A stretch of DNA of 44,506 nt from the NCBI GenBank assembly GCA_945876205.1, contig CAMCNL010000003.1, forward strand, positions 1 through 44,506, given 5' to 3'. The translations under genes and the position numbers were made by a program. Numbering within the stretch: the first letter of the stretch is position 1; every line of letters begins with the position of its first letter. The stretch is from Candidatus Sulfopaludibacter sp. SbA3. GTDB taxonomy: Bacteria > Acidobacteriota > Vicinamibacteria > Vicinamibacterales > UBA2999. Below, one piece after another: positions 1-44,506 of the stretch. The notes beneath the pieces were generated by a model. It did not search any database and was not told the DNA's origin. It saw nothing but the letters and a program-made list of their open reading frames with translations.

Positions 1-640
1 TGATCGCGTGCGCGCCCTGAGAGCCGCCAAAGACTAGGACCCGAGCCGCCCCTGGCGGCCTGAGTGCGGGGTCCCCATCGCGCCTGCGCGATGGGGTGCC
101 AATGTCATGACCATGTGCCCCCTCGTTCTGGAAGAATTCCGGCCTCACCGGGTTGCCCGACACGAACGACTTGCCACCGAAGAATCGAACCGCCTCCTGA
201 TACGTGACCGCCGCGGCGTTGACGACCGGCGCCAGCAGCCGGTTGGTCATGCCGGGCATCGCGTTCTGTTCCATCAGTAGCGTCGGGATGCCGCGCAACG
301 CCGCGAGCAGCACCACCGGTCCCGAGCTGTAGCCGCCGACGCCAATCACGACCGACGGCCGCCGTCTCGAAATCACCTGCGCGGCGTCGAGGGCGCTGAG
401 CGGCAGCAGCGCGACCCCACGCGCGAGCGACTGCAGTGACTTGCCCTTGAGTCCCGCGCTGCGGATCACGTCGAGCGTGAAGCCTTCGCGCGGGACGACC
501 CGCGCCTCGAGGCCCGCGGCCGTGCCAACGAACGTCACCTGGGCGTCCGGCACGCGCGACATGAGCTCGCGCGCGACCGCGATGCCCGGAAACAAGTGCC
601 CGCCCGTTCCTCCGCCAGCAATCAGCACTGATAACGCCAT
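1..640 (-). CDS. murG: MurG, lipid II synthase (N-terminal part, cut by window edge)
   Basis: Transfers GlcNAc from UDP-GlcNAc to lipid I to make lipid II on the inner face of the membrane. About 213 residues are present of the roughly 360 usual, and the C-terminal half lies left of base 1. Visible family motifs are the N-terminal glycine loop GGGTGGHLFPG (about residues 9-19), GVGGYSSGP, MEQNAMPG, GNPVR and, near the window edge, GGSQGA of the nucleotide-sugar domain. The ATG at 638-640 directly follows the ftsW stop (TGAATG), so the two genes are translationally linked. The segment coded by about 60-105 is rich in Arg, Pro and Gly and looks like a short lineage-specific insertion before GGSQGA. 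The frame is open to base 1. Confidence 0.95.
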   Translation of the reverse strand, partial: MALSVLIAGGGTGGHLFPGIAVARELMSRVPDAQVTFVGTAAGLEARVVPREGFTLDVIRSAGLKGKSLQSLARGVALLPLSALDAAQVISRRRPSVVIGVGGYSSGPVVLLAALRGIPTLLMEQNAMPGMTNRLLAPVVNAAAVTYQEAVRFFGGKSFVSGNPVRPEFFQNEGAHGHDIGTPSRRRDGDPALRPPGAARVLVFGGSQGAHAI

Positions 641-1744
641 TCATCGCGCTTCGGCGGACTCGTGCTGCGAGATGTTCAACAGCACTCCCATTCCCAGCAG
701 GTTCATCAGGAGCGACGACCCGCCAAAACTCATGAGCGGCAGCGGAATGCCTTTGGTCGGCATCAGTCCGAGCACGACGCTCATGTTCACGAACGCCTGC
801 ACGGCGATCATCGTGGTCAGGCCGAGGGCCACGAACGAGCCGAACGTGTCTTCGGCGCGCATCGAGATCCGCAGGCCGCGCCACGCGATCACGCAGAAGC
901 AGATCAGGATGCCGGAGGCGCCGATGATGCCGAGCTCTTCGCCGACGACGGCGAAGATGAAGTCGGTGTGCGGCTCGGGCAGGTAGAACAACTTCTGTAC
1001 GCCCGCCATCAACCCTCGGCCGAAGACGCCGCCCGTCCCGACCGCGATGAGCGACTGGATGATCTGAAAACCATCGCCGAGCGGATCGGCCCACGGATCC
1101 CAGAACGCCATCAGGCGGCGGCGGCGATAGGGCGCGCTGACCAACACGAGGTAGAGCGCGGGGAGCGCGCACAGCACCGAGCCGATGAAATATTTGTAGT
1201 GAAGGCCAGCCGCGAAGACCATCATCGCGACCACCAGCAGCAGCGACATCGCGGTGCCGAAGTCGGGCTGGAGCAGGATCAGGCCGACCAACCCGCCGAC
1301 CACGATGGCGATCGGCATGAGGGAATACGCCAGGTCGTCGATGCGGTGACGGCGCTTTTCGAGGATCAGCGCCGTGAAGAGCACGCAACCGATCTTTGCC
1401 AGCTCCGACGGCTGCACGCCGAAGCCGGCGACCGAGAACCAGCGGCGCGTGCCGTTCACCGGGCGACTGAAGAGGACGCCGACGAGCATCAACGCGACCA
1501 GCCCCAGGAGCGCCCACACGAACTTCTCGTTGCGGTAGGTGCGGTAGTCGATGCGCATGGTGATGGCGAGCACGGCGATCCCCAGCACCGCCCAGAGCGC
1601 CTGCTTGGTGACGAAGAGATAGGGCTGCTGGAAGCGCTCGAGCGCCACCAGCGCCGAGGCGCTGTAGACCATGACGATGCTCGCGCACACGAGCAGGAGC
1701 GTCGCGGTGAACAGGACCCGGTCAGATTTGAGTTTTCTCGCCAT
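641..1744 (-). CDS. ftsW: FtsW, septal peptidoglycan polymerase (SEDS family)
   Basis: SEDS glycosyltransferase that polymerises lipid II at the division septum together with FtsI. It has 367 residues, close to the family's usual length without long tails, and about ten hydrophobic membrane segments. Family signatures are visible: VNGTRRWFSVAGFGVQPSELAK in the middle, LLQPDFGTAM, the loop PEPHTDFIFAVVGEELG, and the C-terminal KGIPLPLMSFGGSSLL. ATG start at 1742-1744. No strong Shine-Dalgarno sequence is visible. Upstream is the 350-bp palindrome-rich gap that separates it from murD, so it may have its own promoter or depend on read-through. Its stop abuts the murG start. RodA is the alternative name, but the dcw position between murD and murG supports FtsW. 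Confidence 0.96.
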   Translation of the reverse strand: MARKLKSDRVLFTATLLLVCASIVMVYSASALVALERFQQPYLFVTKQALWAVLGIAVLAITMRIDYRTYRNEKFVWALLGLVALMLVGVLFSRPVNGTRRWFSVAGFGVQPSELAKIGCVLFTALILEKRRHRIDDLAYSLMPIAIVVGGLVGLILLQPDFGTAMSLLLVVAMMVFAAGLHYKYFIGSVLCALPALYLVLVSAPYRRRRLMAFWDPWADPLGDGFQIIQSLIAVGTGGVFGRGLMAGVQKLFYLPEPHTDFIFAVVGEELGIIGASGILICFCVIAWRGLRISMRAEDTFGSFVALGLTTMIAVQAFVNMSVVLGLMPTKGIPLPLMSFGGSSLLMNLLGMGVLLNISQHESAEAR

Positions 1745-2094
1745 TAAAGTTCTTTACTGTTGAGCCCGACACTTCTCTTGCGCGCCGGATTCCACCCGTG
1801 ATTAGCAGGGGCCGTAACCCGGGCTGCTAAGCAAGGTGGCGCCTCCGGGTTCCACCTGCGCGCGCTTTCGCAGATCGACTAGGATCTGCGGCGCGGACCT
1901 TTGACGGTCCGCGGCGTAAAGTGGTCAGCAGTCATCAGCCGGCAGCGGGATAGGACACCAACCTCGCAGACAGGGGTCGTCTGCGTTCCCAGCGGTAGGC
2001 TCCCATCCGCACAACCGACTGACGACTGCTCACCACTCACGCCCCGCGCAGGCTCAAACCTGCGCTCTGCAGGACACCGTGTAGCGCGAGGGCT
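1745..2094. other. 350-bp gap inside the dcw operon, filled with palindromes
   Basis: I see no convincing gene here; a short frame at 1901-2155 on the plus strand has no recognisable domain and overlaps hairpins. The gap holds at least five inverted repeats: 1802-1808/1824-1830 (TTAGCAG/CTGCTAA), 1869-1876/1883-1890 (CGCAGATC/GATCTGCG), 1892-1899/1906-1913 (CGCGGACC/GGTCCGCG), 2046-2052/2059-2065 (GCGCAGG/CCTGCGC) and 2085-2093/2098-2106 (CGCGAGGGC/GCCCTCGCG, running into murD). The phrase CCGG[AG]TTCCACC also occurs twice, near 1785 and 1844. In the rest of this operon neighbouring genes overlap or are a few bases apart, so this is an insertion-like region. Confidence 0.8.
1869..1913. repeat. 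Two adjacent REP-like hairpins
   Basis: Two perfect 8-bp inverted repeats stand side by side, one base apart: CGCAGATC with GATCTGCG around a 6-base loop (1869-1890), and CGCGGACC with GGTCCGCG around TTTGAC (1892-1913). The second has the same core as the hairpin inside murF at 5720-5740, so it belongs to a dispersed family rather than being a chance fold. Such pairs could form strong RNA hairpins that attenuate transcription or protect the upstream mRNA, which is an inference. Confidence 0.75.
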
Positions 2095-2106
2095 TCAGCC
2101 CTCGCG
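2085..2106. repeat. 9-bp-arm hairpin carrying the murD stop codon
   Basis: CGCGAGGGC (2085-2093) and GCCCTCGCG (2098-2106) are perfect inverted repeats around a 4-base loop. Read on the minus strand the loop is TGAA and its TGA is the murD stop. The last three murD codons, Arg-Glu-Gly, are therefore written by the hairpin arm. No T-tract follows, so a classic intrinsic terminator is not indicated. Confidence 0.75.
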
Positions 2107-3453
2107 TGACAACCGCGCGACCTCCTCCTTGAACACCCGTCCGCGTTCCGCGTAATCGCGGAACCAGTCAAAACTCGAGCACGCCGGCGCGAGCACTACC
2201 ACTCCGTCCGGCTGCGCCGCTTCGTTCGCACGCTGCACCGCCTCGCGCATCGACCGGGCCTCGATTACCGGCACGGTGCCTTCGAGCGCGGCGCGAACCA
2301 GCGGCGCCGCCTCGCCAATCGCCACGACCGCCGTGCCCCGCTTCGACATCGGCTCGCGCAGCTCGCCGAAGTCGCCGCCCTTGAAGCGTCCACCGACAAT
2401 CGCGACGACCCCGCGATCGAAGCTCTCGATCGACCGCTTCGCGGCCTCGACGTTGGTCGCCTTCGAGTCGTTGACGAAACGCACGCCGCCCACCACTCCC
2501 GCCGGTTCCATCACGTGCTCGAGCCCGTGGAATCCCTGCAGCGCCACGACCATCGCGTCCGTTGATGCGCCGGCCAGCGATGCGACGGCCGTCGCCGCGA
2601 GAACGTTGTTCAACATGTGGCGTCCGGTCAGTTCCACCGACGACAGCGGCAACAACCGCTCGGCCCCGGTGGCTGTTCGCCTGACGATCCATTCGCCATC
2701 GACGACGAAGCCCTCACCGATGCCGCCGGCGAGTGAAAACTGCACCTGCGTGGCGCCCGACCGGGCTGCACGCTGCACGACCCGCGGATCGTCGGCATTC
2801 ACAACCAGCCAGTCGCCTCCGGTCTGGCGCTCGAAGATGCGCGCCTTGGCGGACGCGTAGGCCTCGAACGTGGGATGCCGATCGAGATGGTCATCCGCGA
2901 GGTTCAGCCAGACAGCGATCCACGGATGAAACGTGGTCGTCGTCTCGAGCTGGAAGCTACTCGTCTCGACCACGTGCAACGTGTCGGGCGTCGACTGATC
3001 GACCTGGGCACTGAGCGGCACGCCGATGTTTCCGCCTACCAGCACGTGCTTCCCCGCCGCCGTCAGCATCCGTCCCACCAGCGTCGTCGTCGTCGACTTG
3101 CCCTTTGTGCCGGTGATGGCGATGACGCGTCCTGTGATCCATCGCGACGCAAGCTCGAGCTCGCCGATGATTTCGACGTTTTGTGCGCTCGCCGCGTCGA
3201 GGGCCGGCTGATCGAGCGGCACGCCCGGGCTCACGACCACGAGGTTCGCTGATTCGAATGTCTGAGCCTGATGTCCTCCGAGCTCGAGCACCACACCGGC
3301 GGCGCGCAGGCGATCCATCCCCTCGAACGAGTCGCGCGTTTCGCTGAGCGTCACGCGTGCGCCTCGCCGTGCGAGCAATTCCGCCGCCGCGATACCGCTT
3401 CGAGCCGCACCGACCACCACCACCCGCCGTCCAGCGACCGACAAAATGCCCAT
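2095..3453 (-). CDS. murD: MurD, UDP-MurNAc-L-Ala:D-Glu ligase
   Basis: Cytoplasmic ATP-dependent ligase that adds D-glutamate to UDP-MurNAc-L-alanine. Its 452 residues match the family length. There is an N-terminal Rossmann-like domain (VVVVGAARSGIAAAELL, residues 11-27), a central ATPase domain with GTKGKSTTT at 115-123 and a GNIGVPL segment, then the C-terminal ligase domain starting around HMLNNVLAA, with VNDSKATN and LAPACSSFDWFRDYAERG, both typical of MurD. ATG at 3451-3453, four bases downstream of the mraY stop. The stop codon lies in the loop of a strong hairpin, and the last residues come from that repeat. Confidence 0.97.
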   Translation of the reverse strand: MGILSVAGRRVVVVGAARSGIAAAELLARRGARVTLSETRDSFEGMDRLRAAGVVLELGGHQAQTFESANLVVVSPGVPLDQPALDAASAQNVEIIGELELASRWITGRVIAITGTKGKSTTTTLVGRMLTAAGKHVLVGGNIGVPLSAQVDQSTPDTLHVVETSSFQLETTTTFHPWIAVWLNLADDHLDRHPTFEAYASAKARIFERQTGGDWLVVNADDPRVVQRAARSGATQVQFSLAGGIGEGFVVDGEWIVRRTATGAERLLPLSSVELTGRHMLNNVLAATAVASLAGASTDAMVVALQGFHGLEHVMEPAGVVGGVRFVNDSKATNVEAAKRSIESFDRGVVAIVGGRFKGGDFGELREPMSKRGTAVVAIGEAAPLVRAALEGTVPVIEARSMREAVQRANEAAQPDGVVVLAPACSSFDWFRDYAERGRVFKEEVARLSREG

Positions 3454-3457
3454 GTCA

Positions 3458-4549
3458 TCACCGCAGCTTCAACGAGGTCAGGCTGAAGAGCGCGAAGATC
3501 ACCGCCAGGATCAGGAACCTGGAGATGATCTTTGGCTCGCTCCAGCCAATGAGCTCGAAGTGATGGTGAATGGGCGACATCTTGAACACGCGCTTGCCGG
3601 TCAGCTTGAACGAGCCCACCTGAATGACGACGGAGGCGGCTTCGAGAACGAAGATGCCGCCGACGATCGGCAGCAGCAGCTCCTGCTTGATCAGGATGCC
3701 GACCGTACCGAGCGCGCCGCCAAGCGCGAGCGATCCGACGTCACCCATGAAAATTTCGGCGGGGTACGAGTTGTACCAGAGGAACCCCAGGCTCGCGCCG
3801 ACGAGTGCGCCGCAGAAGATCGTCAGCTCCCCAGCCGGGGGGAAGCGCACCAGCAGCAGGTAGTCCGCGAGTACCGCGTGCCCCGTGACATACGACAGCG
3901 CCGTGAGCGCGGCGGCGGCAACGGCGAACGTGCTGATCGCCAGGCCGTCGAGGCCATCCGTCAGGTTGACCGCGTTGGTCCAGGCGACCAGCACGAAGGC
4001 CGCAAATGGCACGTACCCCCATCCCAGGTCGGGGATGAGATTCTTGAAAAACGGAAAGATCAGCCGCGTGTTGTAGAGCGGCGGGTTCTGTTCCGCCAGC
4101 ACGAGCAGCGCGATACCCACGCCGAGCGCGACGATGATCTGCAGCCCCATCTTGTAGCGGGGGATCAATCCGTGATGCGAGCGGCGGACGATCTTGAGGT
4201 AGTCGTCGGCAAAACCAACGGCGCCGAATCCAAGCGTCGCCAGCACGGCAATCCAGATGTAGGGGTTGGCGAGATCGGCCCAGAGCAGCGTCGGCACGAC
4301 CGCCGCCGTCAGGATCAACAGCCCGCCCATCGTCGGCGTCCCGGCCTTGGCGCGGTGCGACTGCGGCCCCTCCTGCCGGATGATCTGTCCGATCTGAAAA
4401 TCGCGGAGCTTGCGAATCAGCCAGGGGCCGAAGACGAGGCTGATGAGCAGCGCGGTGAGGCTGGCCGCCGCCGTGCGGAACGTGATGTAGCGCGTGACGT
4501 TGAGCACGCCAAACATCGGCGAGAGTGGCGGCAGCAGGTAATACAGCAT
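3458..4549 (-). CDS. mraY: MraY, phospho-MurNAc-pentapeptide translocase
   Basis: Integral membrane enzyme that moves phospho-MurNAc-pentapeptide from UDP to undecaprenyl phosphate, making lipid I. Its 363 residues and about ten membrane segments are normal. Signatures visible are [16 protein letters not shown] near the N-terminus, the acidic GFADDYLK, the metal and catalytic loop [10 protein letters not shown], and the C-terminal [14 protein letters not shown], the MraY HHH motif. The ATG overlaps the murF stop (TGATG arrangement), which indicates translational coupling. murD follows after four bases. Confidence 0.97.
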
Positions 4550-5961
4550 CAGGCGTGTTCCGCCGCGATGCGGTCGGCCACCACGTCGGTGCGCGTGCCG
4601 CGAGAGCCTTTGACGAGAACGACGTCGCCCGGCTTGATTGATGCCGCGGCCGCAGCGGCCGCCGCGTCGCTGCTCTCGAAATAATTGACGGCGGTCGGCG
4701 GCATTCCCGCCGTGACGGCGGCATCCGCCAGCGCACGCGCCGGCAGGCCACCGATCGCAAACAGCAGGTCAACACCCGCGGCGGCGGCGGCGCGTCCCGA
4801 CTGGCGGTGCAGGTCCGTCGAGTGCTCCCCGAGCTCGAGCATCTCGCCGAGGACCGCCACTTTTCGCGCCGCGCGCGTCTCGTGCGCGAGCACCTCGAGC
4901 GCGCGCTTCAGCGCGCTCGGGCTCGAGTTGTAGGAGTCGTCGATCAGCGTGATCCGGTCGCGCAACCGCCGCACAGCGCCGCGGCGATCCGATGGCGTCA
5001 GCCGCGACGCCGCCGCGGCGATCTCGGCAAGGCCGACACCGAAGTCAACGGCCACGGCGGTCGCCGCCAGTACGTTGGCGAGGTTGCCGCGTCCGAGGAG
5101 CGGGGTGTGCAGGTCGATCTCGCCCGCCGATGTCGTCACGTGCGCGCGCATCCCGTCGAGCCCCAGGTCTTCGACGGCCGTCGCGCGAACCGTTGCGCCC
5201 TCGGACATGCCGAACGTCAGCGTGCGTCCGGCGAAGCCGGCAGATCGTGTCATCACACGCGGGTCGTCGGCGTTGCAGACCAGCACGTGGGATGGACCGG
5301 CGCTCTCGAGAATCTCCGCCTTCGCATCAGCAATCGCGTCGGTCGAATCGAAGAATCCGATGTGCGCGTCGCCGACGTTCGTCCAGACGCGCACCTCCGG
5401 CTCGGCGATGGCGACGAGCGTACTGATCTCCCCGGCGTGATTCATCCCAAGTTCCATGACGGCAACGTCTGGCTGTTCGCGAAGCTGCATCAGCGACAGC
5501 GGCAACCCGATGTGATTGTTCAGATTCCCCTTGTTCTTCACGACGCGAAACCGCGCCGACAGAAATTCCGCGATCGTTTCCTTCGTCGTCGTCTTACCCG
5601 CGCTGCCGGTGATCGCGACGACACGCGTTCCCGACGCCTTCCGTACGGCGTGCGCCAGGTCCTGCAGCGCCTTGGTCGTATCGCCAACCTCTATGACCGC
5701 GGCAGCTTGCGCGATGCGGGGCGGACCTTTACGGTCCGCCAGCGCCTCCACGATCGCGCCCGCGGCGCCCCGGCTCAGCACGTCGCCAACGAACTCATGC
5801 CCGTCGAACCGCGCTCCGCGCAGCGCCACGAAAAGATCGCCGGGCCGGAGTGCGCGCGAATCCGTGGTGACGTGACCTACCACCTGATCGGGCTCACCCG
5901 ACACCATCCGGCCGCCGACCGCGTCGGCGATCCACTTCACCGTGAGGCGCAGTTCGCTCAC
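4549..5961 (-). CDS. murF: MurF, D-Ala-D-Ala-adding ligase
   Basis: Adds D-Ala-D-Ala to UDP-MurNAc-tripeptide, the last cytoplasmic step. It has 470 residues. An N-terminal substrate domain carries [18 protein letters not shown] (about 32-49), then the ATPase P-loop GSAGKTTTK at 119-127, [26 protein letters not shown], and [10 protein letters not shown] in the C-terminal domain. The start is GTG at 5959-5961, overlapping the murE stop in a GTGA junction, and the stop overlaps the mraY start. Residues about 74-81 are coded by a REP-like palindrome, an in-frame repeat inside an essential gene. The site falls in the variable stretch between the N-terminal domain and the P-loop domain, so it is probably tolerated. 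Confidence 0.96.
5720..5740. repeat. REP-like palindrome inside murF
   Basis: GGCGGACC (5720-5727) and GGTCCGCC (5733-5740) form a perfect 8-bp inverted repeat around TTTAC. The core GCGGACC...GGTCCGC is shared with the intergenic hairpin at 1892-1913. It stays in frame in murF, coding about Ala-Asp-Arg-Lys-Gly-Pro-Pro-Arg. Confidence 0.75.
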
Positions 5962-7487
5962 CCAACTCGCGACTTCACCCGCCGCGCCTCCAGCGCCTCA
6001 CACGCCACCGCGACATCGTCGAACGGCAGCACACGTCCGTTGATCTCCTGGTACTTCTCGTGGCCCTTGCCGGCGATCAGGACGACGTCGCCCGATGCGG
6101 CGCTCTCGACGGCGCGGGCGATCGCCTCGCGGCGATCGATGATCGTCAGCACCTCGGCGCCGCGCTGCCTCGTCTCCGGCTCTGCGCCTCGCTTGACCTC
6201 GTCGATGATCCGGCCGGGATCCTCGCTTCGCGGGTTGTCGGACGTGACGACCACCACGTCGCTCAGCCTCGCGGCGACCATTCCCATCAACGGCCTCTTG
6301 GTGCGATCGCGATCGCCGCCGGCGCCGAACACCGTGATCAGCCGTCGCGGGGCAAGCGGCCGGGCGGTCTCGAGCAGGTTGCGCAGCGCGTCGTCGGTGT
6401 GCGCGTAATCCACCACCACGGTGATGTCGTCCGCGGACGACGAGGTCACCTCGAAGCGGCCCGGTACGCCGGGCAGCCTTTTCAAACCGGCCTCGATCGC
6501 CCCCAGCGGAATGCCGAGCGTGGCGGTCGCCCCGACCGCCGCGAGGATGTTGTAGACGTTCGGCCGGCCGACCAGCTTGGACGTCGCGTGGACGGTGCCT
6601 TGCGGCGTGCGCACGTCGAACTCCAGCCCTTCGAGCGAGAACGACAGCGGACCGGGCGTCACGTCTGCCGCGCGGTTGATCGCGTAGGTCACCGGCCGCG
6701 CAACCGTTTCCGCGAGCGTGACGCCGCGAGGATCGTCCACGTTGACGACTGACGGCGCGCCCTCGGGGAGCATTTCGAACAGCCGCCTTTTCGCGGTGAA
6801 GTAGTCCTCCATGTCGGCGTGGAAATCGAGATGGTCTCGCGTCAGGTTCGTGAAGATGCCCGCCGCGAACGTGATGCCGTCGACCCGGCGCAAGGCAAGC
6901 GCGTGCGACGACACTTCCATCACGCACGCGCCGCACCCGGCTGTGACCATCTGCCGCATCAACCCCTGCACCTCGGGCGCCTCCGGCGTGGTTCGCGTCG
7001 CCGCGAACTCGCGCGCGCCGACGCGATAGGTGACCGTGCCCATCAGCCCGGACGTGATCCCTGCCGCCTCGAAGATCGCGCTCACGAGGTAGCCGGTCGT
7101 CGTCTTGCCGTTCGTGCCAGTGATGCCAACGACCTGCATCTCGCGACTCGGGTGCCCGAACAACTCGGCGGCCAGCTGCGCCAGTGCGAGCCGCGCGTCG
7201 CTGACGAGGATCCACGGCACGCTCGACGGGGCACCCGGCGCCCGCTCCGCGACGACCACGGCCGCACCGCCGGCGATCGCCTGGGGCGCGAAGTCGGCGC
7301 CGTCGTCTTTGAACCCTCGCAGTGCGACAAAGACGGATCCCGGAGATGCCTGCCGCGAATCGTGTGTGACTCGCGAGCACGGAACATCGAGCGCGGCGGT
7401 GTGGGCGGGCACATCGGGTCGCCCGTCGGGTGGTAAGCCCGGTGGCAATGCGCGCACCCACGCCCCCAGCAGCTCGTGCACCGTCAT
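5958..7487 (-). CDS. murE: MurE, UDP-MurNAc-tripeptide synthetase (meso-DAP type)
   Basis: Adds the third residue of the stem peptide. With the start at 7487 it has 509 residues. Landmarks are THDSRQASPGSVFVALRG in the N-terminal domain, GTNGKTTT at 124-131, TRDHLDFH, VDYAHTDDALRN and the DNPR motif at 417-420. DNPR is associated with meso-diaminopimelate specificity, so the peptidoglycan is predicted to be DAP type. I chose the ATG at 7485-7487 because it overlaps the ftsI stop in an ATGA junction. An in-frame upstream start at 7535 would add 16 residues inside ftsI and is less likely. The gene overlaps murF by four bases downstream. Confidence 0.96.
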   Translation of the reverse strand: MTVHELLGAWVRALPPGLPPDGRPDVPAHTAALDVPCSRVTHDSRQASPGSVFVALRGFKDDGADFAPQAIAGGAAVVVAERAPGAPSSVPWILVSDARLALAQLAAELFGHPSREMQVVGITGTNGKTTTGYLVSAIFEAAGITSGLMGTVTYRVGAREFAATRTTPEAPEVQGLMRQMVTAGCGACVMEVSSHALALRRVDGITFAAGIFTNLTRDHLDFHADMEDYFTAKRRLFEMLPEGAPSVVNVDDPRGVTLAETVARPVTYAINRAADVTPGPLSFSLEGLEFDVRTPQGTVHATSKLVGRPNVYNILAAVGATATLGIPLGAIEAGLKRLPGVPGRFEVTSSSADDITVVVDYAHTDDALRNLLETARPLAPRRLITVFGAGGDRDRTKRPLMGMVAARLSDVVVVTSDNPRSEDPGRIIDEVKRGAEPETRQRGAEVLTIIDRREAIARAVESAASGDVVLIAGKGHEKYQEINGRVLPFDDVAVACEALEARRVKSRVG

Positions 7488-9511
7488 GGTTCCGGTTCGT
7501 TCACTCCACGCTCTGGCGTCTGTCGCTTCAGCCACAGCGTGGCCTGCGATCCGCGGTCGATCACACCGCCAGGCGCCGGGGTCTGCTGGACGACCACGCC
7601 GTCGCCATGAATGCGCGCCGTCAGTCCGAGCCGTGTCAACGAGCGCAGCGCATCACGAGCGCCGAGCCCGCGAAGATCAGGAAAGAGCGAGGTCGATCCC
7701 TGCGAGGAGCCCGCCAGCGTCACGATCGCGGGCACGTCCGCCGCTCCGGTGGTCGGCTGCTCGTTGACGTCATCGCGCCGGGCGACCAGGAGCGGTGGCG
7801 GAGCGTTGATCGTGGGAGCGGTCCCTGCCTGTCGCAGCGCAGCGTCGGCGATCCGCTGGAAGATCGGCGCGGACACCGTGCCGCCGTACGGCGGGACCTT
7901 GTGAGGGGAATCGACGACCACGACGATCGTGTACTGGGGCTTGCGAGATGGCACGAAGCCAACGAACGACACGTTGTACTCGGAGTTCGAGTAGCGGCGG
8001 TTGACCACCTTCTGCGCGGTGCCGGTCTTGCCCGCCACGGTGTAGCCAGCGATCCGGGCCGCCTTGCCCGTGCCGTCTTCAACGACCTGTTCCATGATCG
8101 CCGTGAGCTCGGCGGCGGTCGACGTACTGACGGCCCTGCCGACGACCTTCCTTGGCACGAGCATCCGCTTTCCATCCCGCACCACCGCACGTACGACTCG
8201 CGGCTGCAGCAGCTCGCCGCCGTTGGCAACGGTACTCATCGCGGCGGCCATCTGCAGCGGAGTCACGCCCACCTGGTAGCCCATCGACACCGATGCCACG
8301 GCGCTATCGGTCAGCTTTGAGGATGCCCAGACGATGCCCGGGCTCTCGCCCGGAAAGTCGGGTGACGACGCCCGCCCGAAACCGAAGCGCTTGACGTAAT
8401 CGCCGAGGCGCTGCGGGCCAACTCTCAGGCCGATCTTGATCGCGCCGACGTTGCTCGACTTGACGATGACGCCGGTAAAGGTCAGCAGTCCGTAGTTGTG
8501 TCCCTTGTCCTCGTCGACCACCCGCGAGCCGAATCGAATGCGCCCGGGACTCGTTTCGATCAGGGCGTCCGGGGCGAGGACCTTTTCTTCGAGCGCTGCG
8601 CCGGCGGTGACGATCTTGAACGTCGATCCCGGCTCATACAGGTCCTGAATGGCTCGATTCCGACGGTCGTTGTTGTCGAACTGGCGGTACGAGTTGGGAT
8701 TGAACGTCGGGTAGTTCGCCAGCGCCAGGATTTCGCCGCTGGCGGGATCCATCACGACAGCCGATCCACCTGCCGCACCGGCCCATTCAACGCCCGCGCG
8801 CAGCTCGCGTTCGACGATGTGCTGCAGATACTGATCGATGGTCAGCTCGAGGGTCGCACCGGCGGTCGGCAGCTTTTCCGTTCTGCTGAACGCATGACGG
8901 CGCGCGTCGGTCTGAATCAGCACCGTGCCGGCGTGCCCCTTGATCAGGCTGTCGTAGGTGGCTTCGATCCCACTGAGACCGGTGTTGTCGAGACCGACGT
9001 ATCCGAGGAGATGCGCGGCGAGGTCCTTGTTCGGATAGAAGCGCCGGTTCTCCTTCATGAACCCGACGCCTTCGAGCTGCAGCTCCGCGACGCGGCGCGC
9101 CTGATCGGGTGAGGCCTGGCGCCGCACGTACACGAACGAGCGCCCCTTGCGAATGCGCTCGCTGAGCAGCTGCCGCTCCTTCGGTGCGCAGTCGTCCAGG
9201 GCCTCGCACAGGGCGTTGGCGGCCTTGCCCGGATCGTCGATTTCGGTCGGGACGGCGTAGATGGATTCAGCGTCGACGCTGTAGGCGAGCACGCGGCCGG
9301 CGCGATCGAGGATCTCTCCGCGCTTGGCGGGCGCGGCAACCGTGCGCATCTGCTGGCGCTCGGCGCGGCTCAGGAGCTCCTCGTGCTGGAACACCTGGAG
9401 GTAGACGAGCCGCGCTTCGATCGCAGTCGACCACGCGAAGAAGACCGCGGCGGCCACAACGAGCCGGCGCTTCAGCGTCGTGCGCCAGGCGTTGGCTGAT
9501 GTGTCTGCCAC
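7484..9511 (-). CDS. ftsI: FtsI-type division transpeptidase (PBP3) with C-terminal PASTA domain
   Basis: Class B penicillin-binding protein that crosslinks septal peptidoglycan, the partner of FtsW. It has 675 residues: a short cytoplasmic tail, one membrane anchor (about 16-38), the pedestal domain with RGEILDRAGRVLA (64-76), and the transpeptidase domain with STFK (catalytic Ser near 296), SSN (352-354) and KTGTAQ (495-500). After a linker rich in Pro and Thr comes a single PASTA-like repeat near the end (FPDLRGLGARDALRSL onward). PASTA is rare on the FtsI of model Proteobacteria. The start is GTG at 9509-9511, 21 bases after ftsL. Confidence 0.96.
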   Translation of the reverse strand: MADTSANAWRTTLKRRLVVAAAVFFAWSTAIEARLVYLQVFQHEELLSRAERQQMRTVAAPAKRGEILDRAGRVLAYSVDAESIYAVPTEIDDPGKAANALCEALDDCAPKERQLLSERIRKGRSFVYVRRQASPDQARRVAELQLEGVGFMKENRRFYPNKDLAAHLLGYVGLDNTGLSGIEATYDSLIKGHAGTVLIQTDARRHAFSRTEKLPTAGATLELTIDQYLQHIVERELRAGVEWAGAAGGSAVVMDPASGEILALANYPTFNPNSYRQFDNNDRRNRAIQDLYEPGSTFKIVTAGAALEEKVLAPDALIETSPGRIRFGSRVVDEDKGHNYGLLTFTGVIVKSSNVGAIKIGLRVGPQRLGDYVKRFGFGRASSPDFPGESPGIVWASSKLTDSAVASVSMGYQVGVTPLQMAAAMSTVANGGELLQPRVVRAVVRDGKRMLVPRKVVGRAVSTSTAAELTAIMEQVVEDGTGKAARIAGYTVAGKTGTAQKVVNRRYSNSEYNVSFVGFVPSRKPQYTIVVVVDSPHKVPPYGGTVSAPIFQRIADAALRQAGTAPTINAPPPLLVARRDDVNEQPTTGAADVPAIVTLAGSSQGSTSLFPDLRGLGARDALRSLTRLGLTARIHGDGVVVQQTPAPGGVIDRGSQATLWLKRQTPERGVNEPEP

Positions 9512-9532
9512 CGAATCCCCCGTCCTTTCCGA

Positions 9533-9925
9533 CTATCGCCGCGCGACGACCGACCGCGGTGGTGGCGGAGTGGGCAGCACCCTCTCAATCACCGACGCGT
9601 CGCCGGGGCCCGGCGAGATCATCTGGAGCCGTTCGGTCGCGAGCCGCTCAATGCGGGCGGGCGAACGAAGCGTCTCGATCTCGAGCCTGAGGTGACGGTT
9701 GACTTCGACTTCCGACGCGCGTTCTTTCTGCGTCTGCTCGATCCGGTAGCCGTGGCGCAGCAGCTCGAAATGCTGCCACGCCGAAAACAGCAGCACGCCC
9801 ACCAGAAACACGCCGACGCCAAGCGAGCGCCACATCTCGCGGTGCCGATCGCGGTCCACCTCGCGGACGATCGGGTTGTTCCGAATGTCCTTCTTGATCG
9901 CGTACTCGAATGTGTCCGCCGTCAT
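9533..9925 (-). CDS. ftsL: FtsL-like septum protein
   Basis: Small bitopic membrane protein of 130 residues. It has a charged cytoplasmic N-terminus of about 35 residues, one membrane helix (about LGVGVFLVGVLLFSAW, 35-50), then a heptad-like coiled-coil stretch (HGYRIEQTQKERASEVEVNRHLRLEIETL) and a short Pro-rich tail. Sequence conservation in FtsL is poor, so the call rests on this topology and on the position between rsmH and ftsI, where ftsL is normally found. It would bind the FtsB/FtsQ and FtsW/FtsI complex at the septum. ATG at 9923-9925, five bases after the rsmH stop. Confidence 0.85.
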   Translation of the reverse strand: MTADTFEYAIKKDIRNNPIVREVDRDRHREMWRSLGVGVFLVGVLLFSAWQHFELLRHGYRIEQTQKERASEVEVNRHLRLEIETLRSPARIERLATERLQMISPGPGDASVIERVLPTPPPPRSVVARR

Positions 9926-9930
9926 GATGT

Positions 9931-10812
9931 CTACCCGTTCCGTTCCGCGGCGCGCAGCTTGGCGCTGCGTGCTCTCGGGTTGCGCTCGATCTCGACTTCG
10001 GTGGGCACCATGGGACGCTTGGTGCGCACCGTGAGCCCGATTTCCCCGGCCGCTTGCAGCGACCTCAGCGTGTGCTTGACGATCCGGTCCTCCAGCGAGT
10101 GGAACGTGATCACCGCCAGCCGTCCGCCCGGCGAGAGCCGCGTCGCCGCGCGCAGCAGAAACGCGTCGAGGCCTTCCAGCTCCCGGTTCACCCAGATGCG
10201 GATCGCCTGGAACGTCCGCGTCGCCGGATCGATCCGCATGTAGCCCTTGCGCGGGATCGCCCGCCGCACGATGTCGGCGAACTGCCCGGTCGTTTCAATC
10301 GGCGCCCGCTGCTTGTGCTCCACGAGCGACCGTGCGATACGCCGCGCGTGCCGTTCTTCGCCGAACTCGTAGATCACGTCCGCCAGCGTTCGTTCGTCGG
10401 CGTCGCGAATGGCCTCCGCCGCCGTCGGCCCCGTCGTCGTGTCCATCCGCATGTCGAGCGGCTCGTCGCGGCGGAAGCTGAATCCGCGCCCTGGCGCGTC
10501 GAGCTGCATCGACGACACGCCGAGATCCGCCAGGACACCGCCCACGCTGGTGATGCCGCGCGCGTCGAGCAACTCATCGATCCGGCGGTAATCGCTGTGG
10601 ACCAGCTCCACGCGATCGCCGAACTCGCTCAGCGCGGCGCGCGCCAGCTCCAGCGCCGCGGGGTCACGATCGACGCCAATCAGCTTCGAGGCGCCGGCCT
10701 CGAGCAGCGCCCGCGAATGACCGCCCGACCCCAGCGTGCAGTCGACGAACACCCCGCCTCTCGACGGCGCGAGGTGTTCGAGCACCTCGGCGACCATGAC
10801 GGGTTCGTGCAT
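9931..10812 (-). CDS. rsmH: RsmH, 16S rRNA m4C1402 methyltransferase
   Basis: SAM-dependent N4-methyltransferase for C1402 of 16S rRNA (formerly MraW). It has 293 residues. Motifs visible are HEPVMVAEVLEHL at the N-terminus, the SAM loop DCTLGSGGHS (about 24-33), DRDPAAL, DLGVSSMQLD, GFSFRRDEPLDMRMD, DPATRTFQAIRIWVN and ITFHSLEDRIVK, all characteristic. ATG at 10810-10812, nine bases after the mraZ stop, as second gene of the mra operon. Confidence 0.97.
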   Translation of the reverse strand: MHEPVMVAEVLEHLAPSRGGVFVDCTLGSGGHSRALLEAGASKLIGVDRDPAALELARAALSEFGDRVELVHSDYRRIDELLDARGITSVGGVLADLGVSSMQLDAPGRGFSFRRDEPLDMRMDTTTGPTAAEAIRDADERTLADVIYEFGEERHARRIARSLVEHKQRAPIETTGQFADIVRRAIPRKGYMRIDPATRTFQAIRIWVNRELEGLDAFLLRAATRLSPGGRLAVITFHSLEDRIVKHTLRSLQAAGEIGLTVRTKRPMVPTEVEIERNPRARSAKLRAAERNG

Positions 10813-10821
10813 CTGGTCTCA

Positions 10822-11286
10822 CTAAATGCCGTGATCCGACAGCTTCAAGCCGTCGTCGTCCATCCACGGCTCGCGCTGGAGCTTTTGCAGGAACCGCTCC
10901 TCGTTCCAGACCTCGAGATAGTCGATGCGCCCGAACACGCGCACGTCCCCGACGATCGATGCGTTCTCGCGCAGGTGCGCGGGAATGACGACGCGGCCCT
11001 GGCCGTCGAGCTCGCCGGTCTGTCCGTAGTAATTCACGCGGTCCAGAAACTTGAGTCGCGAGGGATGATTGCCGGGGATCTTCGAGAGCTTCTCTTCGAT
11101 CTCGAGCCAGACCTGCATCGGATAAATGCGGACACACTCGCCCGTCAGGCTCGTGACGAAGACGTCCGGCCCCTGCTGGTCGTGAATGACCCCCCGAAAC
11201 ATGGTTGGCACCTTGAGCCGGCCCTTGTCGTCGATCCGAGCCGGGGAGCTGCCCCTGAGACCCTTTTTCTCCACTTTGGACCACAA
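10822..11286 (-). CDS. mraZ: MraZ, transcriptional regulator of the dcw cluster
   Basis: AbrB-fold DNA-binding protein that represses its own operon. The frame has up to 154 residues with two SpoVT/AbrB-like halves: DDKGRLKVP near the N-terminus and DGQGRVVIPAHLRENA around the middle, both the expected DxxGR...P pattern. The longest plausible start is TTG at 11284-11286, but the predicted transcription start is only about six bases upstream. A GTG at 11272-11274 (150 residues, beginning MEKKGLRG) is nearer to the usual MraZ N-terminus (MFRG...DxKGR). Neither has a clear Shine-Dalgarno sequence. Both start codons lie within the GTGG repeat array. The identity is firm and the exact start is open. 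Confidence 0.93.
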   Translation of the reverse strand: MWSKVEKKGLRGSSPARIDDKGRLKVPTMFRGVIHDQQGPDVFVTSLTGECVRIYPMQVWLEIEEKLSKIPGNHPSRLKFLDRVNYYGQTGELDGQGRVVIPAHLRENASIVGDVRVFGRIDYLEVWNEERFLQKLQREPWMDDDGLKLSDHGI

Positions 11287-11294
11287 AAATCCAC
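11271..11294 (-). promoter_or_regulatory. MraZ operator: three GTGG repeats with 10-bp period
   Basis: On the minus strand GTGG occurs at 11294-11291, 11284-11281 and 11274-11271, exactly 10 bp apart. A degenerate AGGG continues the phase at 11264-11261. MraZ of E. coli is known to bind three TGGG-type repeats with the same 10-bp period upstream of mraZ. Here the array covers the predicted transcription start and both candidate start codons. Confidence 0.75.
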
Positions 11295-11298
11295 CCGG

Positions 11299-11327
11299 AT
11301 ATTAAGCCCCAGCAGTGGTCTTGTCAA
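11299..11327 (-). promoter_or_regulatory. mra/dcw operon promoter
   Basis: On the minus strand TTGACA (11327-11322) is followed after exactly 17 bp by TAATAT (11304-11299). This is a perfect -35 and a one-mismatch -10 hexamer for the housekeeping sigma factor, in front of mraZ. Predicted transcription start is near 11292, inside the first GTGG repeat. In such GC-rich DNA this match is unlikely to be chance. Confidence 0.85.
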
Positions 11328-11391
11328 CCTAACCCTCTGGGGGACTGTAAGTTACGCCAAACTTTCGCCCAAATTTCGATATATTGTGGTG

Positions 11392-11432
11392 GGGGTCTGA
11401 CCCCAACACAAGCCGTATTGGGGTCAGACCCC
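11392..11432. repeat. Paired GGGGTC(A/T)GACCCC palindromes in the mraZ-ychF divergent region
   Basis: GGGGTCTGACCCCAA (11392-11406) and TTGGGGTCAGACCCC (11418-11432) are a perfect 15-bp inverted repeat around an 11-base loop. Each arm is itself a near-perfect palindrome (GGGGTC, one centre base, GACCCC). This nested REP/BIME-like design is of the kind moved by RAYT-type transposases. I know this core as a dispersed element in other genomes, but no RAYT gene is in this window. Confidence 0.75.
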
Positions 11433-11477
11433 ATCGAAGGAGGGACTCAACTTTGGGCGTGGTACGCTCCACGTTCC

Positions 11478-12566
11478 ATGCTTCGTGCGGCTCTGATCGG
11501 CTTTCCTTCAAGCGGCAAGACGACCCTTTTCCAGCTCATGACCAGCGCGAAGGATGCGCCGCGGGGGAAAGGCGACGTCAACATCGGCATTTCCAGAGTG
11601 CCCGACCCGCGGCTCGACGTGCTCACGAAGATGTACAACCCGAAAAAGCGGACGCCAGCGACGATCGAGTTCACCGATCTGATCGCGCAAGCGCGGACCG
11701 GTGCGCAGGCGCTCGTCGATGTGGCGGGCTACAAGAACGCCGACGCGCTGGTGCACGTCGTGCGCGCCTTTCGCGACCCGGCGGTCGCCCATCCATCGGG
11801 CTCGATCGATCCCGCGCGCGACGCACAGGCAATGGAAGACGAGCTGATCCTCGCGGACCTCGGCGTCGCCGAACGCCGCCTGGAGCGGATCGAAAAGGAC
11901 CTGAAGAAGGGACGTTCGTCGGAGCTCGAACGCGAGCGCGACCTGGTGCAACGCTGCAAGACAGCGCTCGAAGAAGGCAAGCCGCTGCGGACGCTGGAGC
12001 TGACCGGTGACGACCGCAAGCTGCTCCGCGGCTTCCAGTTTCTCTCGGCAAAGCCGCTCCTGCTGGTCATCAATCTGGACGAAGACGACCTCGCGGAGGC
12101 GGGATCCAGCATCGATCGCGCGGCCGCACAGACCGGCCTGACCGGATTTCTCGCGCATGCGGCGACCCGGGCCGTCGCGCTCTGCGCCAGGATCGAGCTG
12201 GAGATTTCTCAGCTCGAGGGCGACGATGCGGCGGCGTTTCTCGCGGACCTCGGCCTCACCGAATCAGGACTCGATCGCGTCATCCGCACGACCTACGAGC
12301 TGCTCGGCTACATGTCGTTCTTCACCGTCGGTGAAGACGAGTGCCGCGCGTGGTCGATCGCGCGCGAGACCCAGGCGCAGCTCGCAGCCGGCGAAATACA
12401 CAGCGACATCCAGCGCGGCTTCATCCGCGCCGAAGTCGTCGGCTACGAGCCGCTGACCAGCCGCGGGTCCCTGGCCGCCTGCCGCGACCACGGCGAAGTC
12501 CGCCTCGAAGGGAAGGAATACATCGTCCAGGACGGCGATATCATCAACTTCCGGCATGCTACCTAG
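11478..12566 (+). CDS. ychF: YchF-like Obg-family ATPase
   Basis: P-loop NTPase of the Obg family; YchF hydrolyses ATP and associates with ribosomes. It has 362 residues, the usual length. Visible are P-loop GFPSSGKTTLF (about 8-18), a coiled-coil stretch in the middle (ERRLERIEKDLKKGRSSELERERDL), the G4-like NLDE in place of NKxD (the YchF mark of ATP preference), and the C-terminal TGS domain (FFTVGEDECRAWSI, HSDIQRGFIRAEV, LEGKEYIVQDGDIINFR). The ATG at 11478 is chosen because the family starts just before the P-loop. An AAGGAGG at about 11436 is too far upstream to serve it. The G3 region reads TDLIAQA without the usual Gly, and the P-loop is SSGKTT rather than NVGKST, so it is a divergent subfamily. 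Confidence 0.88.
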   Translation: MLRAALIGFPSSGKTTLFQLMTSAKDAPRGKGDVNIGISRVPDPRLDVLTKMYNPKKRTPATIEFTDLIAQARTGAQALVDVAGYKNADALVHVVRAFRDPAVAHPSGSIDPARDAQAMEDELILADLGVAERRLERIEKDLKKGRSSELERERDLVQRCKTALEEGKPLRTLELTGDDRKLLRGFQFLSAKPLLLVINLDEDDLAEAGSSIDRAAAQTGLTGFLAHAATRAVALCARIELEISQLEGDDAAAFLADLGLTESGLDRVIRTTYELLGYMSFFTVGEDECRAWSIARETQAQLAAGEIHSDIQRGFIRAEVVGYEPLTSRGSLAACRDHGEVRLEGKEYIVQDGDIINFRHAT

Positions 12567-12569
12567 CGC

Positions 12570-13646
12570 GTGACAGTACGTAGAGTCCTGGTCCTCGAAA
12601 GCCAGACGCCGTTCGTGCACGGCGGTGCCGAGATCCTCGTGCGCGAGCTCGTGACCGCGCTGCGTACTCGCGGCTACGAGACCGAAACGGTGTCGATTCC
12701 CTTTCGCGACGACCGTCGCGACGAGCTGATGGCGCACACCGCCGTGTGGCGGCTGCTCGATCTCAGCCACTCGGTAGGCCGGCAAATCGATCTCGTCATC
12801 CCCACCAAGTTTCCGACCTACTTCGTCAGGCATCCCGTGAAAGTCGCGTGGCTGGTGCACCAGCATCGCGCGGCCTACGAGCTGTGCGGCACACGCTTCA
12901 GCAACTTCGATCACACCGAGCAGGACATCGGCCTTCGCAAGAACCTGATCGAGCTCGACACCGCCATGCTGCGCGAATGCGCGGGCCTCTTCAGCATCGC
13001 CCGCACGGTGTCGGAGCGCGTCGAGAAATACAACGGCCTGATCGCCGAACCGCTGTACCATCCGCCCAAACTCGCCCAGCGCCTCAAGGGGGGTCAATAC
13101 GGCCAGTACATGCTCACGGTGACGCGCCTGGAACGGGTCAAGCGAGTCGACCTCGCGATCGAGGCGTTCCGCCACGTGCCCGCGCCGATGCGGCTGCTCG
13201 TCGCTGGCGACGGTACCGCACGCACCGAAATCGCCACGCTGATCGAGCGGCTGGGCATGGGCAACCGCGTCTCACTGCTTGGCAGGGTCTCGGACGAGGA
13301 ATTGATCGACCTCTATGCGGGTTCGCGCGGCATGCTGTTCACGCCCTTCCACGAGGACTACGGCTACGTCACGCTCGAAGCGTTCCTGTCGCGTAAGCCA
13401 GTGGTGACGACGTTGGACGCCGGCGGCCCGCTCGAATTCGTCGCGGACGAGGTGAATGGCCTGGTCACCGAACCTTCGGCCGAGGCGCTGGCGACGGCGA
13501 TCAATCGGCTCGCCGCCGACCCGCGGCTCGCCGCGCGACTCGGCGAGGCGGGCTACCAACGGGCACGAACCATCACCTGGGACGGGGTGGTCGAGCGCAT
13601 TGTCGGTGCCGCGGACCGCGGTGCTCCCGTCACGGCCGGAGGCTGA
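12570..13646 (+). CDS. Glycosyltransferase, GT4 family (GT-B fold)
   Basis: Predicted retaining glycosyltransferase using a nucleotide sugar, 358 residues. The N-terminal Rossmann half begins VLVLESQTPFVHGGAEILVRELV, with the HGGAE pattern of GT4. The C-terminal half has LTVTRLERVKRVDLAIEAF, VAGDGT, and the EX7E motif in HEDYGYVTLEAF, followed by PVVTTLDAGGPLEFV. No signal peptide or membrane helix is seen. The start is GTG at 12570, three bases after the ychF stop. It heads a run of four glycosyltransferases and sugar-modifying enzymes, so a role in making an envelope or extracellular glycan is likely; donor and acceptor are unknown. Confidence 0.85.
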   Translation: MTVRRVLVLESQTPFVHGGAEILVRELVTALRTRGYETETVSIPFRDDRRDELMAHTAVWRLLDLSHSVGRQIDLVIPTKFPTYFVRHPVKVAWLVHQHRAAYELCGTRFSNFDHTEQDIGLRKNLIELDTAMLRECAGLFSIARTVSERVEKYNGLIAEPLYHPPKLAQRLKGGQYGQYMLTVTRLERVKRVDLAIEAFRHVPAPMRLLVAGDGTARTEIATLIERLGMGNRVSLLGRVSDEELIDLYAGSRGMLFTPFHEDYGYVTLEAFLSRKPVVTTLDAGGPLEFVADEVNGLVTEPSAEALATAINRLAADPRLAARLGEAGYQRARTITWDGVVERIVGAADRGAPVTAGG

Positions 13647-13647
13647 C

Positions 13648-14514
13648 GTGGCGGAACCAGCCTCGATCTCGATCGTCATCCCCGCCATGAACGAAGCCGC
13701 CACGATCGGCGAGGTGGTCACGCGTCTGCGCGCGGCCGCGCCCTGGCGCGAGATCCTCGTCATTGACGACGGCTCCGCCGACGCGACGGGACACCGCGCG
13801 CGCGACGCCGGTGCCACGGTCGTGCGGCATCCGTACAACAAGGGCAATGGCGCCGCGGTCAAGACCGGCATCCGCAACGCCACCGGCGACTTCATCCTGA
13901 TCGTGGATGCCGATGGCCAGCACCCGCCTGAGGACGCGCTGCGCCTGGTGGCGCGCCTCGGAGAATTCGATCTCGTGGTTGGCGCGCGCGCCGCGGCAAC
14001 GCAGGCGACCGCCGGCAGGCGCGCCGGGAACGCGCTACTCAACAAGCTCGCGGGCTATCTCACGGGCCGGCCCATTCCCGACCTCACCTCCGGCTTCCGC
14101 GGCGCGCGCACCGCCTACCTCCGCGAGTTCATTCACCTGCTGCCCAACGGCTTTTCGGCGCCAACCACCACCACGCTCGCGTTCATTCGCGCCGGCTACA
14201 ACGTGACCTTCGAGCCGATCGAGGCCCGGCAGCGCGTCGGCAACTCGCACATCCGCTTCGCGCGCGACGGCGCGAAGTTCTTCCTGATTCTCCTGAAGAT
14301 CATCACCATCTTCAGCCCGCTGCGGATCTTCGTCCCGGCCAGCGTCGTGTCGTTGCTCGCGGGCGTCCTCTACGGCCTGTGGACGGTCACCGAGAGCGGC
14401 AGGATCGCCAACGGCGCAGTGATTCTGATCATGTTTGCGGTCATCGTGTTCCTGGTTGGGCTGGTGTCGGAACAGATCTCGTCCCTTCGTTTCGAGGGGC
14501 CTGCCAATCACTAG
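13648..14514 (+). CDS. GT2 glycosyltransferase with C-terminal membrane helices (GtrB/DPM-like)
   Basis: Predicted 288-residue GT-A transferase. The N-terminal part has ISIVIPAMNEAATIGEVV, VIDDGSADAT, NKGNGAAVKTGI and the metal-binding DADGQHPPED, typical of the dolichyl-phosphate mannose synthase group. The C-terminus holds two membrane helices (RIFVPASVVSLLAGVLYGLW and VILIMFAVIVFLVGLV), as in polyprenyl-phosphate glycosyltransferases that load a sugar on undecaprenyl phosphate. I chose GTG at 13648, right after the previous stop, because upstream residues in this frame are Arg/Pro-rich shadow sequence of the GT4 gene. Substrate cannot be read from the sequence. Confidence 0.85.
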   Translation: MAEPASISIVIPAMNEAATIGEVVTRLRAAAPWREILVIDDGSADATGHRARDAGATVVRHPYNKGNGAAVKTGIRNATGDFILIVDADGQHPPEDALRLVARLGEFDLVVGARAAATQATAGRRAGNALLNKLAGYLTGRPIPDLTSGFRGARTAYLREFIHLLPNGFSAPTTTTLAFIRAGYNVTFEPIEARQRVGNSHIRFARDGAKFFLILLKIITIFSPLRIFVPASVVSLLAGVLYGLWTVTESGRIANGAVILIMFAVIVFLVGLVSEQISSLRFEGPANH

Positions 14515-14518
14515 CGGC

Positions 14519-15247
14519 ATGCGCCCGGTCGTCATCGTCCCCACCTACAACGAGCGGGACAACATCCCGATCGTGGTCTCGCGGCTGATGACGATCCCCG
14601 ACGTGCGCGTGCTCGTCGTCGATGACGGGTCACCCGACGGAACGGGCGCGGTCGCCGACGCACTCGCGGCAACCGCTGACGGCCGCGTCAGCGTGCTCCA
14701 CCGTACAGGCCCGCGCGGACTCGGCCTCGCCTACATCGACGGGATGCGCCAGGCGCTGGCCGGCGACGCCACGCACATCTGCCAGATGGACGCCGACCTG
14801 TCGCACGACCCCTTCGACATCGCCCGGCTGCTGGCCGCCACCGCTGATGCGGACGTCGTCATCGGGTCGCGGTACGTGCCGGGCGGCCGCATTGAAAATT
14901 GGCCCGCGCGGCGGCGAATGCTGAGCGCGTTCGCGAATGGATACATCCGGACCATCACCGGCCTGACGACGCGCGACTCGACCAGCGGCTTCCGATGCTG
15001 GCGGCGGGACGCGATCGAGCGTCTGCCGCTCGATCGGATCGCCTCCAACGGTTACGCCTTCCTCGTCGAGCTCATATGGGAAGCGGCGGCCAGCGGCGGC
15101 CGTGTCGGTGAGATCCCAATCACCTTCGTCGAACGGCGCCAGGGGGCCTCGAAACTGTCGTGGCGAGTCGTCTTCGAGTCGGCGATCGTGCCGTGGCGGC
15201 TGGCGTGGCGTTCCTTGTCGCGAAAGCCTTTCCGGGCTACGATTTGA
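14519..15247 (+). CDS. GT2 glycosyltransferase, polyprenol monophosphomannose synthase-like
   Basis: Predicted soluble or peripheral GT-A enzyme of 242 residues. It has VVIVPTYNERDNIPIVVSRL at the N-terminus, VDDGSPDGTGAVAD, the metal site QMDADLSHDP, GSRYVPGG and a C-terminal ITFVERRQGASKLSW, all close to bacterial polyprenol-phosphate mannose synthases. Unlike the preceding GT2 it has no C-terminal membrane helices. The ATG at 14519 lies four bases after the preceding stop. It probably transfers a sugar to a polyprenyl phosphate carrier. Two GT2 genes of the same broad type side by side suggest two lipid-linked donors. Confidence 0.86.
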   Translation: MRPVVIVPTYNERDNIPIVVSRLMTIPDVRVLVVDDGSPDGTGAVADALAATADGRVSVLHRTGPRGLGLAYIDGMRQALAGDATHICQMDADLSHDPFDIARLLAATADADVVIGSRYVPGGRIENWPARRRMLSAFANGYIRTITGLTTRDSTSGFRCWRRDAIERLPLDRIASNGYAFLVELIWEAAASGGRVGEIPITFVERRQGASKLSWRVVFESAIVPWRLAWRSLSRKPFRATI

Positions 15248-15255
15248 CGCCTCTC

Positions 15256-16053
15256 ATGCAGTCCCCGCCGAAGACCAGGACGGCCAGCTTGAGCATGTTC
15301 TTTCCCGCCTACAACGACGGGGGGACCATCGCCAGTCTCGTGATCCGCGCGGTGCAGGTCGCGAGCCGGCTGACGCCCGACTTCGAGGTGATCGTCGTCA
15401 ACGACGGCAGCACGGACGCGACTCCGGAGATCGCCGACGAGCTCGCGCGAACCTATCCGCAGGTGCGCGTGATCCACCATCCGCGCAACCGCGGCTACGG
15501 CGGCGCATTGCGCACCGGCTTCGCGTCGGCGACCAAGGATCTGATCGCCTACACCGACGGTGACGCCCAGTACGATCCCGCCGAGCTCGACCTGCTGTGG
15601 AACACGCTGACGCCTGACGCCGACATGGTGACGGGCTGGAAGATCGCGCGCTCGGATCCATGGCATCGCATCGTCATCGGCCGCGTCTATCATCACACGG
15701 TGAAATTTCTCTTTCGGCTGAGCGTCAAGGACGTCGACTGTGATTTCCGGCTGATGCGCCGCGAGATTTTCGATCGCGTGAAGCTTGAACGCGACACCGG
15801 CGTCATCTGCCTCGAGATGATGCGGAAGATCCAGGATGCCGGGTTCCGCGTGCTCGAAGTGCCGGTGCATCACTATCACCGGACGCACGGGCAGTCGCAG
15901 TTCTTCAACTTCCGCCGCGTCTTCTGGACCGGCGTGGACGTGTTGAAGCTCTGGATCCAGCTCGTCGTCCTGGGCCGCGGCCGCCAGAACACGGCCGTGC
16001 TGTTCCGCAATCCCACGATCGGCGTGGCGCCTCCGGATTCCATCAAACGATGA
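15256..16053 (+). CDS. GT2 glycosyltransferase (third in tandem)
   Basis: GT-A family transferase of 265 residues. Motifs are LSMFFPAYNDGGTIASLV near the N-terminus, VVNDGSTDATPEIAD, NRGYGGALRTGF, the metal site YTDGDAQYDPAEL, and VDCDFRLMRREIF in the acceptor region. The C-terminus has one hydrophobic stretch (VLKLWIQLVVLG) that may bind the membrane but is not a clear helix pair. ATG at 15256 follows the previous stop by eight bases, and a TTG at 15244 is a possible but less likely start. The stop overlaps the next gene's ATG. Substrate is unknown. Confidence 0.84.
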   Translation: MQSPPKTRTASLSMFFPAYNDGGTIASLVIRAVQVASRLTPDFEVIVVNDGSTDATPEIADELARTYPQVRVIHHPRNRGYGGALRTGFASATKDLIAYTDGDAQYDPAELDLLWNTLTPDADMVTGWKIARSDPWHRIVIGRVYHHTVKFLFRLSVKDVDCDFRLMRREIFDRVKLERDTGVICLEMMRKIQDAGFRVLEVPVHHYHRTHGQSQFFNFRRVFWTGVDVLKLWIQLVVLGRGRQNTAVLFRNPTIGVAPPDSIKR

Positions 16054-17102
16054 ACGCGGCCAGCCCCGGGCGTCACCAAGGGGATTACCGCGAGTTCTAT
16101 CGCGGCCGGCGCGTGATGATCACCGGCGGTCTCGGGTTCATCGGCAGCACAGTGGCGCACCAGCTCGTCGAGCTCGACGCGCGCGTGCTCGTCGTCGACT
16201 CGCTCATCCCCGAGTACGGCGGCAACCTCTTCAACATCGACGGCATCGAAGATCGCGTTCGCGTGAACGTCGCCGACGTGCGTCAACAGAGCACGATGAA
16301 CTACCTCGTGCGCGACCACGACGTGATCTTCAACCTCGCAGGCCAGGTCAGTCACATCGACAGCATGCAGGACCCGTACACCGACCTCGAGATCAACTGC
16401 AGAAGCCAGCTTTCGATTCTCGAAGCGTGCCGGCGCTACAACCCGGCGGTGAAGGTGGTCTTCGCGGGCACGCGCCAGGTCTACGGCCGGCCCGATAGCC
16501 TGCCCGTCACCGAAACCCACCTCGTCAAGCCAACCGACGTCAACGGCATCAACAAGGCGGCCGGTGAGTACTACCACCTGGTTTACAACAACGTGTTCGG
16601 CGTACGGGCGTGCTCGCTGCGGCTGACGAACGTCTACGGCCCGCGGCAACTGCTCAAGCACAACCGGCAGGGGTTCATCGCGTGGTTCATCCGCCTCGCG
16701 CTCGAAGATCGCGAGATCCAGATCTACGGTGACGGCAAGCAGTTGCGTGATTTCGTTTATGTAGACGACGCGGCGGATGCATTTCTACGCGCGGGCGCGA
16801 GTGAAGCGTCCAACGGCCACGTATTCAACGTCGGCGGCGGCGACCCGATATCGCATCGGGACCTCGTCGATCTCCTCATCTCCACCGCGGGCACGGGACG
16901 CTCGCGCTACGTCGAGTGGCCACCCGAGAAGAAGGCGATCGACATCGGCGACTTCTACGCCGACTCGTCGCTGATTCGCCAGACGCTGGGCTGGCAGCCG
17001 GTCATGCCGCTGCGCGAAGGCCTCGCTCGAACGTTGACCTTCTACCGCGCGAACATGGAGCGCTACGTGCCGACGACCGAGTCGACGGTCGGCGCGCTGT
17101 GA
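16050..17102 (+). CDS. Extended SDR sugar-nucleotide epimerase/dehydratase with altered active site
   Basis: NAD(P)-dependent sugar-nucleotide enzyme, 350 residues. The Rossmann loop is TGGLGFIG (about 25-32). Later features are FNLAGQVSH, the LRLTNVYGPRQ substrate region (about 191-200), RDFVYVDDAADAFL and FNVGGG, all as in UDP-glucose 4-epimerase relatives. The expected YxxxK catalytic pair reads NGINK, Asn165 to Lys169, while Thr141 (AGTRQVYG) keeps the Ser/Thr position. I believe this DVNGINK form recurs in a distinct SDR subgroup, so it is probably not a mutation but a different chemistry. It overlaps the upstream GT2 gene by four bases and the downstream aminotransferase by four (GTGA), so the three are co-expressed. 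Confidence 0.85.
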   Translation: MNAASPGRHQGDYREFYRGRRVMITGGLGFIGSTVAHQLVELDARVLVVDSLIPEYGGNLFNIDGIEDRVRVNVADVRQQSTMNYLVRDHDVIFNLAGQVSHIDSMQDPYTDLEINCRSQLSILEACRRYNPAVKVVFAGTRQVYGRPDSLPVTETHLVKPTDVNGINKAAGEYYHLVYNNVFGVRACSLRLTNVYGPRQLLKHNRQGFIAWFIRLALEDREIQIYGDGKQLRDFVYVDDAADAFLRAGASEASNGHVFNVGGGDPISHRDLVDLLISTAGTGRSRYVEWPPEKKAIDIGDFYADSSLIRQTLGWQPVMPLREGLARTLTFYRANMERYVPTTESTVGAL

Positions 17103-18205
17103 ACCTCCCGCCCCTTCCATTTGTCGATCTGCGTCCCGGCGAGGATGCCGCGGACGTGCGTACCGCCATCGACCGCGTGATCGCGCGCGGGTGGTTTGTG
17201 CTCGGACCCGAGGTCGAGGCGTTCGAGGCGGAGTTTGCCGCCGCAAGCGGCGCCCGGCATGCGGTCGGCGTCGCCACCGGCACCGACGCGATCACCCTCC
17301 TGCTGCGCGCCGCGGGCATCGGCGCCGGTGACGAAGTGATCGTGCCCGCGATGACGGCAGCGTACACCGGCCTCGCGGTGATTGCCGCAGGGGCGCGCCC
17401 CGTCTTCGCGGATGTGGAGGCCGAGCGCATCACGCTCGACGCATCCGCGTGCGCGGCGGCGGTCACGTCGAAGACGCGGGCCATCGTTCCGGTTCACCTC
17501 TACGGGCAATCCGCTGACATGACGGCGCTGCAACGCGTCGCGCAGCGCCACTCGCTCCTCCTCATCGAGGACTGCTGCCAGGCGCACCTTGGCACCGCGG
17601 CTGGCGTGCCGGTCGGCACCACCGGAGCAGGTGGCGCATTCAGCTTCTACCCGACCAAGAATCTTGGCGCACTCGGAGATGGAGGCGCGGTCATCACCAA
17701 CGACGCGTCGATCGCCGATCGCATCCGCCGGTTGCGAAACGGAGGACAGTCGGACCGTTATCATCACGTCGTCGCGGGCATCAACAGCCGGCTCGACGAA
17801 ATCCAGGCGGCTATCCTGCGGGCGAAGCTTCCGCGACTCGCGGCCGCGACCGCCCGCCGCCGCTCACTGGCCGCCGCGTATCGGCGGCAGCTCCCGGCAT
17901 CCGTCACACCCGTGCCGGAGCTGGATGCCGGGCACGTCTACCACCTCTTCCCGGTACGGTCGCCCGAGCGAGACGCCTTCCAGGCGCACTTGCGCACCCT
18001 GGGCGTCGAGACGTTGATTCACTACCCGGTGGCGTTACCGCAGCAACCGGCGTTTTCGGCGTTCGCGCCCGCCGATTGCCCGTATGCCGCACGTGCTGCC
18101 GCCGAAGTACTCTCGCTGCCGCTCTATCCGCGGCTCGATGAATCCGACATCACGCGCGTCGCGGACGCGGCGCGCGCATTTCAGAAAGGCCGCGTGCCCG
18201 CGTGA
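17099..18205 (+). CDS. DegT/DnrJ/EryC1/StrS-type sugar aminotransferase
   Basis: PLP-dependent aminotransferase that converts a keto-sugar nucleotide to an amino sugar, 368 residues. It has FVDLRPGEDAADVRTAI at the N-terminus, ATGTDAITLLLRA, EVIVPAMTAAYTGLAV, LIEDCCQAHLG (PLP-ring Asp near 158) and SFYPTKNLGALGDGG with the Schiff-base Lys near 187, followed by LRNGGQ and INSRLDEIQAAILRAKL. The start is GTG at 17099, overlapping the previous stop; the upstream in-frame ORF is shadow. The adjoining SDR genes could supply its keto-sugar substrate. The exact amino sugar cannot be predicted. Confidence 0.92.
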   Translation: MNLPPLPFVDLRPGEDAADVRTAIDRVIARGWFVLGPEVEAFEAEFAAASGARHAVGVATGTDAITLLLRAAGIGAGDEVIVPAMTAAYTGLAVIAAGARPVFADVEAERITLDASACAAAVTSKTRAIVPVHLYGQSADMTALQRVAQRHSLLLIEDCCQAHLGTAAGVPVGTTGAGGAFSFYPTKNLGALGDGGAVITNDASIADRIRRLRNGGQSDRYHHVVAGINSRLDEIQAAILRAKLPRLAAATARRRSLAAAYRRQLPASVTPVPELDAGHVYHLFPVRSPERDAFQAHLRTLGVETLIHYPVALPQQPAFSAFAPADCPYAARAAAEVLSLPLYPRLDESDITRVADAARAFQKGRVPA

Positions 18206-19164
18206 AAGCGCTCATTACAGGAGGATCGGGGTTCATCGGATCGCATCTGGCAGACCGCCTGCTCTCCCTCGGCCATGAAGTCCTCGTACTCGACGATCTC
18301 TCGACCGGATCGATCGACAACATTACCCATCTCAAGAGCCAGCCTGGCTTTTCGTACGTCATCGACACGGTCACCAATGAACAGTTGCTGGCTGAGATGA
18401 TCGACCGCAGCGACGTCGTCTTTCACCTGGCCGCCGCGGTCGGCGTCAAGCTGATCGTCGAGCAGCCGGTTCATACGATCGAGACAAACGTGCACGGCAC
18501 CGAGGTCGTCCTCAAGCACGCGAACAAGAAGAAAAAGCTGGTCTTCATCGCGTCGACGTCCGAGGTATACGGCAAGAGCACCGACGTGCCGTTTCGCGAG
18601 GACGCCGACCTGGTGCTCGGCGCGACCGCCAAGCACCGCTGGGCGTATGCGTGCAGCAAGATGATCGACGAGTTTCTCGCCCTCGCCTACTGGAAGGAGC
18701 GGAAGCTGCCCGTCGTCATCGTCCGCCTGTTCAACACCGTCGGCCCTCGGCAGACGGGGCAATACGGAATGGTGCTGCCGACCTTCGTCCGGCAGGCCCT
18801 CGCTGGTCATCCGATCACCGTGTTCGGCGACGGCACCCAGTCCCGGAGCTTCACCTACGTCGGAGACGTCGTCGATGCCCTGGTCGCGCTGGCGGCGGAG
18901 CCAAAGGCGATTGGCGGCGTCTTCAACATCGGCAATCCGGATGAGGTGTCGATTCGCGAACTGGCGGATCGGGTCAAGGCGGCCACCGGCAGCGACTCCC
19001 AGATCCAATACATCCCCTACGATCAGGCGTACGAGGAGGGGTTCGAGGATATGCCGCGCCGCGTGCCCGATATCGGAAAACTGGCGAAACTCATCGGATA
19101 CGAGCCCAAAGTGGGCCTGGACGAGATTATCCAGCGGGTGGTCCAGCATTTCCGCGAGCAGTAG
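18202..19164 (+). CDS. NAD-dependent epimerase/dehydratase (UDP-glucose 4-epimerase-like)
   Basis: Extended SDR of 320 residues. It has the Rossmann loop TGGSGFIGSHL (residues 6-16), FHLAAAVGV, STSEVYG (118-124) and an intact catalytic pair Tyr149/Lys153 (YACSK), then VRLFNTVGPRQTGQYGMVLP and SRSFTYVGDVVDAL. The start is GTG at 18202, in a GTGA overlap with the aminotransferase stop. It resembles UDP-glucuronate decarboxylase or 4-epimerase groups; which sugar it acts on is open. With its normal active site it contrasts with the NGINK paralogue two genes upstream. Confidence 0.88.
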   Translation: MKALITGGSGFIGSHLADRLLSLGHEVLVLDDLSTGSIDNITHLKSQPGFSYVIDTVTNEQLLAEMIDRSDVVFHLAAAVGVKLIVEQPVHTIETNVHGTEVVLKHANKKKKLVFIASTSEVYGKSTDVPFREDADLVLGATAKHRWAYACSKMIDEFLALAYWKERKLPVVIVRLFNTVGPRQTGQYGMVLPTFVRQALAGHPITVFGDGTQSRSFTYVGDVVDALVALAAEPKAIGGVFNIGNPDEVSIRELADRVKAATGSDSQIQYIPYDQAYEEGFEDMPRRVPDIGKLAKLIGYEPKVGLDEIIQRVVQHFREQ

Positions 19165-19197
19165 GGGGCATTAGGTACCTCCTGTACAATGGTTTAG

Positions 19198-19911
19198 ATG
19201 AGTTTCCGGGCAATTGCCGCCGTCGTCCTGCTGTCTGCCGCCTGCGCCGCTCCGGCCAGCGCACAGCAGTCGATCAAGCTCGAGTTCAAAGACGGCCGGG
19301 TCTCGTTGAATGCGCAGAACGCGCCGCTTCGCTCGATTCTGGCCGAATGGGCGCGGCTGGGTGGATCGACGATCGTCAACGGCGATCGCGTAGCCGGAGC
19401 ACCGGTGACGCTGGAGCTCGTGGCCGTGCCCGAGCGCCAGGCGCTCGACACGCTGCTCCGAAGCGTTGCCGCATACATGCTGGCTCCGCGGCGCCTCGGC
19501 TCGGTTGGCGCGTCGACGTTTGACCGCATCCTGATTCTTCCAACCAGCGCGGCGCCTCGTAACCCGGCGCCGGTCGCAGCGGGGCCGCCTGGCGGCGGAC
19601 CGCGTCCGCTTCTGCCGCGTCCCCAGGTGCTCGTGAATCCCGAGATTCCCGGCGACGGGAACGACGATGACCAGCAGGCCGACCTTGGTCCGCAGCCACG
19701 TGTGGTGAGGCCGCCGCAGCCGCTGCCTGGCAGCGGCAACGTCGTGCCGGTACCGGTCTCCGATCCCGACAGCGCCACCGAGCCTGTCATCATTGGCGGC
19801 ACGGCGCCCACGGCTGGCAATCCGTTCGGTATTCCGGCGGGCTCCTCGGCGCGCCCCGGCGTCATCGCGCCCGCGCAGCCGGCGAATCCGAATCAGCGCG
19901 AGCAGCCCTAG
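19198..19911 (+). CDS. Secreted protein with STN-like domain and Pro-rich tail
   Basis: Unrecognised as a named gene. It has 237 residues with a clear signal peptide (MSFRAIAAVVLLSAACAAPASA, cleavage before QQS). Residues about 25-110 (IKLEFKDGRVSLNAQNAPLRSILAEWARLGG..., then VTLELVAVPERQALDTLLRS) match the pattern of the secretin/TonB short N-terminal domain (STN), which binds partner proteins in the periplasm. The rest is low complexity, rich in Pro, Gly and Ala, with no beta-barrel. A TACAAT hexamer stands just upstream (about 19185). It sits between sugar-nucleotide genes and a GNAT gene, so it may help a periplasmic step of glycan assembly or export; this is speculation. Confidence 0.7.
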   Translation: MSFRAIAAVVLLSAACAAPASAQQSIKLEFKDGRVSLNAQNAPLRSILAEWARLGGSTIVNGDRVAGAPVTLELVAVPERQALDTLLRSVAAYMLAPRRLGSVGASTFDRILILPTSAAPRNPAPVAAGPPGGGPRPLLPRPQVLVNPEIPGDGNDDDQQADLGPQPRVVRPPQPLPGSGNVVPVPVSDPDSATEPVIIGGTAPTAGNPFGIPAGSSARPGVIAPAQPANPNQREQP

Positions 19912-19923
19912 TAGAATGTCTAC

Positions 19924-19951
19924 AGCGGCTGGCACCACCCGCTGAGCCGCT
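19924..19951. repeat. Small intergenic inverted repeat
   Basis: AGCGGCT (19924-19930) and AGCCGCT (19945-19951) are perfect 7-base complements. CAGCGG (19923-19928) can instead pair with CCGCTG (19939-19944), so two alternative folds exist in the 51-bp gap before the GNAT gene. No T-tract follows, so it is at most a weak terminator or mRNA stabiliser. Confidence 0.35.
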
Positions 19952-19962
19952 CCGCACTCTTC

Positions 19963-21006
19963 ATGTCAGAGATCGATCGCTTCAGGCCCGACGACCGCCG
20001 GGGGGTCGATACGCTCTATCGCCGCACCAACGGTCCTGATGCGGCCGAAGCGAATCGTCTTCGCTGGGATTGGCAGCATCGCCGCAACCCGTACAACCCT
20101 GGCGGACAGCCGGGCATCTGGGTCGCCCGCGAGGGACCGACCGTCGTCGGCCACTACCCCACACTTCCCGTCCGCGTGTCACTCAAGGCACTCGAGGTCG
20201 ATGGCGCGTGGGGCACCGGCGCGATGGTGGCACCCGAGCGCGACAGCCAGGGACTCGATGAAGCGCTGCTGCGCACGTGGGACCGTCACAGCGGCGCCGT
20301 CCTCACGCTCGGCGGCCCCGGTCAATCGCGGCAGATGCTCGACCGGCTGCATTGGCCGCCGTCTCACATCCTTCCATGCCTGGTGAAGCCGCTGACGCGG
20401 CGCGCCGTGCGTCTGCCGAACTGGCCGCAGCCGCTCAATCGACTCATCTCCGCGCTGACGCTCCCCGTCGTGCAGATCGTCTCGCGCTCACGGCCCTTGC
20501 GTGCCGAGTGCGAGCCGATTCGACGCTTCGACTCGTCCTTCACCACGCTGTGGGAAAAGCTGGCGCCGAAGTTTGACCTCGCGGTGCGCAGGGACGCGCC
20601 CTACTTGAACTGGCGCTATATCGAGCCACCGCACGTCCGCTACGCGGTGGTCGCGCTGAAGCGGCATGGCGAGGTGCACGGGTATGCCGTGTATCGCCAT
20701 CGCCACGAGCCGCTTGGACGCGTGACGATGCTGGTGGACTTCCTCGTCGATCCCGAGGATGTCTCGGGACTCAAGACGCTGCTGCGCTGGGTCGATCGCG
20801 CGGCGCGCGCCGAAGATTCCGACAAGGTGCGCTGCTACGTGATGAACGGCGCGTTCCGCCGCGTACTGCGCCGCAACGGTTACTTCAACGTCAAGTCCAC
20901 CCTCGAGGTGAACGTCAAAGTGAACGCCGTGCAGGTCCCCAAGGGGTTTTACGAGGAGACCGACGGCTGGCACATCACCTACGGCGATTCAGACCAGGAT
21001 CATTGA
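19963..21006 (+). CDS. GNAT-fold acyltransferase-like protein
   Basis: Protein of 347 residues without signal peptide. The N-terminal part (RFRPDDRRGVDTLYRRTN..., WVAREGPTVVGHYPTLPVRV, GTGAMVAPERDSQGLDEALL) has the order of beta strands and the charged approach to motif A seen in GNAT N-acyltransferases. A second region (LNWRYIEPPHVRYAVVALKRHGEVHGYAVYRH) resembles a second GNAT-like half. Proteins of this double-GNAT kind often sit in polysaccharide clusters, which fits an acylation of an amino sugar such as that made by the DegT enzyme. Catalytic residues cannot be assigned by eye. Its stop overlaps the yqeY ATG (TGATG). Confidence 0.6.
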   Translation: MSEIDRFRPDDRRGVDTLYRRTNGPDAAEANRLRWDWQHRRNPYNPGGQPGIWVAREGPTVVGHYPTLPVRVSLKALEVDGAWGTGAMVAPERDSQGLDEALLRTWDRHSGAVLTLGGPGQSRQMLDRLHWPPSHILPCLVKPLTRRAVRLPNWPQPLNRLISALTLPVVQIVSRSRPLRAECEPIRRFDSSFTTLWEKLAPKFDLAVRRDAPYLNWRYIEPPHVRYAVVALKRHGEVHGYAVYRHRHEPLGRVTMLVDFLVDPEDVSGLKTLLRWVDRAARAEDSDKVRCYVMNGAFRRVLRRNGYFNVKSTLEVNVKVNAVQVPKGFYEETDGWHITYGDSDQDH

Positions 21007-21455
21007 TGCCACTCAGCGACACGATCAACGCCGACATCACGACCGCCATGAAGGCCAAGGACGCAGCCAGGCTGTCGGCGCTGCGCATGCTCAAGGCCGC
21101 CGTCATGAACAAGGGCGTGGAGAAGGGCCGCGATCTCGACGATGCCGAGGTGCTGCAGGTCGTCTCATCGCTGGTGAAACAGCGCCGTGATTCGGTGGAT
21201 CAGTTTTCCAAGGCTGGACGCACCGATCTCGCGGATAAGGAAACCGTGGAGATCACGATCCTCGAGGCGTACCTGCCGCCCGCGGCTTCACTGGAAGACG
21301 TGGAAGCGGCGGTCGCCGCGGCGATTGCCGAAACCGGTGCGAGCTCGCCGAAGGACATGGGCAAGGTCATGAAGGCCATCATGCCGAAGCTTGCCGGCAA
21401 GAACGCCGACGGCCGCGTCATCAGCGACGCCGTGCGCCGCAAGCTTGGCGCCTAG
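21006..21455 (+). CDS. yqeY: YqeY family (GatB/YqeY domain) protein
   Basis: Small cytoplasmic helical protein of 149 residues related to the tRNA-binding tail of GatB. Typical YqeY sequence is visible: LSDTINADITTAMKAKDAARLSALRMLKAA, VVSSLVKQRRDSVDQFSKAGR, ILEAYLPP and the C-terminal GKVMKAIMPKLAGKNADGRVISDAVRRKL. The physiological role is not firmly known; tRNA-linked amidation or binding is assumed from GatB. I chose ATG at 21006 over the TTG directly before it. Its 3' end overlaps the likely murJ start. Confidence 0.93.
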   Translation: MPLSDTINADITTAMKAKDAARLSALRMLKAAVMNKGVEKGRDLDDAEVLQVVSSLVKQRRDSVDQFSKAGRTDLADKETVEITILEAYLPPAASLEDVEAAVAAAIAETGASSPKDMGKVMKAIMPKLAGKNADGRVISDAVRRKLGA

Positions 21456-23043
21456 CTCCCCTCCCTCTTCTTCCTCGACGCTCGCGCGTTCCGCTGCGTC
21501 CGCGGGCAGCGCCACGATGGCGAGCCGCATCCTCGGCGTCGTCCGCGAACAGGTGCTGGCGGCGCTGTTCGGCGCCGGCAACGCGATGGATGCCTACAAC
21601 GTCGCGTTCCGCATCCCGAACCTGGTGCGCGATCTGTTTGCCGAAGGCGCGATGAGCAGCGCATTCGTGCCGACGTTCACCAGGACCCTCACCACGTCAG
21701 GCAAGGAGACGGCGTGGAAGCTCGGAAACAACATCATCAACGCGCTGCTGGTCATCACCGGGCTGCTGGTCGTGCTCGGGATCGTGTTCGCGCCGTCGAT
21801 TGTCACCGTGTTCGCCGGCGACTACGCGAGCGTGCCTGGCAAGCTCGAACTGACCATCCTGCTGACGCGAATCATGTTGCCGTTCCTCACCTTCGTCGCG
21901 CTGGCGGCGGCGCTCATGGGGATGCTCAACTCGCTGCACCAGTTCTTCATCCCCGCGTTGTCACCCGCGATGTTCAACGTCGCGACGATCATCTGCGCGC
22001 TCACGCTCGTGCCGGTCATGCCGAGCCTCGGCCTGCCGCCGATCGCGGCGATCGCGATTGGCACGCTGGTTGGTGGGGTGGCGCAACTGGCGCTGCAGTG
22101 GCCGCTGCTGCGCCGCCAGGGATTTTCGTATCGTCCGATTCTCGACTGGCGCGACCAGGGTCTTCGCCGCGTGCTGACGCTGATGGGCCCCGGCACGCTC
22201 GGCCTCGCGGCGACGCAGGTGAATGTGTTCGTGAACACGGTGCTCGCGACCGGAGAAGGCAGCGGCGCCGTGTCGTTCCTCAACTACGCGTTCAGGCTGA
22301 TGTACCTGCCGATCGGACTGTTCGGCGTGTCGATCGGCACGGCGACACTGCCCGCCGTCTCACGGCATGCGGCGGAGCACAACCACGCGGCGGTGCGCAG
22401 CACCATCGCCGACAGCATGACCCTGATGATGCTGCTCAACGTGCCAGCCACCATCGGGCTGATGGTGCTGGCGACGCCAATCGTTCGCGTCATCTTCGAG
22501 CGCGGCGCGTTCACGCCGGACGCGACGTTGGCAACGGCGGCCGCGCTGCGCTTCTATGCGGTGGGCCTTCTCGGCTACTCGATCGTGCGCATCGCGTCGC
22601 CGACCTTCTACGCGATCGGCGAGAACCGTACCCCGGTCAAGGTCAGCGTCGCCACCGTCATCGTCAACGCGGGCCTCAACATCGTGCTGGTACGCGTCAT
22701 GGGGTTCCGCGGGCTGGCGCTCGGCACGTCGATCGCGGCGCTGTTCAATGCGGCGCTGCTCATGATCCTGCTGCGGCGCAAGCTGGACGGCATCGAAGGA
22801 CCGCGCATTCTCGCGTCGTTCATGAGAATCCTCGTGGCGTCGGCGGTCATGGGGGCCGCGGCCGCCGGCGTTGACGTGGCGCTGGGCGTCTGGCTGCCCG
22901 GCGCGTCGCTGGCGCTGCAGATCATTCGCCTGGCAGCCGCGATCGGCGTGGCTCTCGGCGTTCTGGCGGCCTGCGCGCATCTGCTGCGCATCAAGGAGTT
23001 TCGCCAGGGCGTCGCGCTCGTGATGCGGCGAGTGAGGCGTTGA
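21445..23043 (+). CDS. murJ: MurJ, lipid II flippase
   Basis: MOP-superfamily membrane protein that moves lipid II to the periplasmic side, about 532 residues with some fourteen membrane helices. Family signatures are ATMASRILGVVREQVLAALFGAGNAMDAYNVAFRIPNLVRDLFAEGAMSSAFVP near the N-terminus, with ASRILG.VRE, AFRIPNLVRDLFAEGA and SSAFVP. Also seen are YLPIGLFGVSIGTATLP and IRVIFERGAF-type sequence (IVRVIFERGAFTPDA). I place the start at TTG 21445 inside the yqeY end, because residues further upstream are shadow coding; exact start uncertain. Away from the dcw cluster it follows glycan genes. A MurJ-like flippase for another lipid-linked glycan is possible, but the sequence looks like true MurJ. 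Confidence 0.92.
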   Translation: MAPSSPPSSSSTLARSAASAGSATMASRILGVVREQVLAALFGAGNAMDAYNVAFRIPNLVRDLFAEGAMSSAFVPTFTRTLTTSGKETAWKLGNNIINALLVITGLLVVLGIVFAPSIVTVFAGDYASVPGKLELTILLTRIMLPFLTFVALAAALMGMLNSLHQFFIPALSPAMFNVATIICALTLVPVMPSLGLPPIAAIAIGTLVGGVAQLALQWPLLRRQGFSYRPILDWRDQGLRRVLTLMGPGTLGLAATQVNVFVNTVLATGEGSGAVSFLNYAFRLMYLPIGLFGVSIGTATLPAVSRHAAEHNHAAVRSTIADSMTLMMLLNVPATIGLMVLATPIVRVIFERGAFTPDATLATAAALRFYAVGLLGYSIVRIASPTFYAIGENRTPVKVSVATVIVNAGLNIVLVRVMGFRGLALGTSIAALFNAALLMILLRRKLDGIEGPRILASFMRILVASAVMGAAAAGVDVALGVWLPGASLALQIIRLAAAIGVALGVLAACAHLLRIKEFRQGVALVMRRVRR

Positions 23044-24272
23044 CCCTTCGTCAAGCTCAGGGTCAGCCCCTCTTCGGCCTTCACCCCACCGTCCTCCTGC
23101 TGGCAAGCATGCACTTCCTGGCGGACGGCTACGGCAACATCTTCGCGCCGCTCCTGCCGCTGCTCATTCCACACCTGAACATGTCGCTCGCCACCGCGGG
23201 CACGCTGGCGATGTGTTACCAGATGGCGAGCTCGGTATCCCAGCTTGGCTTTGGCCACATCGCAGACAGGTGGCGTCCGCGCCTGCTCGTCATCACCGGG
23301 CCGATCGTGGCCGTGACCATCCTGTCGCTCATCGGCCTGGCGACGAGTCCGTGGACGCTCGGCCTGATCCTCGTCGCCGGCGGCCTTGGCGGCGCGGCTT
23401 TTCATCCTCCCGCGGCCGCACTCGTCCATCGCTTGAGCGGCAATCGCAAGTCGTTTGCGATGGGATTTCACATCACCGCCGGCTCGCTCGGCTTCTCGCT
23501 CGGACCATTGGTGTTTGCGCCGTTCGCCGACCGCTATGGACTGCAGTGGACGCCGCTCCTGATGATCCCCGCGCTGGTGATCCTGGCGTTGCGGGCTCGC
23601 AAGATCCCGCCGATCACGTTGCACGAGCGCCACGAATCGGGCGGCTTCCGCGCGCTGAGACCGTACGCCAGGCCACTCACGCTGCTCTACCTGATCGTCG
23701 TGCTGCGTACGCTCGCGTCGTTGAGTTTCGCGACGTTCATGCCGGTGATGTTGACGCGGCGCGGCATGTCGGTTGGCGAGGCGGGTATCGCCGTGGCGGT
23801 GTATCTCTTTGCGACCAGCGCGGGCGGGTTCTTTGGTGGGCCGGTCGCTGACCGTTTTGGCGCCCGGCGCGTGATCATGTGGTCGCTCGTCGCGGCCGTG
23901 CCGTTCCTGGCGACCGCACCCACTCTCAACGGGTGGGCATTCGTGGCGATGGTGTCAGTCGGCGGTTTTTTACTGCAATCGACCCTGCCGGTCAATGTCA
24001 CCTTTGGCCAGATGATCGCCCCGATCAGCGCCGCCACGGTGTCGTCGCTGATGATGGGCTTCGGCTGGGGTTCGGCGGGCTTGAGCGTCCCATTTGTTGG
24101 ATTGCTCGCGGATCGCATTGGGATTGAACACGCGCTGATGGCGATGGCATTCATGCCACTGGGCGCAGCAGTGCTGGCGATCCCCCTTCCTGACGGAAAA
24201 CTCGTGCATGCCGGCGTGCGGGCGTCCGCCGTCGCGACGGTTGAGGGCTCAGGTACGGATGTTGCTCCCTAG
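23040..24272 (+). CDS. MFS transporter, Fsr (fosmidomycin resistance)-like
   Basis: Twelve-helix major facilitator protein, up to 410 residues. It has LLLASMHFLADGYGNIFAPLLPLL as helix 1, FGHIADRWRPRLL as the first MFS loop motif, GGAAFHPPAAALVHRLSG (typical of the Fsr group) and GGPVADRFGARRVIMWS as the second-half loop motif. The probable substrate is a small drug or metabolite exported by proton antiport; not determinable. The TTG at 23040 overlaps the murJ stop in TTGA. The first ten residues (MTLRQAQGQP) are coded by a dispersed repeat, so this start may have been created by the repeat. The next in-frame ATG is at residue 24, inside helix 1, and would cut it, so the TTG start is plausible. 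Confidence 0.85.
   Translation: MTLRQAQGQPLFGLHPTVLLLASMHFLADGYGNIFAPLLPLLIPHLNMSLATAGTLAMCYQMASSVSQLGFGHIADRWRPRLLVITGPIVAVTILSLIGLATSPWTLGLILVAGGLGGAAFHPPAAALVHRLSGNRKSFAMGFHITAGSLGFSLGPLVFAPFADRYGLQWTPLLMIPALVILALRARKIPPITLHERHESGGFRALRPYARPLTLLYLIVVLRTLASLSFATFMPVMLTRRGMSVGEAGIAVAVYLFATSAGGFFGGPVADRFGARRVIMWSLVAAVPFLATAPTLNGWAFVAMVSVGGFLLQSTLPVNVTFGQMIAPISAATVSSLMMGFGWGSAGLSVPFVGLLADRIGIEHALMAMAFMPLGAAVLAIPLPDGKLVHAGVRASAVATVEGSGTDVAP
23041..23065. repeat. Dispersed repeat across the murJ/MFS junction
   Basis: TGACCCT (23041-23047) and AGGGTCA (23059-23065) are complementary arms around TCGTCAAGCTC. The core CCTTCGtCAAGCTCAGG resembles a very common dispersed bacterial repeat (CCTTCGACAAGCTCAGG). 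It provides the murJ stop codon (TGA 23041-23043) and the first codons of the MFS gene. Confidence 0.7.
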
Positions 24273-24298
24273 CCTCTAGTTGGAACAGACTGGATCGA

Positions 24299-25057
24299 AT
24301 GCGTTCCCGCTACCCCTCCACATCGAACTTCGCATCCTCCTTTGGGCCGGGGCCGGTGACGCCTGCGATCAAGGCGATCATGATCGCCAACGCCGCGGCG
24401 TATGTCGTCGCGCTGCTCGTACCGGCAATCACCCTGGGATTGGGGCTGCGTCCGGCCGATGTCGTCGGACAATTCCATGTCTGGCAGCTCGTCACCTACA
24501 TGTTCCTCCACGGAGGAATCTTCCACATCCTCTTCAACATGCTGGCGCTGTGGATGTTCGGCGTCGAACTCGAGCGGATGTGGGGCAGCAGGTTCTTCAC
24601 GAAGTACTACTTCGTCACCGGCGTCGGCGCCGCGCTGACGACGATGATTCTGTCGTTCACGCCGTTCCCGTTCGCGAACCAGCTGTATTACTCCCTGACC
24701 ATCGGTGCATCAGGCGCGGTCTACGGCGTGCTGCTCGCCTACGCGATGTACTTTCCGAACCGCCCGATCTACCTCTACTTCGTGTTCCCGATTCCCGCGA
24801 AGTACTTCGTCATGATCATCGGCGCGATTTCACTGCTCTCCGCGATGAATGAGCCGGGCGGCGGCATCGCTCACACCACCCACCTCGGCGGCCTGGTCGC
24901 CGGATATCTCTACCTCAAAGGCGGGCGTGTGCATCTCTTCTCGGAGATCAAGTACCGGTATCTGAAATGGCGTATCAACCGGATGCGCCGGCGCTTCGAT
25001 GTCTACTCAGGCGGCCGAGCCGGACGGGCGGACGAAGTGGACCGACGGGTTCACTGA
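24299..25057 (+). CDS. Rhomboid family intramembrane serine protease
   Basis: Six-helix membrane protease of 252 residues. It has QLVTYMFLHGGIFHILFNMLALWMFG (HxxxxHxxxN pattern of helix 2), the catalytic Ser138 in GASGAVYG, and catalytic His195 in HTTHLGG. An additional basic C-terminal tail (KYRYLKWRINRMRRRFDVYSGGR) lies in the cytoplasm. It cleaves membrane-anchored substrates; none is evident here. ATG at 24299 follows a short 26-base gap after the MFS gene. The residue set is complete, so an active enzyme is expected. Confidence 0.93.
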   Translation: MRSRYPSTSNFASSFGPGPVTPAIKAIMIANAAAYVVALLVPAITLGLGLRPADVVGQFHVWQLVTYMFLHGGIFHILFNMLALWMFGVELERMWGSRFFTKYYFVTGVGAALTTMILSFTPFPFANQLYYSLTIGASGAVYGVLLAYAMYFPNRPIYLYFVFPIPAKYFVMIIGAISLLSAMNEPGGGIAHTTHLGGLVAGYLYLKGGRVHLFSEIKYRYLKWRINRMRRRFDVYSGGRAGRADEVDRRVH

Positions 25058-25074
25058 TAACCGGCAACTGACAA

Positions 25075-25422
25075 TTAATTCCCGTCCTCCCCGCGTATCC
25101 AGTCCTGTCGAATGGGGCTGAAGACATCGAGCTCGAACGTGTCCTCGAGCGCTTCGGCCTGGTGCGGCGTCCATGACGGGATGTGCAGCACCTCGCCCTC
25201 GCGAACCGTGACTTCTTCACCGCCAACCAGCACTTTGAGCGCCCCCTGCAGGATGTAGGTCATCTGTTCGCTCTCGTGCGAGTGCATGGGAACGAGCGCC
25301 CCGCGCTTCAAATAGATCTGCGCAAGCATCTCGCGCTCGCCGGTGACGATTTTCTGCGAGATCATCTCGGTGATTTTCTCGAGCGCGATCTCGTCCCAGC
25401 GATGCAGGCGGACGGTGGTCAT
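25075..25422 (-). CDS. Small cupin protein
   Basis: Single-domain cupin of 115 residues. Motif 1 is visible as GALVPMHSHESEQMTYILQG (PxHxHxxEQ...G) and motif 2 as GEVLHIPSWTPHQAEA, so His47-type metal ligands are present. It may bind a metal ion and act on or sense a small molecule. The ATG at 25420-25422 is used; an in-frame extension upstream to 25536 would run over the start of the divergent E1 gene and lacks cupin sequence. Only 31 bases separate it from the E1 start, so the two promoters overlap. It ends a few bases from the rhomboid gene, convergent. Confidence 0.88.
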   Translation of the reverse strand: MTTVRLHRWDEIALEKITEMISQKIVTGEREMLAQIYLKRGALVPMHSHESEQMTYILQGALKVLVGGEEVTVREGEVLHIPSWTPHQAEALEDTFELDVFSPIRQDWIRGEDGN

Positions 25423-25453
25423 GGCCCCCCGATAGTGCCATAATTTCCCGCGT

Positions 25454-27607
25454 ATGAAGGGGTCGACCCTGGCCAACGGCGCCGAGGCGCGCGCGCGCGG
25501 CGCCAATCTCCGCGGACGCGAATACGAGGGACTCACCCGGGATCAACTCCTCAGCGCCTACCGCACGATGCTCCTGTCGCGGAAGATCGACGACAAGGAG
25601 ATTCAACTCAAGAACCAGAGCCACGCGTTCTTCCAGATCAGCGGAGCCGGACACGAAGCCGTGCTGGTCGCGGCTGGTGCGCACCTGCGCGGCGGCCACG
25701 ACTGGTTTTTTCCCTACTACCGCGACCGCGCGCTGTGCCTGTCGATCGGCGTCACGCCGTACGAGATGCTGCTGGCGTCGGTCGGCGCGAAGGACGATCC
25801 CGCGTCCGGCGGCCGGCAGATGCCGTCGCACTGGGGACACACGCGGCTGAACATCCCCTCGCAGAGCAGCGCCACCGGGACGCAGGCGCTGCACGCGATT
25901 GGCGCGTCCGAAGCCGGCCTGATCTACCAGCGCGTCACCGATATCGCCGACCGCGAATCGAAGTTCGAGCCCGACGAGGTCACCTATCTCTCGGTTGGGG
26001 ACGGCGCCACCAGCGAAGGCGAGTTCTGGGAGTCGCTCAACACCGCGTGCACGCGCAAGCTTCCGGTCCTCTATCTCATCGAAGACAACGGCTACGCCAT
26101 TTCCGTTCCCGTCGAAGTGCAGACGCCGGGCGGCGACATCTCGCGGCTGGTCGAACACTTCCCCGGGATGCGCGTCTACCGCTGCGACGGCACCGACTAT
26201 CTGGCGAGCTACAAAACGCTCGGCGAGGCAGTGGCGCACGTGCGCGCCCGCAAGGGACCAGCCTTCGTGCACGCCAGCGTCATCCGCCCGTACTCGCACT
26301 CGCTGTCAGACGACGAGAAGCTGTACAAGACGACGCTGGAGCGCGAGGCCGAGGCGCGGCGTGATCCGCTGATGCGGATGCGTCACTTCCTCAAGTCGGA
26401 GGGCCTGGCGACCGAGGAGGAACTGGCCGACACGCTGGCGTCGGTCGAGCGCGAAGTGAATCTCGCCGCCGAAGAGGCGCTCAAGGCGCCAAAGCCCGAG
26501 CCCGACACCGCGGAGCTCTACGTCTTCTCGCCCGACGTCGACCCCTCGTCGTCGCAGTTTGCGACCGAGCCGACATTCACCGGCCGACCCGACACGATGG
26601 TCGCCGCGATCAACAGCACCCTTCGCGACGAGATGGGTCGCGACCCGCGCATCGTCCTGTTCGGAGAGGACGTGGCGGACGCGAGCCGCGAGGAAATCCT
26701 CGCCAGCGTGGCGGGCAAAGGCGGCGTGTTCAAGGTGACGCACGGGCTGCAGCGGCTCTACGGCAGCGATCGCGTGTTCAATTCGCCGCTGGCCGAGGCC
26801 AACATCATCGGGCGCGCGGTCGGCATGTCGCTTCGCGGTCTCAAGCCGGTCGTCGAGATCCAGTTCTTCGACTACATCTGGCCGGCGTTCATGCAGCTTC
26901 GCGACGAGATGGCGATGATGCGGTACCGGTCGAGCAACCACTGGTCGTGCCCGATGGTGGTCCGCGTGCCGATTGGCGGATACCTGCGCGGCGGCGCGCC
27001 GTACCACAGCCAGTCTGGCGTCTCGATCTTCGCGCACACGCCCGGCATTCGCATCGCGTTTCCGTCCAACGCCCAGGATGCGGCCGGCCTGCTGCGCACG
27101 GCGATCCGCTGCGACGACCCGGTGCTGTTTCTCGAGCACAAGCACCTGTATCGCCAGACCTACAACAAGAGCCCGTACGCGGGTCCAGACTTCATGGTGC
27201 CGTTCGGCAAGGCGTCGGTCGCGCGCGAAGGCAGCGATGTCGTGGTCTTCACGTGGGGCGCCCTGGTGCAGCGGTCGCTGCTCGCCGCGCAGCAGGCCGA
27301 GCGCGACGGCATCAGCGTCGCGGTCATCGACCTGCGCACGATCATCCCCTACGACTGGGAGACGATTGCCGCCTACACGCAGAAGGTCAGCCGGGTGGTC
27401 ATCGTCCACGAGGATCAACTGACCTGTGGGTTTGGCGCCGAAATCGCCGCGCGTGTGTCGGAGGAGCTGTTCGAGTATCTCGACGCGCCGGTCAAGCGTG
27501 TCGCCGCCCTCGACTGTCCGGTGGCCTACGCGCCGGTTCTCGAAGAACGGATCCTTCCCGGCTCCGCAGACGTCCTTCGCGCCATTCGTACACTCGCCTC
27601 GTACTGA
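25454..27607 (+). CDS. 2-oxoacid dehydrogenase E1, alpha and beta subunits fused
   Basis: Thiamine-diphosphate enzyme of 717 residues, one chain with both E1 halves. The alpha half (about 25-330) has [29 protein letters not shown] and the ThDP motif from GDG (182-184) to EDNGYA (about 210-215). A linker with acidic and Pro residues (about 350-375) leads to the beta half (from about 378: [82 protein letters not shown]). It fits branched-chain 2-oxoacid or pyruvate dehydrogenase E1. No E2 or E3 gene is in the window. ATG at 25454 divergent from the cupin. Confidence 0.93.
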
Positions 27608-27610
27608 GCC

Positions 27611-28633
27611 ATGAGGACGGCGGTGCGCGCATCCGCGCTTCTCGCTTTCCTGCTTCTCTCCGTTGAGACCAATACGCACGCGGCCCTGCGAGTGGAGATC
27701 CTGCGGTCCACCGGAGGGCTGCCTCCGCACATCGCCGGCCTCTTCGAAGAGCCGCTTGGCTTTCAACAGCCGCCGGGTGGCCCGTACTACGTCTTCGATC
27801 GCCGCGCCCACACCGTGTATTCGGTGGATGCCGACAAGAGCTCCGCGCGGAAGGTGGTCGAGATCGGACAGGAGCCGGGGCGTATCCTGCAACCGCGGGG
27901 CTTCGACGTCCGCCCTGACGGTAGCTTCGTCGTGGCGGATGCGCCGCGAGGCGCCGAGCGCGTCCAGATTTTCGGTCCGGCCGGTATCCGCGTCTCCGGC
28001 TTTACGCTTCCAGGCCGTCCTGCACCCGCCGTCATCGCCGGCACGCTCGTGCTGAACGGGATCGCGTCGATTCAGTTCGCGGGTGACCGCCTGCTCGTCA
28101 GCCATCCCGAGAGCGGGTCGCTCTTCACCGAGTATTCGCAAGGCGGCTGGCCGCTTCGCAGCTTCGGCCGGCTTCGCGACACCGGGTTCGAGCAGGACCG
28201 CGACCTGCACGTCGCCCTGAACGGCGGGCTTCCTCTCGTCGATCCCACGGGCGGCTACTACTACGTCTTTCTTGGCGGGCGCCCGATGTTCCAGAAGTAC
28301 AGCGCCGACGGGACGTTCCTGTTCGAACGTCACATCGAGGGCGTGGAGCTCGATAACCTGCTCGCGGCGCTGCCGACGCGCTGGCCGACCCGACGCATCG
28401 AGGATCGCGAGATACCACTGGTCAACCCAACCGTGCGCACCGCGGCGGTTGATGCTGCCGGACGCTTGTGGGTGTCGCTCAGCCTGCCTTACACCTACGT
28501 CTACGACGCGCACGGCGACAAGATCCGCACGCTGCAGCTCCGCGCGGCAGGCACGATCAGCCCCACCAGCCTGTTCTTCACAAGCGATGGCCGTCTTCTC
28601 GTGACGCCCGGCTGCTACGAATTCCAACCGTGA
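27611..28633 (+). CDS. Secreted beta-propeller-like protein
   Basis: 340 residues with an N-terminal signal peptide (MRTAVRASALLAFLLLSVETNTHA, then ALRVEIL). Repeated blade-like phrases occur: PYYVFDRRAHTVYSVDADK, LQPRGFDVRPDGSFVVADA, GYYYVFLGGRPMFQKYSADGTFL, TAAVDAAGRLWVSLSLPYTYVYDAHGDKIRTL and FTSDGRLLV, each of the NHL/YVTN type. It likely folds into a six-bladed propeller in the periplasm. It starts three bases after the E1 stop but shares no obvious function with it. I do not recognise a named family. Confidence 0.7.
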   Translation: MRTAVRASALLAFLLLSVETNTHAALRVEILRSTGGLPPHIAGLFEEPLGFQQPPGGPYYVFDRRAHTVYSVDADKSSARKVVEIGQEPGRILQPRGFDVRPDGSFVVADAPRGAERVQIFGPAGIRVSGFTLPGRPAPAVIAGTLVLNGIASIQFAGDRLLVSHPESGSLFTEYSQGGWPLRSFGRLRDTGFEQDRDLHVALNGGLPLVDPTGGYYYVFLGGRPMFQKYSADGTFLFERHIEGVELDNLLAALPTRWPTRRIEDREIPLVNPTVRTAAVDAAGRLWVSLSLPYTYVYDAHGDKIRTLQLRAAGTISPTSLFFTSDGRLLVTPGCYEFQP

Positions 28634-28779
28634 GCCACGAAGCGCATGAAGGCAATTTGCCACGAAGGTCACGAAGAACACGAAGTACGAAGCCGCCTCG
28701 CAACCTTCGTGTTTCTTCGTGGCTTAGCCTTCGTGGCCTTCGTGTTCTTCGTGGCAATTTCGTCGTGAGCTTCGTGGCT
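28633..28779. repeat. Palindromic CACGAAG repeat cluster
   Basis: The 152-bp gap before the ABC genes is made of CACGAAG units and their complements. Outer arms AGCCACGAAGC (28633-28643) and GCTTCGTGGCT (28769-28779) are perfect complements. Inside, about 30 bases at 28657-28685 (CACGAAG repeated with 2-3 base linkers) are imperfectly complementary to 28728-28757. The transcript would form a long stem. It separates the propeller gene from the ABC operon and could limit read-through, stabilise mRNA, or be a mobile MITE-like relic. Confidence 0.75.
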
Positions 28780-28785
28780 TAACGA

Positions 28786-29703
28786 ATGCTGATCGCCTCT
28801 CACCTCACCCGCACATTCGGGAACCGCGTCGCCGTCGAGGACCTGTCTTTCAGCCTCGAGCCCGGCCAGATCTTCGCGCTGCTTGGACCCAACGGCGCCG
28901 GAAAGACGACCACACTGCGGATGCTGGCAGGGCTGATCGCGCCGACCTCCGGATCGATTCGCGTCAACGGCGAGGAGATGTCGAAGGACACGGCGCCGCG
29001 TCTCCGCAGTCGTATTGGCTTTCTCACCGAGGCGCCGGGGCTGTGGGATCGCCTGACCGTCCGCCGGAATCTGTCCACCTACGCGCGGCTCTATGGCCTG
29101 CCACAGCCGGAGCGGACGGTCGATGAAGCGCTGGAGATGTTCGGCGTCCGCGATCGCGCCAACGACCAGGCGGCGCAACTCTCGAAGGGCCTCAAGCAGC
29201 GGGTGGCGCTCGCAAGGACTCTCCTGCACAAGCCCGACATCGTACTGCTCGACGAGCCGACCGCCGGCCTCGACCCCGAGAGCGCGCGCGATGTGCGGGA
29301 GCTCGTCCTCCGGCTTCGCGACGAGCGTCGCGCCGTACTGATGTCGACTCATAACCTCGACGAGGTCGAGCGCGTCGCCGACCGCGTCGCGGTCATGCGT
29401 TCCCGCCTCGTCGCACTCGATACGCCCGCCGCGCTTCGCAGTCGCCTCTTCGGCTCGCGCCTCATCGTCGTCCTCCGCCAACCAGCCGACGCGTTTGTGG
29501 TGGCGGTTAGCGGCCCGGGGATCTCCGACATCCGCGCGCAAGGATCGACGCTCTCCATCGATGTTGACGATGCGGCAACGCGCGCGCCGGAGATCGTGCG
29601 ACAGCTCGTCGCCAAGGGGGCGGACGTCCAATCCGTGATGCCGGACCAACCGACGCTCGAGCAGGTCTACCTGCGGCTCGTCGAGGAGAAGAAGTCCGCA
29701 TGA
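28786..29703 (+). CDS. ABC transporter ATP-binding protein
   Basis: ATPase subunit of an ABC-2 type exporter, 305 residues. It has Walker A GPNGAGKTT (35-43), the signature LSKGLKQRV, Walker B IVLLDEPTAGLDP and the switch His in STHNLDEVE. A C-terminal extension of about 80 residues (after MRSRLVALDTPAALRS) resembles that of drug and Na+ exporters such as NatA. Start ATG at 28786 just downstream of the repeat cluster. Its stop overlaps the permease ATG (ATGA), which supports a two-gene transporter. Confidence 0.95.
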   Translation: MLIASHLTRTFGNRVAVEDLSFSLEPGQIFALLGPNGAGKTTTLRMLAGLIAPTSGSIRVNGEEMSKDTAPRLRSRIGFLTEAPGLWDRLTVRRNLSTYARLYGLPQPERTVDEALEMFGVRDRANDQAAQLSKGLKQRVALARTLLHKPDIVLLDEPTAGLDPESARDVRELVLRLRDERRAVLMSTHNLDEVERVADRVAVMRSRLVALDTPAALRSRLFGSRLIVVLRQPADAFVVAVSGPGISDIRAQGSTLSIDVDDAATRAPEIVRQLVAKGADVQSVMPDQPTLEQVYLRLVEEKKSA

Positions 29704-30503
29704 CGCGCGTCACCGCGCTCATCGGCAAGGAGCTCGCGGACCTTCGCCAGAATCCAGCGGTCTTCGTCCCCGCGGTCATCACCGGATTCTTCGCGGTCCT
29801 GCTGCCGTTCTTCGTCGCGGTGATCGTGCCGTATATGACCGGCGAGCACCTGTCCGATTCGAGCGACTTTCAAATTGCGATCGAGATGTACCGCAATCAG
29901 CCGGCGACGCGGGCGCTGGACCCGGAGGGGGCGATACAGGCGTGGATCTTCCAACAGTTCGTCCTGCTGCTCGTGCTGACGCCCGTCGCGGGATCGATGT
30001 CGGTGGCTGCGTACACCGTCATCGGCGAGAAGCAGGCACGGACGCTCGAGCCGCTCCTCGCGACGCCGATTACGACGCTCGAGCTGCTTGGGGCCAAGGT
30101 ACTCGCATCGCTCCTCCCGGCCATTGGCCTGGCGACCCTGTGCTTCGCCCTCTACATCGCGGGCATCGTGCTCTTCGCGCATCCCGGCGTCGCGTGGGCG
30201 CTGATGACTCCCCGACCGCTGAGCATCGTGTTTCTGCTCGGGCCTCTTTCTTCCCTCGCCGCGCTGCAGCTAGCCGTCTGCGTCTCGTCACGCGTCAACG
30301 ACGCCCGAAGCGCCCAGCAGATCGGCGCGCTCATCATCCTGCCTATTGCCGGCCTCCTCGTCGCCCAGTTGACCGGCAACGTCCTCCTGACCGGCCCGAC
30401 GATCCTGCTGATCGCGCTGGTGCTCGCGGGGGTCAACATCGCCCTGCTGCGAATTGGAGTAGCACTTTTCGACCGCGAGTCAATCCTCACCCGCTGGAAG
30501 TAG
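29700..30503 (+). CDS. ABC-2 type permease
   Basis: Membrane partner of the ATPase, 267 residues with about six helices: VFVPAVITGFFAVLLPFFVAVIVPY, FVLLLVLTPVAGSMSVAAYTVIGEKQARTLEPLLATPITTLELLGAKVLASLLP (with the conserved EKQARTLEPLLATPI coupling loop), LSIVFLLGPLSSLAALQLAVCVSSR, and others. The EK...LEPLLATP loop is the mark of ABC-2 exporters (NatB type). Substrate unknown. ATG overlaps the ATPase stop. Confidence 0.92.
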   Translation: MTRVTALIGKELADLRQNPAVFVPAVITGFFAVLLPFFVAVIVPYMTGEHLSDSSDFQIAIEMYRNQPATRALDPEGAIQAWIFQQFVLLLVLTPVAGSMSVAAYTVIGEKQARTLEPLLATPITTLELLGAKVLASLLPAIGLATLCFALYIAGIVLFAHPGVAWALMTPRPLSIVFLLGPLSSLAALQLAVCVSSRVNDARSAQQIGALIILPIAGLLVAQLTGNVLLTGPTILLIALVLAGVNIALLRIGVALFDRESILTRWK

Positions 30504-30545
30504 ACGCGGCGCAGCACGCCCACGTGCACGGTAGACTGAGTACAG

Positions 30546-32774
30546 ATGCTGATTCGCTCGGTCGCGGTACTCGGTGCAGGAACAATGGGAGCCCAGATCG
30601 CGGCTCACTTCGCCAATGCGGGCGTTCCTGCCTTGCTGCTCGATGTCACGGCGGATGCCGCGAAGCAGGGGCTGCAGCGCGCCAGGGCGCTGAAGCCGGA
30701 TCCGTTCTTTACTCCTGATGCACTGAAGCTGATATCGACGGGAAGCTTCGACGCCGACCTCGCGCGCATCGCGGCGAGCGACTGGATCATCGAGGCGGTG
30801 GTCGAGCGTCTCGATATCAAGCGCGGGCTGCTGGCGAAGGTCGATGCGGTGCGGCGGCCGGGATCGATTGTCAGCTCCAATACGTCCGGCATCCCGATCG
30901 CCGCGCTCGCCGAGGGACGGAGCGACGATTTCCGGAAGCACTGGCTCGGCACGCACTTCTTCAACCCGCCCCGCTACCTCCACCTGCTCGAGATCATCCC
31001 GACTCCCGACACCGACGAAGCGGTCGTCCATGCTGTGGCGCACTTCGCCGACCATCGGCTCGGCAAGGGCGTCGTCATCGCCAAAGACTCCCCCGGCTTC
31101 ATCGGCAACCACATCGCGATGTACGGGATGGTCCAGATTCTCGCCAGGGTCGCGGCGGGCGAGTACACCATCGACGAAGTGGACGCCATTACCGGACCGC
31201 CCCTCGGCCGGCCGAAGAGCGCCACCTTCCGCACCCTCGACATCGCGGGCCTCGACATCGTCGGCCACGTCGTGGACGACCTCCGAAACCGGCTGCCTGA
31301 CTCGGACTCGAAAGACACCTGGACGGTGCCAGCCTTTGTCAGGCGGATGCTCGAACGCGGACTGACGGGAGAAAAGGCGGGGCAAGGCTTCTACAAGCGC
31401 GTGAAGAACGCACAGGGCGAATCCGAAATCCTGACGCTCGATCCGGTAACCCTGGAGTACCGGCCGCAGCAACGGCCGAAGCTTCCGTCACTTGAAGCCT
31501 CGGCTTCGATCGGCGACGCCCGCGAGCGCGTCAGAACGCTGTTCCAGGGCAAGGACAGGGTCGGCCAGTTCCTGCGCGACACCATGGCGCCGGCTCTCGC
31601 CTATACCGCCAAGGTAACGCCCGACATCGCCGAGTCGCCCGACGATGTGGACCGGGTGATGCGATGGGGATTCGGATGGGGCCTCGGTCCGTTCGAGTTG
31701 ATCGATGCGATCGGACTCGAAGGCGTCGCCCGGTCCGGACGCACCGGTGATCTGCCGCCGGCGGCCGCGGATCTGCTGATCCTGAAGTCGGCAAAGGATC
31801 GCGAACGGGTCGTGAAGAAGAACGCCGGCGCAAGCCTGGTCGATCTCGGCGACGGCGTGTTGTGCGTCGAGTTCCACTCGAAGATGAACGCGATCGGCGG
31901 CGACACGATCCAGATGCTGCAGGCGGGCGTTCGGGAAGCCTCGCAGAACTTTGCCGCGCTCGTCGTCGGCAACGAGGCGCCCAACTTCTCCGCCGGCGCC
32001 AACCTGATGCTCGTCCTGCTCGAGGCGCAGGAAGAGAACTGGGACGAAATCGAGCTGATGATTCGCGCGTTCCAGCAGGCGACCATGGCGCTCCGGTACA
32101 GCGATGTGCCCGTAGTCGTTGCCCCCGCCGGACTGACGCTCGGAGGCGGCTGCGAGATGTCGCTCCATGCGGACCGCGTCCAGGCCGCGGCCGAAACCTA
32201 CATGGGCCTCGTTGAAGCCGGCGTGGGGTTGATCCCTGCCGGTGGCGGCACCAAGGAGATGGTGGCGCGCGCCGCGGAAGGCATGCCCGCGGGCACGACC
32301 GACTTCCTGCCGCCGATTCAGCGCGCCTTCGAAACCATCGCCTTTGCGCGCGCATCGACCAGTGCAGCGGACGCTCAACGGCTGGGCTACCTGCGTCCGA
32401 TCGACGGAATCACGATGAATTCCGAACGACTTCTCCATGACGCGAAGGCACGGGCTCTGCAGCGGGTGGAAGAGGGGTACGCGGCGCCGGCTCCACGACT
32501 GGCGATACCGGTGGGCGGAGACACCGTGCTGGCTCCACTGAAGCTCGGGATCCATCTCGCCTGGCGCGCCGGCCGAATCAGCGAGCACGACGTGCTGATC
32601 GCGCGGACGCTGGCGACGATCATGGCCGGAGGGACACTGCCGCACGCATCCACGGTCACCGAGCAGCAGCTCCTCGACCTCGAGCGCGAGGCGTTTCTCA
32701 AGCTGCTCGGCGAACGAAAGACGCAGGAACGGATCCAGCACACGTTGAAGACGGGCAAGCCACTGAGAAACTGA
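30546..32774 (+). CDS. fadN: 3-hydroxyacyl-CoA dehydrogenase/enoyl-CoA hydratase, FadN type
   Basis: Bifunctional beta-oxidation enzyme of 742 residues. The N-terminal NAD domain has GAGTMGAQIAAHFANAG (10-26), SSNTSGIPI and HFFNPPRYLHLLEI with the catalytic His near 137. The C-terminal crotonase part has NFSAGANLMLVL (oxyanion hole), GLTLGGGCEMSLHADRV and GLVEAGVGLIPAGGGTKE. The domain order dehydrogenase then hydratase is that of Bacillus FadN, not E. coli FadB. It begins a run with thiolase and acyl-CoA dehydrogenase genes. Its stop overlaps the ATG of the next gene. Confidence 0.93.
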   Translation: MLIRSVAVLGAGTMGAQIAAHFANAGVPALLLDVTADAAKQGLQRARALKPDPFFTPDALKLISTGSFDADLARIAASDWIIEAVVERLDIKRGLLAKVDAVRRPGSIVSSNTSGIPIAALAEGRSDDFRKHWLGTHFFNPPRYLHLLEIIPTPDTDEAVVHAVAHFADHRLGKGVVIAKDSPGFIGNHIAMYGMVQILARVAAGEYTIDEVDAITGPPLGRPKSATFRTLDIAGLDIVGHVVDDLRNRLPDSDSKDTWTVPAFVRRMLERGLTGEKAGQGFYKRVKNAQGESEILTLDPVTLEYRPQQRPKLPSLEASASIGDARERVRTLFQGKDRVGQFLRDTMAPALAYTAKVTPDIAESPDDVDRVMRWGFGWGLGPFELIDAIGLEGVARSGRTGDLPPAAADLLILKSAKDRERVVKKNAGASLVDLGDGVLCVEFHSKMNAIGGDTIQMLQAGVREASQNFAALVVGNEAPNFSAGANLMLVLLEAQEENWDEIELMIRAFQQATMALRYSDVPVVVAPAGLTLGGGCEMSLHADRVQAAAETYMGLVEAGVGLIPAGGGTKEMVARAAEGMPAGTTDFLPPIQRAFETIAFARASTSAADAQRLGYLRPIDGITMNSERLLHDAKARALQRVEEGYAAPAPRLAIPVGGDTVLAPLKLGIHLAWRAGRISEHDVLIARTLATIMAGGTLPHASTVTEQQLLDLEREAFLKLLGERKTQERIQHTLKTGKPLRN

Positions 32775-33589
32775 TGAAGATCATCGACCGCGGCGGCGGC
32801 ACCGCCATCGTCGTCATCCCCGGCATCCAGGGTCGCTGGGAGTGGATGAAGCCGGCCATCGATACGCTGGCGCAGCGGTGTCACGTGATTACCTTTTCCC
32901 TGGCTGACGAACCCACGTGCGGCGCGGCGTTCGATGCGCAGCGCGGCCTCGAGTCGTATGTCGAGCAGGTGCGGACGGCGCTCGATACGGCCGGTCTGAA
33001 AAGCGCGGCGATCTGTGGCGTGTCGTACGGCGGCTTGATTGCCGCGGCGTTTGCCGCGCGCTTTCCCGAGCGCGTGTCATCGCTGGTGCTCGTATCCGCG
33101 GTGCCGCCGTCGTGGACGCCCGATCGTCGAATCACGTTCTACCTGCGCGCGCCCCGGCTGTTGTCGCCGCTTTTCTGTGTCGCGTCGCTGCGGATGTATC
33201 GCGAGATCGCTGCCGCCAACCCGGGTTTCCTGCGCGGCGTTCGCGCCGCCGCCGTTCACGGCTGGCGCGTCGTCACCCACATGTTTTCGCCTGGCCGAAT
33301 GGCGCGGCGCGTGAGCCTCGTCCCCGACCGCGCCCTGCAGGCCAAGATCGCCGAGGTGAACGTGCCGACGCTGATCGTCACCGGCGACGGCTCGCTTGAC
33401 CGCGTGGTGCCTGTGAGCCGAACTCATGAGTACGTCGCGATGTGGCCACATGCGCGCGTCGCCACCATCGCCAACACGGGACATCTCGGCCTGATCACAC
33501 GGCCGGACGAGTTTGCCCGCATCGTGGTGCTATTTGCCGAGAGCGCGGCGCGCCAGGCAGAGGGCGCCCGCAGGAGACGTATTGGCTGA
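32774..33589 (+). CDS. Alpha/beta hydrolase
   Basis: Serine hydrolase of 271 residues. It has VVIPGIQGRWEWMKPAI near the oxyanion region, the nucleophile elbow GVSYGG (Ser near 84), the Asp/acid region VTGDGSLDRVVPVSRT and the catalytic His in NTGHLGLI. No signal peptide. It is embedded in a fad operon, directly after fadN (TGATG overlap), so an acyl-CoA, acylglycerol or lipid ester substrate is plausible. The next hydrolase gene overlaps its end. Confidence 0.87.
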   Translation: MKIIDRGGGTAIVVIPGIQGRWEWMKPAIDTLAQRCHVITFSLADEPTCGAAFDAQRGLESYVEQVRTALDTAGLKSAAICGVSYGGLIAAAFAARFPERVSSLVLVSAVPPSWTPDRRITFYLRAPRLLSPLFCVASLRMYREIAAANPGFLRGVRAAAVHGWRVVTHMFSPGRMARRVSLVPDRALQAKIAEVNVPTLIVTGDGSLDRVVPVSRTHEYVAMWPHARVATIANTGHLGLITRPDEFARIVVLFAESAARQAEGARRRRIG

Positions 33590-34220
33590 GATCGTTCGTG
33601 AAATTCCCGGGGCGGTAGGGCCGCTGGAGGTGCTCATCGACCGGCCCACCGGCGTCCCTCGCGCCGTCGTCGTCTTTGCCCACCCATTGCCGACCGAGGG
33701 TGGAACGATGCACACCAAGTGCGTCTTTCAGGCGTCCAAAGCATTGAGCCGGATCGGATGCGTCGTGCTGCGATTCAATTTCCGCGGCGTGGGCCGGAGC
33801 GCCGGCAGTTGGGACGACGGACGCGGTGAAATGGACGACTTCCGCGCGGCGGTCAACTACATGGCGACCGAACATGCCGGCCTGGAAATGTGGGCCGGCG
33901 GATTCTCGTTCGGCTCGCATGTCGCGGCGACGGTCGGCGCCGAAGACGAGCGGATCTGCGCGCTGATCGTGATCGGCCCGCCCGTCAACAAGTACGACTT
34001 CACAGCGGTGAAGGCGTCCACGAAGCCCAAGTTCATCATTCACGGCGAAGCCGACGAGCTGATTCCAATTAGAGCGGTACGGGAGTTCTACGCACAGCTT
34101 CCGGAGCCGAAAGAGTTTGTGGAGATCGACAGCGCCAATCACCTCTTCGACGGCCAGGCGACCGAGGTCGGCGACGCGCTAGAGGGTCTCCTCGAGGATT
34201 TTTCATGCAAGATGCTGTAA
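33582..34220 (+). CDS. Alpha/beta hydrolase of the COG2945 type
   Basis: Second hydrolase, 212 residues with the start at TTG 33582. This start is chosen because AGGAG stands five bases upstream (33572-33576) and because the upstream residues are shadow of the preceding gene. It has VVFAHPLPTEGGTMHTKCVF, the elbow GGFSFGS (Ser near 109), IHGEADELIP and the His in SANHLFDG. The pattern HPHP..GG..H.K and NFRGVG.S is that of small bacterial hydrolases of unclear substrate. It overlaps both neighbours by 8 and 16 bases and so is part of the fad operon. Confidence 0.85.
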   Translation: MAEIVREIPGAVGPLEVLIDRPTGVPRAVVVFAHPLPTEGGTMHTKCVFQASKALSRIGCVVLRFNFRGVGRSAGSWDDGRGEMDDFRAAVNYMATEHAGLEMWAGGFSFGSHVAATVGAEDERICALIVIGPPVNKYDFTAVKASTKPKFIIHGEADELIPIRAVREFYAQLPEPKEFVEIDSANHLFDGQATEVGDALEGLLEDFSCKML

Positions 34221-35383
34221 TCGTTTCGGCGACGCGAACCGCGGTCGGCAAGGCGCCGAACGGGGCGATGAAGACCGTCCGTCCAGATGAAATGGCGGCC
34301 GCGGTCATCGCCGAGGTATTGAGGCGCGCGCCCGGGCTCGACCCGTCGGAGATCGACGATGTGATCCTCGGTTGTGCGATGCCCGAGGCGGAGCAAGGGC
34401 TGAACGTGGCGAGGATCGCGAGCCTTCGCGCCGGCGTCCCGGTCAGTGCGTCCGCGGTCACCATCAACCGCTTCTGCTCCTCCGGACTGCAGTCGATCGC
34501 GTTCGCGGCCGAACGGATCATGTGTGGCTTCGCGCAGAGCGTGATTGCCGGCGGCACCGAGTCGATGAGCATGGTGCCGATGGGCGGCAACAAGGTGGCG
34601 CCCAATCCCGCACTGGTGGACGACTACCCGGACGTCTACCTGAGCACGGGACTCGTCGCCGAGAATCGCGCGCGCGAGAGCGCCATCACCCGGGAGGCGC
34701 AGGACGCGTTCGCGCTCCGGAGCCACCAGCGCGCACTCGCCGCTATCGACGCCGGCCGCTTCGCCGACGAGATCACGCCGATGACGTTCCAGGTCGCGGT
34801 CCCCAACGGCGGCGGCACACCGGCGCTGCGGGACGTGACGTTCGCGCAGGATGAGGGACCGCGCCGGGACACATCGGCCGAGGCGCTGGCCAAGCTGAGG
34901 GCGGCGTTTCATGCGCAGGGCACGGTGACCGCGGGCAACTCATCGCAAATGAGCGACGGTGCCGCGGCCGTGGTCGTCACCTCCGGCGCACGCGCGAAGG
35001 AGCTCGGCCTCACGCCGCTGGCTCGCTTCGTGGCATTCGCGACGGCGGGTGTCGAGCCGGAAAGGTTCGGTATCGGTCCGGTCCCGGCGATCCGCAAGGC
35101 ACTCAAGCTGGCGGGATTGACACTCGACGACATCGGCCTGGTCGAACTGAACGAGGCGTTTGCCGTGCAGGTACTCGCCTGCCTCCGCGAGCTTCCAATC
35201 GACCCGGATCGCCTGAACGTCAACGGCGGCGCCATCGCGCTCGGTCATCCGCTTGGCTGCACCGGCGCAAAGCTCACCGCTACGCTTCTTCACGAAATGC
35301 GTCGACGCAACGTCAGGTACGGAATGGTTTCGATGTGCGTCGGCGGCGGCATGGGCGCCGCCGGCATATTCGAACGAATGTAG
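34205..35383 (+). CDS. fadA: Acetyl-CoA C-acyltransferase (thiolase), FadA
   Basis: Cleaves 3-ketoacyl-CoA with CoA, the last step of beta-oxidation, 392 residues. Catalytic Cys91 is in NRFCSSGLQ, His348 in GHPLGCTGAK and Cys378 in CVGGGMGAAG. All thiolase motifs are intact. The start ATG at 34205 overlaps the preceding hydrolase by 16 bases. Followed after six bases by the acyl-CoA dehydrogenase gene. Confidence 0.96.
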   Translation: MQDAVIVSATRTAVGKAPNGAMKTVRPDEMAAAVIAEVLRRAPGLDPSEIDDVILGCAMPEAEQGLNVARIASLRAGVPVSASAVTINRFCSSGLQSIAFAAERIMCGFAQSVIAGGTESMSMVPMGGNKVAPNPALVDDYPDVYLSTGLVAENRARESAITREAQDAFALRSHQRALAAIDAGRFADEITPMTFQVAVPNGGGTPALRDVTFAQDEGPRRDTSAEALAKLRAAFHAQGTVTAGNSSQMSDGAAAVVVTSGARAKELGLTPLARFVAFATAGVEPERFGIGPVPAIRKALKLAGLTLDDIGLVELNEAFAVQVLACLRELPIDPDRLNVNGGAIALGHPLGCTGAKLTATLLHEMRRRNVRYGMVSMCVGGGMGAAGIFERM

Positions 35384-35389
35384 GAATCA

Positions 35390-37162
35390 ATGACCGTCAA
35401 AAGCGAGATTAGAAAAGGCGGATCCTGGCTGCTGGAAGAAACGCCGGCAGCCGACGTCTTCACGCCGGAGAAGAAGTCCGACGAGCATCGCCTGATGGCG
35501 CAGACCACCGATGAATTCATCGGCAACGAAGTGCTGCCCAACCTGGAGAAGCTCGAAGCCAAAGACTGGCAGCTGGCGCGAACGCTGATCCGCCGTTGCG
35601 GCGAGCTTGGCCTGCTCGGCACCACCGTGCCCGAACAGTACGGCGGGCTCGATCTCGACAAGGTCTCCTCGCTGATCGTCGCCGAACACATCGCGCGGTC
35701 GGCGTCGTTTGCGACGACCTACGGCGGCCACACCAACCTCTGCATCCTGCCAATCGTGCTCTTCGGCACCGACGCGCAGAAACAGAAGTATCTTCCGCGC
35801 ATCGTCGCCGGCGAGCTGGTGGGCGCCTACGCGCTCAGCGAATCGGGATCGGGGTCTGACGCGCTGGCCGCCAAGACTCGGGCGATCAAACAACCCGACG
35901 GCTCCTGGCTGCTCACCGGCGAGAAGATGTGGATCACCAACGGCGGCTTTGCCGACGTCATCATCGTCTTTGCCCAGGCCGACGAAGATCAGTTCACGGC
36001 CTTCATCGTCGAGAAAGCGTTTCCCGGCGTGAGCGCCGGGCACGAAGAGCACAAGATGGGCCTGCACGGCTCGTCGACGACGCCGATCATCCTGCAGGAT
36101 GCGAGGGTGCCAGCGGAGAACGTGCTTGGAGAAATCGGCAAGGGCTACAAGGTGGCGCTCAATACCCTGAACTTCGGCCGCTTCAAGCTCGGGGCGATGT
36201 GCATCGGCGGCTCACGGATGGCGATTGGCGACTCGGTGAAATATGCCGCCCAGCGCAAGCAGTTCGGCCATGCGATCGCGACCTTCGGCGCCATCAGGCA
36301 CAAGATTGGCGAGATGACCGCCAGGACCTACGCGGTGGAGAGCCTCACTTACCGAACGGCTGGACTGATAGACCGGGCGCTTGAAGGGACGGCGCACACC
36401 GGCGCTGAAGTCGCGGGCGCCTTCGAGGAGTTCGCGGTGGAGGCGTCGATCGCCAAGGTCGCCGGCACCGAGACGCTCGACTTCGTGCTCGACGAGAACA
36501 TCCAGATACACGGCGGCAACGGCTACGTGAAGGAGTACAAGGCCGAGGGCTATTACCGCGACGCGCGGGTGAACCGCATCTTCGAAGGCACCAACGAGAT
36601 CAACCGCCTGTTGATCCCCGGCATGCTGATCAAGCGCGCCCTCAAGGGCGACCTCCCGCTGATCGCCGCCGCGAAGCGCCTGCAGGACGAGATCCTGTCG
36701 CCTGCGCCCGCCACCCTGGGCTCGAGCGACGCTCCGCTCGACGACGAGCTTCGCGCCTTGTCGGCGTTCAAGAAGGTGGCGCTCATGGTGCTGGGCACCG
36801 CGATGCAGACGTATGGCCAGAAGCTCAATGATGAACAGGAGGTGCTTGGCTACGCCGCCGACATCATCATCGACATCTTCGCCGCCGAAAGCGCGGTCCT
36901 GCGAGCCCGGGGAGCCATCGCGGCGCGACACGCCCTGGCCGACCTGCACGAGACGGCCGCACGGGCGTTCGTCAACGACGCGGCGCAGCGCATCGAGGCT
37001 GCGGCAAAGAGCTCGCTCGCGGCGATGGCCGAGGGCGATACCCTGCGGACCCTGCTCGCCGCGCTCAGGCGGGTGCTGAAGGTCGCCCCGATCAACACGG
37101 TTGCACTGAGACGGCAACTCGCCGACGCAACCGTTTCACGGGCGGGGTATATTTTTACTTAG
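35390..37162 (+). CDS. fadE: Acyl-CoA dehydrogenase, FadE (VLCAD-like)
   Basis: FAD enzyme of the first beta-oxidation step, 590 residues; longer than the usual 380-residue dehydrogenase because of a C-terminal helical extension of VLCAD type. It has GTTVPEQYGG, YALSESGSGSDALA, WITNGGFADVIIVFA, GLHGSSTTPI, QIHGGNGYVKEYKAEGYYRDARVNRIFEGTNEI with the likely catalytic Glu in FEGTNEI. The order fadN...fadA-fadE equals that of Bacillus. Stop codon overlaps the start of the lipoprotein gene. Confidence 0.95.
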   Translation: MTVKSEIRKGGSWLLEETPAADVFTPEKKSDEHRLMAQTTDEFIGNEVLPNLEKLEAKDWQLARTLIRRCGELGLLGTTVPEQYGGLDLDKVSSLIVAEHIARSASFATTYGGHTNLCILPIVLFGTDAQKQKYLPRIVAGELVGAYALSESGSGSDALAAKTRAIKQPDGSWLLTGEKMWITNGGFADVIIVFAQADEDQFTAFIVEKAFPGVSAGHEEHKMGLHGSSTTPIILQDARVPAENVLGEIGKGYKVALNTLNFGRFKLGAMCIGGSRMAIGDSVKYAAQRKQFGHAIATFGAIRHKIGEMTARTYAVESLTYRTAGLIDRALEGTAHTGAEVAGAFEEFAVEASIAKVAGTETLDFVLDENIQIHGGNGYVKEYKAEGYYRDARVNRIFEGTNEINRLLIPGMLIKRALKGDLPLIAAAKRLQDEILSPAPATLGSSDAPLDDELRALSAFKKVALMVLGTAMQTYGQKLNDEQEVLGYAADIIIDIFAAESAVLRARGAIAARHALADLHETAARAFVNDAAQRIEAAAKSSLAAMAEGDTLRTLLAALRRVLKVAPINTVALRRQLADATVSRAGYIFT

Positions 37163-37806
37163 TGGTTCCCCGGTACTCCCAGGCTTTCCTCATCCTTACC
37201 CTCGCGGCGTTGTGCGGGTGTTCCTCAGGACCGTCGGCTCCCGACGAGCGGGTGTATCTGCAGGAGCTCGCCGCCGCGCGTACGGAGAAGGACAAGGTGT
37301 TCAAGGACGCCCCTGACTGCAACGTCACCGAGGGCACGGTCTGCTCTCCGGTGCCGCCGCCCAAGCGCGCCGCGGTCCTGCCGCTGCGCTACTACGCGGC
37401 TGATTCCGCCTACAGCGTGCCGGCGATCCTGAAGCTGGCCGACGATCGGCCGGTCTTCGAGATGCCGACGTCCACCGGCAAGCCGCGGAGGATGCAGCTG
37501 GTGGGCATGCTCGAGTTCAGCCTGCAAGGGCAGCCACAAAGCCTCGGCGCGTTCGTCGAGGAGGGCACCGAGCAAATCCTCCAATTGTTCGTGCCATTCG
37601 CCGACATGACGACAGGCACGGAGACGTATCCGGCCGGCAGGTACCTCGACCTGCATCCGACTGCCACCGGTTACTACACGATCGATTTCAACCGCGCCTA
37701 CAACCCGTTCTGCGCCTACAACGCGTCGTATGAGTGCCCGTTTCCTCCTCCGGCCAATCGCCTGAAGCTGGCGATCCGGGCGGGCGAGAAAGTGCCCGGC
37801 GCATGA
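37162..37806 (+). CDS. DUF1684-like lipoprotein
   Basis: 214 residues with a lipoprotein signal: ILTLAALCGC with lipobox LCGC, then SSGPSAPDERV. The mature part has the DUF1684 pattern, ending with the conserved YNPFCAYNASYECPFPPPANRLKLAIRAGEK (DFN.AYNPxCAY...CPxPP.N.L...I.AGE). This family is often predicted periplasmic or lipoprotein and has no established function. The GTG start at 37162 shares its first base with the fadE stop. It overlaps the HAD gene by four bases. Confidence 0.85.
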   Translation: MVPRYSQAFLILTLAALCGCSSGPSAPDERVYLQELAAARTEKDKVFKDAPDCNVTEGTVCSPVPPPKRAAVLPLRYYAADSAYSVPAILKLADDRPVFEMPTSTGKPRRMQLVGMLEFSLQGQPQSLGAFVEEGTEQILQLFVPFADMTTGTETYPAGRYLDLHPTATGYYTIDFNRAYNPFCAYNASYECPFPPPANRLKLAIRAGEKVPGA

Positions 37807-38507
37807 CGTCCGCCCTGCAGGCGATCGTCTTTGATTTCGACGGCGTGATTGCCGACAGCGAGCCGCTGCATCTCACGGCCTTCCAGCGCGCGCTGGCGGA
37901 AGACGGCGTCACCCTCAGCGCCGACGACTACTACTCGAAGTACCTGGGATACGACGACGTGGGGATGTTCCAGGCGGTGGCGCGCGACCGCGGCATCGCG
38001 ATGACCGACCGGCATGTCACGGCGCTGGTGGCGCGCAAGGGCACGATGCTGCAGGAACTGCTCCAGCGCGGAGCGATCCTCTTTCCAGGCGCGGTGGAGT
38101 TCATTCGCGCGGCGGCCGACGAGGTGCCGATCGCCATTGCGTCCGGCGCCATGCGTCACGAGATCCTCGAGGTCGTCGAGGCTGCCGGCGTGAGCGAGCT
38201 CTTCATGACCATCGTCGCGGCCGGCGACACACCTGAGAGCAAGCCCTCGCCCGCGCCGTACCTCCTGGCATTTGAGCAGCTCCGCCGCAAGACGGGGCGC
38301 GATCTCGATTCGAAGAAATGCGTGGCGATAGAGGATTCGAAGTGGGGACTCGAATCCGCCAGGGGAGCCGGGTTACGCTGTGTCGGGGTCACGAACAGCT
38401 ACGGCGCTGACGAACTGGTGGCCGCCGAGCTGGTCGTGGGCGGCTTGAACGAGCTCACGGTTCCCGCGCTGGATCGTCTATGCGCAAAGACCTCGTCGAG
38501 TCCTTAA
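37803..38507 (+). CDS. HAD-superfamily hydrolase (phosphatase/phosphoglucomutase-like)
   Basis: 234 residues. Motif I is DFDGVIADSEPLH (nucleophile Asp11 and Asp13), motif II IASGA, motif III around ESKPSPAPYLLA (Lys) and motif IV IEDSKWGLESARGAG. The short helical cap (LHLTAFQRALAEDGV...) is of the beta-phosphoglucomutase/phosphatase type. It dephosphorylates or isomerises a phosphosugar or similar compound; not specified. ATG at 37803 overlaps the lipoprotein stop. Its end overlaps the next gene by 28 bases. Confidence 0.93.
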   Translation: MTSALQAIVFDFDGVIADSEPLHLTAFQRALAEDGVTLSADDYYSKYLGYDDVGMFQAVARDRGIAMTDRHVTALVARKGTMLQELLQRGAILFPGAVEFIRAAADEVPIAIASGAMRHEILEVVEAAGVSELFMTIVAAGDTPESKPSPAPYLLAFEQLRRKTGRDLDSKKCVAIEDSKWGLESARGAGLRCVGVTNSYGADELVAAELVVGGLNELTVPALDRLCAKTSSSP

Positions 38508-39355
38508 CCGCCGCGTCCAACGCGCCGGGCACCGGGCTCGCGGCGGCGGCCCTGGTCATCGCGCGCATCGAATATCCCCGGCTTGACGCCGAACGCTACC
38601 TTGCCCGGCTCGATGCCATGGGCGACGCCGCGCACCGCTGCATCGAGCGCCACGTCGACGAAACGGGCGACGCCTCCACCGCCTCCTGCATCAGGGCCTT
38701 CAACCGCTACCTCTTTGACGATCAGCGCTTCGTGGGCAACCGCGAGCGATACGAGGATCCGCGCAACAGCTGCCTCAACGAGGTACTCGAACGCCGGACC
38801 GGCATTCCGATCACGCTGTCGCTGGTCTACATGGAAGTCGGACACCGGGCCGGCCTGCAGATCGATGGGATCAACTTCCCGGGGCATTTCCTGGTGCGGT
38901 GCCCAGACGTCTCGACACGCGGCAGCGGACTGATCATCGATCCGTTCCACGCCGGCGCACAGCTCTCGGAGCACGACTGCCGCCTGCTGCTGCAAAAGCA
39001 CGTTGGCTCGGAGGTCGCGTTCAACAAGTCGCTGCTGGCGCCCGCCACGCGGCCGCAGATCGTAGTGCGGATGCTGCTCAACCTGAAGCGCATCTACGTG
39101 CACATGCGCTCGTTTCCCCAGGCACGCGACGTGACCGAGCTGCTCCTCGCGCTGACGCCCTCGGCGCTCAGCGAGCTGCGCGACCGCGGGCTGCTCGCCT
39201 ACCACCTGAACGACGTCACCGCCGCGCTCCGCGACCTGCAGACCTACCTGAAGCTCGCCAGCATGAGCGACCTGGACAAGGAAGCGCGGGAAGAACACCA
39301 GCAGATCTGGGAACACGTAAAGACCCTGCGCCGCCGCGTCGCGGCGCTTAACTAG
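38480..39355 (+). CDS. SirB1 family (transglutaminase-like/TPR) protein
   Basis: 291 residues. It begins with helical repeats (AAALVIARIEYPRLDAERYLARLD) followed by SLNEV-type sequence (NSCLNEVLERRTGIPITLSLVYMEVGHRAGLQIDGINFPGHFLV), which is the SirB1 transglutaminase-like core with catalytic-site-like His in GINFPGHFLV, and ends in TPR-like helices (KRIYVHMRSFPQARDVTELLLAL). Its role is not established. It overlaps the HAD gene and ends the plus-strand operon before the defence island. Confidence 0.87.
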   Translation: MRKDLVESLTAASNAPGTGLAAAALVIARIEYPRLDAERYLARLDAMGDAAHRCIERHVDETGDASTASCIRAFNRYLFDDQRFVGNRERYEDPRNSCLNEVLERRTGIPITLSLVYMEVGHRAGLQIDGINFPGHFLVRCPDVSTRGSGLIIDPFHAGAQLSEHDCRLLLQKHVGSEVAFNKSLLAPATRPQIVVRMLLNLKRIYVHMRSFPQARDVTELLLALTPSALSELRDRGLLAYHLNDVTAALRDLQTYLKLASMSDLDKEAREEHQQIWEHVKTLRRRVAALN

Positions 39356-39370
39356 CGGCAACTTTCACTG

Positions 39371-39402
39371 CCACGGGCCACGGAGACACAGAGACACGGA
39401 GG
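39371..39402. repeat. Dispersed CACGGAGACACAGAG repeat
   Basis: In the 49-base gap between two convergent genes stands CCACGG, then CCACGG again and GAGACACAGAGACACGGAGG, an internally repetitive element (CACGGAGACAC and AGAGACACGGAG). I recognise it as a kind of repeat common in Acidobacteria and Planctomycetes genomes. It lies exactly at the boundary between the conserved operon and the defence island. Confidence 0.55.
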
Positions 39403-39404
39403 CT

Positions 39405-40133
39405 TCAATAGCTCCAGTTTGTCTGTGCGAGCGGTTCGGAGTTCAATTCGTCGCGACGCTGCCGCCACAGCGGGAGGTGCGTGTCCATCAGGCGCGTAAA
39501 GCGATCGTTGTGGCGCCGCTCGATCAGGTGAACGAGCTCGTGTACAACCAGGTACTCGAGGCACCGCGCGGGCTTCTTCGCAAGTTCCAGATTCAGCCAG
39601 ATTCGACGGGCATCCACGCTGCACGCGCCCCATTTGGTCTTCATTTTCCTGATACGCCAGTCGGCGGCATAAACCCCTATCGCCGGCTCCCACTTTGCCA
39701 AAAGCGGCGGGACCAACTCGCAGAGACGGTCACGGTACCAACGCTGCAACACCCGATCGCGGGTACTTGCAGCCGACCCGGGTCGAGTCCATAGCTCGAG
39801 GGTCGCTCGACCGCGCAACACGACCCGGCTTGGCCCACGATGCTCGACTACGCTCAGGCGATACGTTCGCCCCAGAAAGTGGTGGGTTTCCCCGCTGACC
39901 AGCTCCCGCCGCGACTGGCGCGCCTGGTCGGCGAATTTGGCGCGCTGGCGCTTGATCCATCCAAGCTTGCGCACGACGGCGAGGCGCACCGCATGGTCCG
40001 AGACCGCCAGCGGCGCGGCCACGCGAACGCGACCATTCGGCGGGTAGACGCCGAGATGCAGGTTCTTGATTCCCTTGCGAACGATCTGAACCTGCAGGCC
40101 GCCAACGACGATCCGGCGGTGCTCAGTATTCAT
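39405..40133 (-). CDS. YgjP-type (M48-like) zinc metallopeptidase
   Basis: 242 residues. The zinc site is HELVH (198-202) with a third His at 208 in ERRHNDRF, the pattern of the YgjP/DUF45 metallopeptidases. A short region WGACSVDARRIWLNLELAK is the family mark upstream of the metal site. It has no signal peptide. The ATG overlaps the 3' end of hsdR by 11 bases, so it is translated together with it. Such genes are often seen next to type I restriction genes, where a role in control of the restriction complex is suspected but not shown. Confidence 0.9.
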   Translation of the reverse strand: MNTEHRRIVVGGLQVQIVRKGIKNLHLGVYPPNGRVRVAAPLAVSDHAVRLAVVRKLGWIKRQRAKFADQARQSRRELVSGETHHFLGRTYRLSVVEHRGPSRVVLRGRATLELWTRPGSAASTRDRVLQRWYRDRLCELVPPLLAKWEPAIGVYAADWRIRKMKTKWGACSVDARRIWLNLELAKKPARCLEYLVVHELVHLIERRHNDRFTRLMDTHLPLWRQRRDELNSEPLAQTNWSY

Positions 40134-43100
40134 GTTGGTTCTGAACCAGGTTTAGAACCTGGTCCACCAGTTCCTCGAGCTTCGCCTCCGCGACTCGGTG
40201 CTCGCGCGTAACCGTCGTGGCAGTCGATCCTGACAACATCGCCATGTCGCTGAGGAGTGGCTCTCGGATGGCATTCCTCACCCTCTTCACCTTGAAAGAG
40301 TTGTTGCGCCAATCGTCCTGACGGCTGTCTCGAACCGCGGCGTCCACGGCCAACGCGAGGGCCTCGTGCTTCCCCAGGTTGTCATACAGTGCCCGCCTGG
40401 CGGGAGTATCAAGCGCTGATGGATAAGCGGCGGCCGCTGGCCCGCTCTTCGCCTGCCTTGTCAGCTCGACGATCTTGGCCAGGTAGACTGCATAGTCGAG
40501 CGCTTCCTGTTTGCGCTGGGCGATCAGAGCGTCGAGCAGCAGCGACATCCTCTCGTAGTACTTCGGGTTGATGGGCGACTCGTCGATGATCAGCCTGCGG
40601 ACGTTGTTCTCGATGGTTTCCGCCACGGCGCCCTGGCTCCTGCGGATGCCGCCTGGCATCGCGTTCACGGCGTCGACGCCGCGCTCGACGATGAGTTGGA
40701 CGAGCGATAGATCGTCGAACGCCGACACCTTCTCGCTGGCCTCGGCCTGGATGTACGTGTCGATCAGGTGCCGCATCGCCGGCTCGTGCCGCTTGAGATC
40801 GATGGCGTCGCCGCTGTGCAGCTTTACCTCGTTGCGCAAGTTCTCATAGAACGCGACGTCCTTCTTGATCGCTGCTGCCGCCGCCGGGGTGTAGCCTGCT
40901 TCGGCCATCTCGTTGGCCAGGTCGGCGTAGGCGCGGACGAGCGCGGCGGTCAGGGTATAGAGCGACAGCCGCTGCTGCTCGTTGGCCTTGAGTTGCGAGG
41001 CATTGCCGTGGTCTTTTGAGGAGAAGTACCGGAAGTAGGCCTGCTGATCCTTCGGCGGCTCGACCAGCTCGCACAGCGCACGCACCGTCTCGAGGGCTTC
41101 CTCCAATCGCGCGCGCGCCTTACCGAGGCGGTCTTCGAGTAGCCCCGCCACGTCTTCCTGGTCGTAGCCGTCGAACGCACCAGACGTGTAGTCGTGCACG
41201 GCGCCTTCAAGGCTGCGGAACAAGTCCTTGTAGTCGACGATGTAGCCGTACTCCTTGTCGTCGCCGTCCAGCCGGTTCACACGGCAAATGGCCTGGAACA
41301 GGCCGTGGTCGCGCATCTGTTTGTCGATGTAAAGAACGGTGGCGGGAGGCGCGTCGAAACCGGTGAGCAGCTTGTCCACGACGATGAGCAGCTTGAGCTG
41401 TCCGGGCTCTTTGATGAATCGCTTCTTCGCCGCTGTCTCGAACTCCTCCACACGCTTGACGGCGTCTTCGGGGGCCTGGTTGAACCAATCGGCCAGCATC
41501 TGCCGGTAGGTGTTGTACTTCTCGATGTTGTCGGTGTCACCGTCGCCGCTTGCCTCGCCCTTGATATCGGCCGTCGATGGTGTGTAGGACGTGACGATGG
41601 CGCATTTGCCTTTGAGGTTGGTCTTGTCGAACAGATCGTAGAATTTGCACGCCTCGTAAATGCTGCCAGCGACCAGCAGCGCGTTGCCGTGTCCGCTGCT
41701 GAGGCGATCGCGCGTGGCCATATCCATGAGGATGTCGGCGACGATCTGGCCGAGTCGCGACTGGCTGGACAGCACCTTCTGCATGGTGCCCCAACGCTGC
41801 TTGAGTTGAGCCTTCGCAAGATTGGTGAGCCCCTTGGTGCTGGCCTCGAACCACTGGTCGATCTTCGCCTGCGAGGTGATGCGCTGGTCGATGTCGCGCG
41901 CTTCGTAGCGCAGGTCGAGCACGACCTTGTCTTTCACCGCTTCATCGAACTTGTACGTATGGATGTAGCCGCCGAAGATCTCGATGCTCCGCTTCTTGTC
42001 CGCCTTGAGGAGCGGCGTGCCCGTGAAGCCGATGAACACCGCGTTCGGCACAATCGTCTTCATCGCCTTGTGCAGCTCACCCGACTGCGTCCGATGGCAT
42101 TCGTCCACGAAGACGAAGAGGTTGCCCTTGGCCGAAAAGCCCACGGGCAGCGCCTTCTTGACTTCCTCGATATAACCCGGAATATCGCCCACTTCCTCGC
42201 CGTCTTCCCTGCCTCCGAACTTGTGGACCAGCGAACACATCAGCCAGGGCGTCGTCGCGTTCAGTTTCGCGATCAGGTCCGCACCGCTCTGCGTGCGGTA
42301 GATCTCCTCATTGACTCCGAAGAAGACCTTCTCGATCTGCTCATCGAGTTCGGTGCGGTCGGTGATGAGCAGGACGCGGGCGTTCTTCACGTGCTCGCGA
42401 ATCCACTTGGTCAGCCAGACCATCACCAGGCTCTTGCCGCTGCCCTGGGTATGCCAGATGATTCCGCCCTCGCGGCGCTTGACGTGTTCCTGCGCGGCGC
42501 GGACGCCAAAGTACTGGTTGTGCCGGCAGAGCTTCTTGACGCCAGCGTCAAAGACGATGAAGTCGTGGACCAGCTCGAGGAACCGCGCCTTGCCGCACAT
42601 CTGAGTCAGGGCCCGATCCAGCGCGCTCTCGATTGAGCTCTCTTCCTTCCACGTCAGGTAGTACTTCTCGGGCGTATCGATGGTGGCGTAGCGCAGCCCC
42701 TCCGTGTCGTTGCCCGCCATCAACCATTGCAGGGTCGAGAAGAAAGGCTGAATGAACTCCTTCTTCTGGTTGTCGAGGTTCTGACGAATGCCCTCAGCGA
42801 CTGAGACCGTCGAACGCTTCAATTCGAGGATGCCGAGCGCGATGCCGTTGACGTAGAGCACGACGTCCGGGCGTTTGCCGTGGGCCCTGGGATCGGCGGC
42901 CGCGACGGTGACTTCCTCGGCGATGGCGAAATGATTTCTCTCCGGATGCTCCCAGTCGATAAGCCAGACATCGACCGTGTTGTCGCCGACGCCCGGCTTC
43001 ACTTTCACGGCGTAGCGCAGCAGGCCGTAGACCTCGCGGTTGCGGTCGTAGAGGCTCCTGCTCGTGTCGCCCGCCGCCTTGTTGAGGATATGGAGCGCCC

Positions 43101-43284
43101 GGGTGATGAGCGCCTCGTCGTAGCCCTGCTGGTCGCGGAGAAACGGCCGCAACAAGTCTTCCTCGACGTTGCGGTTGCCGGCGCGGTCGGTCCAATCGCC
43201 GAGGTAGGCGTAGCCAAGCGTGTCGCGAAACAGCTTCACGACGCGCTGCTGCGTCCTCCTCTCGATCTGGCCAACCGTGTCCAT
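40123..43284 (-). CDS. hsdR: HsdR, type I restriction enzyme endonuclease/translocase
   Basis: Motor and nuclease subunit of a type I restriction-modification enzyme, 1053 residues. The PD-(D/E)xK nuclease is near the N-terminus: Asp140 in KRPDVVLYVNG and ELK at 154-156 (GILELKRS). The SF2 helicase follows: Walker A GSGKS (281-285), DECH (394-397), FTGTPL, and LLTGFDAPPATVLYIDK with QAICRVNR. The C-terminal third is helical and contacts HsdM. The frame is intact. Start ATG at 43284, three bases after the toxin stop, so it is expressed with the toxin-antitoxin pair. No hsdM is present in the window. Confidence 0.97.
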   Translation of the reverse strand: MDTVGQIERRTQQRVVKLFRDTLGYAYLGDWTDRAGNRNVEEDLLRPFLRDQQGYDEALITRALHILNKAAGDTSRSLYDRNREVYGLLRYAVKVKPGVGDNTVDVWLIDWEHPERNHFAIAEEVTVAAADPRAHGKRPDVVLYVNGIALGILELKRSTVSVAEGIRQNLDNQKKEFIQPFFSTLQWLMAGNDTEGLRYATIDTPEKYYLTWKEESSIESALDRALTQMCGKARFLELVHDFIVFDAGVKKLCRHNQYFGVRAAQEHVKRREGGIIWHTQGSGKSLVMVWLTKWIREHVKNARVLLITDRTELDEQIEKVFFGVNEEIYRTQSGADLIAKLNATTPWLMCSLVHKFGGREDGEEVGDIPGYIEEVKKALPVGFSAKGNLFVFVDECHRTQSGELHKAMKTIVPNAVFIGFTGTPLLKADKKRSIEIFGGYIHTYKFDEAVKDKVVLDLRYEARDIDQRITSQAKIDQWFEASTKGLTNLAKAQLKQRWGTMQKVLSSQSRLGQIVADILMDMATRDRLSSGHGNALLVAGSIYEACKFYDLFDKTNLKGKCAIVTSYTPSTADIKGEASGDGDTDNIEKYNTYRQMLADWFNQAPEDAVKRVEEFETAAKKRFIKEPGQLKLLIVVDKLLTGFDAPPATVLYIDKQMRDHGLFQAICRVNRLDGDDKEYGYIVDYKDLFRSLEGAVHDYTSGAFDGYDQEDVAGLLEDRLGKARARLEEALETVRALCELVEPPKDQQAYFRYFSSKDHGNASQLKANEQQRLSLYTLTAALVRAYADLANEMAEAGYTPAAAAAIKKDVAFYENLRNEVKLHSGDAIDLKRHEPAMRHLIDTYIQAEASEKVSAFDDLSLVQLIVERGVDAVNAMPGGIRRSQGAVAETIENNVRRLIIDESPINPKYYERMSLLLDALIAQRKQEALDYAVYLAKIVELTRQAKSGPAAAAYPSALDTPARRALYDNLGKHEALALAVDAAVRDSRQDDWRNNSFKVKRVRNAIREPLLSDMAMLSGSTATTVTREHRVAEAKLEELVDQVLNLVQNQHEY

Positions 43285-43287
43285 GCG

Positions 43288-43638
43288 CTACGAAAAGAAC
43301 AGGCGGAGTGTGTCGAGAACGCGTTCTACCTTCTCGTTCTTGAGAACCGCGACTCTTCTGATCACGAGCGTGGAGTGGATCGTGAACAATTTGTTCGGCT
43401 TGACGAGAGAGGTCTTCGGCAGCGTTCCCGAAGAGAAGTCACGCGATGTCAAGACCAGCGCCTCCGTGGTGTCGGGGACCTGGGAGGTGATCGCGGCAAC
43501 CACGAGATCCTGCTGCTGGGCGTTGAAACTGTCGGGTGAAATGACGAGGGCGGGCCGTCTCTTGGAGGACGTGAGATCGGTAAAAGGAAACGGGACGAGA
43601 ACGATGTCTCCCCGCTTATAGGGTGTCGTAGACGGCAT
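43288..43638 (-). CDS. PemK/MazF family toxin
   Basis: 116 residues. It has the fold mark of MazF: YKRGDIVLVPFPFTDLTSSKRRPALVISPDSFN, with the conserved RGDIVLVPFPFTD and RRPALVIS, and SLVKPNKLFTIHSTLV in the second half. MazF proteins cut mRNA or tRNA at short sites and stop growth when the antitoxin is lost. Start at 43638 lies inside the antitoxin gene (23-base overlap), the usual toxin-after-antitoxin order. It is located between hsdS and hsdR. Confidence 0.9.
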   Translation of the reverse strand: MPSTTPYKRGDIVLVPFPFTDLTSSKRRPALVISPDSFNAQQQDLVVAAITSQVPDTTEALVLTSRDFSSGTLPKTSLVKPNKLFTIHSTLVIRRVAVLKNEKVERVLDTLRLFFS

Positions 43639-43816
43639 CCTCCTCGTTGTCCCAGAAGTCGAAGCTCTTTTCAGCGGCCGTCAGCCAGCCGAGCGTCTCG
43701 CGGAGTTCGCTGAGTTCGTCCTGCGAGAACACCGTGTAGACCTTGCCTGGCGTGGCCCCCTTGACCGTGTCGAGGGGCTTGAACACCCCGTCCTCGTATG
43801 CCGCCCTGATGCTCAT
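43616..43816 (-). CDS. Antitoxin, DUF104/AF2212-like
   Basis: 66 residues. The N-terminus reads IRAAYEDGVFKPLDTVKGATPGKVYTV, the pattern of the AF2212-like antitoxin family (IxAxYEdGvfkPl). The acidic C-terminus (FDFWDNEEDAVYDTL) would be the toxin-binding segment; similar FWDN.ED.VYD ends are known to me from antitoxins paired with MazF-like proteins. Start ATG at 43814-43816. A TATACT hexamer (minus strand, about 43835) could be its -10 box, but no good -35 is seen. It may repress its own transcription. Confidence 0.82.
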   Translation of the reverse strand: MSIRAAYEDGVFKPLDTVKGATPGKVYTVFSQDELSELRETLGWLTAAEKSFDFWDNEEDAVYDTL

Positions 43817-43859
43817 TTTGCAGACCTTCGGAAAGTATAGGCAGCCAAAGCTGAAAAAG

Positions 43860-44372
43860 CTAACGGCTTGAGCCCGCTCTTACCAGCCGAGTCTTCCCGG
43901 TCAGCAGTTCCTGCATCATGCCCTGCTTGAGGGCACGGGTCTTGTCGCAGCGCTGCTCAAGTGCGGCGATCTCCGCGTCCATGTCGGAGAGCACCGTAGC
44001 TATGGCAGTCTGTTCGGGAAGGGGTGGTAGCAGCAACTGCAACTGCGCGAGGTTTCTGGCGCTGATGTGAACGACGGCATCGCCTTGACCCATCCTGGCT
44101 TTCTGCGTGGAAACCGATGGGTGGTTCAGTAGATACCCGAGAAACAGCGAATCCTGGTCGGACGGGCTCAGCATCACGATGTCACCACCCGCATAGGCTT
44201 CCATCTCGCCCAAGAACGCGACACATTTTCCAATCTCTTCGGCCGTTTCGCCAGATCCCGCAAAGAGCAAATCCCCCTTCCCCAGTCGTTGGCTCTGCTC
44301 AGCGATCTCCGCCGGGATGAAGGAGTGGAATTCTCTAATGTAATCGTTGTGGCGAGTGGGAGATGTCCCAGT
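43860..44372 (-). pseudogene. hsdS: HsdS, type I specificity subunit (C-terminal remnant)
   Basis: The frame from about 44372 to the stop at 43860 codes the end of an HsdS protein: part of a target-recognition domain (FHSFIPAEIAEQSQRLGKGDLLFAGSGET.EEIGKCVAFLGEMEAYAGGDIVML) and the conserved central/C-terminal helical region (LPPLPEQTAIATVLSDMDAEIAALEQRCDKTRALKQGMMQELLTGKTRLV). About 170 residues remain of the roughly 400 expected. Upstream the frame continues into Arg/Ser/Cys-rich sequence that matches no HsdS and overlaps the mobile-element end. If the first target-recognition domain is indeed missing, the restriction enzyme would lack a complete specificity subunit. Alternatively, a rearranged or half-HsdS gene is present. 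Confidence 0.7.
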
Positions 44373-44392
44373 AGCTGTTGAAAATTGAAAGC

Positions 44393-44466
44393 GGCGGCTC
44401 CTCACTGCTCGTGATACACGAGTGGTGTCTAAGCCCGAGGCGCAAGCCTCACAAGAAGGAGCCGCC
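44393..44466 (+). promoter_or_regulatory. Structured leader hiding the ribosome binding site
   Basis: GGCGGCTCCT (44393-44402) is the exact complement of AGGAGCCGCC (44457-44466), which holds the AGGAG ribosome binding site directly before the ATG at 44467. Between the arms are two hairpins: CTCGTG/CACGAG (44408-44413/44417-44422, 3-base loop) and GAGGC/GCCTC (44437-44441/44446-44450) with the stable GCAA tetraloop. Together they form a three-way junction that would block translation from transcripts that include the whole leader, as known in IS10 and IS200 transposase leaders. Confidence 0.65.
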
Positions 44467-44506
44467 ATGAAGAAGTCTTGCACAGTCGTACGGCCGCACC
44501 AACCCG
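44467..44506 (+). CDS. Start of unknown gene, probably transposase (cut by window edge)
   Basis: Only 13 codons are visible (MKKSCTVVRPHQP). The start is well supported: AAGGAG stands seven bases upstream of ATG. The basic N-terminus and the location beside an interrupted hsdS suggest a transposase gene, but no domain can be recognised from so few residues. Confidence 0.4.
   Translation, partial: MKKSCTVVRPHQP

Follow-up and report, generated by a model that had tools for sequence, protein, structure and literature searches.

Background

Insertion sequences of the IS256 family have terminal inverted repeats, duplicate 8-9 bp of their target and move by a copy-out/paste-in route through circles that carry a junction promoter. 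In two other elements, IS10 (Tn10) and IS50 (Tn5), the transposase gene is protected from external transcription by an inverted repeat near the left end, by means of which read-through mRNA hides the transposase start. This protection was reportedly the subject of Davis, Simons and Kleckner in 1985, Krebs and Reznikoff in 1986 and Mahillon and Chandler in 1998. Secondary structure in the transposase mRNA of IS200 is likewise said, by Ellis et al. in 2015, to suppress transposition.

The window, that is, the whole stretch of 44,506 nucleotides analysed here, ends in an element that resembles IS10 and IS50 in having an inverted repeat near its left end, the 3' arm of which lies over the transposase ribosome site. 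It differs from them in several respects. Native transcription starts have been mapped between the arms in IS10 and IS50, a place in which no sigma-70-type promoter was found in the window; their transposases are unrelated to the IS256-type enzyme; and the 5' arm in the window belongs to a terminal repeat of ~42 bp, with extra hairpins enclosed between the arms. With IS200 the element shares the use of mRNA structure but not the class of transposase. In ISPpu9, an IS110-type element, a stable structure in a 5' UTR of ~245 nt hides the ribosome site and transposase is low, and an antisense RNA, Asr9, has been proposed to open this leader (PMC8450116). The outcome in the window element would be similar, again through a leader that hides the ribosome site, although this leader measures only ~108 nt from the element tip.

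The leader stem described below is a real, conserved RNA stem of an already known kind. Searches of an open-access library brought up no account of such a stem over the ribosome site of an IS256-family element, and its novelty within that family is therefore claimed provisionally. It is suggested here, with a probability of roughly 0.55, that the stem in this IS256-type leader silences translation of the transposase, foremost on read-through transcripts.

Results and discussion

The element and its copies in the genome

The window closes with ~150 bases that form the left end of an IS256-family element (Mutator, PF00872), ~1.43 kb long and inserted in hsdS (Table 1). Its left repeat (IRL) matches the right end read as its reverse complement, both in relatives and in the right-end contigs of the same genome. 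The same 147 bases stand at the ends of four contigs of this genome (left ends: C3, C220, C88 and C165), and matching right ends are present on three others (C110, C191 and C292). Contigs C220 (left) and C110 (right) carry a common 8-bp flank, ACGTCGCA, as would be expected of the target duplication. Left-end and right-end contigs break off inside the element at almost the same base, from which it follows that the assembly collapsed a repeat and that this genome lacks the internal part of the IS.

Table 1. Features at and around the left end of the IS256-family element (positions in the window)
Feature	Position	Strand	Basis or remark
hsdS remnant (type I restriction specificity subunit), broken by the element	43860-44358	-	PF01420 match
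Left terminal inverted repeat (IRL), tip GGAGATGTCCC	44359-44400	+	common to four contigs; matches right-end reverse complement
5' arm of outer stem, GGCGGCTCCT	44393-44402	+	overlaps inner end of IRL; fold, shuffle test, covariation
Hairpin 1, 11 bp, triloop ATA	44403-44427	+	fold; covariation (helix 2)
Hairpin 2, 5 bp, GCAA tetraloop	44437-44450	+	fold; covariation (helix 3)
3' arm of outer stem, AGGAGCCGCC, with Shine-Dalgarno AGGAG, next to start codon	44457-44466	+	fold
Transposase gene start, MKKSCTVVRPHQP..., ends at contig end	44467-44506	+	homologous to L009 transposase

Full copies exist in relatives of the same order. The copy in L009/L027 is 1,431 bp long and encodes a transposase of 424 aa, which in L009 scores 151 bits against PF00872 (cut-off 21). 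Only 13 codons of the transposase lie in the window, but this copy has a leader with 89% identity to the one in L009, and the right-end contigs of the genome encode the matching transposase C terminus. The IRL has at its inner end the 5' arm of the outer stem, which occupies bp 35-44 of the element and contains a motif, GCGGCGGCTC, that is found again in the right inverted repeat. Judged from this arrangement, the three-way-junction leader is part of an IS end and not a free-standing element, and the attribution to an IS in the initial annotation can thus be made specific as the left end of an IS256-family member. Plasmid DNA searched with the leader gave no match, and no viral contig carrying it was confirmed.

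Fold of the transposase leader

Folding recovers the perfect 10-bp stem that had been proposed to pair the AGGAG region with upstream bases. All ten pairs between GGCGGCUCCU and AGGAGCCGCC are Watson-Crick, and the 3' end of the stem directly adjoins the start codon (AUG, 44467-44469). The two hairpins that the stem was said to enclose, one of them with a GCAA loop, are also present in the fold. Hairpin 1 pairs 44403-44413 with 44417-44427, including two G-U pairs, around the triloop AUA, and hairpin 2 reads GAGGC-GCAA-GCCUC. The minimum free energy structure of the leader coincides with the centroid at -48.7 kcal/mol, and none of 200 dinucleotide shuffles folds as well (z -3.4). Pairing between the ribosome-site arm and the upstream side is itself better than expected from shuffles of that side (p = 0.012).

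Sequestration of the ribosome binding site, the central claim of the initial annotation, is upheld by the predicted fold. The stem covers the Shine-Dalgarno sequence, the core of which (GGAG) has a predicted pairing probability of ~0.999 in the full leader. The predicted cost of opening the ribosome site, calculated with just 40 bases of coding sequence included, is 8-13 kcal/mol when the 5' arm is present and 3.5-6 kcal/mol when it is absent.

Conservation within the order

The close family comprises 17 leaders found in the order, most of which share 83-95% identity with that of the window (78% in L016), and in it 97% of structure cells stay paired. Hairpins 1 and 2 both covary, with double changes from C-G to G-C and from A-U to G-C and with several one-sided changes that preserve pairing; this signal is lost when the partner is slid by 1-3 columns. 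In the outer stem six of the ten pairs are invariant and there is no double change. Departures from it mostly break single pairs, and two of these are found in L007, where transposase matches occur in separate pieces only, and in L016, where no transposase frame follows the leader. Pairs that hardly vary cannot prove a helix, and the close-family alignment was accordingly rejected as sole proof of the outer stem. Outside this order no relative of the window element was seen to have the two-hairpin three-way junction.

Equivalent stems in the wider family

Transposases of the wider family are ~36-50% identical and come from Acidobacteriota, Proteobacteria, Actinobacteria, Bacillota and a myxococcal bin. 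Most of the leaders start with a GTCCC...GTTGAA-type repeat and have a stem of different sequence, which likewise reaches the start codon or a position beside it; examples are GGTCTCC/GGAGACC, GTGGCAC/GTGCCAC, GGCGTTGC/GCAACGCC and GGCGGTCCCC/GGGGACCGCC. For each element the 24 bases before the start were paired with the upstream side and compared with dinucleotide shuffles of that side (p <= 0.05). This test was passed by 27 of 30 subgroup elements (the remaining three, L079, L154 and L155, gave p 0.06-0.18) and by 9 of 14 distant IS256-family elements, canonical IS256, ISEf1 and ISBame1 among them, counts that the choice of start codon may slightly favour, as starts were set by Shine-Dalgarno strength or annotation and by eye in L034, L036, L011 and L162. 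Four of the distant elements, ISRm3 (L149), L044, L166 and L038, are clearly without a significant stem. None of 11 control genes in the window passed, and in a second control set 4 of 22 did, three of these being transposase genes missed by the filter. Among named elements with homologous transposases, IS256, ISEf1, ISBame1, ISMyo1, ISOan3 and IS931 have an equivalent stem over the ribosome site at p <= 0.01 and ISNha10 has one at p 0.06; those inspected enclose hairpins unlike those of the window.

Two further observations concern individual relatives. Bradyrhizobium barranii (L079-L136), a culturable host, has more than 50 near-identical copies of a related IS256-type element in one genome and its plasmids, each with 45% protein identity to the query. 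In L144, read as the reverse complement from ~1497, a start resembling the left repeat (88% over 41 bases) is followed by a perfect GGCGGTTCCT/AGGAACCGCC inverted repeat, with no transposase seen beside it. This may be a relative that has decayed or is non-autonomous, its stem being compensated, and it was set aside as a possible degenerate copy.

Covariation of the outer stem

The match between the two arms was compared in 27 subgroup elements by scoring the 12 bases upstream of the start in their best ungapped pairing. The mean score is 10.1/12 with an element's own upstream side and 8.4 with the upstream sides of other elements, and the own-arm score exceeds the cross mean in 25 of the 27. 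Positions -4 and -5 are paired in every element, and single positions show up to four pair types across the subgroup; at position -6, for example, U-A occurs 15 times, G-C four times, C-G three times and A-U twice. Mismatches between the arms are more often C-A or A-C than G-U, a pattern atypical for a tightly constrained helix and perhaps due to selection for A near the start codon. Compensatory changes, the absence of which the initial annotation had named as a refuting outcome, are thus found in the inner hairpins within the close family and in the outer stem across the wider family, there with many double changes; for the outer stem the close family alone has none.

The 5' arm lies in a terminal repeat with a motif that is also at the right end, and the two arms could consequently change together through recognition by one binding protein. 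Arm covariation alone was for this reason rejected as proof of RNA pairing, and a comparison of left and right repeats was used instead. The ribosome-site arm matches the left repeat with a mean of 10.5/14 and the right repeat with 8.4, where chance gives 8.0. It follows the left repeat over the right in 34 elements against 4, a ratio that overstates the number of events because elements sharing a lineage are not independent. Only the left repeat has the bases that face the Shine-Dalgarno sequence, and in ISEf1 and ISBame1 the stem is strong though the right end is without the motif. Together with the covariation of the hairpins, the preference for the left repeat and the left-only bases speak against protein binding as the sole cause, and these sequence comparisons make RNA pairing a better explanation than a third transposase site.

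A proposed filter against read-through transcription

The following model builds on what the computation shows, namely a stem that is conserved through compensatory changes and keeps a fixed position over the ribosome site. A transcript that includes the ribosome site as well as the left inverted repeat would form the stem, which would cover the Shine-Dalgarno sequence and abut the AUG. The enclosed hairpins would shorten the effective loop and should aid formation of the outer stem. With the Shine-Dalgarno sequence hidden in the stem, little transposase would be made. It is quite likely that the stem lowers translation, and a fold kept by matching mutations across several phyla indicates that the element is very probably kept quiet. 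Because the 5' arm is within the IRL, no more than 44 bases from the edge of the element, every transcript from outside carries it, and the stem would thus be a filter against read-through transcription. A native transcript would escape only if it started inside or after the 5' arm, where no sigma-70-type promoter was found in the window, a point against the model. Whether the main use of the stem is indeed against external transcripts, with native ones starting inside or after the 5' arm, is in our estimate evenly balanced. More tentatively, much of the IS256 family, IS256 included, might possess an old translational safety stem with the terminal repeat itself as 5' arm, transposase recognition and mRNA silencing evolving together and unhindered transposase synthesis coming only from transcripts started inside the element.

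If this reading is right, a layer of translational control would be common to a large family of insertion sequences, of which several are carried on resistance plasmids. There would also be a simple and testable explanation for why a copy that has inserted behind a strong promoter does not get out of control. The pairing of the left repeat with the ribosome site would moreover serve as a sequence rule that aids the annotation of start codons and left ends.

Alternative explanations

The stem could also be a constitutive attenuator, with all transposase mRNAs, native ones included, starting upstream of the 5' arm and the stem setting a low basal translation. The window leader, in which no internal promoter can be recognised, is consistent with this. 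A search of 44200-44506 for sigma-70-type promoters was negative, although promoters of this phylum may not fit the pattern; a promoter and terminator scan of the leader found nothing, and at the joined ends of the window family no -35/-10 halves of a junction promoter were recognised by eye. In the circle-junction promoters described for the IS256 family, bp 8-13 of the left end form the -10 (PMC7780238); in ISEf1 and ISBame1 these positions are upstream of the 5' arm. However, in four low-GC relatives, IS256 (L148), ISEf1 (L165), ISBame1 (L168) and L169, a conserved TA[CG]AAT follows closely on the 5' arm, perhaps as the -10 box of a promoter inside the element. This is the place that a read-through filter predicts, as a promoter there would give a transcript without the 5' arm. 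In addition, a weak ribosome site would be a simpler path to low basal expression, and constitutive attenuation is on these grounds considered unlikely, if still worth serious attention. It was also observed that TA[CG]AAT in the low-GC relatives pairs with ATTC or a similar sequence upstream of the ribosome site.

A ligand- or protein-controlled switch had been raised in the initial annotation, and more generally a small RNA, protein, temperature or ligand could open the stem and turn the transposase on. The leader is stable and multi-helical, as such a switch might be, and the antisense RNA thought to open the ISPpu9 leader (PMC8450116) provides a precedent. Against this, the enclosed hairpins vary among relatives in number, sequence and loop while the outer stem is kept, Rfam covariance models gave no match at gathering scores in the window, and by inspection the enclosed region differs between relatives, with no conserved unpaired core for ligand binding outside the close family. 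The suggestion is therefore unsupported and regulated opening appears improbable.

Least probable of all is that the ribosome-site arm is a DNA operator, a third transposase-binding copy of the inner repeat motif that serves autorepression, with RNA pairing incidental: the position of the 5' arm inside the inverted repeat, the motif GCGGCGGCTC at the right end and the co-change expected from recognition by a single protein would suit it, but the chance-level match to the right repeat, the left-only bases facing the Shine-Dalgarno sequence, the strong stems of ISEf1 and ISBame1 and the covarying hairpins do not, and the ends of 26 bp that form the ISCth4 transposase complex (PMC7780238) stop short of an arm at bp 35-44.

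Insertion site

The element lies in a type I restriction-modification locus. The truncated hsdS neighbours hsdR (HSDR_N, SWI2_SNF2; 40123-43284), and this copy, barring a second hsdS, probably no longer provides specificity. Between hsdR and hsdS are two small genes at 43288-43816 on the reverse strand. By eye, the 116-aa product of one (MPSTTPYKRGDIVLVPFPFTDLTSSKRRPALVIS...) looks like a PemK/MazF-type toxin, and a 66-aa product encoded upstream is a possible antitoxin.
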